64,000 nt of DNA from an uncultured Raoultella sp. (lineage in GTDB: Bacteria; Pseudomonadota; Gammaproteobacteria; Enterobacterales; Enterobacteriaceae): positions 1-64,000 of the forward strand of contig CAAEVH010000016.1 in assembly GCA_900759445.1 (NCBI GenBank), written 5' to 3'. Shown here piece by piece: positions 1 to 64,000 of this stretch. The position numbers were made by a program, and so were the translations under genes. Below the pieces are notes generated by a model that worked only from the letters and a program-made list of their open reading frames with translations, was not told the origin of the DNA and did not search any database. Numbering within the stretch: position 1 is the first letter of the stretch; each line of letters opens with the position of its first letter.

Positions 1-603
1 GAAGAGCAGCATCAGGGTTCTGTCATGCAGGCTCTGGGTGAGCGTAAAGGCGACCTGAAAAACATGAATCCAGATGGCAAAGGCCGCGTACGTCTCGACT
101 ACGTGATCCCAAGCCGTGGCCTGATCGGCTTCCGTTCTGAGTTCATGACCATGACTTCCGGTACTGGTCTGCTGTACTCCACCTTCAGCCACTACGATGA
201 CATTCGTGCGGGCGATGTGGGCCAGCGTCAGAACGGCGTACTGATCTCCAACGGTCAGGGTAAAGCGGTTGCGTTTGCCCTGTTCAGCCTGCAGGACCGC
301 GGTAAGCTGTTCCTGGGTCACGGTGCTGAAGTTTACGAAGGCCAGATCATCGGTATTCACAGTCGTTCTAACGACCTGACTGTAAACTGCCTGACCGGTA
401 AGAAACTGACCAACATGCGTGCTTCCGGTACTGACGAAGCAACGGTCCTGGTTCCGCCAGTGAAGATGACCCTGGAGCAGGCTCTGGAGTTCATCGATGA
501 CGACGAACTGGTAGAAGTGACCCCAACTTCCGTTCGTATCCGTAAACGTCATCTGACCGAGAACGACCGTAAACGCGCAATGCGCGGTGCGAAAGAAGAT
601 TAA
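1..603 (+). CDS. typA: Ribosome-associated GTPase TypA/BipA, C-terminal part (5' end outside window)
   Basis: The frame is open from base 1, so this is the last 200 codons of a gene starting before the window. The protein reads as the C-terminal half of TypA/BipA, a translational GTPase that binds the ribosome and supports 50S assembly and growth at low temperature or under stress. Visible family landmarks are the stretch PSRGLIGFRSEFMTMTSGTG and the positively charged end RKRHLTENDRKRAMRGAKED, where the C-terminal domain contacts the ribosome. The G domain and EF-G-like domains are not in the window. A strong terminator follows 23 bases after the stop. Identification is by recall of the E. 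coli protein; the truncation is only a window edge. Confidence 0.97.
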   Translation, partial: EEQHQGSVMQALGERKGDLKNMNPDGKGRVRLDYVIPSRGLIGFRSEFMTMTSGTGLLYSTFSHYDDIRAGDVGQRQNGVLISNGQGKAVAFALFSLQDRGKLFLGHGAEVYEGQIIGIHSRSNDLTVNCLTGKKLTNMRASGTDEATVLVPPVKMTLEQALEFIDDDELVEVTPTSVRIRKRHLTENDRKRAMRGAKED

Positions 604-625
604 TTCCCGCTTCTGTCGATGCCAG

Positions 626-654
626 AACCCCGCCTTGATGGCGGGGTTTTTTTT
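626..654 (+). terminator. Rho-independent terminator of typA
   Basis: A perfect 7-bp G+C stem (CCCCGCC at 628-634 with GGCGGGG at 640-646, loop TTGAT) is followed by eight T residues. This is a canonical intrinsic terminator 23 bases after the typA stop codon. Confidence 0.95.
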
Positions 655-753
655 GTCTGTAGAAAATCACCGGTCAGGTGAACTGCATCCCAAAAGCTGG
701 GCGGGGGCAGTTCACTGGTAGGGGGGCCGTAAATCTTTCCGCTTTGGGCCCGT

Positions 754-978
754 TATGAGTGTGCGGGATTTATGGGATATCTGAAGGGAAAAAGTCACCT
801 GATACTGTATGAGCAGTTTGGTGATCTGAAGTGTAAATACAAAGTCAGGGCGTTCTGACACCGGGGTGACTACGCCGATACGGTGGGCAAGAACTCGGCG
901 AAGATACAGGAATACATGAAGCACCAGATTGAAGAGGATGAAATGGGAAGACCGTGATCGATTCCTTATCCGGGCAGC
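754..978 (+). pseudogene. Decayed IS200-type transposase (TnpA) remnant
   Basis: No intact gene lies between typA and yihX, but from about 754 the plus strand still reads as the C-terminal half of an IS200 TnpA. In order: MSV, a frameshift near 763-765, GFMGYLKGKSHLILYEQFGD, LKCKYKVRAF, an in-frame TGA at 856-858 where TnpA has a Trp or similar residue, then the conserved DTVGKNSAKIQEYMKHQ and SIPYPGS after a second stop. Thus at least one frameshift and two stops are present. The N-terminal catalytic HUH part and recognisable element ends are missing, so this is a fossil and not a mobile element. The recognition rests on remembered IS200 TnpA sequence. Confidence 0.85.
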
Positions 979-1073
979 ATAAATCGTTCTGAACGCCGGT
1001 TTAAAAACCATACATAGTCAAACCCCGCCTTTCCCGCTACAGTTAATCTTTCATGGCGCGCAAGGAGACAAAA

Positions 1074-1664
1074 ATGCTCTATATCTTTGATTTAGGTAAT
1101 GTGATTGTCGACATCGACTTCAACCGGGTACTCGGGACATGGAGCGATTTGAGCCGTATCCCGCTCGCGACGCTCAAGCAGCATTTCACCATGGGCGAGG
1201 CGTTCCATCAGCACGAACGCGGTGAAATTAGCGATGAGGCCTTTGCGCAGGCGATGTGCCATGAAATGAATATGCCGCTGAGCTATGAGCAGTTTTCCCA
1301 CGGCTGGCAGGCCGTTTTTGTCTCTCTGCGCCCTGACGTCATCGCGATTATGCAAAAACTGCGTGAGCAGGGGCACCGCGTGGTTGTCCTGTCGAATACC
1401 AATCGCCTGCATACCACTTTCTGGCCGGATGAATATCCGCAGGTGCGGGCCGCCGCCGATCGTATCTATCTTTCCCAGGAAATGGGGATGCGCAAACCCG
1501 AGGCGCGAATCTATCAAAGCGTCCTGCAGTCGGAAGGTTTCTCTGCGGAGGATACGGTCTTTTTTGACGATAACGCCGATAATATCGCGGGGGCTAACCA
1601 GTTGGGGATCACCAGTATTCTGGTGACCGGAAAGGAGACCATCCCCGCCTACTTTGCGAAATAA
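1074..1664 (+). CDS. yihX: Alpha-D-glucose-1-phosphate phosphatase YihX (HAD superfamily)
   Basis: YihX is a cytoplasmic HAD-like phosphatase that releases glucose from alpha-D-glucose-1-phosphate. The HAD motifs are in order: FDLGNV near residue 4 with the nucleophile Asp, VVLSNTNR (motif II), [10 protein letters not shown] with the motif III Lys, and FFDDNADNI (motif IV). Length is 196 residues against 199 in E. coli. An in-frame ATG lies 21 bases upstream at 1053, but the start at 1074 matches the E. coli N-terminus MLYIFDLGN and has AAGGAG at 1062-1067. yihY follows after 2 bases, so the two are probably co-transcribed. Confidence 0.95.
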
Positions 1665-1666
1665 CT

Positions 1667-2521
1667 ATGCTCAAAACCGTTCATCAAAAAGCAAAGCACC
1701 GCGTCCGGCCCCTGATGGCCTGGATAAAACTGCTGTGGCGGCGCATTGATGAAGACCATATGACCACGCTGGCGGGGAATCTCGCCTACGTGTCGTTACT
1801 CTCCCTGGTGCCGCTGATCGCCGTGGTCTTTGCGCTGTTCTCGGCATTTCCGATGTTTTCCGAGGTCAGCGGGCAGATTCGCCATTTTATCTTCGCTAAC
1901 TTCATCCCGGCGACGGGGGATGTCATCCAGGGATACATCGAACAGTTTGTCGCGAACTCCAGCCGGATGACGGCCGTCGGCGCCTTCGGGCTGATCGTGA
2001 CGTCACTGCTGCTGATGTATTCTATTGATAGCGCGCTGAACACTATCTGGCGCAGCACGCGCACCCGGTCCAAAATTTACTCGTTTGCCGTTTACTGGAT
2101 GATTCTGACGCTGGGGCCGCTGCTGGCGGGGGCGAGCCTGGCCATCAGCTCTTATCTGCTGTCTCTGCGCTGGGCAAGCGAACTGAACGGCGTGATTGAT
2201 GATGTGCTGCGTCTCTTCCCGCTGATTTTATCGTGGACGGCGTTTTGGCTGCTTTACAGCATTGTACCGACGACCCAGGTACGCAATCGCGATGCGATTA
2301 TCGGATCGCTGGTGGCGGCGCTGTTATTTGAGGCGGGTAAAAAAGCGTTTGCCTTATATATCACGGCGTTCCCGTCGTACCAGCTGATTTACGGCGTGAT
2401 AGCCGTGGTGCCTATTTTGTTTGTCTGGGTGTACTGGACGTGGTGTATCGTCTTGCTTGGGGCAGAAATTACTGTCACTCTCGAGGAATACCGCAAACTT
2501 AAAAAAGAAGAAACAGAATAA
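1667..2521 (+). CDS. yihY: YihY/virulence factor BrkB family inner-membrane protein
   Basis: This 284-residue protein belongs to the YihY (UPF0761, BrkB-like) family of polytopic inner-membrane proteins. About six hydrophobic segments are visible, for example [15 protein letters not shown] near residue 48, [14 protein letters not shown] near 107, and the C-terminal [19 protein letters not shown]. The conserved N-terminal [12 protein letters not shown] stretch is present. It was once called ribonuclease BN, but that assignment was later withdrawn, and its molecular function is not established. It sits tightly between yihX (2-base gap) and dtd (2-base gap), as in E. coli. Confidence 0.93.
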
Positions 2522-2523
2522 CT

Positions 2524-2961
2524 ATGATTGCATTAATTCAGCGCGTATCCCGTGCAAGCGTAACCGTGGAGGGCGAGGTGACGGGTGAAATCGGCCCGGG
2601 GCTTCTGGTGTTGTTGGGCGTCGAGAAAGACGATGATGAGCAAAAAGCGAATCGCCTGTGCGAGCGCGTGCTTGGCTATCGTATCTTCAGCGACGCCGAA
2701 GGAAAAATGAATCTGAATGTGCAGCAGTCCGGCGGCAGCGTGCTGGTGGTCTCACAGTTCACGTTGGCAGCGGATACCGAACGGGGTATGCGCCCGGGTT
2801 TTTCCAAAGGGGCCGCCCCTGACAGAGCAGAAGCGCTGTATGACTATTTTGTCGCGCGCTGTCGCCAGCAGGAGATGAACACACAAACCGGGAGATTCGC
2901 TGCGGATATGCAGGTATCACTGGTGAATGATGGTCCTGTGACCTTTTGGTTGCAGGTATGA
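2524..2961 (+). CDS. dtd: D-aminoacyl-tRNA deacylase
   Basis: Dtd hydrolyses the ester bond of tRNAs mischarged with D-amino acids (for example D-Tyr) and also Gly-tRNA-Ala, recycling the tRNA in the cytoplasm. At 145 residues it has the usual length. The two family signatures are visible: [13 protein letters not shown] near residues 70-82 (the SQxT active-site motif) and NDGPVTF near 135-141, the cross-subunit GPVT motif close to the C-terminus. It overlaps the next gene by four bases (ATGA at 2958-2961), which indicates translational coupling in a yihX-yihY-dtd-yiiD run. Confidence 0.97.
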
Positions 2962-3947
2962 GCCAGCTTCCGGGCCGGCTGCGGGTAACAAAAGAGAGTA
3001 CAGCTATGTATCACCTTCGTGTACCGCAAACAGAAGACGAACTCGAGAGCTACTATCAGTTCCGCTGGGAGATGTTGCGTAAGCCGCTTCATCAGCCCAA
3101 AGGATCGGAGCGTGACGCCTGGGATGCGATGGCGCATCACCAGATGGTAGTGGATGAAGAAGGCAACCTGGTTGCCGTCGGGCGGCTATATATCAATGCG
3201 GAGAACGAAGCCTCCATTCGTTTTATGGCCGTACACCCGTCGGTGCAGGATAAAGGCTTGGGTACGCTGATGGCGATGACGCTGGAGTCCGTCGCCCGTC
3301 AGGAGGGCGTTAAGCGCGTGACCTGTAGCGCTCGCGAAGACGCGGTGGATTTTTTTGCCAAGCTCGGCTTTGTTAACCAGGGCGAGATTACCACGCCAAC
3401 CACCACGCCTATCCGCCACTTCCTGATGATTAAACCGATCGCCTCGCTGGACGATATTCTGCATCGCGGCGACTGGTGCGGGCAGCTGCAGCAGGCCTGG
3501 TATCAGCACATTCCGCTCAGCGAAAAAATGGGTGTGCGCATTCAGCAGTACACCGGCAAAAATTTCATCACCACCATGCCCGAAGCCGGTAACCAGAATC
3601 CGCACCATACGCTGTTTGCCGGAAGTCTGTTTTCCCTGGCGACGCTGACCGGCTGGGGGCTGATCTGGCTGATGCTGCGCGAACGGCATTTGGGCGGTAC
3701 GATTATTCTCGCCGATGCCCATATCCGTTACAGCCAGCCGATTAGCGGCCGCCCGAGCGCAGTGGCCGATCTGGGTTCGCTCAGCGGCGATCTCGACCGT
3801 CTGGCGCGTGGACGTAAAGCCCGCGTGCAGCTGCAGGTTGAGTTGTTTGGCGGCGAGAGTCTGGGCGCCATTTTTGAAGGCATTTACATCGTTCTGCCCG
3901 CGAAGCCGTTTGGTTCGTATGAAGAGGGCGGGAACGAAGAAGAGTAA
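2958..3947 (+). CDS. yiiD: YiiD: GNAT acyltransferase fused to a thioesterase-like domain (MadA/FabY)
   Basis: The 329-residue product matches E. coli YiiD, also named FabY or MadA, which supports initiation of fatty acid synthesis; work on the E. coli protein assigns malonyl-ACP decarboxylase activity. Two parts are visible. An N-terminal GNAT domain (about residues 20-150) carries the acetyl-CoA loop region [15 protein letters not shown], and a C-terminal YiiD_C hotdog-like domain (about 180-320) includes [20 protein letters not shown]. The start at 2958 gives the E. coli N-terminus MSQLPG and overlaps the dtd stop, so it is preferred over an upstream in-frame codon at 2946 and a downstream ATG at 3006. 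Confidence 0.92.
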
Positions 3948-3962
3948 TTCCCGCCGCAGCGA

Positions 3963-4889
3963 TTATAGCGACCGACCTGGCGAACGGATTCGCCAGGCGA
4001 TATCTCCCATGGCATGGCGCGCCGCCAGACTGATGCCACCCAGCTGAAAGAAACCGTGAATCACGCCAGCATAGCGCTGGCAGGTACAGGCCACATTTTG
4101 CTCAACCATCCGTTGGTACAGCGCTTCGCCTTCATCGCGCAGCGGGTCATATTCGGCGGTGAGGATATGCACGGGCGGCAGACCGCTGAAGTCGTCACGC
4201 CAGAGCGGGCTTGCCTCCGGGTGTGCAGATTCCGTGGCGGGCAGGTACATTTCGTAGCCGCTCAGCAGCGTATCCCGGGTGATGATGTAATCCTCTCCGT
4301 TGCTGATGTAGCTTGCCGAAGCCGCGGTAGCGTCCAGCATGGGATAAATCAGAATCAGCTGCGCGGGCAGCCAGGTCCCCGCAGCTTTCAGCCGTAGCGC
4401 GGTGACGAGAGCCAGATTCCCCCCCGCGCTATCGCCCGCAAGGGTGATTCGTGAGGTATCCACCCCAAGCGACTCTGCGTGGCGCCGGATAATCTGCGCT
4501 CCCCGTTCCGCGTCATTGTGCGCGGCAGGAAACGTCTGCTCGGGCTCCAGCCGGTATTGCACGGCAATCACCCGGCAGCCGCTTTCATACGCCAGCTGGC
4601 GCAATTGTTTATCGTGGGTGGCGAAGCCGCCGCTGACAAAACAGCCGCCGTGATAGTAGATAACGGTAGGTAGAGGGCCGGCAGCATTCTGCGGTGATAC
4701 CACGCGAAAATTGATTCCTTCCAGCGTGATGTCGTCCACCTGCACACGCGTTTCGCTTTCTCCGGCCAGCACCGTACTGGCTACATAACCCGCCCTCCGG
4801 TCATCAATATTCTGCTGTCGTGAAGAGGGGCGCCCTGCGGCGATAAACTCCTCAACCAGCCGGGCGATACCTTGTTCCAGTGCCATCAT
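3963..4889 (-). CDS. Alpha/beta hydrolase, hormone-sensitive-lipase (Aes-like) family esterase
   Basis: This 308-residue cytoplasmic protein is a serine esterase of the HSL/group IV type. It has the oxyanion-hole motif YYHGGCFVSGG near residues 78-88, the nucleophile elbow GDSAGGN near 150-156, the acid residue in TAEYDPLRDEG, and the catalytic His in GVIHGFFQL near the C-terminus, so the full triad is present. The natural substrate cannot be read from sequence; short-chain acyl esters are typical of the family. It is convergent with yiiD (15-base gap), stands alone, and occupies the place where E. coli K-12 has yiiE and yiiF. There is no signal peptide. Confidence 0.88.
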   Translation of the reverse strand: MMALEQGIARLVEEFIAAGRPSSRQQNIDDRRAGYVASTVLAGESETRVQVDDITLEGINFRVVSPQNAAGPLPTVIYYHGGCFVSGGFATHDKQLRQLAYESGCRVIAVQYRLEPEQTFPAAHNDAERGAQIIRRHAESLGVDTSRITLAGDSAGGNLALVTALRLKAAGTWLPAQLILIYPMLDATAASASYISNGEDYIITRDTLLSGYEMYLPATESAHPEASPLWRDDFSGLPPVHILTAEYDPLRDEGEALYQRMVEQNVACTCQRYAGVIHGFFQLGGISLAARHAMGDIAWRIRSPGRSL

Positions 4890-5044
4890 TATATTCTTTT
4901 AATCTGTATGGATATACAGCGTTATAGCCTGGATTGCAGCCGATAGAAAAGGGTTTTTTTGTGAGAAATGAGCGCTGGGGCCGGGAGTGGGGCGTAGTAA
5001 AGCGAAGGCGTTCCTCGGCTGAGGTGCTTGCACATCGGGGTGGA

Positions 5045-5072
5045 GTGCCGGGTAACCTGGATTACCCGGCAC
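5045..5072 (-). terminator. Perfect hairpin downstream of fdhE
   Basis: An 11-bp perfect inverted repeat (GTGCCGGGTAA with TTACCCGGCAC, 6-base loop) lies 12 bases beyond the fdhE stop. It lacks a good T-run on the minus strand, so it is a weak terminator or a 3'-end stabilising hairpin for the fdo-fdhE transcript. Confidence 0.6.
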
Positions 5073-5083
5073 TATGAGGGGAT

Positions 5084-6013
5084 TTACTCCCCTTCACCCG
5101 GGAACATAAACGGGTTAATCGAACTTCTGGCGAAGCCTTCCTGCTCCATGCGGGCATCCAGCACCAGCGAGGCGAGATCGTCGGCCACGGCTTCCACTTT
5201 CGGATCTTTTTCCTGATACAGAATCTTCAGGTACGTTCCGCAGTCACCGCAGCTTTCGGCTTTCACCGCCGCGTCTTCATTTTCCAGCGACCAATAGTTG
5301 AGATCGCGGGTCTGTTCGCAGTTGCTGCATTTGATGCGCACCACGTGCCATTCAGTTTCACACAGGTTGCAGTGCAGGTAGCGCAGCCCCTGAGTGGTCC
5401 CAATCTGCACCATGCTGGAAACAGGCATTGAACCGCATACCGGGCAGAACTGGCGTGCTTCACCGTATTCGGCGCGGGCTTTACCTGGGATCAGGCTGGC
5501 CATTTGCGCCCAGTAGAGCGACAGGGCGGCCCAGATAAACGGCGCTTTATCACTGCTCACCAGCGAGAAGTCGGAAGCGAACAGCGCGCTTGCCATCTCT
5601 TCCAGCTCCAGATCGGAGGATTTTTCCAGATTCTCGATAACCGCCAGCGCGGTACCGCTCATCTCCGGCTTCAGCTCGGCAATGAGCGAATGCAGCAGCT
5701 TGTGCCAGTGCTTATCGCGCGGCAGGAGGTGAATATCCAGCGGCGGTTTGCCCTGCGCGTTGGCTTCTTTGATGCGCGCGGTCAGGTCCATTTGCAGCGG
5801 GTGGTCGTAGAGCACCACTTCCTGCGCGTGGGCGACCAGCGCGGCAAAACGCAGAAAATCGCCCAGCGGGTTGTTCTCTGCCAGCTCGCGCAGACGCTCT
5901 GCGCGGCGGTTGTAGAGGTTCTTGAGTCTGGGGAATAACAACGGCGGAATATAATCCGCCGTGCGTTTCTCGCTCGAACCCAGCTCATCTTGCGGGATTA
6001 TGCGAATACTCAT
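5084..6013 (-). CDS. fdhE: Formate dehydrogenase accessory protein FdhE
   Basis: FdhE is a cytoplasmic iron-binding, rubredoxin-like accessory protein needed for assembly and Tat export of the respiratory formate dehydrogenases. It binds the catalytic subunit before translocation. The 309-residue length equals the E. coli protein. Four CxxC motifs that bind metal are visible in the C-terminal half: CPVC, CNLC, CSNC and CGDC. The gene overlaps the end of fdoI by four bases (ATGA at 6010-6013), so it is the last gene of the fdoGHI-fdhE operon and translationally coupled. Confidence 0.97.
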
Positions 6014-6645
6014 TCAGTCTTATTTTCCTGTTTCTGGCGAACTTCTCGGTACCAGCGGGGGTGATGTTTCTTCGCCCATGTTTTGGTAACCCAGCCTTCC
6101 ACCATCGCGGTAATGGTGCCTTTCACCCACAGGGCGGCGTAAATATGCACCATGATAACCACAATTAGGGCAACGGCGGCAAATGAATGCAGCATGAGCG
6201 CTAACCGGATTACCGGGATTGAGAACGCAGGCGCAAAATACGGACGCCAGATGATCACACCGCTGACCAGCAGCAGAACCAGCAAAATAATCGCCGCCCA
6301 GAATACGCATTTCTGGCCGAAGTTATAGCGCCCGGTGTCACCCACTTCCTCGTTGACGACGATCTTACGAATATTCTTCGCCCAAAAGATATCATCCCGA
6401 TTGATTAGGTTATGGTGCCAGTAGCGGAAAAACATGATGATGAATGAGGCAAACATAATGACCCCAACAAACGGGTGCAGAATGCGCGCCAGCTGCGGAG
6501 TGCCCATGATTTGCATTAGCCAGTTGAAGGACGGGAAAAAGAATCCCAGTCCGCTTATCGCCGCCAGCATGAAGCAGAAGGCGGTGACCCAGTGGTTGAT
6601 GCGTTCCGGCGCCGTGTAGCGCACGATGGTGTCACGTCTTTTCAT
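6010..6645 (-). CDS. fdoI: Formate dehydrogenase-O gamma subunit, cytochrome b556
   Basis: FdoI is the inner-membrane di-heme cytochrome b subunit that anchors FdoGH and passes electrons from formate to menaquinone or ubiquinone. The 211-residue protein has four clear transmembrane stretches, for example [19 protein letters not shown] near residue 18 and [15 protein letters not shown] near 58. Candidate heme-ligand His residues are RINHWVTA and those of the third and fourth helices ([20 protein letters not shown]). It overlaps fdoH by four bases upstream and fdhE by four bases downstream. Confidence 0.97.
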
Positions 6646-7544
6646 TTGCGCACCTCGTCATTCTCTTCATGCAGGTTGTCCTCTTCCTCTTCCGCACGGT
6701 TCGGACCGACCCCGACATAGTGGAAGACGCTGGCTGCAAAGGTCGCGGCAAACCCTACCGCCGCGAGCGGTTTCCAGATTCCTTTCCAGAACTTCACGGT
6801 GGCGCTGATTTCCGGATTTTCCGGCAGGCCGTGATACAGATTCGGCTTGTCGGCGTGGTGCAGTACGTACATCACGTGCGTTCCGCCTACGCCAGCCGGA
6901 TCGTACAGGCCCGCATTGTCATATCCACGAGTTTTCAGCTCGGCGACGCGTTCGCCGGCCAGCACCTTCATGTCCTCTTTGGAGCCAAAGTGAATCGCCC
7001 CGGTCGGACAGGTTTTCACGCATGCCGGTTCCTGGCCCACGGTGACGCGGTCTACGCACAGCGTACATTTGTAGACGCGGTTGTCTTCCGGGTTGAGTCG
7101 GGGGACGTCAAACGGACAGCCGGCGATGCAGTAGCCGCAGCCAATACACTGTTCGGACTGGAAGTCGACGATGCCGTTGGCATACTGAATGATTGCCCCT
7201 TCCGACGGACAGGCCTTCAGACAGCCCGGATCGGCGCAGTGCATACAGCCATCCTTACGGATCAGCCACTCCAGTTTGTCGTTCTGTTCCACTTCCGAGA
7301 AGCGCATTACCGTCCAGGATTTGGCGGCCAGATCCGCGGGGTTATCGTACACCCCGACGTTGCTGCCGACTTCATCACGGATGTCATTCCATTCTGAACA
7401 GGCGACCTGACAGGCTTTACAGCCAATACAGGTGGTGACGTCGATTAGCTTCGCGACTTCCTGCTGGTGGTCCCGCGCCTGAGGCGCGGGAGTGAAACCG
7501 TTAGTCGCGGAACGACGAATGATGTCTTGCGATTGATAAGCCAT
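6642..7544 (-). CDS. fdoH: Formate dehydrogenase-O beta subunit (4Fe-4S electron transfer)
   Basis: FdoH carries four [4Fe-4S] clusters that relay electrons from FdoG to the cytochrome FdoI. It faces the periplasm, held by a C-terminal transmembrane helix ([20 protein letters not shown], about residues 258-277). The cysteine clusters appear in order: [35 protein letters not shown] and CTLC...CVKTC. Length is 300 residues as in E. coli. It has no own Tat signal, consistent with co-export with FdoG. It starts 12 bases after the fdoG stop. Confidence 0.97.
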
Positions 7545-7556
7545 AAGTCGTCTCCG

Positions 7557-10500
7557 TTACACCTTTTCCACGTTCACGAGGAAGGCTTTAAACTCCGGCG
7601 TTTGCGTGTTCGCATCGCCGACGAACGGCGTCAGCGTGTTGGCGATAAAGCCTTTCTTCGCCACCCCTTCATAACCCCAGTGGATAGGAATACCGATCGT
7701 ATCGATATCCTTACCGTCCACTTTCAGCGTGCGAATACGCTTGGTCACCACCGCCTTGGCTTTGATATAGCCGCGGTTGGAGGAGACGCGAACGGTATCG
7801 CCATGCGCGATGCCGAGCTTATTCGCCAGCTTCTCGCCGATTTCCACGAACTGTTCCGGCTGGGCGATGGCGTTGAGCAGCGCATGCTTGGTCCAGTAGT
7901 GGAAATGCTCGGTGAGACGGTAGGTGGTACCGACGTACGGGAACTTATCCGCTTTACCCATCTGTTCCAGGTCACCGCTAAAGACGCGGGCGGCCGGGTT
8001 AGAGACGACATTCGGGTGTAGCGGGTTGGTGCCCAGCGGCGTTTCAAACGGCTCATAGTGTTCCGGGAACGGACCTTCCGCCATCTTATCGAGAGCAAAC
8101 AGGCGACCCATACCTTCGGGCTGCATGATAAACGGTCCGACATCGCTGCCCGGTGCGGCGGCGCTGTAGTCCGGAATATCCATACCGGCCCATTTGGCGC
8201 CGTCCCATTTCAGAATCTGACGCTTCGGATCCCACGGTTTACCCTGCGGGTCCGCCGAGGCGCGGTTATACAGGATGCGGCGGTTGAGCGGCCACGCCCA
8301 GGCCCAGCCCAGCGTATTACCCAGCCCTGACGGGTCGGCGTTATCACGGCGGGCCATCTGGTTGCCTTCCGGCGTCCAGCTCCCGGCGAAGATCCAGCAG
8401 CCGCTGGAGGTGGTGCCGTCATCGCGCAGCTGCGCAAAGGAGCTGAGCTGCTGGCCTTTCTTCACCACTACCGCGCCGGTGACCGGGTCGGTCAGATCCG
8501 CCAGCGCCTTACCGTTGCTCTCCATCGCCACTTCTTCCGAAGCCGGTTCGTGCGGCGTGGAGTAGTTCCACGTCATATTCAGCACCGGTTCTGGCGTCGG
8601 GCCGCCTTCTTCGGCGTACATTTTCCGCAGGCGTAAGAAGATACCGGCCAGAATTTCACCGTCGGTGGTCGCAATCCCCGGGGCGTCCGCGCCTTTCCAG
8701 TGCCACTGCAGCCAACGCCCGGAGTTGACGATAGACCCGTTCTCTTCGGCGAAGCAGGTGGAGGGCAGACGGAACACTTCGGTCTGGATTTTCGCCGGAT
8801 CGACATCGTTCGACTCACCGTGGTTTTGCCAGAAGGTGGACGTTTCGGTGTTGAGCGGATCGATGGTCACCAGGAACTTCAGTTTCGACAGCGATTCGAC
8901 CACCTTGTTTTTATTCGGGAATGAGGCCACCGGGTTAAAGCCCTGGCACAGATAGCCGTTCACTTTGCCCTGGTGCATCATCTCGAAGTATTGCAGGACG
9001 TCGTAGCCCTTATCCCACTTCGGCAGCCAGTCGAAGCCCCAGCTGTTTTCCGCCGTCGCTTTATCGCCAAAGAAGGCCTTCATCATTGAGACGAAGAATT
9101 TTGGGTAGTTGCCCCAGTAGTTCACCTGATCTTTCAACAGTGGCTTCGGCGTGTTGGCGGTCAGGTAGGTTTGCAGGTCGGTCTGTTTCTCACTCGGAAG
9201 CGTCATATAACCCGGTAGGCTCTGCGACAGCAGCCCCAGGTCGGTCAGCCCCTGGATGTTGGAGTGACCGCGCAGGGCGTTCACGCCGCCACCGGCCATC
9301 CCCATGTTGCCGAGCAGCAGCTGGATCATCGCCATGGTACGGATGTTCTGCGCGCCGATAGAGTGCTGCGTCCAGCCGAGCGCGTAGAGGAATGACGCGG
9401 TTTTATCCGGTGCGCTGGTTTCGGCGATGTACTCGCAGACTTTCAGGAAGTCGGCCTTCGGCGTACCGCAGATGTTTTCCACGACGTCCGGGGTATAGCG
9501 GGAAACGTGCTGTTTCAGCAGGTTCCATACGCAGCGCGGATGTTGCAGGGAGGTATCGCGTTTGGCGAAGCCGTTTTCGTCCAGCTCATAGTTCCAGCTG
9601 GTCTTATCGTAGCTGCGTTTTTCCGCGTTATAGCCGCTGAACAACCCGTCGTCGAAGCTGTAATCCTCACGCACAATCAGGCTGGCGTTGGTATAGGCTT
9701 CGGTGTACTCGCGGTTGAATTTTTCGTTATTCAGCAGGTACAGGATGACGCCTGACAGGAAGGTAATGTCAGTCCCGGAACGAATCGGGGTATAGAAGTC
9801 GGCTACCGACGCGGTACGCGTAAAGCGTGGGTCGATAACAATCAGCTTCGCGCCGTTGTGAATTTTGGCTTCCATCGCCCAGCGGAACCCTACCGGGTGC
9901 GCTTCAGCGGCATTACCGCCCATCACCACGATCAGGTTGGCGTTTTTGATGTCAACCCAGTGGTTGGTCATCGCACCGCGACCAAATGTTGGAGCAAGAC
10001 TTGCTACCGTTGGTCCGTGTCAGACGCGCGCCTGGTTGTCGACCGCGAGCATACCGAGCGCGCGGGTGAATTTCTGCGTTAAATAGCCGGTTTCGTTACT
10101 GGAGGCTGAAGCGCACAGCATCCCGGTGGTCAACCAACGGTTGACGGTAGTGCCGGCGTCGTTTTTGGCGATAAAGTTGGCATCGCGGTCTTCTTTCATC
10201 AGCTTCGCGATGCGATCGAACGCTTCATCCCAGCTGATTTGCTGCCACTTGTCGGAGCCTGGCGCACGATATTCCGGGAATTTCAGACGACTTTCGGAAT
10301 GGATAAAGTCGACCAGACCCGCCCCTTTCGGGCAGAGCGCACCACGGTTGACCGGATGGTCAGGGTCACCTTCGATATGAAAGATGGATGCTTTGGCGTT
10401 TTTCGCACCGTCGCCGAGGCTATACATTAACAGCCCACAACCGACAGAACAGTACGTACAGGTGTTACGGGTTTCACGGGTACGCAGCAGCTTATATTGC

Positions 10501-10607
10501 CGGGTTTCCGCGAGCGCGGCGCCTGGGGCAAAACCCAGCGCTGCAGCCGTTGTGCCTGCCATACCGCCAGCGCAGATCTTAAAGAACTGCCTTCTGCTGA
10601 CCTGCAT
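7557..10607 (-). CDS. fdoG: Formate dehydrogenase-O catalytic subunit, selenocysteine- and molybdopterin-containing
   Basis: FdoG oxidises formate to CO2 in the periplasm using bis-MGD molybdenum, a 4Fe-4S cluster and selenocysteine. The gene reads as one frame of 1016 residues if the TGA at 10020-10022 is decoded as Sec196, in the context ARV-Sec-HGPTVA that is typical of the family. A SECIS hairpin starts at that codon. The N-terminus MQVSRRQFFKICAGG is a twin-arginine signal peptide, followed by the 4Fe-4S motif CTYCSVGC...LCPKG near residues 50-95. The in-frame TGA is therefore functional recoding and not a disruption. It heads the fdoGHI-fdhE operon and is divergent from fdhD, whose product is needed for its sulfuration. 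Confidence 0.97.
9981..10022 (-). promoter_or_regulatory. Bacterial SECIS element in fdoG
   Basis: Read on the coding strand from the UGA, the RNA can fold with a lower stem ACCAA/UUUGGU and an upper stem GG(U)AGCA/UGCUCC, with a bulged U and the apical loop AGUCU. This matches the architecture of the E. coli fdnG/fdhF SECIS recognised by SelB. Coordinates run from the Sec UGA to the end of the lower stem. Confidence 0.85.
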
Positions 10608-10648
10608 GGTTCACTCCTTGTATCGACATTGTCACATGTAGTTATTTA

Positions 10649-10670
10649 CTTTGCGGTAAGCGCCGCAAAG
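10649..10670. repeat. Inverted repeat in the fdoG-fdhD divergent region
   Basis: CTTTGCGG and CCGCAAAG form a perfect 8-bp inverted repeat with a 6-base spacer, 42 bases before the fdoG start codon. It lies in the 157-bp divergent promoter region and could be an operator or a leader hairpin; no known factor is assigned. Confidence 0.5.
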
Positions 10671-10764
10671 GTTCAGAATTGGGGGGTGATCACCCTTTCA
10701 CTTGAAGGGGTATGCAAAGAATACCACATTGTGTGTATGCCTGTTCCAATACGGTTAAGACAAA

Positions 10765-11601
10765 GTGAATAAGAACCCTCCCGAACAAATTGAAAATGTG
10801 ACAAGCATCACAGGATGTCGTCAGGTCGCGCTCTGGAAGCGCGATGATTTGCAACATCCGCAGTCTGACGAATTAGCCGAAGAGGTTCCTGTGGCGCTGG
10901 TCTATAACGGTATCTCACACGTTGTCATGATGGCCTCTCCCAAGGATCTGCAACGATTTGCCGTCGGTTTCTCATTATCCGAAGGGATTATTGAAAACCG
11001 GCGCGAGATCTACGGGATGGAGGTGGTGCAGGCCTGCAACGGTCTGGAAGTGCAGATTGAACTTTCCAGCCGTCGTTTTATGGGGCTGAAAGAGCGCCGT
11101 CGCGCGCTGGCCGGGCGCACCGGCTGCGGCGTTTGCGGCGTTGAGCAGCTCAACGATATCGGCAAGCCGGTGCAACCTTTACCTTTCACGCAAACCTTTA
11201 GCCTGGGGAATCTCGATCGCGCGCTGGAACAGCTTCGTGATGTTCAGCCGATTGGCCATATCACCGGCTGCACCCATGCGGCAGCGTGGCTGCGTCCGTC
11301 TGGTGAGCTGGCGGGCGGACACGAGGATGTCGGGCGTCACGTCGCGCTGGACAAACTGCTGGGGCGGCGCGTAGAAGAGGGCGATGACTGGCAATGCGGG
11401 GCGGCGTTAGTCTCCAGCCGCGCCAGCTACGAGATGGTGCAGAAGGCGGCAATGTGCGGGGTGGAAATTCTGTTTGCGGTTTCCGCCGCCACTGCGCTGG
11501 CGGTGGAGGTCGCGGAACGTTGCAACCTGACGCTGGTGGGCTTTTGCCGCCCGGGCAGGGCGACGGTTTACACCCATCCGCAGCGGCTGATCGCAGGTTA
11601 A
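10765..11601 (+). CDS. fdhD: Formate dehydrogenase sulfurtransferase FdhD
   Basis: FdhD transfers sulfur from IscS to the Mo-bis-MGD cofactor of formate dehydrogenases before export; it acts in the cytoplasm. The 278-residue protein has the essential cysteine motif GCGVCGV near residues 118-124, and conserved blocks [16 protein letters not shown] and [20 protein letters not shown]. The start is a GTG at 10765, which places the N-terminus ([11 protein letters not shown]) in register with E. coli FdhD. The gene is monocistronic and divergent from fdoG. Confidence 0.95.
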
Positions 11602-11728
11602 AAATAAGTCAATTTTTTTGAATGATGAGAGCAAATCCTTCCGCTTTTAGTTGTGGGTTGTGAGGTCTACTATTTATCACATCAAGGCAAAACGCCTTAC
11701 CCAAACAACTTAATGAAGGATTTACATC

Positions 11729-11941
11729 ATGAAAATCATCAAAACTTTTGCTGCAGTTATCGCTCTTACCGCTTCCTTCGGTTCTTTCGCTGCACAGTCA
11801 GTGAGCGCAACCTCCTCTACAATGGACGGCGCGGAAGCGAAAATCGCCGCTCAGGCTCAGGCCGCCGGTGCTTCTTCTTACACCATCACCGAAGCCTTCA
11901 CCGGTAACCGCGTGCATATGACGGCAGAACTGAACAAATAA
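11729..11941 (+). CDS. Small secreted YhcN/BhsA/McbA (DUF1471) family protein
   Basis: This 70-residue protein has a clear signal peptide (MKIIKTFAAVIALTASFGSFA, cleavage probably after AFA near residue 22). A short mature domain follows that reads as the DUF1471 fold common to YhcN, BhsA and McbA: KIAAQAQAAGASSYTITEAF and a C-terminal TAELNK. Family members are periplasmic stress or biofilm-associated proteins, and the exact role here is unknown. AAGGATT lies 10 bases before the start and a strong terminator follows, so it is a single-gene unit. It takes the position of yiiG in E. coli K-12 but is unrelated to it. Confidence 0.85.
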   Translation: MKIIKTFAAVIALTASFGSFAAQSVSATSSTMDGAEAKIAAQAQAAGASSYTITEAFTGNRVHMTAELNK

Positions 11942-11962
11942 AACCGGCACCACCGTCGAAAG

Positions 11963-11990
11963 AGCGCCTGCGGGCGCTTTTTTTGTTTTT
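11963..11990 (+). terminator. Terminator of the DUF1471 gene
   Basis: AGCGCC (11963-11968) pairs with GGCGCT (11973-11978) around the loop TGCG, followed by a T-rich run to 11990. Confidence 0.9.
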
Positions 11991-12044
11991 GTGCTTTCAT
12001 CATCGTGAAATCCCTCCACCCAACGCCTCCACTTCTCCTCAAAA

Positions 12045-12066
12045 AAATGTGGTGTTTATCACGTTT
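12045..12066. promoter_or_regulatory. CRP-binding site, upstream copy
   Basis: The 22-bp stretch beginning AAATGTGG and ending ATCACGTTT matches the CRP consensus (AAATGTGA-N6-TCACATTT) at about 17 of 22 positions. It lies in the 400-bp gene-free region (11942-12342) in front of the phosphotransferase cluster, about 290 bases before the kinase start. Confidence 0.7.
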
Positions 12067-12195
12067 CTCTTCTTTGCTTTTGGCAACGAGGTTAAGCCTC
12101 TGGCAAGCAAAATGACGCGCTCTCCTCTCAATATTTAACCTAATGAATAATAAAGTTATTTAAAAATAACTGTTAAGACGATCTCATCTTTTAAG

Positions 12196-12211
12196 TGAGA
12201 TGTTCATCACA
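12196..12211. promoter_or_regulatory. CRP-binding site, promoter-proximal copy
   Basis: TGAGA-TGTTCA-TCACA differs from the CRP core TGTGA-N6-TCACA by one base. An AT-rich -10-like TATATC follows at 12228-12233, so the site could sit near the -40 region of the cluster promoter. Apart from the two CRP-like sites I see no other convincing signal in 11991-12342, which is noticeably AT-rich. Confidence 0.65.
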
Positions 12212-12342
12212 AAAAACACTCCATATTTATATCTGTCAATCGTTACAACGGATAAATTAATCATAATTATGTGATCTTGATTGCAAATCCAGGTCTTGAA
12301 CTTAGGGATAAATGTGGGCAAGCAAATATGACGGTGGTGACC

Positions 12343-13323
12343 ATGAAAATCGGTATTGTTATTAGCGGCGGCGATGTATCTGGAATTAATAATTTCATTT
12401 TTCAGGTTGCGAAACTCGCGAGCGCGGAGATCACCATTTTTAATGGTGGAATACCTGGGCTGCTCGATAAAAATCACCAGGACATCGCCTGGCGGGATCT
12501 TGTTGATTTCTCTATTTGTTCACTGCCTGTTATTACGTCCGGCCGAACCACTCGCAAATTGCTGAGGAATGAGTATGAAACTATAGCCAGGAAAATTAAG
12601 TCACTGCGCCTTGATGTACTTATTATGGCCGGTGGTGATGGCAGCCTACAGTTCCTTAATACGCTTAGCGAATTTGATATTAACTGTTTCGGTGTCGGGA
12701 TGACTATCGATAACGATGTATACGGTAGTGATTATACTATCGGATTTTCTACAGCCTGCGAACAAATTATCAAGGAGGTTTCTCGTTTAAGAAATACCGG
12801 CAGGGCATTACCTGGGCGGGTGTTTATGGTTGAAATATTAGGAGGGTATTGTGGAGAGCTAACGCTGCAGTCAGCGATTAAAAGTAATGCCGATATTGCG
12901 CTGATCCCGGAAGCACAGATGCCATTAGAGGATCTGGCTGAGCGCGTCAGAGGCAAGCTTCGCGAGCAAAACAGCGTGGTGATACTTTGCTCTGAAGGTT
13001 ACACCAGGGAGTACTCACCTGGGTTTCAAGGGGCTATCGATACGATGATCAAGCAGCTTGAGCCACGTATCGGTGTCCGCATCCGTAAAACCATCATCGG
13101 CTATGGACTGCGCAGCGGCGACCCGACCTGCGAAGAAATTTACCAGGGCACGATCATGGCGAATGAAGTTGTTCGCTGTATTCAGTCAGGAATGAAAAAT
13201 AAAGCCATTATTATAAATTCAAGCAATAAACCTATTCCAATTGACTTAGTCAGTATGAAAAAACGTCTGGTAGATATCGAAGGACATCATTATAAACTTG
13301 CCAAACAACTCAATATTATTTGA
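12343..13323 (+). CDS. PfkA-family ketohexose-phosphate kinase, divergent, in PTS cluster
   Basis: The 326-residue product is a 6-phosphofructokinase family member clearly distinct from the true pfkA at 42458. Retained features are the ATP loop SGGD (8-11), GGDGS (97-101, the ATP-dependent form and not GGDD of pyrophosphate enzymes), the catalytic TIDND (121-125, base Asp123), and Arg159, Arg248 and Arg257, equivalent to E. coli Arg162, Arg243 and Arg252. Altered features are Met120 in place of Gly124, Gly168 in place of Arg171, and Tyr254 in place of His249, all near the sugar-phosphate pocket. It probably phosphorylates the sugar phosphate delivered by the adjacent PTS for cleavage by the adjacent aldolase. 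The start was chosen by alignment; ATG at 12328 is an alternative. Codon use is more AT-rich than in flanking genes. Confidence 0.85.
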   Translation: MKIGIVISGGDVSGINNFIFQVAKLASAEITIFNGGIPGLLDKNHQDIAWRDLVDFSICSLPVITSGRTTRKLLRNEYETIARKIKSLRLDVLIMAGGDGSLQFLNTLSEFDINCFGVGMTIDNDVYGSDYTIGFSTACEQIIKEVSRLRNTGRALPGRVFMVEILGGYCGELTLQSAIKSNADIALIPEAQMPLEDLAERVRGKLREQNSVVILCSEGYTREYSPGFQGAIDTMIKQLEPRIGVRIRKTIIGYGLRSGDPTCEEIYQGTIMANEVVRCIQSGMKNKAIIINSSNKPIPIDLVSMKKRLVDIEGHHYKLAKQLNII

Positions 13324-13334
13324 GGAGACCCTAC

Positions 13335-13649
13335 ATGCTGAAAATTCTTTGCGTATGTGGCTGCGGCCTCGGTTCAAGCTTTGCCATCGAAATGACGGCG
13401 AAAGCAGTATTAAAGAAGCTGGAAATTCCTGCACATATTGAACATACCACCGTATCTGAAGCTGGAGCATTTAAATCTGACATTATTCTGACGCAAAAAA
13501 CATTCGCCGACATATTAACCGCCGACGCTACTGAAGAGGAAATAAAACGAGTGGTGGTCCTCAATAAGCTGACGGATAAAGATGAAATTGAGCGAAAAAT
13601 CGTCTCATTCCTGAAAGAGCGTAATCTGAAGGTGGCCGATCATGAATAG
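13335..13649 (+). CDS. PTS sugar transporter subunit IIB (ascorbate/galactitol type)
   Basis: A 104-residue stand-alone IIB protein that takes phosphate from IIA and donates it to the sugar during transport. The N-terminus MLKILCVCGCGLGSS holds the phospho-cysteine loop C-G-x-G-x-GSS typical of UlaB/GatB-like proteins; the acceptor is most likely Cys8. GAGGAG lies just before the ATG at 13335 and overlaps the kinase stop codon, which favours this start over a TTG at 13320 and suggests coupling. The 3' end overlaps the IIC start by eight bases. Confidence 0.93.
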   Translation: MLKILCVCGCGLGSSFAIEMTAKAVLKKLEIPAHIEHTTVSEAGAFKSDIILTQKTFADILTADATEEEIKRVVVLNKLTDKDEIERKIVSFLKERNLKVADHE

Positions 13650-15009
13650 CTTTATCGAGTTTATTGTAAAAGATTTGCTCGGCCAGGCTTCGATATTAAT
13701 CGCGTTTATTGCCATGCTGGGTCTGATCTTACAGAAGAAGTCAGTGGGTAAAACAGTAGAGGGGACATTTAAAACGCTGCTCGGGTTCTTAATTATGATG
13801 GCCGGCATTAATATTATTGTCGCCACCCTGAGCTTCCTTAACGATATCTTCACCCACGGTTTCGGGATGAAAGGATACATCACCGATGTCGCCGCTATCG
13901 CCGGTCTGGCGAATCGGGAGCTGGGTTCTGAAGTGGCGCTGACGCTGATGGTGATCTTTGCCGTTAACATTATTATCGCCCGCCTGACGCCGCTGAAATA
14001 TATCTTCCTCACCGGGCAGGCGCTGCTGTGGATGGCGACGATTGGCACGGTGATTGGCTACAAAGCCGGGCTGACCGGGCTGCCGCTGATCCTGACCGGC
14101 GGTATCTTTGGCGGCGTCATGGCGGTACTGATGCCGGCATTAGCGCAGCCGGTGGTCAGACGCATTACCGATTCTGACGATGTGGCCCTCGGCCATTTTT
14201 GCACCATCGGATATTTAGTCCAGGCAGCGGTGGCCAAAGTGGTGGGTAAAGGCTCCCGTTCCACTGAAGATCTTGAACTGCCTGATAACTTCAAGTTTCT
14301 GCAGGATACCTATCTCGCCATGGCGGTGGTGATGGTCCCCATGTACCTGATTCCGGCGCTGGCGGCCGGACCAGAGTATATCGCCCAGTTTTCCGGCGGC
14401 GTGAACTACATGATGTATGCCTTTATGCAGTCTGTTCAGTTTGTGGCAGGGGTCTTTGTCCTCTACAGCGGCGTGCGCTTATTACTGAATGAACTGGTCC
14501 CGGCTTTTCGCGGTATTGCCATGCGTATTGTTCCGGATGCGAAACCAGCGCTGGACTGCCCCGTACTGTTCCCTTATGCCCCGAACGCGGTCATCGTGGG
14601 ATTCCTGGCGACTACCGTGGGTTCGATCATCGGCATGTTGGTCTTCCCGATGTTTGGCCTGGCGATGATCCTCCCGGGACTGTTAACCAACTTCTTTGCC
14701 GGCGGTACGGCGGGCGTCTTTGGTAATGCGCTGGGGGGGCGTCGCGGGGCAATGATTGGCGGCGTGGTTCACGGTCTGTTTATTACTTTCCTGCCTGCCA
14801 TTCTGGTACCGATGCTTGAAAGCTACGGTTTTACCGGCGTCACATTCAGTGATTCAGATGTCATTAGTTCAGGGCTGGTATTAGGCCATGCCTTGCAGAA
14901 TAACTGGTTATTTGTCGCCTTGTTTATTGTTTTTGTCGCCGCACTGGCATGGTTCGTAAACGGTACATCATCTAAGCCTAAAGGGGAAAATATTCATGAG
15001 TCTGTATAA
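13642..15009 (+). CDS. PTS sugar transporter subunit IIC, UlaA/SgaT family
   Basis: This 455-residue polytopic membrane protein reads as the UlaA (SgaT) family of PTS permeases. The E. coli L-ascorbate IIC is 465 residues. About ten hydrophobic segments are visible, with family-like stretches TLLGFLIMMAGINIIV near residue 47, ARLTPLKYIFLTGQALLW near 113-130, and FAGGTAGVFGNALGGRRGAM in the C-terminal third. It forms the translocation channel and sugar site. The family includes ascorbate transporters, but no ula catabolic genes are here and a kinase plus aldolase are present instead, so ascorbate is an unlikely substrate. It overlaps the aldolase gene by 14 bases. Confidence 0.92.
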   Translation: MNSFIEFIVKDLLGQASILIAFIAMLGLILQKKSVGKTVEGTFKTLLGFLIMMAGINIIVATLSFLNDIFTHGFGMKGYITDVAAIAGLANRELGSEVALTLMVIFAVNIIIARLTPLKYIFLTGQALLWMATIGTVIGYKAGLTGLPLILTGGIFGGVMAVLMPALAQPVVRRITDSDDVALGHFCTIGYLVQAAVAKVVGKGSRSTEDLELPDNFKFLQDTYLAMAVVMVPMYLIPALAAGPEYIAQFSGGVNYMMYAFMQSVQFVAGVFVLYSGVRLLLNELVPAFRGIAMRIVPDAKPALDCPVLFPYAPNAVIVGFLATTVGSIIGMLVFPMFGLAMILPGLLTNFFAGGTAGVFGNALGGRRGAMIGGVVHGLFITFLPAILVPMLESYGFTGVTFSDSDVISSGLVLGHALQNNWLFVALFIVFVAALAWFVNGTSSKPKGENIHESV

Positions 15010-15838
15010 TTTCAACGATATTCTGAAAGTCGCCCAGCAAAGAAATTACAAAGCTATTGGCTCATTTAATTTGCACTGTATTGAAATGCTACCGGCTTTT
15101 TTTAAAGCTGCGCAAAAGAGCAATAGCCCTTTAATGATTCAAATCTCGACCGGTACGGCGGAATATCTTGGCTATCGTTTACTGGTGGATGCCGTTCGCT
15201 CACTGGCGGAAAGTGAAAATGTGCCAACCTGTCTGCATCTGGATCACTGTTCTGATATTAGCGCGATTGAAACGGCCATGAATGCCGGATTTTCATCGGT
15301 TATGTATGACGGTTCACACCTGGGGCTCGAAGAAAATATCGGCAATACGCGGATTGTGGTGGAAATGGCGCGGCCGCGGAATATCACCGTTGAAGGGGAG
15401 CTGGGCGCCATCGGGGGTTCAGAAGATGGTAAAGCCGTTGCCGCAGAGGATATCTGTTTTACCACCGTCGAAGACGCCACGCGCTTCGTAAATGAGACCC
15501 AGGTTGACATGCTGGCTGTATCCGTCGGCACGGTGCACGGCCTTTATACCGGAAAGGCGCAGATCCAGCATCAGCGCCTGAAGGAGATTAGCCGGGCTAC
15601 GGGCGTTCCGCTGGTGCTGCACGGCGGTACCGGCGTCAGTGATGAGGATATGCGTAAAGCGGTGACTGAAGGGATTAATAAGGTCAATGTGGGCACAGAA
15701 ATGAACGTGCAGTGGGTTGACCAATGTAAAACCACTTTTGAAAAAGGCAAGGTTAATGACAGCGTGCGTAAGTTTTTAATTCCCGCCAATAATGCGGTCA
15801 CGCAGGTGCTGATGGAAAAAATGGAATTATTTAAATAG
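14996..15838 (+). CDS. Class II ketose-1,6-bisphosphate aldolase (GatY/FbaA-like)
   Basis: A 280-residue zinc-dependent class II aldolase. It should split a ketohexose 1,6-bisphosphate into dihydroxyacetone phosphate and an aldehyde phosphate. Key residues are visible: LHLDHC (Asp83 catalytic, His84 zinc), VEGELGAIGG near 132-141, GTVHGLY with zinc His181, and VLHGGTGVS with His209, followed by the phosphate loop INKVNVGTEMN. Length and motifs are closer to GatY/KbaY tagatose-bisphosphate aldolases than to the longer FbaA. It overlaps the IIC gene and shares the operon with a PfkA-type kinase, which together define a ketose-phosphate cleavage route. The stereochemistry of the substrate cannot be read from sequence. 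Confidence 0.9.
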   Translation: MSLYNFNDILKVAQQRNYKAIGSFNLHCIEMLPAFFKAAQKSNSPLMIQISTGTAEYLGYRLLVDAVRSLAESENVPTCLHLDHCSDISAIETAMNAGFSSVMYDGSHLGLEENIGNTRIVVEMARPRNITVEGELGAIGGSEDGKAVAAEDICFTTVEDATRFVNETQVDMLAVSVGTVHGLYTGKAQIQHQRLKEISRATGVPLVLHGGTGVSDEDMRKAVTEGINKVNVGTEMNVQWVDQCKTTFEKGKVNDSVRKFLIPANNAVTQVLMEKMELFK

Positions 15839-15874
15839 TCCAAACCGCAATAATAGATTGTTATTACCAGGTTA

Positions 15875-15893
15875 GCCCTGCACCCGTCAGGGC
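15875..15893 (+). repeat. Intercistronic hairpin between aldolase and 89-residue gene
   Basis: GCCCTG and CAGGGC form a 6-bp stem with a 7-base loop just upstream of the ribosome-binding site GGGAGAAG. There is no T-run, so it may limit translation or stabilise mRNA and is unlikely to terminate. Confidence 0.5.
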
Positions 15894-15904
15894 GGGAGAA
15901 GATT

Positions 15905-16174
15905 ATGTTTCAATCACTGAAAGCGTTGTGGAAAAAAGAGAATCATCCGCCGCAGGATTATGATCGGCTGTCCCGTGAGCTGGCTGAGGAAATAAAGACG
16001 CTGGAAAATGAACTGCAGGGCGAGCCTGGCAATGGTGAAATCCAGAAGGCATTGATGCTGAAGTATAACAGGGCGCTATCGGTGTATGCTAAAAGCAAAA
16101 TACATCGTCAGGATATCGACGCACTATTTATTCGTATTGATGAGTTACGCAATATTATTCGCCGTAATATCTAG
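15905..16174 (+). CDS. Uncharacterised 89-residue helical protein in PTS cluster
   Basis: I do not recognise this gene. The product is 89 residues, highly charged and predicted mostly helical. It has a short basic amphipathic start (FQSLKALWKKENH), a likely coiled-coil region (RLSRELAEEIKTLENELQ), and a second charged helix ending DELRNIIRRNI. There is no signal peptide, transmembrane segment, cysteine or obvious catalytic motif. It has a good ribosome-binding site (GGGAGAAG), and its stop codon overlaps the Shine-Dalgarno of the following IIA gene, so it is a genuine member of the operon. A structural or regulatory partner of the PTS or the aldolase is possible, but this is inference from position only. 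Confidence 0.75.
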   Translation: MFQSLKALWKKENHPPQDYDRLSRELAEEIKTLENELQGEPGNGEIQKALMLKYNRALSVYAKSKIHRQDIDALFIRIDELRNIIRRNI

Positions 16175-16183
16175 GGAGGCGTA

Positions 16184-16621
16184 ATGACCATAAAAGATTT
16201 GCTGATTGAGGCCGATGCGATTCAGGTCGGCGTGATGGAGTCTGACTGGCGCAAGGTGATTGAGCTTGCCGCCAGTCCCCTGGTGGCGAACGGGTATATC
16301 TCTGAGAGTTATAGTAAAGCGGTTATTGATAATACTCTCAATCATGGAGCTTATTACGTATTCGAAGAGGGGATTGCCATTCCCCATGCCAGACCGGAGT
16401 GCGGGGTGAAGCGAAACTGCTTCAGTCTGGTGGTATTAGATAAACCGATTCAATTTGCCGGAAGCGACAGGGCGGATATCGTCATTATGTTCGGCGCTCA
16501 GGATAGTAATGCGCATATTGAAGAGGGAATTCGGGCGATTGTTGCGCTGCTGGACAATAACGAAACCATGGCCAGGCTTCGCGCCGCCAGTACCAGAGAA
16601 GAGGTGATTGCGTTGTTATGA
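16184..16621 (+). CDS. PTS sugar transporter subunit IIA (fructose/mannitol/ascorbate type 2)
   Basis: A 145-residue PTS IIA type-2 domain that accepts phosphate from HPr on a histidine and passes it to the IIB protein encoded at 13335. The active-site motif GIAIPHARPE is present with phospho-acceptor His68. It resembles UlaC and the IIA domains of fructose and mannitol permeases. GGGAGG at 16173-16178 precedes the ATG. The gene overlaps the downstream P-loop kinase gene by four bases (ATGA), indicating translational coupling. With the IIB and IIC genes it completes a full enzyme II complex. Confidence 0.93.
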   Translation: MTIKDLLIEADAIQVGVMESDWRKVIELAASPLVANGYISESYSKAVIDNTLNHGAYYVFEEGIAIPHARPECGVKRNCFSLVVLDKPIQFAGSDRADIVIMFGAQDSNAHIEEGIRAIVALLDNNETMARLRAASTREEVIALL

Positions 16622-17172
16622 ACAGACATCTCACTGCAGGCTGTAAAACCGTGATCTTAATTAACGGCATCCCCGCTTCGGGAAAGAGCACGATAACCCA
16701 GGCGCTATCGCAAACCTTTGGCCTGCCGCTCCTGACCATCGATGAGATTAAAGAGCCGTTTATGGCGTGCTTTACCGACATCGATCGGCCTTTTAACCGT
16801 CAGTTGGGATGCGCGGCCTACGAGGTTATCTGGTCGATCATCGGGAATTCGCCAGCCAACGTTATCTGGTTAATCGACGCCTGGTTCGGTTTCCAGCCCC
16901 GGGAAACTCTGCAGCGGTTGCTGCATCAGGCGGGGGTTGAGAAAGTGGTTGAGATCTGGAATCAAATCTCCCCTGAGCTTGCCGTGTCACGCTATGCCAC
17001 GCGCCTGCAGGAGCGCCGCGCGGGCCACCCCGGAGAAGAATATCTGCCGGAACTTGCCCTGCTGGCTGAACGGGCTGAGCCGATGCGATTTGGCCCGGTC
17101 TTCACGGTGGATCAACAGCAACCGCTGGATATTGTCAGGCTATCGGCGTGGATTAAGCAGACGCTAGGTTGA
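16618..17172 (+). CDS. P-loop small-molecule kinase-like NTPase, last gene of PTS cluster
   Basis: A 184-residue protein with a clear Walker A loop, GIPASGKST (17-25), near the N-terminus. An acidic strand follows (VIWLIDAWFGF), then an arginine-rich lid-like segment (SRYATRLQERRAGHPGEEYL near 130-149). This is the layout of AAA_33/nucleoside-kinase-like small-molecule kinases such as gluconate or shikimate kinase; chloramphenicol-phosphotransferase-like proteins are related too. The start overlaps the IIA stop, so it belongs to the operon. The substrate is unknown. It could phosphorylate a sugar taken up or made in the pathway, complementing the PfkA-type kinase, but a regulatory NTPase is also possible. 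Confidence 0.8.
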   Translation: MNRHLTAGCKTVILINGIPASGKSTITQALSQTFGLPLLTIDEIKEPFMACFTDIDRPFNRQLGCAAYEVIWSIIGNSPANVIWLIDAWFGFQPRETLQRLLHQAGVEKVVEIWNQISPELAVSRYATRLQERRAGHPGEEYLPELALLAERAEPMRFGPVFTVDQQQPLDIVRLSAWIKQTLG

Positions 17173-17184
17173 CGGAGCGTCTGA

Positions 17185-17217
17185 TTGCCGGATAGCGCTT
17201 ACGCCTGTCCGGCCTAC
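17185..17217. repeat. REP-like palindromic element
   Basis: The stretch TGCCGGATAGCGC...CCTGTCCGGCCTAC has the form of an enterobacterial REP (PU) unit. It fills the gap between the convergent kinase and azlD genes, and the azlD stop codon lies at its edge (17214). Confidence 0.8.
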
Positions 17218-17537
17218 GAAAGTCCGGCCAGACGCAGCAGCGCCGTGACCACCGCCGCCGAAATAATCACCACGATCAGCGGCATCTTGCGCCAGGCAAG
17301 AAAAACGGCGAAACCGACGCCCAGCACTCGTGCCATGCCAGCAAAATGTTCACCTTCATAAAAGGTGGTCGCCAGGGCCACAGAAAACAGCAACACCGTT
17401 GCCGCATCGGAAAGCAGCGCCTGAGATCGTTCAGAAAGCGCTAAACGACTGCCGAGCTTCGCCCCGCCCAGGCGCATCAAATAGGTTCCTGCCGATAAAA
17501 TCGCCATGCCGACGATGAACAGCGTGATATCAGCCAT
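17214..17537 (-). CDS. azlD: AzlD-family branched-chain amino acid exporter small subunit
   Basis: A 107-residue hydrophobic protein with about four transmembrane helices (for example ITLFIVGMAILSAGTYLMRL at residues 4-23). It reads as the AzlD family, the small partner of AzlC in branched-chain amino acid export; the E. coli paralogue pair is YgaZH. Family features are the early YLMRLGG and the C-terminal WRKMPLIVVIISAAVVTALL. It begins where azlC ends (stop and start share base 17537), so the two are translationally coupled and divergent from an XRE regulator. Confidence 0.88.
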   Translation of the reverse strand: MADITLFIVGMAILSAGTYLMRLGGAKLGSRLALSERSQALLSDAATVLLFSVALATTFYEGEHFAGMARVLGVGFAVFLAWRKMPLIVVIISAAVVTALLRLAGLS

Positions 17538-18196
17538 TATTTTTTCCTCGTCATCAAACCAAACAGAGAGAGCAGCACCGGCAAACCCACCGGAGCGAAG
17601 GGAACGGTGGCAAGGGATAGCGCCGCGCCGCTGCAGGCGCGAATTAAGGTGGTGCGATTCTTAAACGCCGGAATGACCAGCGCCAGCAAAATAGCCGGGA
17701 ATACCGCATCCAGACCAATGGTTTCCGGGTCGGGTAACAGCTTGCCGACCATGGCGCCGAGCAGTGCCCCGGCGGGCCAGATCATCGCCACGCCGAGGCC
17801 ACACAGCCAGTAGGCGGCTTTACGCTGTTCCGGCGTTTTTTGCGAGAGCCCGAACACCACGCTCTCATCATTCATAATATGGCAACCCAGCAGGCTGACG
17901 CCGCGTTTGCCGACCAGGTCGCGCACCGTGACGCCGAACGGAATATGACGGGCGTTGACCAGCAGGCCTGCCGCCGCAGCGGCTAGCGGGTTCCCGCCGC
18001 TGGCGATAATGCCGATAAACATAAATTCTGAGGCGCCTGCCAGTACCGAAAGGGAGAGCGCAAACGGAACCCAGACCGGGAAGCCATAGGCTATCGCCAG
18101 CGAACCGTAGGACATGCCGACGATGCCGACTGCCAGGCACACTAACGCTATCGCTTTGATAGTGTCTGCTTTGAGACAGGAGAGGTGCTGCTTCAT
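17537..18196 (-). CDS. azlC: AzlC-family branched-chain amino acid exporter large subunit
   Basis: A 219-residue membrane protein of the AzlC/YgaZ family, which with AzlD exports branched-chain or related amino acids. Hydrophobic helices and the family landmarks GASEFMFIGIIASGGNPLAAAAAGLLVNARHI (split here as GASEFMFIG, GNPLAAAAAG and LLVNARHI) are visible near residues 62-94. A much longer open frame extends upstream to 18547. It is rejected because the ATG at 18196 gives the family length and the extension crosses the divergent regulator and operator region. The 100-bp gap to that regulator carries a palindrome likely to control both. Confidence 0.88.
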   Translation of the reverse strand: MKQHLSCLKADTIKAIALVCLAVGIVGMSYGSLAIAYGFPVWVPFALSLSVLAGASEFMFIGIIASGGNPLAAAAAGLLVNARHIPFGVTVRDLVGKRGVSLLGCHIMNDESVVFGLSQKTPEQRKAAYWLCGLGVAMIWPAGALLGAMVGKLLPDPETIGLDAVFPAILLALVIPAFKNRTTLIRACSGAALSLATVPFAPVGLPVLLSLFGLMTRKK

Positions 18197-18210
18197 ACTA
18201 TTTAGCCATA

Positions 18211-18273
18211 TCGAACGAATTTCCATTATAATGAACGCATCAGTATCGATTTTCAAGACGAACGAATCGTTCG
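18211..18273. promoter_or_regulatory. Divergent azlCD/regulator operator region
   Basis: A perfect palindrome CGAACGA-A-TCGTTCG lies at 18259-18273, and a second half-site TCGAACGAAT at 18211-18220, both inside the 100-bp azlC-regulator gap. A -10-like TATAAT at 18227-18232 lies between them on the plus strand. The repeated CGAACGA unit is the likely operator of the adjacent XRE-type regulator. Confidence 0.7.
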
Positions 18274-18296
18274 ATATAAAAAACGTGGAGCCGTGT

Positions 18297-18845
18297 ATGA
18301 CACAGCCAATTAGCCTGATTGCCAAAAGTCTGGTACGTGAACGTGCACGTACCGGGCTGTCGCTGGCGGAAGTGGCGCGCCGGGCGGGTATTGCTAAATC
18401 AACGTTATCGCAGCTGGAATCGGGCAACGGTAATCCTAGCCTGGAGACCCTGTGGGCCCTCTGCGTCGCGCTGGATATCCCTTTTGCGCAGCTGCTGGAG
18501 CCGCAGGCGCAAAAGACACAGGTATTGCGTCGCGGAGAAGGAACCAAAGTGGTGGCCGAACAGGCCCATTACCAGGCTATTTTGCTGGCGAGTTGTCCGC
18601 CGGGTGCGCGCCGCGATATCTATTTATTACTGACGCAGCCAGGCGCTGACCGAATTTCTCACCCCCATCCACCGGGTTCGGTTGAGCATATTATTATTAC
18701 TCAGGGGCGCGCGCGGGTCGGGTTGACCGAAGCACCGGAAGAGCTAGGTGAAGGAGATTACATCTGCTATCCGGCGGATCAGGAACATGTTTTCCAGGCG
18801 CTGGAACCGGATACCCAGGCGATACTGGTTGCTGAACAAAACTAA
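18297..18845 (+). CDS. XRE-family transcriptional regulator with C-terminal cupin domain
   Basis: The 182-residue product has an N-terminal helix-turn-helix of XRE/Cro type (LAEVARRAGIAKSTLSQLES, about residues 24-43). A C-terminal cupin_2 barrel (about 105-180) includes HPHPPGSVEHIIITQG and GEGDYICYPADQEHVFQ. Such proteins commonly sense a small molecule through the cupin. It is divergent from azlCD, which suggests that it controls them and itself through the CGAACGA palindrome in the gap. The start at 18297 has GTGGAG six bases upstream; a longer frame from 18114 overlaps azlC and is rejected. Confidence 0.9.
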   Translation: MTQPISLIAKSLVRERARTGLSLAEVARRAGIAKSTLSQLESGNGNPSLETLWALCVALDIPFAQLLEPQAQKTQVLRRGEGTKVVAEQAHYQAILLASCPPGARRDIYLLLTQPGADRISHPHPPGSVEHIIITQGRARVGLTEAPEELGEGDYICYPADQEHVFQALEPDTQAILVAEQN

Positions 18846-18940
18846 CGGGATGGCGAGGACACAGGCGCCGTCGCTGTTGCTGGACGCCATCTCCGTATTG
18901 CGGGAAACTAGCCGCATTCTCCGCGAAGACAGGGATACAT

Positions 18941-19936
18941 ATGTCGCTGAAAGCCATTGCTAAAGAACTTGGGATCTCGGTCACCACCGTCAGCCGGGCA
19001 TTAAACGGCTATGATGACGTGTCGCAGGAGACGCGAGCCCGCGTCGAGGCAGAAGCGAAACGCCGCGGCTATCGGCCCAATACCTTTGCCAGGCGTCTTA
19101 AAATGGGCAAAATCGATGCCGTGGGCCTGGTGTTCCCCGTACGTCCGGCTCCGCTGAATAACACGGTGTTTCTCGAGATGGTCGGGGAGATTAGCCATGA
19201 GCTGGCGCGTTATGAAATTGATTTGCTGCTGATCGCGGATGATGAGCAGGCGGATAAACATGGCTATATGCGCATGGTGCAAAGCCGGCGAGTCGATGCG
19301 CTGATCGTGGCGCACACGCTCGATGACGATCCGCGTCTGACGCAGTTGCTCTCCTCCGGGTTCCCGTTCCTCGCTCTTGGCCGCAGCCGCCTGCCGCAGC
19401 CCTACGCCTGGTTTGATTTCGATAATTATGCCGGGACGTACCGCGCGACCCGCCACTTAATCAGCCAGGGCCATCGGCGCATCGCCCTGCTGGGGGAAAA
19501 CAACAGCCAGGCGTTTATCATTCAGCGGCGTAACGGCTACCTGGACGCCTTGCGTGAAGCGGGTCTGTCCGATAGCTGGCTGCGTAGCGTGTCGCCCACC
19601 CGACGCGGCGGATACCAGGCTACGCTGGAGCTATTGCGCCTGCCGGAGCCGCCGACGGCGATCGTCACTGACTGCAATACCCACGGCGACGGCGCGGCGA
19701 TGGCGCTCTCGCAGCTGGGTCGCCTGACCGGCGATAGCCGCGTGTCATTAGTGGTTTATGACGGATTGCCGCAGGACAGCATTATCGATACTCCGGTCGC
19801 TGCGGTGGTTCAGTCCACCCGTCAGGGCGTCGGCCGGCAGATTGCAGAGATGGTCCGGCGGCTGATCGCCGGTGACGATCTCTCCTCTTTACAGGTGCTC
19901 TGGCAACCTGAATTCATCGCTGGCGAAACCGCCTGA
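18941..19936 (+). CDS. rafR: LacI-family raffinose operon repressor RafR
   Basis: A 331-residue LacI/GalR-type repressor. The N-terminal DNA-binding domain begins MSLKAIAKELGISVTTVSRALNG with the hinge near FARRLKMG, followed by a periplasmic-binding-protein-like effector domain (about 60-330). It is placed directly upstream of an alpha-galactosidase and an alpha-galactoside permease, the order of the plasmid-borne raf operon, so RafR is the natural assignment. Two GalR-type palindromes (CCGAAACGTTTCGG type) lie between it and rafA and are its likely operators. Effector identity (raffinose, melibiose or a breakdown product) is inferred from the neighbours. Confidence 0.88.
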   Translation: MSLKAIAKELGISVTTVSRALNGYDDVSQETRARVEAEAKRRGYRPNTFARRLKMGKIDAVGLVFPVRPAPLNNTVFLEMVGEISHELARYEIDLLLIADDEQADKHGYMRMVQSRRVDALIVAHTLDDDPRLTQLLSSGFPFLALGRSRLPQPYAWFDFDNYAGTYRATRHLISQGHRRIALLGENNSQAFIIQRRNGYLDALREAGLSDSWLRSVSPTRRGGYQATLELLRLPEPPTAIVTDCNTHGDGAAMALSQLGRLTGDSRVSLVVYDGLPQDSIIDTPVAAVVQSTRQGVGRQIAEMVRRLIAGDDLSSLQVLWQPEFIAGETA

Positions 19937-19977
19937 TCGTCTTTCTACAACGCTAATTTCTGCACTCGATCACGGAT

Positions 19978-20012
19978 CCGAAACGTTTTGGTTGTTACCC
20001 GAAACGTTTCGG
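19978..20012. promoter_or_regulatory. Tandem RafR operators upstream of rafA
   Basis: CCGAAACGTTTTGG (19978-19991) and the perfect palindrome CCGAAACGTTTCGG (19999-20012) lie 21 bp apart, centre to centre, or two helical turns. This is the expected form for cooperative LacI-family repressor binding over the rafAB promoter. Confidence 0.88.
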
Positions 20013-20049
20013 ATCAACAGTAAGACATTCCTTGTTGTGGAGATGTCTG

Positions 20050-22173
20050 ATGTCTGATTCGATTTTACGTCTGCAAAGCGCCACGGTTGATGTGGTAATC
20101 AAAACCCAGCCGTTCGCCGAAATTATCTACTGGGGGCCGCATTTAGCGCACTTTTCGCCGCAGGATGCTGACACACTTGCTCGCCCGATCGCCAACGGTC
20201 GCCTTGATGTTGACTCGCCGGTCACCTTGATGGCCGAGCTGGGCCACGGGTTGTTCGGCGCGCCGGGAATTGAAGGGCATCGTCAGGGCCTGGATGGTTC
20301 GCCGGTCTTTGTGACTACCGGGATTTTCCACGAGGGGCAGCGCTTAACGCTGACCAGCGAAGACAAGCAGGCCGGTCTGCGTCTGGATAGCGAGATTGAG
20401 CTCGATAGCAGCGGCGTCCTGCGCGTCCGACATGGCTTAACCAATCTTCGCTCGCAGCCCTGGCAGGTCGATCGCCTGGCCGTGACGCTCCCGGTTGCCG
20501 AACGTGCCCGCGAAGTTATGGCGTTCCACGGCCGCTGGATTCGCGAATTTCAGCCGCATCGTCTGACCCTTGAGCACGACAGTTTTGTGCTGGAAAATCG
20601 CCGCGGACGCACCTCCCATGAACATTTCCCGGCGCTGATTACCGGTAGCCCGGCGTTTTGCGAAATGGAGGGAGAGGTCTGGGGCGTGCATCTGGGCTGG
20701 AGCGGCAACCACCGTCTGCGGGCGGAGGTGAAAACCGACGGCCGCCGCTACCTGCAGGCGGAAGCCTTGTATCTGCCGGGCGAAATGGCGCTCGCGGAAG
20801 GGGAAACGCTGTGGACACCCAGCCTCTATGCCAGCTATTCCGCTCAGGGGCTGAACGGTATGAGCCAGCAGTTCCACCGCTATCTGCGTGAGCAGATCAT
20901 TCGTTTTCCGGACAATAAGCCGCGACCGGTGCATCTCAATACCTGGGAAGGGATTTACTTCGACCATGATCCGCAATACATCATGCGCATGGCAGATGAG
21001 GCGGCGGCGCTGGGCGTCGAGCGATTTATCATTGACGACGGCTGGTTTAAAGGGCGCAACGACGACTGGGCGGCGCTCGGCGACTGGTATCTCGATGAGA
21101 AGAAATATCCCAATGGTCTGACGCCGGTGATTGAGCATGTGAAGTCGCTGGGCATGGAGTTTGGCATCTGGGTTGAACCGGAAATGATTAACCCGAACTC
21201 CGATTTATATCGCGCGCATCCTGACTGGGTGCTGGCGCTGCCGGGCTATAAGGCGCTGACCGGACGTCATCAGTATGTTCTGAACCTGAATATCCCTCAG
21301 GCGTTCGATTATCTGCTGGAGCGGATGAGCTGGCTGCTGGGCGAACATGCGGTTGATTACGTGAAGTGGGATATGAACCGCGAGCTGGTGCAGCCGGCGC
21401 ATAACGGCAAAGCGGCGGCCGACGCGCAAACCCGTCAGTTTTATCGCCTGCTGGATACCTTAGTGGCCCGCTTCCCGCAGATCGAGTTTGAATCCTGTTC
21501 TTCCGGCGGCGGACGCATTGATTACGAGGTGCTTAAACGCAGCCACCGCTTCTGGGCTTCAGACAATAACGATGCGCTGGAGCGTAATACCATCCAGCGC
21601 GGCATGAGCTATTTCTTCCCGCCGGAAGTGATGGGGGCCCATATCGGCAACCGTCACTGTCACGCCACCTTCCGCCAGCACAGTATCGCTTTTCGCGGCC
21701 TGACCGCGCTGTTTGGTCATATGGGGCTGGAGCTGGATCCGGTGAGCGCCGATGAACAGGAGCGTGCCGGCTACCGCAAGTATGCGGCGCTGCATAAGCA
21801 GTGGCGCGACGTGATTCACCATGGCGTGCAGTGGCGGCTGGATATGCCGGACACTACCACCCTCGCACACGGCGTGGTCAGCGAAGATAAGGGGCAGGCG
21901 CTGTTTCTGGTGAGCCAACTGGCGATGCCGGATTACAGCCTGATGGCGCCGCTGCGCATCGCGGGCCTGGAGGCGGGGGCGCGGTATCACATTACGCTCC
22001 TTGATCACCCGAATATTCAGATAACGGGGGAGGGCGGCCACACCATGCGCAAGCTGCCGGCGTGGATGACCTCACCGCAGACGGTAAGCGGCGAGTGGTT
22101 GCAACAGGCGGGACTGGCGCTGCCGATTCTCGACCCGGAAAGCGCCATTTTGATTGGTCTGCAACGCGTGTGA
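20050..22173 (+). CDS. rafA: Alpha-galactosidase RafA (GH36)
   Basis: RafA hydrolyses alpha-1,6-galactosides such as raffinose and melibiose in the cytoplasm. The 707-residue length matches tetrameric GH36 enzymes (RafA is about 708). Catalytic landmarks are visible: WEGIYFDHD near residue 300, FIIDDGWFKGRNDDW, the nucleophile motif DYVKWDMNR (Asp in KWD) near 440-448, and SCSSGGGRIDYEVL with the acid/base region SDNNDALER. The ATG at 20050 has GTGGAG upstream; a longer frame from 20032 is not supported. rafB follows after 42 bases. Confidence 0.95.
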   Translation: MSDSILRLQSATVDVVIKTQPFAEIIYWGPHLAHFSPQDADTLARPIANGRLDVDSPVTLMAELGHGLFGAPGIEGHRQGLDGSPVFVTTGIFHEGQRLTLTSEDKQAGLRLDSEIELDSSGVLRVRHGLTNLRSQPWQVDRLAVTLPVAERAREVMAFHGRWIREFQPHRLTLEHDSFVLENRRGRTSHEHFPALITGSPAFCEMEGEVWGVHLGWSGNHRLRAEVKTDGRRYLQAEALYLPGEMALAEGETLWTPSLYASYSAQGLNGMSQQFHRYLREQIIRFPDNKPRPVHLNTWEGIYFDHDPQYIMRMADEAAALGVERFIIDDGWFKGRNDDWAALGDWYLDEKKYPNGLTPVIEHVKSLGMEFGIWVEPEMINPNSDLYRAHPDWVLALPGYKALTGRHQYVLNLNIPQAFDYLLERMSWLLGEHAVDYVKWDMNRELVQPAHNGKAAADAQTRQFYRLLDTLVARFPQIEFESCSSGGGRIDYEVLKRSHRFWASDNNDALERNTIQRGMSYFFPPEVMGAHIGNRHCHATFRQHSIAFRGLTALFGHMGLELDPVSADEQERAGYRKYAALHKQWRDVIHHGVQWRLDMPDTTTLAHGVVSEDKGQALFLVSQLAMPDYSLMAPLRIAGLEAGARYHITLLDHPNIQITGEGGHTMRKLPAWMTSPQTVSGEWLQQAGLALPILDPESAILIGLQRV

Positions 22174-22215
22174 TGGCAATGGGCCGCCCGGCGGCCCTTA
22201 TTGAGGAATATAAAA

Positions 22216-23481
22216 ATGAACCCGACCGCCTGTACCCATAAAAACAACCCTAACTTCTGGATTTTCGGGCTGTTCTTCTTTCTCTACTTTTTCATCATGG
22301 CCACCTGTTTTCCGTTTCTGCCGATCTGGCTATCGGACGTTATCGGACTGAACAAAACCGAGACCGGTATTGTGTTTTCCAGCCTGTCTCTGTTTGCGAT
22401 CTGTTTTCAGCCGGTGCTGGGCGTTATCTCGGATAAGCTGGGGCTAAAGAAGCATCTGATGTGGGTCGTCTCCGTCCTGCTGGTGCTGATTGCGCCGTTC
22501 TTCCTCTACGTGTTTGCTCCGTTATTGAAAACCAATATCTGGGTCGGCGCGTTAAGCGGCGGTGCCTATATCGGCTTTGTGTTTTCCGCGGGCGCCGGGG
22601 CGATGGAGGCGTACATCGAGCGCGTCAGCCGGAATAGCGGGTTTGAGTATGGCAAAGCGCGTACCTTCGGTTGCCTGGGATGGGCGCTGTGCGCGACCAC
22701 GGCAGGCATGTTGTTCAGCGTCAACCCGGAATGGGTTTTCTGGATGGGATCGGTCGCGGCCTTGCTGCTGCTGGTACTGGTGGCGATAGCTAAGCCGCAG
22801 GCCAGTCAGGCGACCCAGGTGCTGGGCTCCCTGGGGGCCAATCGTTCCGCTGTGGATTTGAAAACCGCGGTGCGCATGTTCCGCCAGCGCAAAATGTGGA
22901 TGTTTATTTTGTATGTGGTTGGCGTGGCCTGTGTCTATGACGTGTTCGATCAGCAGTTCGCCACCTTCTTTAAATCCTTCTTTACCACCCCGGAGGCAGG
23001 CACGAGGGCGTTTGGTTTTGCCACCACTGCCGGGGAGATCTGCAATGCTATTATCATGTTCTGCTCACCATGGATTATTAACCGTATCGGCGCCAAAAAT
23101 ACCTTGTTGATTGCCGGGATGGTGATGGCGGCAAGGATGATCGGTTCATCGTTCGCCACGACGGCCGCTGAAGTGGTGGCGCTGAAAATGCTCCATGCGC
23201 TCGAGGTTCCGTTCCTGCTGGTGGGGGCATTTAAATACATCACCGGCGTCTTCGATACTCGCCTGTCGGCGACGATCTACCTGGTCGGTTTTCAGTTTGC
23301 CAAACAGGTGGCGGCGATTTTCCTCTCCGCGTTTGCCGGCAACATGTATGACCGGATTGGCTTCCAGGACACCTATATGATCCTTGGCGGAATAGCGCTG
23401 GTGGTCACGCTTATCTCGGCTATCACATTATCAGGTAAAGCCCCCCAGGGTAGCGTAGAGGGCAAGGCGATGACGACCTGA
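22216..23481 (+). CDS. rafB: Raffinose permease RafB (oligosaccharide:H+ symporter, MFS)
   Basis: A 421-residue LacY-type major facilitator with twelve hydrophobic segments. LacY-like landmarks are the N-terminal FWIFGLFFFLYFFIMATCFP, the loop GVISDKLGLKKHL after helix 2, EAYIERVSR in helix 4 (LacY Glu126/Arg144 region), and VYDVFDQQFA in helix 7. It would import raffinose or related alpha-galactosides with a proton. TGAGGA precedes the ATG at 22216. A terminator follows about 40 bases after the stop, ending the rafAB unit. Confidence 0.93.
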   Translation: MNPTACTHKNNPNFWIFGLFFFLYFFIMATCFPFLPIWLSDVIGLNKTETGIVFSSLSLFAICFQPVLGVISDKLGLKKHLMWVVSVLLVLIAPFFLYVFAPLLKTNIWVGALSGGAYIGFVFSAGAGAMEAYIERVSRNSGFEYGKARTFGCLGWALCATTAGMLFSVNPEWVFWMGSVAALLLLVLVAIAKPQASQATQVLGSLGANRSAVDLKTAVRMFRQRKMWMFILYVVGVACVYDVFDQQFATFFKSFFTTPEAGTRAFGFATTAGEICNAIIMFCSPWIINRIGAKNTLLIAGMVMAARMIGSSFATTAAEVVALKMLHALEVPFLLVGAFKYITGVFDTRLSATIYLVGFQFAKQVAAIFLSAFAGNMYDRIGFQDTYMILGGIALVVTLISAITLSGKAPQGSVEGKAMTT

Positions 23482-23522
23482 TCGTGCAGTTAGCCATAAC
23501 CCGGCGTGGCCGAGCGCCAGGC

Positions 23523-23555
23523 ACGACGCCGCAGTGACCCGCGGCGTCGTTTTTT
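23523..23555 (+). terminator. Terminator of the raf operon
   Basis: A 10-bp perfect stem, ACGACGCCGC with GCGGCGTCGT and loop AGTGACCC, is followed by TTTTTT. It separates rafB from the convergent rhaM. Confidence 0.95.
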
Positions 23556-23575
23556 ATACCCGGTTTCCGGGCGAT

Positions 23576-23890
23576 TCAAGCGAGATAAAACACCTCTTTG
23601 AGCTCCGCGCTCACCGGGCTGTTGTCCGGATTGGCAGGCATCACATCGCGCATATGTTGCCACCAGCGCTGGCAGACATCGGTACTGGCGACTGCATTCC
23701 ACCGCTCCTCAGATTCAATTTCCACCGTGGCGAACAGCAGATTGCGCTCTTTATCGAGATAAATCGCGTAGCGATGCGCGCCCTGTGCTTTGAGTACCGC
23801 CTCCAGCTCCGGCCAGATGGGATTATGGCGACGCTGGTACTCCTCATGCGCGTCGGGATTGACCTGCATGACAAAGGCTTTGCGGATCAT
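23576..23890 (-). CDS. rhaM: L-rhamnose mutarotase
   Basis: RhaM interconverts alpha and beta anomers of L-rhamnose, supplying the form used by the isomerase. The 104-residue length equals E. coli RhaM. The catalytic His region [10 protein letters not shown] (His22) and the conserved WWQHMRDVM are visible. It overlaps the lactaldehyde reductase gene upstream by four bases (ATGA at 23887-23890), so it is the last gene of the long minus-strand rha transcript and convergent with rafB. Confidence 0.96.
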
Positions 23891-25035
23891 AAGGCCTCCA
23901 GATAGAGCTCACGGACCTCATCGCGGCTGGCGCTGCGCGGGTTGCATGGCGCGCAGGGGTCAGCCAGCGCCTTATCCAGCCAGCCTTCGATATCGGCTTT
24001 GGTGACGCCAAGCTGGCTGAAGCCTTGCGGGATTCCGACCCGTTTGCTCAGTGCGCGAATCGCGTTGATGGCTTCTGTGCTGGCGGCTTCATCGCTCAAA
24101 CCGTGGGTGTCCACGCCCATGGCCTGCGCCACGCGGGCAAAGCGAGCGATGGCGTTCGGGCGGTTAAAATTTTCGATGATCGGCAGCAGGATAGCATTGC
24201 ATACGCCATGCGGCAGATTGTGGGTGGCGCCTGGCTGATGCGCCAGCGCATGGACCAACCCCAGTCCGGCGCTGTTAAATGCCATGCCCGCCAGATACTG
24301 GCCGAATGCCATTTGTTCGCGCGCCTCGAGGTTATGCCCGTCCTCAACGGCCTTCGGTAGCCACCGGGATATCAGGCGAATGGCCTCCAGCGCGTTGGCG
24401 TCGGTAAGCGGATGGGCGCCGACGGAAACAAACGCTTCGATGGCGTGGGTCAGAGCGTCCATCCCGGTTGCGGCGGTGATGGATGGCGGAATATCCAGCA
24501 TTACGCTGGCGTCATCCACCGCAATATCCGGGATAATATTCGGATCGATAATCACCTCTTTGACCTGACGCCCGGAGTCGATAATCACCGCGTTGCTGGT
24601 CATCTCTGCCGCGGTACCGGCCGTCGTGTTAATCGCCACCAGCGGTACGCCGGCATTTTTCACCTTGCCGACGCCGGAGTAAGCGGTGGAAGGCGCCGGG
24701 TTAGCGGTGAGGATTTTTACCGCTTTGGCGGTATCGATTGGGCTGCCGCCGCCAAAGGCGATGAGGTAATCGCACCCGGCCTCCCGATACGCCGCATAGC
24801 CTTGTTGTACCAGCGCCTCGGTGGGATTGGGAAAGACCTCGTCAAACAGATGATAAGACAGCTGCTGCTCATCCAGCGCGGCGAACAGGCTGTCCAGCAA
24901 CCCGAGCTTGACCAACTGGCCATCGGTGACGATCAGCGCTTTGCCCCACTGTTTATTCGCTACCAGCTTGACCATATCACCGATAGCGCCCGCGCCGTGG
25001 AGGCTGATTTTGGGAAGTGCCAACATAAAACTCAT
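23887..25035 (-). CDS. Iron-containing alcohol dehydrogenase, probable lactaldehyde reductase (FucO-like)
   Basis: A 382-residue group III alcohol dehydrogenase. The NAD-binding [12 protein letters not shown] is near residue 94, and metal ligands lie in [12 protein letters not shown] (Asp and His) and [18 protein letters not shown] (two His). It should reduce L-lactaldehyde, the product of rhamnulose-1-phosphate aldolase, to 1,2-propanediol under anaerobiosis, as FucO does in E. coli. In K-12 the rhamnose locus lacks such a gene and relies on fucO, so having it here makes the pathway self-contained. Two adjacent ATGs exist (25038, 25035); spacing to AGGAG favours 25035. It overlaps rhaM. Confidence 0.85.
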
Positions 25036-25066
25036 CATAATTCTCCTTAATTACCGTGATTTTTAT

Positions 25067-25124
25067 GCCCGGCGGCGCTGCGCTTGCGTGGGCCTGTTCT
25101 CTCGTAGGCGCAGCGCCGTCCGGC
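25067..25124. repeat. REP/BIME element inside the rha operon
   Basis: GCCCGGCGGCGCTGCGC and GCGCAGCGCCGTCCGGC form an imperfect inverted pair, typical of enterobacterial REP sequences, in the gap between the last permease gene and the lactaldehyde reductase gene. It may protect the upstream mRNA from 3' decay. Confidence 0.8.
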
Positions 25125-25125
25125 A

Positions 25126-26130
25126 TTAGATCCGTCTTCGCTGCATCACTCGCCGCGTAATAATTGGCAGCGAGATCACCACAATCAGCATCGCGCCGAT
25201 GATGATTGACATAACAATGCCCGGCACGTTGAGCAGGCTCAGGCCAAAGGTCACCAGCCCCATCAGGAAGGCGGCGATAATCACCCCCACCATGCTGCCG
25301 GAACCACCGAGAATATTGATGCCGCCGAGTACCGCCATCGTCACGACCGCCAGCTCCCAGCCCATCGCCAGGGTCGGGCGGGTGCTGCCAAGTCGGGAGG
25401 TCAGCAGCACGGCGGCTAACCCGGACATCAGCCCGACCAGCGCAAACAGCACCAGGTTGTGGCGCTTCACGTTGATACCGGAAAACCAGGCGCCGGTCGG
25501 GTTATTGCCAATGGCGTAGGTGCGGCGGCCAAAGTTGGTTTTGTGCAGCAGGAAAGTAAAGGCGATGGCGAGAAGAATAAACAGCGCGAACTCGAACGAG
25601 AGCGCGCCCCACACATAGCCCTGGCCGAACCAGGCGAAGCTGTCCGGATAGTGGTTCAGCGCTTTGTCGCCCAGCAGAATGTAGGTCATACCGCGATACA
25701 GGCTCATGGTGCCGATGGTAATGACGATCGACGACAGATTCAGGCGCGTGACCAGCAGGCCGTTAAACAGACCGCACAGCAGACCCACCCCCAGCCCGAC
25801 GACCACCAGCAGCGGCGTATCGAGCCCCGCCGCCGCGCAGAAGCCCATCACCGTTGAGCTCAGCACCATGGTGGAGGCGACCGAGAGGTCGATTTCCCGG
25901 GTAATAATCAACATCGCCATCGGCAGGACCACAATCGCCTTCTCGGTAAAGTTGAAGGTGGCGTCCGACAGATTCCAGATATTGAGGAAGTAGGGCGAGG
26001 CCAGCGCGCAGACCACGAAAACCACCACCGTGACCGCGAGTAAAAATCCTTCCCAGCACAGCAGGCGGCGCAGCGGTGACGGCGCAGGTGCGACGTTGAT
26101 CATCTCTTCCGGGGTCATTATTTTACTCAT
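25126..26130 (-). CDS. Rhamnose ABC transporter permease (second permease)
   Basis: A 334-residue inner-membrane permease of the carbohydrate-uptake CUT2 type (RbsC/XylH/AraH family), with eight to ten hydrophobic segments. The EAA-like loops typical of this family are seen in LGGINILGGSGSMVGVI near residue 270. It overlaps the other permease gene by four bases (ATGA at 26127). In Rhizobium leguminosarum the equivalent is RhaQ. It pairs with the neighbouring permease to form the channel for L-rhamnose; specificity is inferred from its location between rhaD and rhaM. Confidence 0.88.
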   Translation of the reverse strand: MSKIMTPEEMINVAPAPSPLRRLLCWEGFLLAVTVVVFVVCALASPYFLNIWNLSDATFNFTEKAIVVLPMAMLIITREIDLSVASTMVLSSTVMGFCAAAGLDTPLLVVVGLGVGLLCGLFNGLLVTRLNLSSIVITIGTMSLYRGMTYILLGDKALNHYPDSFAWFGQGYVWGALSFEFALFILLAIAFTFLLHKTNFGRRTYAIGNNPTGAWFSGINVKRHNLVLFALVGLMSGLAAVLLTSRLGSTRPTLAMGWELAVVTMAVLGGINILGGSGSMVGVIIAAFLMGLVTFGLSLLNVPGIVMSIIIGAMLIVVISLPIITRRVMQRRRI

Positions 26131-27131
26131 GATTTCACCGTCTGTTTTTGCGCTGCAACCACCGCACTGCGCAGAATTAACCGCCCGTGTCGCTTGTTGC
26201 CGCGCTCATTGAGCACCACCGCGATAACGATGACCGCGCCGGAGATCGCCATTTGCCAGAACGGTGAGATACCAATCACCGGCAGCGCATTATTGATGAT
26301 GCCGAGGAACAGCGCGCCGCAAAGGCAGCCGATGACGCGCCCGGTTCCCCCCATCGTACTGATGCCGCCAATCACGCAGGCGGCCACGACCTGTAATTCA
26401 AAACCGTTGGCAACGTCAACGTAGGCGACGGCAAAGCGCGAGATCCACAGGTAGCCACAAAAGCCCGCCAGCGCGCCGGAGAGGCAGAAGCTGATGAACT
26501 GCATTTTCCCCGCATTAATCCCGGTGTAATACGCCGCGGTAGCGTTGCCGCCTGCGGTATACAGTGCCCGGCCGGTACGGCTGTAACGCAGAAAGTAGCC
26601 CACCAGCAGCAGCGCGGCGATGGCGCACCAGCTCAGCAGCGGTAGCCCAAGCAGCGAGGCGCGCGGCAGGCCGAGAAAATCGGCGCTCATCTGGTGCGAG
26701 TTGACCCAGCCGCCGTCGGAAAGCAGGAAGATAATGCCGCGGTAGATGCTCATGGTACCGAGGGTGACCACAATGGCCGGGATGCCGAGCCGCCATACCA
26801 GCAGGCCGTTGATCATCCCCATCAGCAGGCCCAGCAGGGTTGCCAGAACCAACAGCGCCCAAACCGGTACCTCGGGATAGTGGGCGTTGAGCAGCGCGAC
26901 AATCATCCCGGTCAGCGCCAGATTGGCGGCCATCGACAGATCGATGCCTTTGGTCAGCAGCACCATCATCTGACCGAGGGCAAGGATGATCAAAATGGCG
27001 GTGTCGTTAAACATCTCCACCAGATTACCGGGAGTGATAAATGACGGCGCCCGGCTGCCGATAGCGCCGATCATCATAATGATGACGACAGCCAGCAGCG
27101 CTTCACGGTGTTTAAGCAGTTGTCGCCCCAT
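26127..27131 (-). CDS. Rhamnose ABC transporter permease (first permease)
   Basis: A 334-residue CUT2-family permease with RbsC-like helices and the family loop VIGGISTMGGTGRVIGCLCG near residue 255. Together with the downstream permease it forms the membrane part of the importer; the Rhizobium counterpart is RhaP. Its start codon overlaps the stop of the ATPase gene by one base and its end overlaps the next permease by four, so translation of the transport genes is tightly coupled. Confidence 0.88.
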   Translation of the reverse strand: MGRQLLKHREALLAVVIIMMIGAIGSRAPSFITPGNLVEMFNDTAILIILALGQMMVLLTKGIDLSMAANLALTGMIVALLNAHYPEVPVWALLVLATLLGLLMGMINGLLVWRLGIPAIVVTLGTMSIYRGIIFLLSDGGWVNSHQMSADFLGLPRASLLGLPLLSWCAIAALLLVGYFLRYSRTGRALYTAGGNATAAYYTGINAGKMQFISFCLSGALAGFCGYLWISRFAVAYVDVANGFELQVVAACVIGGISTMGGTGRVIGCLCGALFLGIINNALPVIGISPFWQMAISGAVIVIAVVLNERGNKRHGRLILRSAVVAAQKQTVKS

Positions 27132-28642
27132 TATGCTGCCTCCCGACCGAGGCCGCTGGCGGCGCTGACGATGGTTTCCGCCGTTGCCTCCCCGGCGCGA
27201 TATTCGGCCACCATCAGCCCTTCATGCATCACGATGATGCGGTCTGCCATCCCCATGACTTCCGGCAGCTCCGACGACACCATGATCACCGCCAGCCCCT
27301 GGCCTACCAGTTCGGACATAAACTGATGCACCGCCGCTTTTGAACCGATGTCGATCCCCTTGGTTGGCTCATCGAGAATGATCACCTCCGGGTGCGTGGC
27401 CAGCCATTTGCCGATCACCACTTTCTGTTGATTGCCACCGGAGAGTGTTTCTACCGTCTGCTGCCAGTTAAACGCTTTGACCTGCAGACGTGAGGCATAC
27501 TTATTCGCCAGCTGCCATTCGCGGGTGGCGTTCAATACGCCATTGGGGTTGAGTTGACTTAGCTGCGGCAGGCTAATGTTCTGGGCGATTGGCAGGGCAA
27601 TAATCGCCCCCTGCTTCTGCCGCTCTTCCGGCACGCAGACAATACCCGCCCGGATGGCGTCCGCTGGCTGGCGGAAGTGCATGGTTTTACCGTTCAGCAC
27701 GATCTCTCCGCTCGCGGGACGAGATACCCCGGAGAGCGCCTGCATCAGCTCGGTTCGCCCGGCGCCGACCAGGCCGTAGAAGCCCAGAATTTCACCTTTA
27801 CGCAGCGAAAAATGGATGTTGGCAAACTCGGTGGGATGACAGAGGTTCTTCACCTCCAGGACCGTTTCGCCCGGCGTGCACTCGACTTTCGGGTAGGTCT
27901 GGGTGATGGCGCGACCGACCATCATCGCCACCATCCGTTCTTCGGTAATGTCACTCATCGCGCCGGAGCTGACGAAGACGCCGTCGCGCAAAATGGTGTA
28001 GTAATCAGCCAGTTCGAAAATTTCGTCAAACTTATGCGAGATAAACAAAATCGCTTTCCCGTCTTGCTTCAGACGTTCAACGATTTGATAGAACTCCAGA
28101 ATCTCATGCTGCGAGAGGGCGGCGGTGGGTTCATCGAGAATCACCACCTGGGCGTCGAAGGAGAGCGCCCTGGCAATCGCCACCATATGACGCTGGGCGA
28201 TGCTGAGGGTTTTCAGCGTCGCGCGTGGGTCAATCTGCACCTCAAGGCGGGTGAGAATTTCGCGGGCTTTGCGGTGCATTGCGGGCCAGTCGAGTTTCTT
28301 CAGCAGGCCGGTATGCAGATACTGGCCGACGAAAATATTTTCGGTGACCGACAGCTCGTCGAACAGCACGGTTTCCTGATGAATCGCGGTGATCCCCACC
28401 TTATGCGCCGACTCCGGGTTCGGCAGCTGGATAAGGATCGCTTTATAGAGAATCTCGCCCTCTTCGGGCTGATAAATACCGGTCATGACTTTGACCAGCG
28501 TGGATTTGCCGGCGCCGTTTTCACCGATTAAGGCGGTCACTTTGCCGGGCCAGAGATCGAGCTGTACGTTCTCAAGGGCATGCACACCGGGGAAAACCTT
28601 GGTGATGCCCTTAAGCGACAGCAGAGGAGTGGATGCCGTCAT
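27131..28642 (-). CDS. Rhamnose ABC transporter ATP-binding protein (tandem ABC domains)
   Basis: A 503-residue sugar ABC ATPase with two fused nucleotide-binding domains. The first has Walker A GENGAGKSTLVK near residue 40, the variant signature LSIAQRH and Walker B VVILDEPTAAL. The second has the degenerate loop GLVGAGRTELM in place of Walker A, the signature LSGGNQQK and VIILDEPTKGID. This layout is standard for RbsA/AraG/XylG. It energises L-rhamnose import together with the two permeases. Note that the homologous Rhizobium gene is called rhaT, a name used in E. coli for the unrelated symporter. Confidence 0.9.
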   Translation of the reverse strand: MTASTPLLSLKGITKVFPGVHALENVQLDLWPGKVTALIGENGAGKSTLVKVMTGIYQPEEGEILYKAILIQLPNPESAHKVGITAIHQETVLFDELSVTENIFVGQYLHTGLLKKLDWPAMHRKAREILTRLEVQIDPRATLKTLSIAQRHMVAIARALSFDAQVVILDEPTAALSQHEILEFYQIVERLKQDGKAILFISHKFDEIFELADYYTILRDGVFVSSGAMSDITEERMVAMMVGRAITQTYPKVECTPGETVLEVKNLCHPTEFANIHFSLRKGEILGFYGLVGAGRTELMQALSGVSRPASGEIVLNGKTMHFRQPADAIRAGIVCVPEERQKQGAIIALPIAQNISLPQLSQLNPNGVLNATREWQLANKYASRLQVKAFNWQQTVETLSGGNQQKVVIGKWLATHPEVIILDEPTKGIDIGSKAAVHQFMSELVGQGLAVIMVSSELPEVMGMADRIIVMHEGLMVAEYRAGEATAETIVSAASGLGREAA

Positions 28643-28658
28643 GATAATTCTCCAGTTT

Positions 28659-28685
28659 TTCCCCTCCCTGAATCGGTGAGGGGAA
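28659..28685 (-). repeat. Intercistronic hairpin between binding protein and ATPase genes
   Basis: TTCCCCTC and GAGGGGAA form an 8-bp inverted repeat around an 11-base loop just after the binding-protein stop codon. Such hairpins often stabilise the mRNA of the highly expressed binding protein relative to the ATPase. Confidence 0.6.
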
Positions 28686-28690
28686 CGGGG

Positions 28691-29677
28691 TCAAAAGATT
28701 TTTGAGAATTTATCGATGTTGCTGGCATCGTAAACGAACGGCTCGGCCATCGCGCCGTTGCCGTCGGCATCCAGCTGTACTTTACCCAGCTTGCCCATAC
28801 TGGCTTCGGTTTTACTCGCTGTCCCTTTAACCAGATCGTCGGCCAGATATGTGGCGGCGTAGCCCAGATCAATAGGGTTCCAGATAGCGAAGCTTTTGCT
28901 GGCGCCGGATTTAATCGCCCCGGCCATTTCAGACGGCAGCCCGAGCCCGGTCACGTAGACCTTGCCAATCTTGCCCTGATCCTTGACCGCCTGCGCGGCG
29001 GCAACGATCCCGACCGAAGAAGGCGAGACGATCACTTTCAGATCGGGATACGACTTCAGCAGGCCCACCGCTTCGCGGTAGCTCTTATCCGACAGATCGT
29101 CACCGTAGGCCACGGTGACCAGATTGACGGACGGGTACTTTGGCAGCACCTTTTTCATCTCCTCGATCCAGATATTCTGGTTGGTCGAGGTCGGCGTGGC
29201 GCTTAACACGGCCACATCGCCTTTATCGACATTCAGCGTTTTTAACGCTTCGGCGGCGAGCCGGACGTTGGTTTCGCCGATCAGGGCATTATTGGAGGGG
29301 TTGAGATGGATTTGCCGACCCGCCGGCGCTACGCCGGAATCCCAGGAGACGACTTTGATACCGCGCTGCATGGCTTTTTTCAGTACCGGGACCACGGCAT
29401 CAGGATCGTTGGCGGAGATAGCGATCGCATCCACTCCCTGGGCGATCAATCCGTTCAGCACTTCGATCTGCGCTTCTGCCGTGGTGGTGGTTGGGCCGGT
29501 ATAAATCACTTTCACATCGCCTAACTCTTTGGCCGCTTCCTGGGCGCCGACGTTCGCGGCTTCGAAGAATCCATTGCCCAACGATTTCGCCACGAGGGCG
29601 ATTTTCACTTCCGCGGAAGCAGAACCGGACAACGCCATAATGGCAACGGTGAGGATCAAGCTTGTCTTTGTTTTCAT
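28691..29677 (-). CDS. Periplasmic L-rhamnose-binding protein of ABC transporter
   Basis: A 328-residue periplasmic sugar-binding protein of the RbsB/LsrB cluster. The signal peptide is MKTKTSLILTVAIMALSGSASA with cleavage before EVKIALVAKS. Typical features include GFFEAANVGAQEAAKELG, an ISANDPDAVVPVLKKA hinge segment and the mature domain ending DASNIDKFSKIF. The start at 29677 has GTGGAG nine bases upstream; an in-frame ATG at 29722 would spoil the signal peptide. Located just after rhaD, it is the first gene of the transport cassette. The Rhizobium homologue is named RhaS, which collides with the E. coli regulator name. Confidence 0.9.
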   Translation of the reverse strand: MKTKTSLILTVAIMALSGSASAEVKIALVAKSLGNGFFEAANVGAQEAAKELGDVKVIYTGPTTTTAEAQIEVLNGLIAQGVDAIAISANDPDAVVPVLKKAMQRGIKVVSWDSGVAPAGRQIHLNPSNNALIGETNVRLAAEALKTLNVDKGDVAVLSATPTSTNQNIWIEEMKKVLPKYPSVNLVTVAYGDDLSDKSYREAVGLLKSYPDLKVIVSPSSVGIVAAAQAVKDQGKIGKVYVTGLGLPSEMAGAIKSGASKSFAIWNPIDLGYAATYLADDLVKGTASKTEASMGKLGKVQLDADGNGAMAEPFVYDASNIDKFSKIF

Positions 29678-29821
29678 TGCTTTTACTCCACATGATTGAG
29701 TTAGATTCCCGTTGTCATGCACATGACAGATGCGTTGGCTTGTACGACCCGTCCATCCGTGGACTCCGCCCCCTTCCTGCAGTGCGACTTACTCGGGGAA
29801 TGATTTGCAGGTGACAGAGTT

Positions 29822-29845
29822 CGCCCCGTCTCGGTGAGCGGGGCG
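29822..29845 (-). repeat. Hairpin after rhaD
   Basis: CGCCCCG and CGGGGCG form a 7-bp stem with a 10-base loop eight bases past the rhaD stop. No T-run follows on the minus strand, so it is likely a processing or stabilising hairpin, leaving the ABC genes downstream readable. I see no convincing separate promoter in 29678-29853. Confidence 0.55.
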
Positions 29846-29853
29846 CGATGTTG

Positions 29854-30684
29854 TTATTGATACAGGTCTAACGCGGACTGCATGGGTTGTACCGCAAAGC
29901 GTTTGCCCAGGGCGATGAGCTCTTCGCGGGTGATGGTCTGTTTCATGCCCCCCATCGAATAGACTTTCACCAGCACTTCGGCTGACTTCTCGGCGGTATC
30001 GATGAGACCGAAGGTTTCGTCCAGCGTCGGGCCGCTACCGAAGACGCCGTGGAACGGCCACAGCACCAGCGAATGTTTGCGCATTTCCTGGGCGGTGGCC
30101 TGGCCAATTTCATCGGTACCCGGCACCATCCACGGCAGAATGCCGACCCCGTCCGGGAAGACCACCAGACATTCGGTGCTGCCTTCCCACAGTTTACGGG
30201 TGAACAGATCGCTGTTGTTCTCCAGTACATAGGTCAGGGCAATCAGGTTGGTGGCGTGGCAGTGCATAATCACGCGGTCTTTGCCGTTGGTCAGCTTGAT
30301 GCGTTCGCTGTGGGAGAGAAAATGCGCCGGTAATTCAGAGGTCGGCACCGCATCGTCCGTCAGTCCCCATAGCACGTGGTATCCCGCACCATCGCTGTCT
30401 ACCTTCACCACGCCGAGATTGGCCGCAGGATCGAGCTGGACGTTGCGGAAAAATTTGCCGGAGCCGGTGACGATAAACGGCTGGTTCGCCAGCGTGGGCA
30501 TCGGCTGACTGAGGGCGATGTAGCGCGGCTTAGCGTGAAAATCGGCCGCGAACGGTTCGATATCCGCTTCGTCGAGGCGCAGCGTCAGGTTACCGCCGTT
30601 ACGCTCGTCCCAGCCCTTCAGCCAGGCATCGGAGGTGGCTTTAATCATGCCCTGGACGAACCAGGCGTTGATGATGTTCTGCAT
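29854..30684 (-). CDS. rhaD: Rhamnulose-1-phosphate aldolase
   Basis: RhaD is a zinc class II aldolase that splits L-rhamnulose-1-phosphate to dihydroxyacetone phosphate and L-lactaldehyde. The 276-residue protein closely follows E. coli RhaD (274). Zinc and catalytic motifs are [14 protein letters not shown] (two His near 141-143), the catalytic Glu in LWEGSTEC and the third His in [10 protein letters not shown]. The ATG at 30684 reproduces the E. coli N-terminus MQNI; a longer frame exists from 30726. It is followed by the ABC importer genes in place of rhaM. Confidence 0.96.
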
Positions 30685-30808
30685 AGTCTTGTATTCCTGT
30701 TCATTTGGTGCGGGAATTGCCCTCACCGTAAATAGGGTGTTTATCTGCCGTAGGTCCTGTGATGGCGTCGTAAACGGCTTATCCGGATGAGCAGAATGCG
30801 CCGATCCG

Positions 30809-30842
30809 TAGCCCGGGTAAGGCGTCAGCCGCGACCCGGGGG
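30809..30842. repeat. REP-like element between rhaA and rhaD
   Basis: TAGCCCGGGTAAGGCG...CGACCCGGGGG is a REP-type imperfect palindrome in the 168-bp gap separating rhaA from rhaD. It probably shapes mRNA stability within the operon. Confidence 0.7.
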
Positions 30843-30852
30843 AAATCCGGCA

Positions 30853-32112
30853 TTATCTGCGCTGGTTCAGAACCGCTTTTTCGTAAGCCCGCACGCTATC
30901 CAGCCACTGGCTACCGGCCGGGGTATCATGACGCTGGCAGTACATCTCCCAGGCGGCCTGCCATGGCAGGCACTTCTGCTCTTCCAGCAGGGCCAGACGG
31001 GCGGTGTAGTCACCGTCAGCTTCCAGCTGGCGCAGCTGTTCCGTCGGTTCCAGCAGGGCGCGCAGCAGCGCTTTCTTCATGTTGCGGGTGCCAATCACCC
31101 ATGCCGCGATGCGGTTAATCGAGGCGTCGAAGAAATCGAGACCGATGTGCACGCGGTCGAACAGGTTGTGACGGATGATTTCGCTGGCGATCGCCTGGGT
31201 TTCGTCATCCAGCAGCACGACGTGGTCACTGTCCCAGCGCACCGGACGGCTGACGTGCAGCAGCAGCCGAGGGATATACAGCATGGCGGCGGAGATTTTG
31301 TCGGAGATGACTTCCGTCGGGTGGAAGTGGCCGGCATCGAGGCACAGCGCGGTCTGGCGGCTGGTGGCGTATCCCATGTAGAACTCGTTGGAGCCGACGG
31401 TGTAGCTTTCCGCGCCGATACCGAACAGTTTGCTCTCTACGGCATCGATATGATGCGCCGGGTCGAGTTTTTCGCTGATGACCTCATCGAGCGCATTGAG
31501 CAGACGCTGGCGCGGGGCAAAGCGGTCAACGGTAATATCTTTCATGCCGTCCGGGATCCAGATATTCATCACCGACGGGGTGCCAAGCTGCTCGCCGAAC
31601 CAGGCCGAGATACGGCGGCTGGCTTTACAGTGATCGATCCAGAACTGGCGGATTTCATCGTTGGCATGCGACAGAGTAAAACCATCTGCGCTCAGCGGGT
31701 GGGAGAAACAGGAGGGGTTAAAATCCAGCCCCAGCTTATTGGTTTTGGCCCACTCCACCCAGTTGCGGAAGTGTTGTGGTTTGATTTCATTGCGCGCCAC
31801 CGGCGTGTCTGATTCCAGATAGAGCGCGTGCAGATTCAGGCGTTTCGGCCCCGGAATCAGGCTCAGCGCCTGCTCAAGGTCGGCGCGCAGCTCGCCAGCG
31901 TTCCGGGCTTTGCCCGGATAGTTCCCCGTGGCCTGAATCCCGCCCGTTAAGCTCCCTTCCGGGTTTTCGAAGCCGGCGACGTCATCGCCCTGCCAGCAGT
32001 GCATCGAAACGGGTAGCCGGTCCAGTTGACGCAGGGCCTCCTCGACATCCACGCCAACGGCAGCGTAGCGCTGTTTAGCAATATCCCAGGCTTGTTCAAG
32101 TTGAGTGGTCAT
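30853..32112 (-). CDS. rhaA: L-rhamnose isomerase
   Basis: RhaA converts L-rhamnose to L-rhamnulose with Mn2+ or Zn2+ in a TIM barrel. The 419-residue protein matches E. coli RhaA in length and sequence; visible blocks include [19 protein letters not shown], the metal-site region [10 protein letters not shown] and AGHFHPTE, and SVDDET-like [13 protein letters not shown]. The start at 32112 overlaps the rhaB stop by four bases (ATGA) and has AGGAG eight bases upstream. It is the second gene of rhaBAD. Confidence 0.97.
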
Positions 32113-33575
32113 GCGCAAAGCTCCTTAGTCTGTTGTGGCTGAAACTGCGCCACGAAACGGGCAATTTCATGTTCAGGATTGGGGGTAAAGGTGGTAAGCG
32201 CGGCATTGCGGCATACCACCTGACGGAAATCGTCGACGTTATTCAATTCGTCCAGGGTCATCAGCTGGATGCCGATATTGCCCAGCGTAGAGGCCTCTAC
32301 GGGCCCGGCAACCACCGTGATGCCGCAGGCGTCGGCGCACAGCTGATTAAGCAGCGCGTTCTGGCAGCCGCCGCCGACAATATGCAGCTGGCTGAACGGC
32401 TGGCCGCGGAGTTGGGCCAGTTCGCGGAGTACGCGGGCGTAGAGCAGGGCCAGGCTGTCGAAAATACAGCGCGCCAGTTCGGCGTCATCGCCGGGAACCG
32501 GCTGCCCGGACTCGCGACAGGCGGACTGAATTTCGGCGCTCATATTGGCCGGATTGATAAAGCGTTCGTCGTTGCAGTCAATGACGAAACGGCAGGCCGG
32601 AAGAGGAGCGGTACGGGCGATCAGCGCCGACAGGTCGCTGATGTTTTGTTCTTTCAGCACCCGCTGTAGCAGCCAGAGGCCCATGATATTTTTCAGCACC
32701 CGATAGCGCCCTTCGGCGCCACCTTCATTGGTGATATTCGCCTGCAGCGCGTTGCTGCCGGTGTAGGGGGTTTTGCTTTCAAAGCCCATCAGCGACCAGG
32801 TGCCGGAAGAGAGATACGCGGCGTTTTTGCTGGCCAACGGCGCGGCGATCACCGCGCTGGCGGTATCGTGGCTGGCGACAGCCACTACCGGAATGGCGTT
32901 GCCCTGCGGGCATATCCAGTGACCGATCACGTTACCGGGATGCGTCGGCGTACCGAACCATTCGCGCGGCGCTCCGCTCCAGTTCAACAGCTCTTCATCC
33001 CAGCTATCGCTGTTAATATTGATCAACTGGGTGGTGGTGGCGTTGGTGTATTCCCAGTTCAGATTGCCGGTGAGGCGAAAGCTGAAATAGTCAGGGATCA
33101 GCAGCGCATGCGAAACCTGGCTGACCAGCTCCGGCTGCTGTTCAACCAGCGCGCGGAGCTGATAAAGGGTATTGAAGGACATAAACTGAATGCCGCTACG
33201 GCGGTAGATCTCGGCGCGGCCTATCTGCTCTTCGGCATGGTGCATCAGGCCATGGGTACGTGAGTCACGATAGGAGACCGGCAGGCCCACGCGTTCGCCG
33301 TGCTTATCCAGCAGGACATAATCCACGCCCCAGGTATCAATACCGATACTGTCGATGAGGATACCCTGCTCGCAGACCTTCACCAGCCCGCGGCGAATTT
33401 CGCCTTCCAGACGGTCGACATCCCAGCAGTCGTAGCCATCCACCTTTTGCAGGCTATTGGTAAAGCGGTGTATTTCGCGCAGCGTTAGCGTACGCGGCCC
33501 GCATTCATAGCTGGCAAGCATCACCCGCCCGCTGGAGGCGCCTAAATCAACGGCTACACAATGACGAAAGCTCAT
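32109..33575 (-). CDS. rhaB: Rhamnulokinase
   Basis: RhaB phosphorylates L-rhamnulose at O1 using ATP. The 488-residue protein is an FGGY-family kinase with the N-terminal phosphate loop [13 protein letters not shown] at residues 9-21, [14 protein letters not shown] near 82, and a C-terminal [12 protein letters not shown] adenosine motif. Length and sequence follow E. coli RhaB (489). It is the first gene of the minus-strand rha operon, directly behind the rhaB promoter, and overlaps rhaA by four bases. Confidence 0.97.
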
Positions 33576-33605
33576 GGGGAGATCCTTGTAAAAATCATTG
33601 TCAGC

Positions 33606-33700
33606 AGTCTAAAAAAGTCGTGAATCGCGCACCTTCTTGCCACTGACAGGGAAAACAGGCGGCTGGCAAGAAAGCAAAGATGACCGTGAGGGAGGTCACA
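33606..33700 (-). promoter_or_regulatory. rhaB promoter with RhaS inverted repeat and CRP site
   Basis: The minus-strand -10 TAGACT (33606-33611) equals that of E. coli rhaB. Upstream of it, TTCTTGCCA (33634-33642) and TGGCAAGAA (33664-33672) form a widely spaced inverted repeat, as expected for the RhaS half-sites at rhaB. CGTGA-GGGAGG-TCACA (33685-33700) is a CRP-like site one base from consensus in the core. The remaining 187 bp up to rhaS should hold the RhaR site and rhaSR promoter, which I could not delimit. Confidence 0.82.
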
Positions 33701-33887
33701 GTTTCTCTTCATGAGCGTCAGGGAAGAGGATGTGATGTTGTCCGCAGTTCCCGATCTTTCCGGCTGTTTCTTGAAAAAGCGGCAGGTTTTACGAATTTTG
33801 CGGTCAAAAATTGAAGGCCGGATTGCGGACCCTTAATTACTATTTGTGACACTGATTGATAACATTTCTCATTTCGAGGGCGCCGTT

Positions 33888-34724
33888 ATGACCATCTTGC
33901 ACAGCGTGGATTTCTTTAAGTCCGGGACTTCTGCTGTGGCCATTGAGCCACGTCTCCCTCAGGCGGCGTTCCCGGAACATCATCACGATTTCCATGAAAT
34001 CGTCATCGTTGAGCACGGTACGGGGATTCATGTGTTTAACGGCCAGCCCTATACCATCAGCGGCGGTTCGGTGTGCTTTATTCGCGATCACGATCGTCAT
34101 CTCTATGAACATACGGACAATTTATGCCTGACGAACGTGCTCTACCGCGCGCCGGATGCCTTTCGCTTTCTGAATGGCGTCAATCAGCTGTTACCGCAGG
34201 AGCAAGAGGGAAATTACCTTTCTCACTGGCGGGTGAACCAGACCGTGCTGCAGCAGGTACGGCAGATCGTCGGACAAATGGAAGATATCGGTCTCGAACC
34301 GGATATGCATACGCTCGCCGGACGGGAGATTCTCTTTATGCAACTGCTGGTCCTGCTGCGTAAAAGCAGCCTCGCGGAAGGGGCGGTCGGCAACGAAGCG
34401 CGGCTGAATCAGCTGATGGCCTGGCTGGAAGATCACTTCGCCGAGGAGGTCTGTTGGGAGGAGGTGGCGGCTAAGTTTTCCCTGTCGCTGAGAACGTTAC
34501 ATCGCCAGTTGAAGCAACAGACCGGCCTGACGCCGCAGCGCTACCTCAATCGGGTGCGACTGATGAAGGCGCGTCACCTGCTACGCCATAGCGATGAGAG
34601 CATCACGGATATCGCCTATCGCTGCGGTTTCGGCGACAGTAACCACTTTTCGACGCTTTTTCGCCGCGAGTTTTCCTGGTCGCCGCGCGATATTCGCCAG
34701 GGACGGGACGCCATTCTTCAGTAA
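33888..34724 (+). CDS. rhaS: AraC-family rhamnose regulator RhaS
   Basis: RhaS activates rhaBAD and rhaT in response to L-rhamnose. The 278-residue length equals E. coli RhaS. The N-terminal cupin holds the ligand ([20 protein letters not shown] near 34-53). The C-terminal AraC DNA-binding domain carries two helix-turn-helix motifs ([20 protein letters not shown] and [20 protein letters not shown]). The ATG at 33888 reproduces the E. coli start; an in-frame ATG at 33846-33848 extends the frame but lacks a matching N-terminus. It is divergent from rhaB and followed by rhaR. Confidence 0.96.
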
Positions 34725-34796
34725 CGCGAGAGCAGTCAACGTTTTAGCGAGCAAAAACGCGAATAATAAACCGTTATTGGCGGTGGAGTTCTGGTA

Positions 34797-35645
34797 GTGG
34801 CTGGTCAGCTGATTCTGCGCAAAGATGAGTTTTTTGCCTCTCCTTCTCAGGCGGTAGCGGTTGCCGACCGTTATCCGCAAAATGTCTTCGCCGAGCATAC
34901 CCACGAGTTCTGCGAACTGGTGCTGGTATGGCGGGGAAATGGCCTGCATGTCCTTAACGATCGCCCATGGCGCATTACCCGTGGCGATCTGTTTTATATT
35001 CGCGCCGAAGACAAACACTCCTACGCCTCGGTGAATGATTTAGTTCTGCAAAACGTCATCTATTGCCCGGATCGTCTGCGGCTTAACTTTGACTGGGCGG
35101 CCCATATTCCCGGTTTGTTTGGGACGTCGTGGATGCCGCACTGGCGGATCGGCAGTTCTGGTATGGCCCAGGTTCGCCAGGTGATTACTCAGCTGGAGCA
35201 GGAGAGCGCCCGCGGCGATGCGCAGGCTAATAACATGGCCGAGCTGCTGTTTGCGCAGCTGGTATTGATTCTTCATCGCCACCGCTATGCGACCGATAAC
35301 CGTGCGGCGACCCAAAGCGAAACGCTCCTCGATAAGCTGCTGACCGAACTGGCCGGCAGCCTGAACCGACCTTTTATTCTCGAGCTGTTTTGTGAGCGGG
35401 AAGGGTGCGGCGAGCGTGCGCTGCGTCAGCAGTTTCGCCAGCAGACCGGGATGACGATCAACCATTACCTGCGTCAGCTGCGTATCTGCCACGCGCAGTA
35501 TTTATTGCAGCACACCGAGCGCTTGATTGGTGACATTGCGATGCAGTGCGGATTTGAAGACAGCAACTACTTTTCCGTCGTCTTTAATCGTGAAATTGGC
35601 ATGACCCCTGGGCAGTGGCGGCAACGCAGTCGCGTTGCCGCATAG
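34797..35645 (+). CDS. rhaR: AraC-family rhamnose regulator RhaR
   Basis: RhaR activates the rhaSR operon with L-rhamnose. The 282-residue product has the cupin-type N-terminal domain ([20 protein letters not shown], then [18 protein letters not shown]). The C-terminal AraC domain contains [19 protein letters not shown]. The start is a GTG at 34797 with GGTGGAG eight bases upstream; no ATG is available nearby and the E. coli reading extends further upstream, so the true start deserves caution. It follows rhaS by 72 bases and is convergent with rhaT (4-base gap). Confidence 0.93.
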
Positions 35646-35649
35646 GGCG

Positions 35650-36684
35650 TTAGCTGGCCATTCCGAGGCCAACGATATTGGCGGCGATGATAATCACCAC
35701 GCAGCCCAGACTTAACACGCTGACCGGACGACGCCCGGCGCTGTTCCACTCTTTCAGCACCAGCCCGACCAGCCCGCCGCACAGCACATAGAAGCTCATA
35801 TGCAGCATCCAGCTCATGTAGTCATACTGCGCGGGAATACTGGCGTGGCCCCAGGCATAGAAGAAAAACTGGAGATACCACATCAGGCCGCCCAGCGCCG
35901 ACAGCAGCACGTTGGCGACGATCAGCGGTTTTGCCCGCGAGAAGTCGGCTTTGATCGACAGGTGTTTGACTTTAGCCAGACGAATAAAGCAGAAGCCAAG
36001 GTTGACCAGCGCGCCGCCGCCCATAATCACCACATAGCTGGGCAACGCGGTATACAGCGGGTCAACCCCCAGCGCCGCCGCGGCATCATGCATGGGTCTG
36101 GCGGCGTTCATCGCAAAGGACATCCCGGCAGAAAAAATGCCGCACATCACCGCCAGCATCAGCCCTTTTTTCAGATTGAAGTCTTCGGCTTTAATGCCCA
36201 TCTTGCGTTCTTTCAGCTGGCCGGCGCGGGTGACTATCGCCACGCCAATCACCGCAACCAGCACGCCGAGCAGCGTCATCTGGCCACCCTGGGTATGCAG
36301 CAGCACATCGATCTGCCCGTTGATAATCGGGGTCATCAGCGTACCGACAATCAGGGTGATCCCGATGGCAATACCGATCCCCATCGACATGCCGAGGTAG
36401 CGCATGGTCAGGCCGTAGTTAATATTGCCGATCCCCCACATCGCACCAAACAGAAACACCGGCAGCAGCGTGGAGGCGTTGAAGGAACGGTAATAGGCCC
36501 AGAAATCAGGCAGCAGCATCGCGCTGATAGCCCAGGGAAGAATCAGCCAGGAGACAATCCCGCCGATTGACCACATGGTTTCCCATGACCACTGTTTAAC
36601 TTGTTTGAACGGGGCATAGAAACAGGCTGCACTGGCCGCACCTATCAAATGCCAAAAAATACCCATCGTAATCGCGTGATTCAT
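35650..36684 (-). CDS. rhaT: L-rhamnose:H+ symporter RhaT
   Basis: RhaT imports L-rhamnose with a proton across the inner membrane; it belongs to the drug/metabolite transporter-like RhaT family. The 344-residue protein has ten hydrophobic helices, beginning [20 protein letters not shown] and ending [17 protein letters not shown]. Sequence identity with E. coli RhaT is very high by eye. GAGGA lies seven bases before the ATG at 36684, which is preferred over ATG at 36699. With the ABC cassette at 25126-29677 the locus encodes two separate uptake routes. Confidence 0.97.
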
Positions 36685-36976
36685 TGATTTTATCCTCATC
36701 TATTTTTTTATCGGATAAATCTTCTTCCGACACGATGAGTGTAAAAATCGGTCAGTTTTCTCGCCTTCAGGCTGTTGCCATGTGACGCTGAACTCTGGCA
36801 ACCAAAAACTTAATTACTTGTTCCAGCTCACAAAAATGCAGGTATACCCTGTGGTTATAACCTTATTAAAAATACGGCATTGATAAGCGTTTTCAATATC
36901 ATTTAATTAACTATAATGAACCAACTGCTTACTCGGCATTAACACTTCCTGCCGCTTAACAATAATGGAGATGATT
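36685..36976. promoter_or_regulatory. rhaT-sodA divergent region with Fur box and sodA promoter
   Basis: In this 292-bp region the sodA promoter is recognisable: TATAAT at 36912-36917 with TTTTCA at 36890-36895 (16-bp spacer). A Fur-type AT-rich box beginning GATAAGCG and ending CAATATC (36882-36900) overlaps the -35. The same arrangement is known in E. coli sodA, where Fur and ArcA repress and SoxS activates. I could not place the SoxS site or the rhaT promoter with confidence. Confidence 0.8.
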
Positions 36977-37597
36977 ATGAGTTATACACTGCCAGCCCTG
37001 CCGTACGCTTATGACGCCCTGGAACCGCACTTTGATAAGCAGACGATGGAAATCCATCACACTAAACATCACCAGGCCTACGTTAACAACGCCAACGCTG
37101 CGCTGGAAAGCCTGCCGGAATTTGCTGACCTGTCTGCTGAAGAACTGATCGCTAAACTGGATCAGCTGCCGGCTGACAAAAAAACCGTACTGCGTAACAA
37201 CGCGGGCGGCCACGCTAACCACAGCCTGTTCTGGAAAGGCCTGAAAACCGGTACTACCCTGCAGGGCGACCTGAAAGCCGCTATCGAACGTGATTTCGGT
37301 TCCGTTGATAACTTCAAAGCTGAGTTTGAAAAAGCAGCTGCGACCCGTTTCGGTTCTGGCTGGGCATGGCTGGTGCTGAAGGGCGACAAACTGGCCGTGG
37401 TTTCTACCGCTAACCAGGACTCCCCGCTGATGGGCGAAGCTATCTCCGGCGTTTCCGGCTTCCCGATTCTGGGCCTGGACGTTTGGGAACACGCTTACTA
37501 CCTGAAATTCCAGAACCGTCGTCCGGACTACATCAAAGAGTTCTGGAACGTGGTTAACTGGGACGAAGCAGCAGCGCGTTTTGCCGCCAAAAAATAA
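36977..37597 (+). CDS. sodA: Superoxide dismutase [Mn]
   Basis: SodA dismutates superoxide to hydrogen peroxide and oxygen in the cytoplasm. The 206-residue protein has the four Mn ligands: His27 in MEIHHTKHH, His82 in [13 protein letters not shown], and Asp168 and His172 in [10 protein letters not shown]. The ATG at 36977 follows GGAG and reproduces the E. coli N-terminus MSYTLP. Strong codon bias suggests high expression. It has its own promoter and a terminator after the stop, so it is monocistronic. Confidence 0.98.
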
Positions 37598-37618
37598 GGT
37601 TGCATTGTGCTGAACGAG

Positions 37619-37646
37619 AAGCGAGTCTGATGACTCGCTTTTTTTA
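37619..37646 (+). terminator. Terminator of sodA
   Basis: GCGAGTC (37621-37627) pairs with GACTCGC (37632-37638) around TGAT, followed by seven T residues. Confidence 0.95.
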
Positions 37647-37668
37647 TATCCGCAGCAAAGGAGCAGCG

Positions 37669-38343
37669 ATGCACTATCCGGTGAATGTCTTTGTGGGCAA
37701 GGTAAAGGATTACGACGGCAGCCGTCCAAGCGCCATCGGTAAAATTCAGGTCGACGGTGAACTGACCCTCGGCGAACTGGGGCTGGAGGGCGATGAACAG
37801 GCGGAGAAGAAAATACATGGCGGGCCGGACCGCGCGCTGTGCCACTATCCCCGTGAACACTACGCCCATTGGGCTCTTGAACTTCCGCAGCAGGCGGATC
37901 TTTTCTGCGCCCCGGCGTTTGGCGAGAATCTCTCGACCGAAGGGCTAACGGAAAACGACGTCTGTATCGGCGACATCTTCCGCTGGGGAGAGGCGCTGAT
38001 TCAGGTGACGCAGCCGCGTTCACCGTGCTTCAAGCTTAACTATCATTTTGCTGTCAGCGATATGGCGCAGCTCATGCAGAACAGCGGTAAAACCGGCTGG
38101 CTGTATCGGGTCGTGGCGGGCGGGCTGGTATCCGGCGATGCGCCGCTGGAGCTGGTTTCCCGACTCAGCGACGTGAGCGTCCATGAGGCGGGCGCCATTG
38201 CCTGGCATATGCCGTTCGATGACGAACAATACCATCGCCTGCTCTCGGCGGCCGGGCTGTCGGTGAGCTGGAGCCGTACCCTGCAGAAACGGCGTCTGAG
38301 TGGGCAGATCGAAGACAATTCGCGGAGATTGTGGGGGAAATAG
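37669..38343 (+). CDS. yiiM: MOSC-domain protein YiiM (6-hydroxylaminopurine reductase component)
   Basis: YiiM is a 224-residue molybdenum-cofactor sulfurase C-terminal (MOSC) domain protein. With its paralogue YcbX it detoxifies N-hydroxylated bases such as 6-N-hydroxylaminopurine in E. coli. The central MOSC motifs IHGGPDRALCHYP, FGENLSTEGL and the conserved Cys in QPRSPCFKL, proposed to bind Moco, are present. The ATG at 37669 has AAAGGAG six bases upstream. It directly follows sodA; K-12 has kdgT between them. Confidence 0.94.
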   Translation: MHYPVNVFVGKVKDYDGSRPSAIGKIQVDGELTLGELGLEGDEQAEKKIHGGPDRALCHYPREHYAHWALELPQQADLFCAPAFGENLSTEGLTENDVCIGDIFRWGEALIQVTQPRSPCFKLNYHFAVSDMAQLMQNSGKTGWLYRVVAGGLVSGDAPLELVSRLSDVSVHEAGAIAWHMPFDDEQYHRLLSAAGLSVSWSRTLQKRRLSGQIEDNSRRLWGK

Positions 38344-38390
38344 TTCGCCGATATCGCCGGAGGCGCTGGCTGCGAATTATCCCGGAAGCG

Positions 38391-38462
38391 GCGCGCTGCG
38401 CCTGTCCGGGCTACCCGTCTGTGGACGGTTGTTGTAGCCCGGCGAAGCGCAGCATAAGCCGG
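38391..38462. repeat. BIME (paired REP) between yiiM and cpxA
   Basis: GCGCTGCGCCTGTCCGGGC (from about 38393) and its near-complement TAGCCCGGCGAAGCGCAGC (38436-38454) form an inverted REP pair separated by about 20 bases. It lies between the convergent yiiM and cpxA genes. Confidence 0.85.
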
Positions 38463-38472
38463 AGAAGAGCGA

Positions 38473-39846
38473 TCAGGTGCGCTTATACAGCGGCAGCCAG
38501 ATGGTCAGCCGCAAACCGCCTAACGGGCTGTCATCGGCTTTGACCCAGCCGCGATGCTGCTGAATCGCGGCCTCGACAATCGCCAGCCCCAGACCGGTGC
38601 CGCCGGACTCGCGATCGCGCGCCTCGTCGGTACGGTAGAACGGACGGAAAATCTGCTCGCGATCCTCCGGACTGACGCCCGGACCATCATCATCGACGTT
38701 GACCGTGATGCCGTCTTTATCCACCGAAAAACTGACCGAAATTTTGGTGTGCGAGTAGCGCAGCGCGTTACGGACGATATTTTCCAGCGCGCTTTCCAGC
38801 GCATTAGGATTGCCGTACAGCGGCCAGGGGCCCGGCGGATACTCGACGGTGAAGGATTTTCCAACCTGCTCGGCTTCAAACGCCGCGTTATCCAGTACTT
38901 CGCCCCACAGCTGATTGGCTTTCACCGTTTCACTGACCAGCGCGTTATTCGCCTGATTGCGCGACATCACCAGCAGGTCGTTAATCATGCTGTCCAGTCG
39001 GTGGGCCTCGGTCTCAATACGCTCAAGCTCTTTGCTCTCGCCGCTGCGACGGCGCAGTAAGGCCGTGCCCAGCTGCAGGCGCGTAAGTGGCGTACGCAGC
39101 TCGTGGGAAATATCGGACAGCAGACGCTGCTGACCGGTCATCATGCGCTCCAGCGCCGTGACCATCTGGTTAAAACTGGCCCCGGCGGCTAAAAACTCCT
39201 GCGGGCCGGCTTCCAGTTCCGGATGTTGACGCAGGTTGCCTTGCGCGACCTCATCGGCGGCGTTTTTCAACTTGCGCGCCGGTTTGGCCAGACTCCAGGC
39301 CAGCCACAGCAGCAGCGGCGAACTGACCAGCATCGTGACGATAAGCAGGAGCAGCGGGCGGTCGAACAGCAGGTTGATAAAATCGGACTGGGAGGTGCTG
39401 GCAGGGCGGATCAGATAGAGCTGGTAATTATCTTCCCCATCCCTGACGGAAAACGGCCCGACCATTTCCAGACGGCCGTAGCGTTTTTTCTGCGGATGAT
39501 CGGCATTATCGGCCTGGCCGATAAAGTTACGAATGATCTGCATTTCGTTGCGTTCTGCACCGATCACGCGGCCTTCGCTGGTGACCAGCAGTAAACGCTG
39601 TCCCGGCGGAGCCCACTTATCGATAGCGCGAAACAGCCGACGCCACCACATCAGGTCATTGGGGGGATCGGTCGCCAGTTCGGCCTCGACGTGCTGTTCA
39701 ATCATGGTGCCCTGACGCTGTTCGCTCTCCAGCAGTTCGGTCATCTGGCGCGAGTCCAGCTTGGGCAACATCAGAACCAGCATCAACACCAGCGCCAGCG
39801 TGAGCCAGAAAATAGCGAAGATGCGTGCGGTTAAACTTCCTATCAT
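38473..39846 (-). CDS. cpxA: Envelope stress sensor histidine kinase CpxA
   Basis: CpxA senses misfolded envelope proteins and phosphorylates CpxR. The 457-residue protein equals the E. coli length: N-terminal helix (IFAIFWLTLALVLMLVLML), periplasmic sensor, second helix near residue 165-185 (LLLLIVTMLVSSPLLLWLAW), HAMP, then the phospho-acceptor His in SDISHELRTPLTRLQ near 248. The ATPase boxes ENIVRNALRYS, DDGPGVSPEDR and GGTGLGLAIVEA follow. It overlaps cpxR by four bases and is transcribed with it. Confidence 0.98.
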   Translation of the reverse strand: MIGSLTARIFAIFWLTLALVLMLVLMLPKLDSRQMTELLESEQRQGTMIEQHVEAELATDPPNDLMWWRRLFRAIDKWAPPGQRLLLVTSEGRVIGAERNEMQIIRNFIGQADNADHPQKKRYGRLEMVGPFSVRDGEDNYQLYLIRPASTSQSDFINLLFDRPLLLLIVTMLVSSPLLLWLAWSLAKPARKLKNAADEVAQGNLRQHPELEAGPQEFLAAGASFNQMVTALERMMTGQQRLLSDISHELRTPLTRLQLGTALLRRRSGESKELERIETEAHRLDSMINDLLVMSRNQANNALVSETVKANQLWGEVLDNAAFEAEQVGKSFTVEYPPGPWPLYGNPNALESALENIVRNALRYSHTKISVSFSVDKDGITVNVDDDGPGVSPEDREQIFRPFYRTDEARDRESGGTGLGLAIVEAAIQQHRGWVKADDSPLGGLRLTIWLPLYKRT

Positions 39847-40541
39847 GAAGCCGAAACCATCAGGTAGCCGCGTCCACGCAGGGTTTTAAACCACGGATGG
39901 CCGTCTTTGCGTTCCGGCAGCTTACGACGCAGATTGGAAATATGCATGTCGATGGCGCGATCGAACGGCGTCAGGCGTTTTCCCAATACTTCCTGACTCA
40001 GATGTTCACGAGAGACAACCTGGCCAAGATGCTGCGCCAGCAGGTAGAGCAGGGTGAACTCCGTGCCGGTCAGCTCCAGGGTCTGACCATCGAAATTGGC
40101 TTCCTGGCGGCCGGGGTTGAGGCTCAAGGCGTCAACTTCCAGCGTCGGGGAACCGACTTCGGTGGTTTGCTGCTGCTCACTCCAGTGAGAACGGCGCAGA
40201 ATCGCGCGTATACGCGCCACCAGCTCACGATCGTTGAAGGGCTTAGGCAAGTAATCATCGGCGCCCAGCTCGAGGCCGAGAACGCGATCCAGCTCGCTGC
40301 CGCGGGCAGTTAGCATGATAACCGGGGTCTGGTGTGTCTGACGTAACTCTTTAAGCGTATCGATACCGTTTTTCTTCGGCATCATCACATCAAGCAAAAG
40401 TAAATCGATGCTGTCGTCCAGAAGGGCCAGCGCCTGTTCCCCGTCATGGGCCACGAGCACGTTAAATCCTTCCATATCGAGCAGCTCTTTTAACAGGGAG
40501 GTGAGCTCCCGGTCATCATCAACTAACAGGATTTTATTCAT
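39843..40541 (-). CDS. cpxR: Envelope stress response regulator CpxR
   Basis: CpxR is an OmpR-family response regulator that binds GTAAA repeats at envelope-stress genes. The 232-residue length equals E. coli. The receiver domain has the acidic pair DDD (8-10), phospho-acceptor Asp51 in LLLLDVMMPKKNG and Lys in LPKPFND. The C-terminal winged helix includes RAIDMHISNLRRKL and TLRGRGYLM. It overlaps cpxA and is divergent from cpxP, sharing a perfect CpxR box. Confidence 0.98.
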   Translation of the reverse strand: MNKILLVDDDRELTSLLKELLDMEGFNVLVAHDGEQALALLDDSIDLLLLDVMMPKKNGIDTLKELRQTHQTPVIMLTARGSELDRVLGLELGADDYLPKPFNDRELVARIRAILRRSHWSEQQQTTEVGSPTLEVDALSLNPGRQEANFDGQTLELTGTEFTLLYLLAQHLGQVVSREHLSQEVLGKRLTPFDRAIDMHISNLRRKLPERKDGHPWFKTLRGRGYLMVSAS

Positions 40542-40596
40542 TGTTTAAATACCTCCGAGGCAGAAATTACGTCATCAAGGCTCGCTAATCCATGAC

Positions 40597-40611
40597 TTTA
40601 CGTTGTTTTAC
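40597..40611. promoter_or_regulatory. CpxR box in the cpxR-cpxP intergenic region
   Basis: On the minus strand the sequence is GTAAA-ACAAC-GTAAA, the exact CpxR consensus GTAAA-N5-GTAAA. It lies about 55 bases before cpxR and 85 before cpxP, consistent with autoregulation and strong cpxP induction. Confidence 0.92.
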
Positions 40612-40696
40612 ACCCCCTGACGCATGTTTGCAGCCCGAATCGTAGACTGTATCTCGTTGAATCGCTACACAGACACAAACGTATTGGGAGTATGTG

Positions 40697-41200
40697 ATGC
40701 GCAATGTTATTGCTGCCGTCATGGCCTCAACGCTGGCGCTAAGTGCATATAGCCAAGCCGCTGAAGTCGTTACCAGCGTTAACTGGCTCCCTGGAGACGA
40801 CGGGGCGCAGCGCACCAGCCAGAGTCATATGTTTGACGGCATAAGTTTAACCGAACAGCAACGCCAGCAGTTACGAGATCTTATGCAACGGGCACGCCAT
40901 GACAGGCAACCCATTAATGTTAGCGAAATGGAGACAATGCATCGTCTTGTCACCGCAGAAAATTTTGATGAAAACGCTGTGCGCGCTCAGGCTAATAAAA
41001 TGGCGCAGGAACAGGTTACTCGCCAGATTGAAATGGCGAAGGTTCGCAACCAGATGTACCACCTGTTAACGCCGGAGCAGCAAGCGGTTCTTAATGCTAA
41101 ACACCAGCAACGAATGGATCAGTTGCGTGAGGTTGCAAGGATGCAAAAAGGTTCAGCAACCATGCTGTCGAGTAGTAGCAATACCGTGCAACCCCAGTAG
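40697..41200 (+). CDS. cpxP: Periplasmic Cpx inhibitor/chaperone CpxP
   Basis: CpxP is a periplasmic protein that dampens CpxA and helps deliver misfolded pilins to DegP. The 167-residue product starts with a signal peptide ([21 protein letters not shown]). It carries the two LTxxQ motifs typical of the Spy/CpxP fold, [14 protein letters not shown] and [10 protein letters not shown]. The start ATG at 40697 follows GGGAG by six bases; a GTG at 40694 is in frame. It is divergent from cpxRA and controlled by the CpxR box between them. Its mRNA 3' end yields the small RNA CpxQ. Confidence 0.96.
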
Positions 41201-41209
41201 TAGACCCTG

Positions 41210-41267
41210 TTTTCCTTGCCATAGACACCATCCCTGTCTTCCCCCACATGATGTGGGGGTTTTTTTT
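41210..41267 (+). ncRNA. cpxQ: CpxQ small RNA from the cpxP 3' UTR
   Basis: The 58-base segment starting TTTTCCTTGCCATAGACACC and ending in the hairpin CCCCCACAT-GATGTGGGGG with eight T residues closely matches E. coli CpxQ. CpxQ is cut from cpxP mRNA by RNase E and represses envelope-protein mRNAs with Hfq. The seed region after the 5' TTTTCC and the intrinsic terminator are preserved; only a loop base differs by eye. The terminator is also that of cpxP. Confidence 0.92.
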
Positions 41268-41357
41268 GCCTGTCATTCAGCGAAACGACTCCCGCCTTGC
41301 TCCTCGTGGCGACAAAAGTTCAGGTTATACTAAGCGCATCGCCGAAAAGGAGCATGT

Positions 41358-42254
41358 ATGAATCAATCTTATGGGCGGCTGGTGAGCCGTGCGGCTATTG
41401 CGGCGACGGTGATGGCGTCCGCGTTACTTTTGATCAAGATTTTTGCGTGGTGGTACACCGGGTCTGTGAGTATTCTGGCTGCGCTTGTGGACTCGCTGGT
41501 GGATATTGCCGCCTCGTTAACGAATCTGCTGGTCGTGCGTTATTCGCTTCAACCCGCTGATGAGGAACATACTTTTGGCCACGGTAAGGCAGAATCGCTG
41601 GCCGCGCTGGCACAAAGTATGTTTATCTCCGGGTCGGCTCTGTTTCTGTTTTTGACCGGTATTCAGCACCTGGCGCGTCCGGAGCCGATGCAGGCGGCGG
41701 GTGTCGGTATTGCCGTGACGCTGATCGCGCTGGTCAGCACGCTGGTGCTGGTAACGTTCCAGCGTTGGGTGGTGAGAAAAACGCAAAGTCAGGCGGTGCG
41801 AGCAGATATGCTTCATTATCAGTCTGATGTTATGATGAACGGCGCAATTCTGGTGGCGCTGGGTCTCTCCTGGTATGGTTGGCATCGTGCCGACGCGCTG
41901 TTTGCTCTCGGGATTGGCATCTATATTTTATATAGCGCTCTGCGTATGGGTTATGACGCCATTCAGTCGTTATTAGACCGCGCGCTTCCTGACGAGGAAC
42001 GTCAGGAAATTATCAATATCGTGACCGAATGGCCAGGCGTCAGCGGGGCACACGATCTACGGACGCGGCAGTCAGGGCCGACTCGCTTTATTCAAATACA
42101 TTTGGAAATGGAAGATAACCTCCCGCTGGTTCAGGCACACGTTATTGCCGATCAGGTGGAGCAGGCGATTCTGCACCGTTTCCCGGGTTCTGATGTCATT
42201 ATCCATCAGGACCCCTGTTCTGTGGTGCCGCTGGCGCGGCAGGGCGTTTTTTGA
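41358..42254 (+). CDS. fieF: Cation-efflux pump FieF (YiiP, CDF family)
   Basis: FieF exports Zn2+ and Fe2+ in exchange for protons across the inner membrane. The 298-residue protein has six helices and the tetrahedral transport site DxxxD in [12 protein letters not shown] (Asp45, Asp49) and HxxxD in [10 protein letters not shown] (His153, Asp157). A C-terminal cytoplasmic metallochaperone-like domain follows with [14 protein letters not shown]. Sequence and length follow E. coli YiiP (300). It is monocistronic between cpxP and pfkA as in E. coli. Confidence 0.97.
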
Positions 42255-42339
42255 GCTTTGGGTTATAGTCTGTAAACTCGATGTAAAAGTGTGGGGCAGA
42301 TCGGCATTTTTTGTATAAATTACCGCCATTTGGTCTGAC

Positions 42340-42353
42340 CTGAATCAATTCAG
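42340..42353. promoter_or_regulatory. Cra (FruR) operator at pfkA
   Basis: CTGAATCAATTCAG is a near-perfect palindrome matching the Cra site known at E. coli pfkA, where Cra represses. A -10-like TATACT follows at 42368-42373. Confidence 0.82.
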
Positions 42354-42457
42354 CCAGAAGCGTTTGATATACTATTGCAATTATCGTCGTGCACTCCTGG
42401 TGAAGGAGCGCTTCAGGCAACAGGATTATTTTTTGCTTCCTAAGTTCAGAGGTAGTC

Positions 42458-43420
42458 ATGATTAAGAAAATCGGTGTATTGACAAGTGGCGGTGATGCTC
42501 CGGGCATGAACGCAGCAATTCGCGGCGTTGTGCGCGCAGCATTAACGGAAGGTCTGGAAGTTTTTGGAATCTATGACGGTTACCTCGGCCTGTATGAAGA
42601 TCGCATGGTTCAGCTCGACCGCTATAGCGTTTCTGACATGATCAACCGCGGCGGCACTTTCCTCGGGTCAGCACGCTTCCCGGAGTTCCGCGAAGAGCAT
42701 ATTCGCGCCGTGGCGCTCGAGAACATGAAAAAGCGTGGCCTGGATGCGCTGGTCGTTATCGGCGGCGATGGCTCTTACATGGGGGCGATGCGCCTGACTG
42801 AGATGGGCTTCCCGTGCATCGGCCTGCCTGGCACCATCGATAACGATATCAAAGGCACTGACTACACCATCGGATTCTTTACCGCGCTGAGCACCGTGGT
42901 GGAAGCCATTGACCGCCTTCGCGATACCTCTTCTTCCCACCAGCGTATTTCGGTTGTTGAAGTGATGGGACGTTACTGCGGCGACCTGACTCTGGCTGCG
43001 GCGATTGCCGGCGGCTGTGAATTCATCATGGTGCCGGAAGTGGAATACACGCGTGACGATCTGGTTGCTGAAATCAAAGCGGGCATCGCCAAAGGTAAGA
43101 AACACGCTATCGTGGCCATTACCGAACATATGTGCGACGTGGACGAGCTGGCGCACTACATTGAGAAAGAAACCGGCCGTGAAACCCGTGCGACCGTTCT
43201 GGGCCACATTCAGCGCGGCGGTTCCCCGGTTCCTTATGACCGTATTCTGGCCTCGCGCATGGGCGCCTACGCCATTGAACTGCTGCAGCAGGGATTTGGT
43301 GGCCGCTGCGTCGGTATTCAGAACGAGAAGCTGGTGCACCACGACATCATCGACGCTATCGAGAACATGAAGCGTCCGTTCAAAAATGACTGGCTGGATT
43401 GCGCGAAGAAACTGTACTAA
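42458..43420 (+). CDS. pfkA: ATP-dependent 6-phosphofructokinase isozyme I
   Basis: PfkA phosphorylates fructose-6-phosphate to fructose-1,6-bisphosphate, the committed step of glycolysis. The 320-residue protein is almost identical by eye to E. coli PfkA. All active-site motifs are intact: [37 protein letters not shown] (Asp127), EVMGRYCGD (Arg171) and [10 protein letters not shown] (His249, Arg252). It is a useful control for the divergent paralogue at 12343. Downstream it abuts rraA, unlike in E. coli K-12. Confidence 0.98.
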
Positions 43421-43440
43421 TTCTGGCGTGACACAAACAA

Positions 43441-43471
43441 AAAGGCCTTCTCAGAGAGAAGGCCTTTTTTA
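43441..43471. terminator. Bidirectional terminator between pfkA and rraA
   Basis: AAAGGCCTTC and GAAGGCCTTT form a 10-bp stem with a 7-base loop, flanked by A-runs on one side and T-runs on the other. It can therefore serve both the plus-strand pfkA and the minus-strand rraA transcripts. Confidence 0.92.
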
Positions 43472-43483
43472 TTAGTGGGCAGG

Positions 43484-43969
43484 TTATTCGATATCCAGTG
43501 CATCCTCGGACAGGATGATCCCGGTATTATCGGCATACAGATGGTCACCAGAGAAGAAGGTCACACCGCCGAAATTGACGCGTACATCGCTTTCGCCGAT
43601 ACCTTCACCAGCGGCCCCCACGGGAATGGCGGCCAGCGCCTGGATGCCAATATCCAGGTCTTCAAGGTCGTCAACCTGACGCACCGCGCCATAGACGACA
43701 ATCCCTTCCCACTCATTTTGTACGGCAAGACGCGCCAGGTCAGCGTCAATCAACGCGCGTCGGACGGAACCCCCGCCATCGATCAGCAAGATGTGACCAC
43801 GGCCGTTCTGTTCGAGCATATCGTATAGCAACCCGTTATCCTCGAAACATTTCACCGTGATGATTTGTCCACCAAACGACGACCGCCCCCCAAAGTTGGA
43901 GAACAGAGGTTCCACTACGTTGACATCCTCCTGGTAGATGTCACAAAGCTCGGAAGTATCGTATTTCAT
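43484..43969 (-). CDS. rraA: Ribonuclease E activity regulator RraA
   Basis: RraA is a trimeric protein that binds the C-terminal scaffold of RNase E and modulates degradosome activity; it was earlier annotated menG. The 161 residues equal the E. coli length, with conserved blocks [45 protein letters not shown] (given here in two parts: [13 protein letters not shown] and [13 protein letters not shown]) and [15 protein letters not shown]. It follows menA on the same strand and is likely the last gene of that unit. Confidence 0.96.
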
Positions 43970-44061
43970 AGGCTTAACGTTCAGTTGCTGCGAGAGATTT
44001 TAGTATATCTCGCGAATCGTATTGTTGGCAAAATCATCAATTGTTAATTGATATTTGTCAG

Positions 44062-44988
44062 TTAACCCACCAGCTTGCTGCAAATAATCCCAATGACAAA
44101 CAGCAGGTTGGTCAACAGCGCGGCTTTCACCGTGCGTTCCAGCATCGGACGCATCGCCATCGGCTCGCGCTCGCGCATCACAAATCGCGCCTGCTTCACC
44201 AGCAGCGGCGTGGCGAGCAGGAACAGCCAACCCCATGGGCTATGCAGAGAAATCAGAGTAAACAGCGCCAGGCACAGCGGCGCGCCGATGAGCAGGCAAG
44301 TGTGATAGCGGCGGGCGTTGAGCGGCCCCAGACGTACTGCCAGCGTGTTTTTGCCGTTCTCTCTGTCGCTGTCGATATCGCGCAGATTATTGATATTCAG
44401 CACCGCGGCGGCTAACAGACCACAGGCGGTGGCGGGGAGGAAAATGGTTGCTTCAATCGTGTGGGCCTGGAGATACCAGCTCCCTGCGACGCTAAGCCAG
44501 CCAAAGAACACCAGCACCGAGATATCGCCAAGGCCGATATAGCCATAGGGCCGGGTGCCGACGGTGTAGGTGATCGCGGCGATAATCGCTAAACTCCCCA
44601 GCACCATGAAACCAATAAAATCGGCCATCGTCTGCCAGGCGCAGAACAACAGCGCCAGCCCGGAGAGGCAAATTAGCACCACGGTAACGATCAGCGCGCG
44701 TTTCATCTGCGCCTGGGTAATGGCCCCTTTTTGCATGCCGCGTAGCGGCCCGATACGGTCGGGTTTATCGCTGCCCTTAACGGCATCGCCATAATCGTTG
44801 GCCAGGTTGGATAAGATTTGCAGCAGGCCGGCGGTGATCAGCGCCAGCAGCGCGACCCAGGGATCGAAGTACCCCTGCTGCCACGCGAGCGTCGTACCGA
44901 CAACAATGGCGGAAAAGGCCAGCGGTAGCGTTTTTGGCCGCAGGCTTTCCAGCCAGGCCTGGGTTCGGTTTATCGGTTGTTCAGTCAT
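44062..44988 (-). CDS. menA: 1,4-dihydroxy-2-naphthoate octaprenyltransferase
   Basis: MenA attaches the octaprenyl chain to 1,4-dihydroxy-2-naphthoate in menaquinone biosynthesis, an inner-membrane UbiA-family step. The 308-residue protein has the two Asp-rich prenyl-diphosphate motifs: NLANDYGDAVKGSDKPDR near 73-90 and NNLRDIDSDRENGKNTL near 207-223, plus eight or nine hydrophobic helices. The ATG at 44988 gives the E. coli N-terminus MTEQ; the upstream extension to 45027 is unsupported. It lies between hslU and rraA as in E. coli. Confidence 0.97.
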   Translation of the reverse strand: MTEQPINRTQAWLESLRPKTLPLAFSAIVVGTTLAWQQGYFDPWVALLALITAGLLQILSNLANDYGDAVKGSDKPDRIGPLRGMQKGAITQAQMKRALIVTVVLICLSGLALLFCAWQTMADFIGFMVLGSLAIIAAITYTVGTRPYGYIGLGDISVLVFFGWLSVAGSWYLQAHTIEATIFLPATACGLLAAAVLNINNLRDIDSDRENGKNTLAVRLGPLNARRYHTCLLIGAPLCLALFTLISLHSPWGWLFLLATPLLVKQARFVMREREPMAMRPMLERTVKAALLTNLLFVIGIICSKLVG

Positions 44989-45056
44989 AATTCCTGGCCA
45001 AAAAAATGGGGCTATATATAGCCCCATCGATTGTGATGAAAATACATTGAACCGGA

Positions 45057-46391
45057 TTATAGGATAAAACGGCTCAGATCTTCATCCGCCACCAGCACAT
45101 CCAGATGCTTACCGACATACTCGGCATCAATAATGATGCTCTGACCACCCATTTCACTGGCGTCAAAGGAGATGTCTTCAATCAGACGCTCCAGTACGGT
45201 GTGCAGGCGACGTGCACCGATGTTTTCGGTGGTTTCGTTAACCTGCCATGCCGCCTGCGCAATACGCTTGATGCCGTCTTCCGTAAACTCGATGTTGACG
45301 CCTTCGGTCGCCATCAGGGCTTTGTACTGGACGGTGATGGAGGCGTTCGGCTCGGTCAGGATGCGCTCGAAATCTTCCGTCGTCAGCGCTTTCAGCTCGA
45401 CGCGAATCGGCAGACGGCCCTGCAGTTCAGGGATCAGGTCAGACGGACTGGCCACCTGGAATGCGCCAGAGGCGATAAACAGAATGTGGTCGGTTTTCAC
45501 CATCCCGTGCTTAGTCGACACGGTGCAGCCTTCGACCAGCGGCAGCAGGTCGCGCTGTACGCCTTCGCGAGAGACATCCGGGCCGGAGCTGTTGCCGCCG
45601 CGCTTACAGATTTTGTCGATTTCGTCGATAAACACGATACCGTGCTGTTCAACGGCATCGATGGCGTCCTGCTTAAGCTCTTCCGGGTTGACCAGCTTCG
45701 CCGCTTCTTCTTCGATCAGCAGCTTCATTGCGTCTTTGATTTTCAGCTTGCGCGGCTTTTGCTTCTGGCCGCCGAGGTTCTGGAACATCGACTGCAGCTG
45801 GCTGGTCATCTCTTCCATGCCCGGAGGGGACATGATTTCCACGCCCATCGGTGCGGCGGCGAGATCGATCTCGATTTCTTTATCGTCGAGCTGGCCTTCA
45901 CGCAGTTTTTTGCGGAATGCCTGACGTGCAGCAGACGGTTCCTGAGGCTGTTCAGCCTGGCCCCAGTTGTTTTTTGCCGGCGGGATCAGCACATCAAGAA
46001 TGCGCTCTTCCGCCAGCTCTTCCGCGCGATAGCGGTTTTTATCGATGGACTGCATGCGGACCATTTTGATCGCCGCATCGGTCAGGTCGCGGATAATCGA
46101 ATCCACTTCTTTCCCGACATAGCCCACTTCGGTGAATTTTGTGGCTTCAACTTTGATGAACGGCGCGTTGGCCAGTTTCGCCAGACGACGGGCAATTTCC
46201 GTTTTACCCACACCGGTCGGACCGATCATCAGAATGTTTTTCGGCGTGACTTCGTGACGCAGCTCTTCGTTCAGCTGCATACGGCGCCAGCGGTTACGCA
46301 GCGCGATAGCGACAGAACGCTTCGCCGCGTCCTGACCGATAATATGTTTGTCCAGTTCGCTGACAATTTCGCGTGGGGTCATTTCAGACAT
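45057..46391 (-). CDS. hslU: ATP-dependent protease ATPase subunit HslU
   Basis: HslU is the AAA+ unfoldase of the HslUV (ClpYQ) heat-shock protease. The 444-residue protein has Walker [15 protein letters not shown] near residue 57, [14 protein letters not shown] pore-loop region (GYVG), Walker [13 protein letters not shown] near 251, and the sensor region [13 protein letters not shown]. An insertion domain (about 110-240) is present. It follows hslV by nine bases and ends DLSRFIL, the C-terminal tail that docks into HslV. Confidence 0.98.
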
Positions 46392-46400
46392 GGGAGATCC

Positions 46401-46931
46401 TTACGCTTTAGAGGCTAATTCTTCGATGGTGTGGAAATGGTTGGTATAAATGCAGATATCACCTGCAATACTCAACGCCTTCTCTGCGATATCGCGTGCG
46501 CTCATATCGGTATTTTCCAGCAGAGCGCGGGCAGCGGCCTGAGCGTAGGGACCACCGGAGCCGATAGCAATCAGGTCGTTTTCTGGCTGCACCACGTCAC
46601 CGTTACCGGTGATGATGAGCGAAGCGTTTTCATCCGCCACGGCCAGCAGAGCTTCCAGTTTGCGCAGCATACGATCGGTACGCCAGTCTTTCGCCAGTTC
46701 CACGGCGGCTTTGACCAGGTGGCCCTGATGCATTTCCAGTTTACGTTCAAACAGTTCAAACAGCGTGAAGGCGTCGGCGGTGCCGCCGGCGAAGCCCGCG
46801 ATCACTTTGTCGTTGTAGAGACGACGCACTTTTTTCACGTTACCTTTCATGACGGTATTGCCAAGCGTGGCCTGGCCATCACCGGCAATAACCACATGGC
46901 CGTTACGGCGAACACTAACTATTGTTGTCAC
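46401..46931 (-). CDS. hslV: ATP-dependent protease proteolytic subunit HslV
   Basis: HslV is the N-terminal threonine peptidase of HslUV. The 176-residue protein begins [20 protein letters not shown] (Thr2 becomes the nucleophile), with Lys33-type residue in [12 protein letters not shown] and the Gly-rich [12 protein letters not shown]. Length equals E. coli. A sigma-32 promoter and a leader hairpin lie immediately upstream, so the hslVU operon is heat-shock controlled. It precedes hslU on the minus strand. Confidence 0.98.
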
Positions 46932-46965
46932 GAGCAGACCCCTTGGTTACAAAAGCGGAATAGGG

Positions 46966-46986
46966 GCCCCGCGCTTCACGCGGGGC
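46966..46986 (-). promoter_or_regulatory. Stem-loop in hslVU 5' leader
   Basis: GCCCCGCG and CGCGGGGC form a perfect 8-bp stem with a 5-base loop about 35 bases before the hslV start. A comparable hairpin in the E. coli hslVU leader is reported to stabilise the mRNA; here it could also mark the 3' end of upstream transcription. Confidence 0.7.
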
Positions 46987-46999
46987 AGAATGCAATTAT

Positions 47000-47027
47000 A
47001 GATGGGGGGGATTTTTAGGGTTTCAAC
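47000..47027 (-). promoter_or_regulatory. Sigma-32 promoter of hslVU
   Basis: On the minus strand GTTGAAA (47021-47027) and CCCCATCT (47000-47007) are separated by 13 bases, close to the heat-shock consensus CTTGAAA-N13-CCCCATNT. The -35 overlaps the ftsN stop codon. Confidence 0.88.
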
Positions 47028-48012
47028 CCCTGGCGGCGAGACGAATGCAGTTTGCGTGTCCGGCCATCTTCAGGCGAGTGATCATATCGTTGGCGCTCTC
47101 CTTGCCTTTCAGCGGCCCAATGACCACGCGATTCCAGCCATTGTTGGTGGTAATGCGTGAGGAGAACCCTTCAAACGCCAGCTGCGCCCGAACGGTTTCC
47201 GCCTGTTCTGCGCCTTTAAAGGAGCCGCACTGAATCATCCAGCTACGATCGTCTTTCTTCTCCGCCGCTGCTTTCGGCGCCTCTTCAACGCGAGCGACCG
47301 GCGCAGCCGCCTGGGTTTTAGGCTGTGCGGTGGTATGCGCAGGCGTCTGCAGCAGATCCTGATACGGCTGCTGCGTCGAGGCGGTTTGTTTCGGCTGCTG
47401 TACCGGCTTTGGCTGCTGCTCTGCCACGCGCTGCTGCACGCGCGGCTGTTGCTGCACCGGCGCCTGCTGCTGGGTTTGCGCCCATTGTTGTTGAGCCTGC
47501 TGCTGCTGTTGTTGTACCTGTTGCTGCGCGAGACGCTGACGCTGCAGCGTTTGCTGGCGCTGAGCCGGGGTTTGTTCGTTCCACGGCACCTCGGTCAGTT
47601 GGGTCGGCTGCTGGCGCATATCCGCCTGCATTTGTGCCAGCAGCTGGCGCTGTTCGTTGGTCAACTGCTCGGGTTTCATGACTTCCCCGCCGGCCGTCGG
47701 TTCAGTAGGCGCACGGACGCCTGGCTGGCGACTTTCCAGCTCTTTAATATAGCGCCAGCGCTCTTCCGGTTTCGGCGGGAGGCCATTACCTGCCACCTGA
47801 CGGTTTTGCAGCGCTTCCGCTTCTTCTTTTTTATGGTGCGTGATGAAGTACAGCCCACCGATAAAGGCCACCAGCACTGCCGCCGCGATCGCAACCATAG
47901 TGGGTGAAACCGCCGGAAGGCTGCTCTGTTTATTCCTTGAGCTTCGGGTATTACCCTTTTTGCGCCGCGAAGGAGCCGGTTGGCTGCGGCGTACATAATC
48001 TCGTTGTGCCAC
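47023..48012 (-). CDS. ftsN: Cell division protein FtsN
   Basis: FtsN is a bitopic division protein that triggers septal peptidoglycan synthesis. The 329-residue product has a basic cytoplasmic tail with the RDYVRRSQPAPSRRKKG motif that contacts FtsA. The transmembrane helix is MVAIAAAVLVAFIGGLYFI (about 40-58), and the essential periplasmic helix region RWRYIKELESRQPG lies near 86-99. A long Gln-rich low-complexity linker (about 120-220) precedes the C-terminal SPOR domain (RSWMIQCGSFKGAEQAETV to the end) that binds denuded glycan. It lies between cytR and hslV as in E. coli. Confidence 0.97.
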   Translation of the reverse strand: MAQRDYVRRSQPAPSRRKKGNTRSSRNKQSSLPAVSPTMVAIAAAVLVAFIGGLYFITHHKKEEAEALQNRQVAGNGLPPKPEERWRYIKELESRQPGVRAPTEPTAGGEVMKPEQLTNEQRQLLAQMQADMRQQPTQLTEVPWNEQTPAQRQQTLQRQRLAQQQVQQQQQQAQQQWAQTQQQAPVQQQPRVQQRVAEQQPKPVQQPKQTASTQQPYQDLLQTPAHTTAQPKTQAAAPVARVEEAPKAAAEKKDDRSWMIQCGSFKGAEQAETVRAQLAFEGFSSRITTNNGWNRVVIGPLKGKESANDMITRLKMAGHANCIRLAARG

Positions 48013-48103
48013 TATCGTTTCGCTGTTTTATTCGTTCGTCAGTCCGCCATGTTACTTAAGCGGCGGGCCTTTGACCAGAAGAGCAGGCCCGAAAACCTGA
48101 TGG

Positions 48104-49132
48104 TTATGCTCTGATTTTGCGTGTACTGCCGCGAACGATCAGTTCGCAGTCCAGCAATCGTGAACCGCTGTTCACATTGTGACCATGTAGCTGATCCAGT
48201 AACAGGAGCATTGCTTCGCGGCCAATATCAAAGCGCGGTTGCGCAACGGTCGTCAATGGCGGATCGCAAAATTCGGATAAAGAGATATTATCGAAACCGA
48301 CAATCGACAGGTCGTCAGGTACCTTCAGGCCCCGACGTTTTGCCAGCGACAGCGCCCCCAGCGCCATAATATCGCTATGGCAGAAGACCGCGGTTGGTGG
48401 CACCGGCAGCGCCAGAAGCTGTTCCAGCGCGCTGGCCCCTGCTTCATAGGTAAAGTTGCCGCGAGCGATATAGTGCGGATCGATGGTGATCCCGCTACGA
48501 CGCAACGCCTGCACATAGCCCTGGAGACGATAGTGGCAGAGCGGCATCTCTTCCGGGCCGGCGATACAGCCAATACGCTGGTGACCCAGTTCGTGCAGAT
48601 AATTCACGGCATTAAATGCGGCGGTGAGGTTATCGATGTGCACCGTGGGCAGCTCCAGCTCCGGCGCAAATTCATTCGCCATCACCATTGGCGGTAGATT
48701 GCGCTGCTCTTCCACGCCTGCGTCAAACGGCAGGCGGGAGCCTAGCAACAACATACCGTCGATCTGCTTGGTAATGATCAGGTCGATAAAGGTCTTTTCC
48801 TGCCGGTTCTGGTGGGCGCAGTCGCCGATCAGCACCAGATATCCCTGTTCCGCCGCGGTAATCTCAATGCCGCGGATAATCTCGCTGAAAAAGGGATCGC
48901 AAATATCCGGTACGATGACCAGAATCGTACGCGATTCGTTACGTTTCATATTGCGTCCGAGCGACTGCGGCAAATAGCCGACTTCAAGCGCCGCCTGCTC
49001 CACCCGGTTACGGGTAGTCTGAGAAACCTTATCCGGATTCATTAACGCTCGGGACACGGTTGCCGTTGAAACGTTTGCCTTCAGGGCGACGTCTTTCATT
49101 GTGGCGGCAACCACCTGTTTTTTGGGCTTCAC
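48104..49132 (-). CDS. cytR: LacI-family nucleoside repressor CytR
   Basis: CytR represses nucleoside catabolism and transport genes together with CRP, and is relieved by cytidine. The 342-residue protein has the LacI helix-turn-helix TMKDVALKANVSTATVSRAL and a periplasmic-binding-protein-like core with IGDCAHQNRQEKTFIDLI. A GTG at 49132 is chosen as start because AGGAG lies eight bases upstream and the N-terminus aligns with E. coli (KPKKQ for KAKKQ); a longer frame from 49165 has no such support. It is monocistronic. Confidence 0.95.
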   Translation of the reverse strand: MKPKKQVVAATMKDVALKANVSTATVSRALMNPDKVSQTTRNRVEQAALEVGYLPQSLGRNMKRNESRTILVIVPDICDPFFSEIIRGIEITAAEQGYLVLIGDCAHQNRQEKTFIDLIITKQIDGMLLLGSRLPFDAGVEEQRNLPPMVMANEFAPELELPTVHIDNLTAAFNAVNYLHELGHQRIGCIAGPEEMPLCHYRLQGYVQALRRSGITIDPHYIARGNFTYEAGASALEQLLALPVPPTAVFCHSDIMALGALSLAKRRGLKVPDDLSIVGFDNISLSEFCDPPLTTVAQPRFDIGREAMLLLLDQLHGHNVNSGSRLLDCELIVRGSTRKIRA

Positions 49133-49283
49133 CTGTTTTCTCCTCGCTGACTGGCGCAGACACATCCCTTGCGATCTGACATCAGCAACATTTTTAGCAG
49201 ATAGTCGATGTAGAGAGTTACAGAATTTTCATGAAAAACGTGATGGCCGTTGAATTTTTTCGATCCGTCTCGCAAGAGAAGGC

Positions 49284-51936
<2,653 letters not shown>

Positions 51937-51951
51937 GTTGCCGGAAGAAAA

Positions 51952-51976
51952 AGCCGCCCACGGGCGGCTTTTTTTG
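51952..51976 (+). terminator. Terminator of rpmE
   Basis: AGCCGCCC (51952-51959) and GGGCGGCT (51962-51969) with a 2-base apex and a run of T residues. Confidence 0.92.
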
Positions 51977-52025
51977 TTTCTGTCGCTATGCCCTGGATGC
52001 AAATTCAGGGTGGGCGGGAAGAGAC

Positions 52026-52061
52026 GTAAAAAGGGCGGAAGGTCACTTCCGCCCTTTTTTA
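52026..52061. terminator. Bidirectional terminator between rpmE and metJ
   Basis: AAGGGCGGAAG (52031-52041) pairs with CTTCCGCCCTT (52046-52056) around GTCA. A-run before and T-run after allow use by metJ on the minus strand and as a backstop for rpmE. E. coli K-12 has yiiX near here; no gene is present in this gap. Confidence 0.9.
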
Positions 52062-52066
52062 TTGAC

Positions 52067-52384
52067 TTAGTATTCCCACGTATCCGGGTCGATACCCATC
52101 TCGCGCATAATCTGTTTCGCCGCTTCCGGGATCTCATCGCTGCGCTCTTTACGCAGGTCTTCATCGTTGGGTAACGGTTGACCGGTAAATGCATGCAGGA
52201 ACGCTTCACACAGCAGTTCGCTATTGGTGGCGTGGCGCAGGTTGTTGACCTGACGACGCGTGCGTTCATCGGTGAGGATCTTCAACACCTTCAGAGGAAT
52301 GGATACCGTAATTTTTTTTACTTGCTCACTCTTCTTACCGTGCTCAGCGTATGGGCTGATATATTCGCCGCTCCATTCAGCCAT
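52067..52384 (-). CDS. metJ: Methionine regulon repressor MetJ
   Basis: MetJ is a ribbon-helix-helix dimer that binds 8-bp met boxes with S-adenosylmethionine as co-repressor. The 105-residue length equals E. coli. The DNA-contacting strand [20 protein letters not shown] (23-42), helix region [18 protein letters not shown] and the C-terminal GIDPDTWEY are visible. It is divergent from metBL, with met boxes in the 267-bp gap. Confidence 0.98.
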
Positions 52385-52565
52385 GAGATACCTTTAATCC
52401 TCTAGTCATTAGTTAAGGGCCAGAACCCAGGGTCCGGGCCATAATTGCGCGTAGTTTACCGTAGAGGGGGCGTTCTGACACCCGATAAGCCCCTGCAGAG
52501 ATGCGCTAATGCATATAATTTTAACGGCTATTCTCTATTTGCTCAATCTATACGCAAAGAAGTTT

Positions 52566-52589
52566 AGATGTCCAGATGTATTGACGTCT
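52566..52589. promoter_or_regulatory. Met boxes in the metJ-metB gap
   Basis: Three tandem 8-bp units AGATGTCC, AGATGTAT and TGACGTCT resemble the MetJ consensus AGACGTCT. Their position 62-86 bases before metB fits repression of both divergent units. The rest of 52385-52651 shows no other distinct element to my eye. Confidence 0.85.
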
Positions 52590-52651
52590 ATTGTGACAAT
52601 GATTACTCTGGTGCCTGACTTTTCACCGATTCAGCCCAGGAACTGCCCAAC

Positions 52652-53812
52652 ATGACGCGTAAACAGGCCACCATCGCAGTGCGTAGCGGTTTAAATGACG
52701 ACGAACAATACGGTTGCGTTGTCCCGCCGATTCACCTTTCCAGTACCTACAACTTCACCGGCTTTAATGAACCTCGTGCCCATGACTACTCCCGCCGCGG
52801 TAATCCTACCCGCGATGTGGTACAGCGCGCGCTGGCGGAGCTGGAAGGGGGAGCGGGCGCCGTTCTGACCAATACCGGCATGTCGGCGATTCTGCTGGTG
52901 ACAACCGTATTCCTGAAGCCCGGCGATCTGTTGGTGGCGCCTCACGACTGCTACGGCGGCAGCTATCGTCTGTTTGATAGCCTGGCGAAGCGCGGCTGCT
53001 ATCGGGTTCTGTTTGTCGATCAGAACGATGAACAGGCGCTGAGTGCGGCATTGTCTGAAAAACCGAAGCTGGTATTGGTCGAAAGCCCAAGTAATCCATT
53101 GCTGCGGGTGGTGGATATTGCGAAAATCTGCACGCTGGCTCGTGAAGCGGGGGCGGTGAGCGTGGTGGATAACACTTTCCTGAGTCCGGCGTTGCAAAAT
53201 CCGCTGGCGCTGGGAGCCGATCTGGTGCTGCATTCGTGCACCAAATACCTGAACGGGCATTCTGACGTGGTGGCCGGGGTGGTGATTGCGAAAGATCCGG
53301 CGGTTGTCACCGAACTGGCATGGTGGGCGAATAATATCGGCGTGACCGGCGGCGCATTTGACAGCTACCTGCTGCTGCGCGGTTTACGTACGCTCTCTCC
53401 GCGTATGGAAGTCGCACAGCGCAATGCGCTGGCGATTGTCGACTATCTGAAAACCCAGCCGCTGGTGAAAAAACTGTATCATCCGTCTCTGCCGCAAAAT
53501 CAGGGGCATGAGATTGCTGCCCGTCAGCAAAAAGGTTTTGGCGCGATGTTAAGCTTTGAGCTGAAGGGCGATGAGCAGACGCTGCGTCGTTTTCTGAGCG
53601 GATTATCGCTGTTTACGCTGGCCGAATCGCTGGGGGGCGTAGAAAGTCTGATTTCGCACGCTGCGACGATGACCCATGCAGGTATGGCACCTGAGGCGCG
53701 CGCGGCGGCGGGGATTTCAGAAACGCTTCTGCGTATTTCGACCGGTATTGAAGATGGTGAAGATTTAATTGCCGACCTGGAAAATGGCTTCCGGGCAGCA
53801 AACGAGGAATAA
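52652..53812 (+). CDS. metB: Cystathionine gamma-synthase
   Basis: MetB condenses O-succinyl-L-homoserine with cysteine to form cystathionine, using PLP. The 386-residue protein equals E. coli in length. The PLP Lys lies in LVLHSCTKYLNGHSDVVAGV near 198. Other motifs are YSRRGNPTRDVVQRALAELE near 48 and the C-terminal LRISTGIEDGEDLI. It precedes metL by two bases (ATGA-type close packing), forming metBL under MetJ control. Confidence 0.98.
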   Translation: MTRKQATIAVRSGLNDDEQYGCVVPPIHLSSTYNFTGFNEPRAHDYSRRGNPTRDVVQRALAELEGGAGAVLTNTGMSAILLVTTVFLKPGDLLVAPHDCYGGSYRLFDSLAKRGCYRVLFVDQNDEQALSAALSEKPKLVLVESPSNPLLRVVDIAKICTLAREAGAVSVVDNTFLSPALQNPLALGADLVLHSCTKYLNGHSDVVAGVVIAKDPAVVTELAWWANNIGVTGGAFDSYLLLRGLRTLSPRMEVAQRNALAIVDYLKTQPLVKKLYHPSLPQNQGHEIAARQQKGFGAMLSFELKGDEQTLRRFLSGLSLFTLAESLGGVESLISHAATMTHAGMAPEARAAAGISETLLRISTGIEDGEDLIADLENGFRAANEE

Positions 53813-53814
53813 AC

Positions 53815-56247
53815 ATGAGTGTGAATGCGCAGGCAGGGGCGAAGGGTCGTCAGCTGCACAAATTTGGTGGGAGTAGTTTAGCGGATGCGAAATGTTACCT
53901 GCGCGTCGCGGGGATCATGACGGAATACTCGCAGGCCGGGGACATGATGGTTGTCTCCGCCGCGGGCAGCACCACCAATCAGCTGATTAGCTGGCTGAAG
54001 CTCAGCCAGACCGATCGCCTTTCTGCGCATCAGGTACAGCAGTCGCTGCGCCGTTACCATATGGAGCTGATCGCCAGCCTGCTGTCGGCAGAAGCGGCGG
54101 ATACGCTGATCGCATCGTTTATTCACGACCTCGAGCGTCTCGCCGGCTTGCTGGATAGCGGCGTGACCGATGCGGTATATGCCGAAGTGGTCGGCCACGG
54201 CGAAGTGTGGTCGGCACGTCTGATGGCAGCGGTGCTCAACCAGCTGGGACTGGAAGCGGCATGGCTTGACGCACGTAGCTTCCTGCGCGCCGAACGTGCT
54301 GCGCAGCCGCAGGTGGATGAAGGTCTGTCTTATCCGCTGCTGCAACAGCTGATGGCGCAACATCCCAACAAACGTCTGGTGGTGACCGGCTTCATCTCGC
54401 GCAACAGCGCCGGGGAAACCGTGCTGCTGGGGCGTAATGGTTCTGACTATTCCGCTACCCAAATTGGCGCCCTGGCCGGAGCTTCGCGCGTCACTATCTG
54501 GAGCGACGTGGCCGGGGTCTACAGCGCGGATCCGCGTAAAGTGAAGGATGCGTGCCTGCTGCCGCTGCTGCGCCTGGATGAAGCCAGCGAGCTGGCGCGT
54601 CTGGCGGCTCCGGTCCTGCACGCCCGCACCCTTCAACCGGTCTCCGGTAGCGATATCGATCTGCAGCTGCGCTGTAGCTACACGCCTGAGCAAGGCTCCA
54701 CGCGCATTGAGCGCGTGCTGGCGTCTGGCACTGGTGCGCGTATTGTCACCAGCCATGATGATGTCTGCCTGATTGAGTTCCAGGTGCCCGCCGGTCAGGA
54801 TTTCAAGCTGGCGCACAAGGAGCTGGATCTTATCTTTAAACGCGCCCAACTGCGCCCGCTGGCGGTTGGCGTACATGCCGACCGTAAGCTGCTGCAGTTC
54901 TGCTATACCTCGGAAGTGGCCGACAGCGCGCTGCGCCTGCTCGATGAAGCCGGTCTGCCGGGCGAGCTGCGTCTGCGTCAGAAACTGGCGCTGGTGGCAA
55001 TGGTCGGGGCTGGCGTCAGCCGTAACCCGCTGCACTGCCACCGTTTCTGGCAGCAGCTGAAAGGGCAGCCGGTCGAGTTTACCTGGCAGTCTGAAGAGGG
55101 GATTAGCCTGGTGGCGGTGCTGCGCGCAGGCCCGACGGAAAGCCTGATTCAGGGCCTGCATCAGTCTCTCTTCCGGGCAGAAAAACGTATTGGCCTGGTC
55201 TTGTTTGGTAAAGGCAATATCGGCTCGCGCTGGCTGGAGCTGTTTGCCCGTGAACAGAGCACGCTCTCAGCCCGCACCGGCTTTGAGTTTGTCCTCGCTG
55301 GCGTGGTGGACAGCCGCCGCAGCCTGCTTAACTACGACGGTCTGGATGCCAGCCGCGCGTTGGCCTTTTTCAACGATGAAGCCGTTGAGCAGGACGAAGA
55401 GTCGCTGTTCCTGTGGATGCGCGCTCATCCGTATGATGATTTAGTGGTGCTGGACGTGACCGCCAGCGAGCAGCTGGCCGATCAGTACCTCGATTTTGCC
55501 AGCCATGGTTTCCACGTCATCAGTGCGAATAAGCTGGCCGGTGCCAGCAGCAGCGACAAATATCGTCAGATTCACGATGCGTTCGAGAAAACGGGCCGTC
55601 ACTGGCTGTACAACGCTACCGTCGGCGCGGGTCTGCCGGTGAACCATACCGTGCGCGACCTGATTGACAGCGGCGATACCATTCTGGCGCTGAGCGGTAT
55701 TTTCTCCGGCACGCTCTCCTGGCTGTTCCTGCAGTTTGACGGCACCGTGCCGTTTACCGATCTGGTCGATCAGGCCTGGCAGCAGGGGCTGACGGAGCCG
55801 GACCCGCGCGTTGACCTGGCGGGGAAAGACGTGATGCGTAAGCTGGTTATCCTTGCGCGCGAAGCCGGTTATGACATCGAGCCCGATCAGGTGCGGGTGG
55901 AATCGCTGGTGCCTGCGCACTGTGAAGAGGGCTCTGTGGATCACTTCTTTGAGAATGGCGAAGAGCTGAACGAACAGATGCTGCAACGTCTGGAGGCCGC
56001 TCGTGAACTGGGGCTGGTTCTGCGCTACGTGGCGCGTTTCGATGCCAACGGAAAAGCGCGGGTTGGCGTTGAAGCCGTCCGCGAGGAGCATCCGCTGGCG
56101 GCGCTGCTGCCGTGCGATAACGTCTTTGCCATCGAGAGCCGCTGGTACCGCGATAACCCGCTGGTCATTCGCGGCCCGGGTGCCGGCCGCGACGTGACCG
56201 CTGGTGCCATTCAGTCGGATATTAACCGCCTGGCGCAGCTGCTCTAA
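53815..56247 (+). CDS. metL: Bifunctional aspartokinase II / homoserine dehydrogenase II
   Basis: MetL catalyses the first and third steps of the aspartate family pathway. The 810-residue fusion equals E. coli. The N-terminal aspartokinase begins HKFGGSSLADAKCYLRVA and includes LLGRNGSDYSATQIGALAGA. ACT-like regulatory segments span about 310-450, and the C-terminal homoserine dehydrogenase begins IGLVLFGKGNIGSRWLELFA near 460, with SANKLAGASS and the catalytic region EPDPRVDLAGKDVMRKLVIL. It is repressed by methionine through MetJ; unlike ThrA it is not threonine-sensitive in E. coli. Confidence 0.98.
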   Translation: MSVNAQAGAKGRQLHKFGGSSLADAKCYLRVAGIMTEYSQAGDMMVVSAAGSTTNQLISWLKLSQTDRLSAHQVQQSLRRYHMELIASLLSAEAADTLIASFIHDLERLAGLLDSGVTDAVYAEVVGHGEVWSARLMAAVLNQLGLEAAWLDARSFLRAERAAQPQVDEGLSYPLLQQLMAQHPNKRLVVTGFISRNSAGETVLLGRNGSDYSATQIGALAGASRVTIWSDVAGVYSADPRKVKDACLLPLLRLDEASELARLAAPVLHARTLQPVSGSDIDLQLRCSYTPEQGSTRIERVLASGTGARIVTSHDDVCLIEFQVPAGQDFKLAHKELDLIFKRAQLRPLAVGVHADRKLLQFCYTSEVADSALRLLDEAGLPGELRLRQKLALVAMVGAGVSRNPLHCHRFWQQLKGQPVEFTWQSEEGISLVAVLRAGPTESLIQGLHQSLFRAEKRIGLVLFGKGNIGSRWLELFAREQSTLSARTGFEFVLAGVVDSRRSLLNYDGLDASRALAFFNDEAVEQDEESLFLWMRAHPYDDLVVLDVTASEQLADQYLDFASHGFHVISANKLAGASSSDKYRQIHDAFEKTGRHWLYNATVGAGLPVNHTVRDLIDSGDTILALSGIFSGTLSWLFLQFDGTVPFTDLVDQAWQQGLTEPDPRVDLAGKDVMRKLVILAREAGYDIEPDQVRVESLVPAHCEEGSVDHFFENGEELNEQMLQRLEAARELGLVLRYVARFDANGKARVGVEAVREEHPLAALLPCDNVFAIESRWYRDNPLVIRGPGAGRDVTAGAIQSDINRLAQLL

Positions 56248-56260
56248 TCCTGCCTCTGCC

Positions 56261-56286
56261 CGAGACCAGACCGGCGTCTGGTCTCG
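56261..56286. terminator. Perfect hairpin after metL
   Basis: CGAGACCAGAC and GTCTGGTCTCG form an 11-bp perfect stem with loop CGGC, 13 bases after the metL stop and just before the convergent 123-residue gene. No T-run follows on either strand, so it may act as a weak or factor-assisted terminator. Confidence 0.6.
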
Positions 56287-56291
56287 GAGTA

Positions 56292-56663
56292 TCAATGTGC
56301 CGCAAAGACCTCTTTGGCGGCGAACAGGCCATTTAAGGCCGCCGGGAATCCGGCATACACCGCCATCTGCATGATGACTTCGATAATCTCCTCCTGCGAC
56401 AAACCGACGTGCAACCCGGCGGCAATATGCACTTTTAGCTGCGGTGCGGCATTGCCCAGCGCGGTTAAGGCGGCAATGGTGGCGATTTCACGGCTGCGTA
56501 AATCGAGCCCCGGGCGGGCGTAAATATCGCCAAACGGGAATTCAATCAGGTAGCGGGCAAAGTCCGGGGCGATGGCCTGTAGGCTTTTGACGACGGCATC
56601 GCCGCCTTTACCGTCAACGCGCTGCAACATGTCCAGGCCGGTGGTATAACGCTCTGATGTCAT
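56292..56663 (-). CDS. Carboxymuconolactone decarboxylase (CMD/AhpD-like) family protein
   Basis: A 123-residue all-helical protein of the CMD family, close in form to gamma-carboxymuconolactone decarboxylases (PcaC/YurZ type). Visible family features are DIYARPGLDLRSREIATIAAL near 47-67, HIAAGLHVGLSQEEIIEVIMQ near 78-98 and AVYAGFPAALNGL near 101-113. It lacks the CxxC of AhpD, so peroxidase activity is unlikely. No protocatechuate genes are nearby, so the true substrate is unknown. It is divergent from a LysR regulator 90 bases away, which probably controls it. Confidence 0.85.
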   Translation of the reverse strand: MTSERYTTGLDMLQRVDGKGGDAVVKSLQAIAPDFARYLIEFPFGDIYARPGLDLRSREIATIAALTALGNAAPQLKVHIAAGLHVGLSQEEIIEVIMQMAVYAGFPAALNGLFAAKEVFAAH

Positions 56664-56753
56664 GATCTTTCCTCATAATGATGGTGGGTTGGGAAGAAGG
56701 TTAGAGGCGTTGATCGGACTTGAGTAATACCCTTTTCGTGATACCTTTCAGGT

Positions 56754-57653
56754 ATGACAAGTTCACGCTTACAGACTCTTGATATTCGCCTGCTGCGCTA
56801 TTTTGCCGTGGTGGCGGAAGAGAATAATATCAGCCGGGCGGCGCAGCGACTGTTCATCTCACAGCCGCCGCTGAGCCGCCATATCCGTCATCTGGAAACG
56901 CTGTTGGGCGTGACGCTCTTTGTCCGCCATACCAAAGGGCTGATTCTTACCGCAGAGGGTGAGCGGGTGCTGGAGCTTATTCGTCCGCTTCTGGCGCTGC
57001 AGGAGACGACGCTGAGTGCGCTAGGCCAGCTGTCCGATGACCGGCAGCAGCCCTTACGTCTGGGGCTGACGACCGCCTTTGAGCAGGGTATTTTTGCGTC
57101 TCTGGAATCGGCGTTGGGTCGCCAGGCCCGTGCGCTTTCCCTCCTTCGCCACTCGTCGCCTGCCCTTGCCCGGCAAGTGCGCAAAGGCAAGCTGAACGCT
57201 GCGCTGGTTGCGCTGCCGCTGGACGCCGATGGGTTAACGCTTTCTCCTTTGCCCTATCATGAAGCGCTGATTGCGGCGCTACCCGCGTCATGGCCGGAAT
57301 CCGCAATCCCCCGGCTGGTCTTAAAACACCTGAATCATCGGCCGCTGTTTTGGTTCAGGCGCGAACGTAATCCGGCCTTTTTTGACGCAACCCGGCGTAT
57401 TTTTGACCGTATTGGCTACGTGCCGGCGTATGTGGAGGAGCCTGCTGAGCATGACGTCCTGTTGGCGCGCATCGCACGCGGAGAAGGGATGATTTTGCTG
57501 CCGGCGTCATTTGCCGCGATACAGCGTCAGGGGGTGGTATTTCATCCTCTGGAGGAGACTCGCTTGCGTTTGTCGCTGGGATTACTGACGCGACCGGAAG
57601 ATGAAGCTTTGCGCACGTGGTTGCTGCCGTTTATTGAGGAATCATTATCTTAG
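56754..57653 (+). CDS. LysR-family transcriptional regulator
   Basis: A 299-residue LysR-type regulator with the N-terminal winged helix-turn-helix (LRYFAVVAEENNISRAAQRLFISQPPLSRHI region; key motif AAQRLFISQPPLSRH near 32-46). A C-terminal effector domain has PLRLGLTTAFEQGIF near 100. It is divergent from the carboxymuconolactone-decarboxylase-family gene, the usual layout for a LysR protein and its target. The inducer is unknown. The pair interrupts the metL-metF neighbourhood of K-12. Confidence 0.9.
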   Translation: MTSSRLQTLDIRLLRYFAVVAEENNISRAAQRLFISQPPLSRHIRHLETLLGVTLFVRHTKGLILTAEGERVLELIRPLLALQETTLSALGQLSDDRQQPLRLGLTTAFEQGIFASLESALGRQARALSLLRHSSPALARQVRKGKLNAALVALPLDADGLTLSPLPYHEALIAALPASWPESAIPRLVLKHLNHRPLFWFRRERNPAFFDATRRIFDRIGYVPAYVEEPAEHDVLLARIARGEGMILLPASFAAIQRQGVVFHPLEETRLRLSLGLLTRPEDEALRTWLLPFIEESLS

Positions 57654-57747
57654 CGTTGAGCGACATGAGTTAATCTCATCTTCACTGAATATTCCTCACT
57701 CTTTACGCTGATTTTTCTATTGACGCCCGCTCTCTTTTCCGTCATTT

Positions 57748-57779
57748 TTACATCTGGACGTCTAAACGTATAGAAGTTC
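57748..57779. promoter_or_regulatory. Met boxes upstream of metF
   Basis: Four consecutive 8-bp units TTACATCT, GGACGTCT, AAACGTAT and AGAAGTTC resemble the MetJ consensus AGACGTCT and lie 42-73 bases before the metF start, as in E. coli metF. Confidence 0.88.
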
Positions 57780-57817
57780 GCAACACAACAAACAATAAAA
57801 TGCGATTGATGAGGTAA

Positions 57818-58710
<893 letters not shown>

Positions 58711-58711
<1 letters not shown>

Positions 58712-58737
58712 AAAATGGCCCTCATCGAGGGCCATTA
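58711..58737. terminator. Terminator between metF and gldA
   Basis: AATGGCCCT (58714-58722) and AGGGCCATT (58728-58736) form a 9-bp stem with a 5-base loop. It is preceded by AAAAA (a T-run for the minus strand), so it best serves gldA but can also limit metF read-through. Confidence 0.75.
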
Positions 58738-58740
58738 TGC

Positions 58741-59844
58741 TTATTCCCATTCATGCAGAAAACGCTGCCCGTACTGATCGGCGACCAGCAGCGCGGCGTA
58801 GACTTCATCAGCGGTCGCGCCGCCGGGCATATTGTGGATAGTTTCTCCCTCTGCGCAGGCTGCTTCCGCGACGGTACGCATTTTGCCGGGAATATCTCCT
58901 TTAATATCCAGCTGTGCCAGGGTGACAGGCAGCCCGACGCTGTGACACAGCGCGGCGACGGTTTCAATCTCTTCCAGCGGGGCATTTTCCAGCACCAGCT
59001 GCGTCAGCGTCCCGAAGGCGACCTTTTCACCGTGATAGTAGTGATGCGCGTCCGGAATGGCGGTAAGGCCGTTATGGATCGCATGCGCTGCTGCCAGCCC
59101 GCCGCTTTCAAAACCCACCCCGCTCAGATAGGTGTTGGCTTCGATAACTTTTTCCAGCGCCGGCGTGACGACATGCTGCTCCGCCGCCAGCATCGCTTTT
59201 TCACCTTCTGCAATCAGCGTGTTGTAGCACAGCTCAGCCAGCGCCAGCGCCGCCTGAGTGCATTTGCCTCCGGCCATTGTCGTGGCGCCGCTGCGTGAAC
59301 AGGCGCGGGCTTCAAACCAGGTAGCCAATGCATCGCCGATACCCGCTGCCAGCAAGCGCGGTGGAGCGCCTGCGACGATTTGCGTATCGACAATCACCAT
59401 GTTCGGGTTGCGCGGCAGCATCAGATAGCTGTCAAACTCGCCTTCGTCGGTATAGATAACGGAGAGGGCGCTGCAGGGGGCGTCCGTTGAGGCAATGGTC
59501 GGGGCAATCACTACCGGAAGATTCATAAAGTGGGCTAATGCTTTCGCGGTATCCAGCGTTTTTCCGCCGCCGATTCCCAACACGGCATTGCAGCGAGCTG
59601 CGCCGGCGATTTCGCGTAAGCGATTGATTTCATTATGCGAGCATTCACCGCCAAACGGCACGATTTCAGCAGCCAGACCCGCATCGGCCAGGCTTTTTCG
59701 CAGCTTTTCTTCGGCAAAACCCAGCACAAACTTGTCGCCAACAATGAGCCAGCGTTCGGCCAGCGGTTTGAGATAGTTGCCAAGGCGGGTGATAGCATTC
59801 GCGCCCTGAATATATTTGCCTGGGGATTGAATAATGCGATCCAT
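58741..59844 (-). CDS. gldA: Glycerol dehydrogenase
   Basis: GldA oxidises glycerol to dihydroxyacetone with NAD+ and also reduces methylglyoxal-type substrates. The 367-residue protein equals E. coli in length. NAD and metal-site motifs are [13 protein letters not shown] near 94, [28 protein letters not shown] (Asp ligand near 171), and [12 protein letters not shown] and [12 protein letters not shown] (His ligands). It lies 54 bases after fsaB on the same strand, an operon conserved from E. coli. Confidence 0.97.
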
Positions 59845-59898
59845 TTCTATTCCTCCTGGTTGATCGTGGCGCCGCCCTCTGGCGACGCGACAATCGGG

Positions 59899-60561
59899 TT
59901 ACAGGTTCAGATTGCCAAAAGCGTTATTCCAGTCTTGCTCAAACTTCTCTATGGCTGACTCTACCGCGGGGGTGCCGAGCATTTGTTGCGCTACGTCTAA
60001 GGGAAGGGTGATAGCTTCACAGCCGGTCAGCAGGCAATCCAGCGCCTGACGTGGAGTTTTAAAGCTGGCGGCCAGCACTTTGCTCCCCGGCGCGTGCTGC
60101 TCCAGCAGGGATTGCAGCTCCTGCACCATGCGAATACCGTCACACCCCTGGGCATCGACGCGGTTGACGTAAGGGGCAACATATTTTGCGCCCGCCAGCG
60201 CAGCCAGCAGCCCCTGCGCGGCGCTATAGACCGCGGTACCCAGCGTCGGGATGCCTTCTTTCTTCAGTAATTTGATAGCGGCGAGGCCTTCAGCGGTGAC
60301 CGGGATTTTAACCACGATGCCCGGAACGGCGTTGCTCAGCCGTTTGGCTTCCGCCACCATGCCTTCAGCATCGCGGCTCATCGTCTGGGCAAACAGCGTG
60401 CCATCAGGTCCGATGGCCTTTTGCAGACGCGGGAGAACATCCCAGATCGGCGTTTTGCCTGCGGCGATAATGCTCGGGTTGGTGGTCACTCCGGCCAGCG
60501 GATAGATTCGTGCCAGACGTTCAACTTCTGCTACGTTCGCGGTGTCCAGATAGAGTTCCAT
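59899..60561 (-). CDS. fsaB: Fructose-6-phosphate aldolase 2
   Basis: FsaB (TalC) is a class I aldolase of the transaldolase family that forms or cleaves fructose-6-phosphate from dihydroxyacetone and glyceraldehyde-3-phosphate. The 220-residue protein has the Schiff-base Lys85 in [15 protein letters not shown] and the N-terminal [17 protein letters not shown]. Together with GldA, which makes dihydroxyacetone, it could link glycerol to fructose-6-phosphate. A strong CRP-like site lies upstream. The ptsA/frw genes next to it in K-12 are absent here. Confidence 0.95.
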
Positions 60562-60674
60562 AGCCTTTCCTCAATTCTCAATTCAGTGATGTTGAGGTAA
60601 GGATACGGCTTCTCCTCGGCGGGTCGCCAGATGACAAATTTGCCAAAAACTGGATAAATGTACGCATTGCGGGT

Positions 60675-60696
60675 AAGGATGATTTAGATCACATTT
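60675..60696. promoter_or_regulatory. CRP-binding site upstream of fsaB-gldA
   Basis: The 22-bp stretch AAGGATGATTTAGATCACAT plus TT matches the CRP consensus at about 18 of 22 positions. It lies about 125 bases before the fsaB start codon and about 90 beyond the 3' end of yijO, so it most likely serves fsaB. Confidence 0.75.
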
Positions 60697-60772
60697 TCCA
60701 GCTATATCTGGCGAGCCTGGGCAGGAGGATCGTAAAAACGCGATGGCTTACTTACAAAAATCTAGTTTCTGC

Positions 60773-61624
60773 TTAGCGCGGCTTCTCCGTCAGCTGGCTG
60801 TGATACTGGCGGCGATACTCGGAGGGGGAACGCTCGGTATTCTTGCGAAACAGACGGCAGAAATAGTTGCTGTCGACAAAACCGCAGGCGTGAGCGACAT
60901 CTTTGATTTTCATGTCGTGGCCTTTTAACAGCATTCGGGCCTGCTCAAGTCGGATGTGATTCAGATACTCGTTAAACCCCATGGTCCCGCATTTCTGGAA
61001 CAGATGGGAGAGATAGTTTGGCGAGAGATAAAATTCCTGTGCCACCGATTCGCGGGTTAACGGTTCGGCAAAGCGAGCGTCGATATATTTGCGGATCGCT
61101 TCAAAGAGCGCCTGACTTCGGGAGGCGGTTTGCACCTGGCTACCAAGCAGATCGGCGCAGTGGCTCAGCAGGCTGATAACGATGTATCTCGCGGTGTGCT
61201 GTTCCTGCGGTTGCATCTGCATCTCATTGAGCGCCTGGAGCAGGAAGGAGCCTGTCCGGGGGCCGCGGCGCGGTACCTGAAGCTTATCCTCAACATTCAA
61301 CATACTGCCGTTCCAGCGCGTCAGGGCGAGCTCTAACTGCTGCTTGCCAAACACAATGCTCAGGACGGTACAGGGCGACTGCCAACGGGGAGAATGCCAT
61401 CCGCCGGCGTGAATAAACAGCACGTCGTGCCGGGACAGCACGGGCGGATCGGCTTTGATGCCGGGATCGTGAAGCTGGCCATCAAGCATGATTTCGAGGC
61501 GTGGGAAATCCGCCCTCTGCACGTTACCGGATGCCGGGCGGCCGTCGGTGGCAAATCGGATCTGCCGGATCGTCGCCGGGCTTTTGATTAACGCGTCGAT
61601 GTGTTGATTGAGATCGGTATCCAT
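60773..61624 (-). CDS. yijO: AraC-family transcriptional regulator YijO
   Basis: The 283-residue product matches E. coli YijO in length and position. It has an N-terminal cupin-like sensing domain (LSRHDVLFIHAGGWHSPRW near 63-82) and a C-terminal AraC DNA-binding domain with two helix-turn-helix motifs (SVAQEFYLSPNYLSHLFQK and IKDVAHACGFVDSNYFCRLF). Its target and effector are unknown. It lies upstream of fsaB-gldA on the same strand (211-base gap) and diverges from zinT. Confidence 0.9.
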   Translation of the reverse strand: MDTDLNQHIDALIKSPATIRQIRFATDGRPASGNVQRADFPRLEIMLDGQLHDPGIKADPPVLSRHDVLFIHAGGWHSPRWQSPCTVLSIVFGKQQLELALTRWNGSMLNVEDKLQVPRRGPRTGSFLLQALNEMQMQPQEQHTARYIVISLLSHCADLLGSQVQTASRSQALFEAIRKYIDARFAEPLTRESVAQEFYLSPNYLSHLFQKCGTMGFNEYLNHIRLEQARMLLKGHDMKIKDVAHACGFVDSNYFCRLFRKNTERSPSEYRRQYHSQLTEKPR

Positions 61625-61724
61625 TCTTGCTCCGTAGAAGGCGCCACATTTTTATCATACCGGACAGCGCGAAAAGGGTAAAAGTCAGTGGGCAATGAGG
61701 GGAAATCATATTGCAGCTTATATA

Positions 61725-61747
61725 TGATATGTTATATCGTAACATAG
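61725..61747. promoter_or_regulatory. Zur-box-like palindrome upstream of zinT
   Basis: GATATGTTATATCGTAACATAG resembles the Zur consensus (GAAATGTTATANTATAACATTTC), with the core ATGTTATA and TAACAT. It lies 30-52 bases before the zinT start codon, where Zur would repress in zinc sufficiency. Confidence 0.82.
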
Positions 61748-61776
61748 CATTGCAAATGTTAACTCAGGAGAGAGTG

Positions 61777-62427
61777 ATGACCAAAATGATTTTTGCCCTT
61801 GCGCTGGGTGTTGGCATGCTGTTAGCCAGCGCTCAGACCTCTGCCCACGGCCACCATAGCCATGGCCCCGCGTTAACGGAGGCGGAGGTTAAGGCCAGCG
61901 AAGGTATTTTTGCCGATGCGGACGTTAAGGATCGGGCGCTTAGCGACTGGGATGGGATCTGGCAGTCGGTGAATCCGTATCTGCTGAATGGGGATTTGGA
62001 TCCGGTGCTGGAGCAAAAAGCCAAAAAAGCGGGCGGCAAGAGCGTGGCGGAATATCGGGAATATTATAAGAAAGGCTATGCCACTGATGTGGACCAGATT
62101 GGGATCGAAGATAACGTGATGGAGTTTCACGTTGGCAAAACCGTTAATGCCTGTAAATACACCTATTCCGGCTATAAGATCCTGACCTATGCTTCCGGCA
62201 AGAAAGGCGTGCGCTATCTGTTTGAATGCCAGCAGGCGGAATCAAAAGCGCCGAAATTTGTTCAGTTCAGCGATCATATTATCGGACCGCGCAAATCACA
62301 GCATTTCCATATCTTTATGGGCAATGACTCGCAGGAGGCGTTACTGAAAGAAATGGACAACTGGCCGACCTATTATCCTTATGCTCTGCATAAAGAGCAG
62401 ATTGTCGACGAAATGCTGCACCATTAA
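61777..62427 (+). CDS. zinT: Periplasmic zinc/cadmium-binding protein ZinT (YodA)
   Basis: ZinT binds zinc in the periplasm and hands it to ZnuABC under zinc starvation; cadmium is also bound. The 216-residue protein has a signal peptide ([20 protein letters not shown], cleavage before the His-rich HGHHSHG at about 24-30). The lipocalin-like calycin core has metal-site His residues in [16 protein letters not shown]. The ATG at 61777 has CAGGAG upstream. In E. coli K-12 zinT lies far from ppc, so the location is unusual, but the Zur-like box is preserved. Confidence 0.95.
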
Positions 62428-62434
62428 TAAAAAT

Positions 62435-62460
62435 CCCCGGTCGCGTGAGGCTGACCGGGG
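62435..62460. repeat. Hairpin downstream of zinT
   Basis: CCCCGGTC and GACCGGGG form an 8-bp stem with a 10-base loop seven bases after the zinT stop, ahead of the true terminator. It has no T-run of its own. Confidence 0.6.
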
Positions 62461-62467
62461 AAAGCGT

Positions 62468-62496
62468 AACCGGATCAGGCGCGATCCGGTTTTTTC
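62468..62496 (+). terminator. Terminator of zinT
   Basis: AACCGGATC (62468-62476) and GATCCGGTT (62483-62491) around AGGCGC, followed by TTTTT. A further inverted repeat, TTCCCGGTAA with TTACCGGGAA, follows at about 62494-62521 next to the ppc stop. Confidence 0.9.
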
Positions 62497-62532
62497 CCGG
62501 TAACTATCGTCTTACCGGGAACGGCTGATAAA

Positions 62533-64000
62533 TTAGCCCGTGTTGCGCATACCTGCGGCAACGCCCGCAATCGTGACCATCAGCGCTTGTTCAACGCGCG
62601 GATCCGGCTCTTTACCTTCTTCTTCCGCCAGACGTGAACGGTGCAGCAGTTCTGCCTGCAGGACGTTCAGCGGGTCGGTATAGATGTTACGCAGCTGGAT
62701 AGACTCGGCGATCCACGGCAGGTCGGCCATCAGGTGGGAGTCGTTTGCAATATCGAGCACCACTTTGATCCCGTTGGATAGCAGCTCACGCAGCTCCGCG
62801 CCCAGTTCCCATAGCTCCGGTTTCACCAGACGCTGATCGTAGTATTCCGCCAGCCACAGGTCAGCCTTCGAGAACACCATTTCCAGCATGCCCAGACGGG
62901 TAGAGAAGAACGGCCAGTCGCGACACATGGTTTCCAGCTCGCTCTGCTTGCCATCTTCGACCACTTTTTGCAGCGCGGTACCTGCGCCCAGCCAGGCCGG
63001 CAACATCAGACGGTTCTGGGTCCAGGCGAAAATCCATGGAATGGCGCGCAGGGACTCGACGCCACCGGTAGCGCGACGTTTTGCCGGACGCGAGCCGAGC
63101 GGCAGTTTACCCAGTTCCTGCTCCGGCGTCGCGGAGCGGAAATAAGGGACAAAGTCTTTATTTTCACGCACGTAGCCGCGGTACATTTCACAGGAAATGT
63201 CGGAGAGCTCGGCCATGATGTGACGCCATTCCGGTTTGGGTTCCGGCGGCGGCAGCAGGTTGGCCTCCAGCACGGCGCTGGTGTACAGCGACAGACTGCT
63301 GATGGTGACTTCCGGCAGACCGTACTTAAAGCGAATCATCTCGCCTTGTTCCGTGACGCGCAGGCCGCCTTTCAGGCTTCCCGGGGGCTGAGAAAGCAGC
63401 GCCGCGTGCGCCGGGGCGCCGCCGCGACCGATGGAACCCCCACGACCGTGGAACAGCGTCAGTTCAATACCGGCTTTTTCGCAGGTCTTGATCAGCGCGT
63501 CCTGTGCCTGATACTGCGCCCAGGAGGCGGCCATCACGCCGGCGTCTTTCGCTGAGTCGGAATAGCCAATCATGACCATCTGTTTGCCCTGAATAAAGCC
63601 GCGGTACCAGTCGATGTTCAGCAGCTGGGTCATGACGTCATTGGCGTTGTTCAGATCGTCCAGGGTTTCAAACAGCGGCGCAACCGGCAGGGCGAAGCCA
63701 ATACCGGACTCTTTCAGCAACAGGTGAACTGCCAGCACGTCGGATGGAGTCTTCGCCATGGAGATCACGTAAGCGGCGATGGATCCGTGCGGCGCTTCGG
63801 CGATCACCCGGCAGGTGTCGAGCACTTCGCGGGTTTCATTGCTCGGCTCCCACTGACGTGGCAGCAGCGGGCGTTTGGAGTTCAGTTCGCGGATCAGGAA
63901 GGCCTGTTTGTCGGCTTCTGACCAGCTTTCGTAATCGCCAATGCCGAGATAACGGGTCATCTCCCCCAGTGCTTCGGTATGGCGGGTGCTTTCCTGACGA
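62533..64000 (-). CDS. ppc: Phosphoenolpyruvate carboxylase, C-terminal part (5' end outside window)
   Basis: Ppc carboxylates phosphoenolpyruvate to oxaloacetate, feeding the TCA cycle. About 488 of roughly 883 residues are present; the frame continues past the window edge and an internal Met at 63960 is not the start (the upstream codons read [13 protein letters not shown] as in E. coli). Visible motifs are [20 protein letters not shown], the glycine-rich catalytic loop [14 protein letters not shown], and the invariant C-terminus GMRNTG that binds the allosteric effector region. It is convergent with zinT. Confidence 0.98.

Follow-up and report, generated by a model that had tools for sequence, protein, structure and literature searches.

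The closest described counterparts of the gene module reported here are the tagatose-6-phosphate route (LacCD; GatYZ/KbaYZ; TagKTH of Klebsiella) and the L-ascorbate PTS of E. coli (Ula, encoded by ulaABC). The former proceeds, as the module would, by PTS uptake, a second phosphorylation that yields a ketose 1,6-bisphosphate, and aldolase cleavage, and its kinases LacC and TagK are of the PfkB type. UlaA phosphorylates furanose-like ascorbate at C6. The available part of the description of the TagKTH tagatose operon reports fructose-type transporters (PMC10101011).

Organization of the seven-gene module

The window, a stretch of 64,000 nucleotides from an uncultured Raoultella sp., contains at positions 12343-17172 seven ORFs, all on the + strand, in the order PFK-IIB-IIC-aldolase-H89-IIA-KIN:

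12343..13323, +, PFK-like kinase (PFK), PfkA superfamily, distinct subfamily, 326 aa (profile matches and alignment)
13335..13649, +, PTS IIB, 104 aa (profile matches)
13642..15009, +, PTS IIC, UlaA/EIIC-GAT type, NCBIfam NF009551, 455 aa (profile matches)
14996..15838, +, class II ketose-bisphosphate aldolase, 280 aa (profile matches and alignment)
15905..16174, +, H89, three-helix protein of 89 aa whose counterpart in PFK-less modules is TPR-like
16184..16621, +, PTS IIA (EIIA_2), motif IPHARPE, 145 aa (profile matches)
16618..17172, +, KIN, P-loop small-molecule kinase, AAA_33-like, 184 aa

Pfam assigns them, in gene order, to PFK, PTS_IIB, EIIC-GAT, F_bP_aldolase, no family, PTS_EIIA_2, and AAA_33 (below cut-off), and the original prediction of seven genes with named families on one strand is thereby confirmed. 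Stop-to-next-start distances are +11, -8, -14, +66, +9, and -4 bases; the module is as tightly packed as first described (4-14-base overlaps or very short gaps), except that 66 bases separate the aldolase from the 89-aa gene. All seven are real genes and form a coupled set. No start codon used by the family occurs within 12045-12342, and the relatives begin at the position equivalent to ATG 12343, the GTG at 12271 chosen by the ORF finder for PFK falling inside a conserved CRP-like site. The upstream region comprises:

12196..12211, +, distal CRP-like site TGAGATGTTCATCACA, one mismatch to TGTGA-N6-TCACA (equivalents in other loci)
12270..12285, +, proximal CRP-like site TGTGATCTTGATTGCA, two mismatches, exactly 74 bp downstream of the distal site
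12308..12313, +, putative -10 element, ATAAAT, spaced as at class II CRP promoters (from sequence)

Of the 82 regions upstream of PFK, 77 have a CRP-like pair at spacing 74 (controls: mean 0.02, maximum 1/82), the five without it being L019, L048, L058, L081, and L087. The module is probably controlled by CRP through this predicted pair of sites. Among its neighbourhoods, no regulator family is common beside the module.

Conservation and genomic site

Co-occurrence was checked across relatives, and PFK-IIB-IIC-H89-IIA-KIN keep their order and strand in all 80 fetched loci. The aldolase varies: 71 loci have the class II enzyme, and in the other nine a class I aldolase of the LacD/YihT type follows KIN. 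Since dN/dS values also range from 0.03 to 0.15 (all seven genes against K. michiganensis; six of seven against K. pneumoniae, IIA giving no value), this arrangement is not due to chance. Carriers include species of Klebsiella, Raoultella, Pantoea, Serratia, and Pectobacterium; the operon is widespread and intact. As first noted, no operon with this gene set seems to have been described, none being found in CC-licensed PMC text.

The module sits between fdhD (10765-11589) and rhaM (23582-23890), the equivalent of which in E. coli K-12 presumably holds the PTS set frvABXR. The site was correctly named, but the module does not simply replace frv, since L029 and L030 hold frvRXBA and the module side by side.

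Enzymes and accessory protein

PFK belongs to the PfkA-type family (PF00365, 204.4 bits, cut-off 30.9; catalytic Asp residues present in the alignment) and scores 161.6 bits with the 6-phosphofructokinase equivalog PFKA_ATP, below its cut-off of 371.35. Alignment indicates that it keeps the catalytic and phosphate-binding residues, while the PfkA residues H249, Met169, and Arg171 are altered; therefore, its acceptor may be other than a hexose 6-phosphate. The aldolase is a class II ketose-bisphosphate aldolase according to TIGR00167 (268.6 bits, cut-off 215.6) and to its HLDH, xHG, and LHGG motifs, and lies below every NCBIfam cut-off except that of this broad model. It scores 296 bits with fructose-bisphosphate and 227 bits with tagatose-bisphosphate models, under both cut-offs. 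The Arg near its C terminus, which we take to hold the second phosphate, is kept in the alignment. H89, initially listed as unknown and indeed devoid of any Pfam match, can now be described as a small helical protein whose counterpart in PFK-less versions is TPR-like, TPR models staying below cut-off; as a guess, it may be an adaptor beside IIC.

KIN and the PFK-less versions

In a survey of 378 genomes, the KIN family occurs only in such modules; the contexts covered include six of the 30 KIN-matching plasmid records, opened as regions (L011, L115, L116, L117, L119, and L120), a set of 1009 proteins lying outside this inspection. PFK-less versions take three forms: two genomes with PTS, KIN, and aldolase; a related form in the genomes of family f207, at a guess Orbaceae, and on Enterococcus plasmids; and rhizobial modules with a ROK-KIN fusion and an aldolase. 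They retain KIN or a distant P-loop kinase, and because versions exist that keep KIN without PFK, KIN is the core enzyme and PFK the extra one. The original view of PFK as the defining second kinase is thus not upheld.

KIN has the motif KEPFM in all 86 PFK-bearing modules and K[N/T]PFL in all 11 PFK-less ones, and in the PFK-bearing type a Glu, an acidic residue, lies close to its conserved Asp; the motif switch maps to one tree branch (100/99), and is therefore a single event confounded with ancestry. Most likely, judging by context and fold, KIN originally carried out the pathway's second phosphorylation and would have shifted its acceptor once PFK joined, since PFK-less versions have no other dedicated second kinase and in rhizobia it is fused to ROK. 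Because this little-studied family is fused elsewhere to a second sugar kinase, one phosphorylation step may be solved in a new way. It is conceivable, although we would place it a little short of an even chance, that KIN represents a third solution to the second ketose phosphorylation, unrelated to the PfkA- and PfkB-type kinases. If so, PFK-less KIN, including rhizobial ROK-KIN, would act on a ketose monophosphate and be followed in the route by a LacD/YihT-type aldolase, and the arrival of a PfkA-type kinase in the PTS version would have led to the pocket change from K[N/T]PFL to KEPFM and to a different sugar, covered by no known pathway.

A predicted ketose pathway and its candidate substrates

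The likely pathway, judged from the gene families, is PTS uptake, second phosphorylation, and aldolase cleavage. IIA, IIB, and IIC would import a 2-ketose and, by analogy with UlaA, place a phosphate on its terminal carbon; the PFK-like enzyme, whose key residues are kept, would add the C1 phosphate; and the class II aldolase, or the LacD/YihT-type class I aldolase in the sister type, would cleave the bisphosphate into DHAP and an aldose phosphate. The complete route initially proposed stands insofar as a PTS feeds ketose-bisphosphate enzymes; it is qualified by the presence of two candidate second kinases in one operon, PFK and KIN, which a simple two-phosphate route does not explain. Alternatively, PTS or ROK might phosphorylate C1, the aldolase cleave the ketose 1-phosphate into DHAP and a free aldehyde, KIN phosphorylate this aldehyde, and PFK add a C6 phosphate as a shortcut. 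This would account for KIN being kept beside PFK and fits the acidic Glu of the PFK-bearing type, but it is improbable given the conserved aldolase Arg, the usual action of ROK kinases on C6, and the ROK-KIN fusion, which suggests consecutive steps. We retain the bisphosphate route, and consider it reasonably likely that the module is a self-contained pathway for a ketose other than fructose and, in the window type, probably neither D-tagatose nor D-psicose, both of which published growth data disfavour.

An ascorbate-like function has been weighed, since IIC scores 483.5 bits with NF006919, "PTS ascorbate transporter subunit IIC" (cut-off 380), and also passes NF009553. However, IIC is best fitted by NF009551 (828.6 bits, cut-off 657), a sugar IIC model without a named substrate, and UlaD, UlaE, UlaF, and UlaG have no match in window positions 1-27000 or, for 79 of the 80 related loci, in the flanks fetched; the exception, L066, has a complete separate ula operon nearby with its own transporter. 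This reading is thus highly improbable, and the originally noted pairing of a UlaA-type IIC with ketose-bisphosphate enzymes in place of Ula enzymes is corroborated. The module is also distinct from the known tagatose pathway as represented by TagKTH, which can be ruled out because IIC is EIIC-GAT and the kinase PF00365, instead of fructose-type IIA/IIBC and a PfkB-type kinase; GatZ/KbaZ returned no match in window positions 1-27000 or in the 80 loci. A D-tagatose pathway, in which the PTS yields tagatose 6-phosphate, PFK and/or KIN the 1,6-bisphosphate, and the aldolase cleaves it, draws support from the rhizobial ROK-KIN modules: their binding protein is an ortholog of PDB 5DKV (E values of 2.6e-160 and 5.1e-154, against ~1e-35 for the next hit), which we take to be an Agrobacterium vitis protein with alpha-D-tagatopyranose, and their aldolase comes closest, though below cut-off, to models of tagatose-1,6-diphosphate aldolase. 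PfkA, as the accessible part of one study states, makes tagatose 1,6-bisphosphate from the 6-phosphate (PMC10101011). The window type nevertheless differs from the tagatose-linked one in its KIN motif, and its aldolase favours the fructose-bisphosphate models. Loci L018 and L019, carrying the full module, presumably come from the very type strains of R. ornithinolytica and R. terrigena that were acid-tested. Both are D-tagatose-negative in the sections of PMC11096500 at hand, as is Cedecea sulfonylureivorans, whose genome (L063) carries the module, in those of PMC12671600; acid tests are thus negative in three carrier species. The former source (PMC11096500) also lists R. planticola and R. electrica as negative, R. 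lignicola as positive, and R. scottia as variable, module presence having been read for other Raoultella species only. D-tagatose is therefore an unlikely substrate. D-psicose (allulose) and L-sorbose are both 2-ketohexoses that the tagatose data do not exclude, yet either is quite unlikely: Klebsiella has a mannose-type sorbose PTS, and K. pneumoniae NTUH-K2044, assumed from the type strain (L025) to carry the module, bears on psicose. Its growth on psicose is impaired by loss of a permease at a separate accessory locus, as far as the available text of PMC6020474 goes. R. scottia and R. lignicola produce acid from L-sorbose, according to the available part of PMC11096500.

Comparison with related systems

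The module would provide a complete sugar pathway across several genera, and its comparison with relatives, together with the disfavoured sugars, makes the substrate question directly testable. This comparison separates the core from the extra kinase and points to KIN as the enzyme to assay first. The operon of the Enterococcus plasmids and f207 (IIA-fusion/IIB/IIC/TPR/aldolase/AAA-kinase) follows the same gene logic, and the f207 IIC matches the same NCBIfam equivalog, NF009551, above cut-off; unlike the window module, this operon is devoid of PFK, its kinase is distant (20-21% identity, hhalign probability 83.7), and its IIA is part of a ~700-residue protein. The rhizobial ROK-KIN module shares the KIN family (41-47% identity to the window KIN) and, with sister type B, a class I aldolase, but relies on ABC uptake (5DKV-type) and a ROK kinase instead of a PTS, lacks PFK, and has the K[N/T]PFL motif. 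With the Ula system, the module shares the IIA/IIB/IIC superfamily, while its IIC belongs to another subfamily and lactonase, decarboxylase, and epimerases are missing. Finally, the tagatose-6-phosphate route has the same aldolase families, class II GatY/KbaY-like and class I LacD-like, and the module differs from it by a UlaA-type IIC in place of fructose-, lactose-, or GatC-type transporters, by its PfkA-type and P-loop kinases, by the addition of H89, and by its tagatose-negative carriers.

Operon layout and selective constraint

The original prediction correctly identified seven + strand ORFs of named families, encoding a phosphofructokinase-like kinase (PFK), PTS IIB, a UlaA-type IIC, a class II aldolase, an 89-residue protein (H89), PTS IIA, and a 184-residue P-loop small-molecule kinase (KIN). 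The start that it proposed, at 12045, falls in the upstream region.

12196-12211, + strand: distal CRP-like site, from sequence
12270-12285, + strand: proximal CRP-like site, from sequence, 74 bp from the distal one
12343 (ATG)-17172, + strand: ORFs of PFK, IIB, IIC, class II aldolase, H89, IIA, and KIN

The intergenic gaps are, from 5' to 3', +11, -8, -14, +66, +9, and -4 bases. An inverted repeat (GCCCTG...CAGGGC, 15875-15893) lies directly 5' of the H89 ribosome-binding site and possibly forms a hairpin for processing or translation control. Among named records, Raoultella ornithinolytica (locus L018) is nearest, with a kinase 99% identical to that of the window. Compared with K. michiganensis (L020) and K. 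pneumoniae (L025), dN/dS amounts to 0.03-0.06 for PFK, IIB, IIC, aldolase, and IIA (the latter from L020 only, since L025 yielded no value) and 0.12-0.15 for H89 and KIN. With such low ratios, the module genes look constrained.

Distribution and genomic neighbourhood

A search of species-representative contigs with 11 PFK sequences returned 95 confirmed stretches, and the best 80 loci of these 95 were kept. All 80 share the gene order PFK, IIB, IIC, H89, IIA, KIN on a single strand, the class II aldolase sitting between IIC and H89 in 71 of them. The nine others (L088, L090-L097) are devoid of it and carry instead, 3' of KIN, a class I aldolase of the LacD/YihT type (F50), as do a Sodalis plasmid (L011) and L014. 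Genes appear interrupted in L087 (PFK) and L089 (IIC). PFK is present in 15 of 60 related genomes, including 13 of 20 from the same genus, in 12 of 394 genomes drawn from the order, and in one of 369 from the class, which is the nearest genome itself; the E. coli collection returned zero matches. One same-genus carrier (G008, locus L015) has PFK split into two pieces, from 9853 and 11109, ~750 bp apart, probably due to an insertion; its other six genes were matched.

An fdhD homologue neighbours the module in 15 of 83 loci, many Pantoea loci are flanked, by eye, by genes resembling pqq genes, and other neighbours occur elsewhere; hence either the cassette moves as a unit or its flanks were rearranged. 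Near fdhD in another genome (L112, 6292-9048) lies a different UlaA-like PTS (IIC 48%), accompanied by an epimerase-like gene; PTS cassettes may therefore have a hot spot at this junction. The module and frvRXBA adjoin each other in L029 and L030, and in one of the 80 loci (L066, 1921-7755) a full ulaG/ulaDEF set, equipped with a separate IIC and IIA, lies a few kb away from the module. In the window, fdoG (7560-10607, - strand) has an in-frame TGA at 10020-10022 that is read through, as expected because formate dehydrogenase-O is a selenoprotein; over 1016 residues, the fdoG product shares 92% identity with E. coli FdoG. A 5.37-Mb Klebsiella pneumoniae record catalogued as a plasmid (CP125156.1) has the appearance of a chromosome.

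Upstream control region

Allowing up to 2 and 3 mismatches, 77 of the 82 upstream regions (those of the window, of L011, and of the 80 loci, all related sequences) have the CRP-like pair at a spacing of exactly 74; counts are 0-1 at spacings 70-73 and 75-78, with a mean of 0.02 over 50 resampled sets. The pair is common to three of four Vibrio loci, the Pectobacterium loci, and Sodalis, and is missing from L019, L048, L058, L081, and L087. Between the two sites, a TGTCAA motif is kept, by eye, across genera in many loci. Regulator-like genes around the module vary by genus. A DeoR-like gene adjoins the module 5' of PFK on the same strand in L012, L039, L058, L072, L073, L076, L077, and L083, and is possibly the local regulator of those copies.

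Two kinases and two aldolases

PFK shares 28-30% identity with the PfkA encoded elsewhere in the window (42458-43420) and scores under the PFKA_ATP cut-off. Its alignment keeps the catalytic residues, with His249 replaced by Tyr/Phe and Arg171 by Gly/Ala, in PfkA numbering. The class II aldolase retains the class II motifs; fructose-bisphosphate models outscore tagatose-bisphosphate ones, and it remains under the cut-off for both. F50 matches LacD and YihT structures, the top match being 8TNF ('DUF2090 domain-containing protein'), and keeps the Lys/Glu pair of LacD. That two unrelated aldolases replace each other within this operon speaks most strongly for aldol cleavage as one of its steps. 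The route originally proposed, uptake with phosphorylation, second phosphorylation, and cleavage to triose phosphates, is plausible, if incomplete.

PFK and KIN occur together in the window-type module. A K-E-P-F-M motif is found in 86/86 KINs from PFK-bearing modules (73 with the class II aldolase, including the window, and 13 with F50), and K-N/T-P-F-L in 11/11 from PFK-less ones (two PTS modules with KIN and aldolase, nine ROK-KIN fusions), a count that leaves out the only distantly similar kinases of the f207 genomes and Enterococcus described below. A single branch parts the two sets (support 100/99, tree of 46/97 rows); the motif switch therefore counts as one event and falls short of proof. 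We read it as a changed acceptor that may be tied to the gain of PFK.

PFK-less relatives

With a cut-off of E 1e-80, the IIC query finds a match in 110 of the 394 genomes drawn from the order. Ranked next below the 12 cluster carriers are the IICs of G625 and G673 (68-69%) and then those of 11 genomes of the f207 family (58-62%); PFK at E 1e-50 is absent from all 13. Loci were fetched from six of them. In G625 and G673, a SorC-type regulator (in G625 with a detected Sugar-bind domain) is joined by F50, KIN, IIA, IIB, IIC, and a TPR-like small protein. In the four f207 loci, the IIA part belongs to a ~700-residue protein, and the other genes encode IIB, IIC, a small protein, a class II aldolase (44-46%), and a P-loop kinase that is only distantly related. 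The f207-type set also resides on Enterococcus gilvus and E. raffinosus plasmids, with an IIC 84% identical to that of the f207 locus L104. One NCBIfam equivalog is passed by both window-type IICs and the L104 IIC. PF00365 detects an ordinary PfkA in all five genomes analyzed (G625, G673, G715, G786, G500), G786 having an additional sub-threshold fragment.

A KIN tblastn search of plasmids reports 30 records, 21 of them Rhizobium, with 44-50% identity among the matches listed, except K. pneumoniae (72%). Further records are from Cryobacterium, Sphingobium, Streptomyces, and Deinococcus; the regions opened were L011, L115, L116, L117, L119, and L120. Rhizobial KIN forms the C-terminal part of a protein named 'ROK family protein' (domain layout from L115) and is encoded next to F50, a ribose-type ABC transporter, and a regulator of the SorC type; this F50 is 64-71% identical to the Sodalis one (seven loci). 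L121, found via F50, has the regulator, F50, and ROK-KIN with a different transporter. Among 378 phylum-drawn genomes, 11 possess KIN, eight with the PTS module and three as ROK-KIN (layout confirmed at L133-L135); a PFK-family match is absent from one of these three (G1060), and the other two have only a 406-407-residue frame with a weaker match. As ROK, KIN, and aldolase are exactly the set required to turn a sugar into two triose phosphates, KIN most likely performs the second phosphorylation there. A HAD phosphatase and a PdxJ-like gene lie beside the SorC-type regulator (L115, 4535-6037; L121, 6034-7473), and HAD-type genes lie 3' of the class I aldolase in L011, L014, and L088.

Substrate and relation to known systems

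D-tagatose is suggested by the rhizobial binding protein, an ortholog (compared for L115 and L117) of PDB 5DKV, whose ligand is presumably this sugar. As substrate of the window-type module it is nonetheless unlikely, since the complete module is present in genomes of three species (L018, L019, L063) recorded as forming no acid from it: R. ornithinolytica and R. terrigena type strains, in PMC11096500, and Cedecea sulfonylureivorans, in PMC12671600. Such tests could overlook a slow or uninduced pathway. Outside this comparison, R. lignicola is scored positive and R. scottia variable (PMC11096500), and Dryocola baronae is positive; the text of PMC12671600 also gives two Dryocola species as negative, for which its table reads 'na'. 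For psicose, PMC6020474 reports impaired growth of one K. pneumoniae strain upon loss of another locus.

Taken together, the sequences argue for a real, conserved ketose operon. Pathways of this kind are already known; for the gene combination and for KIN, our searches found no description.
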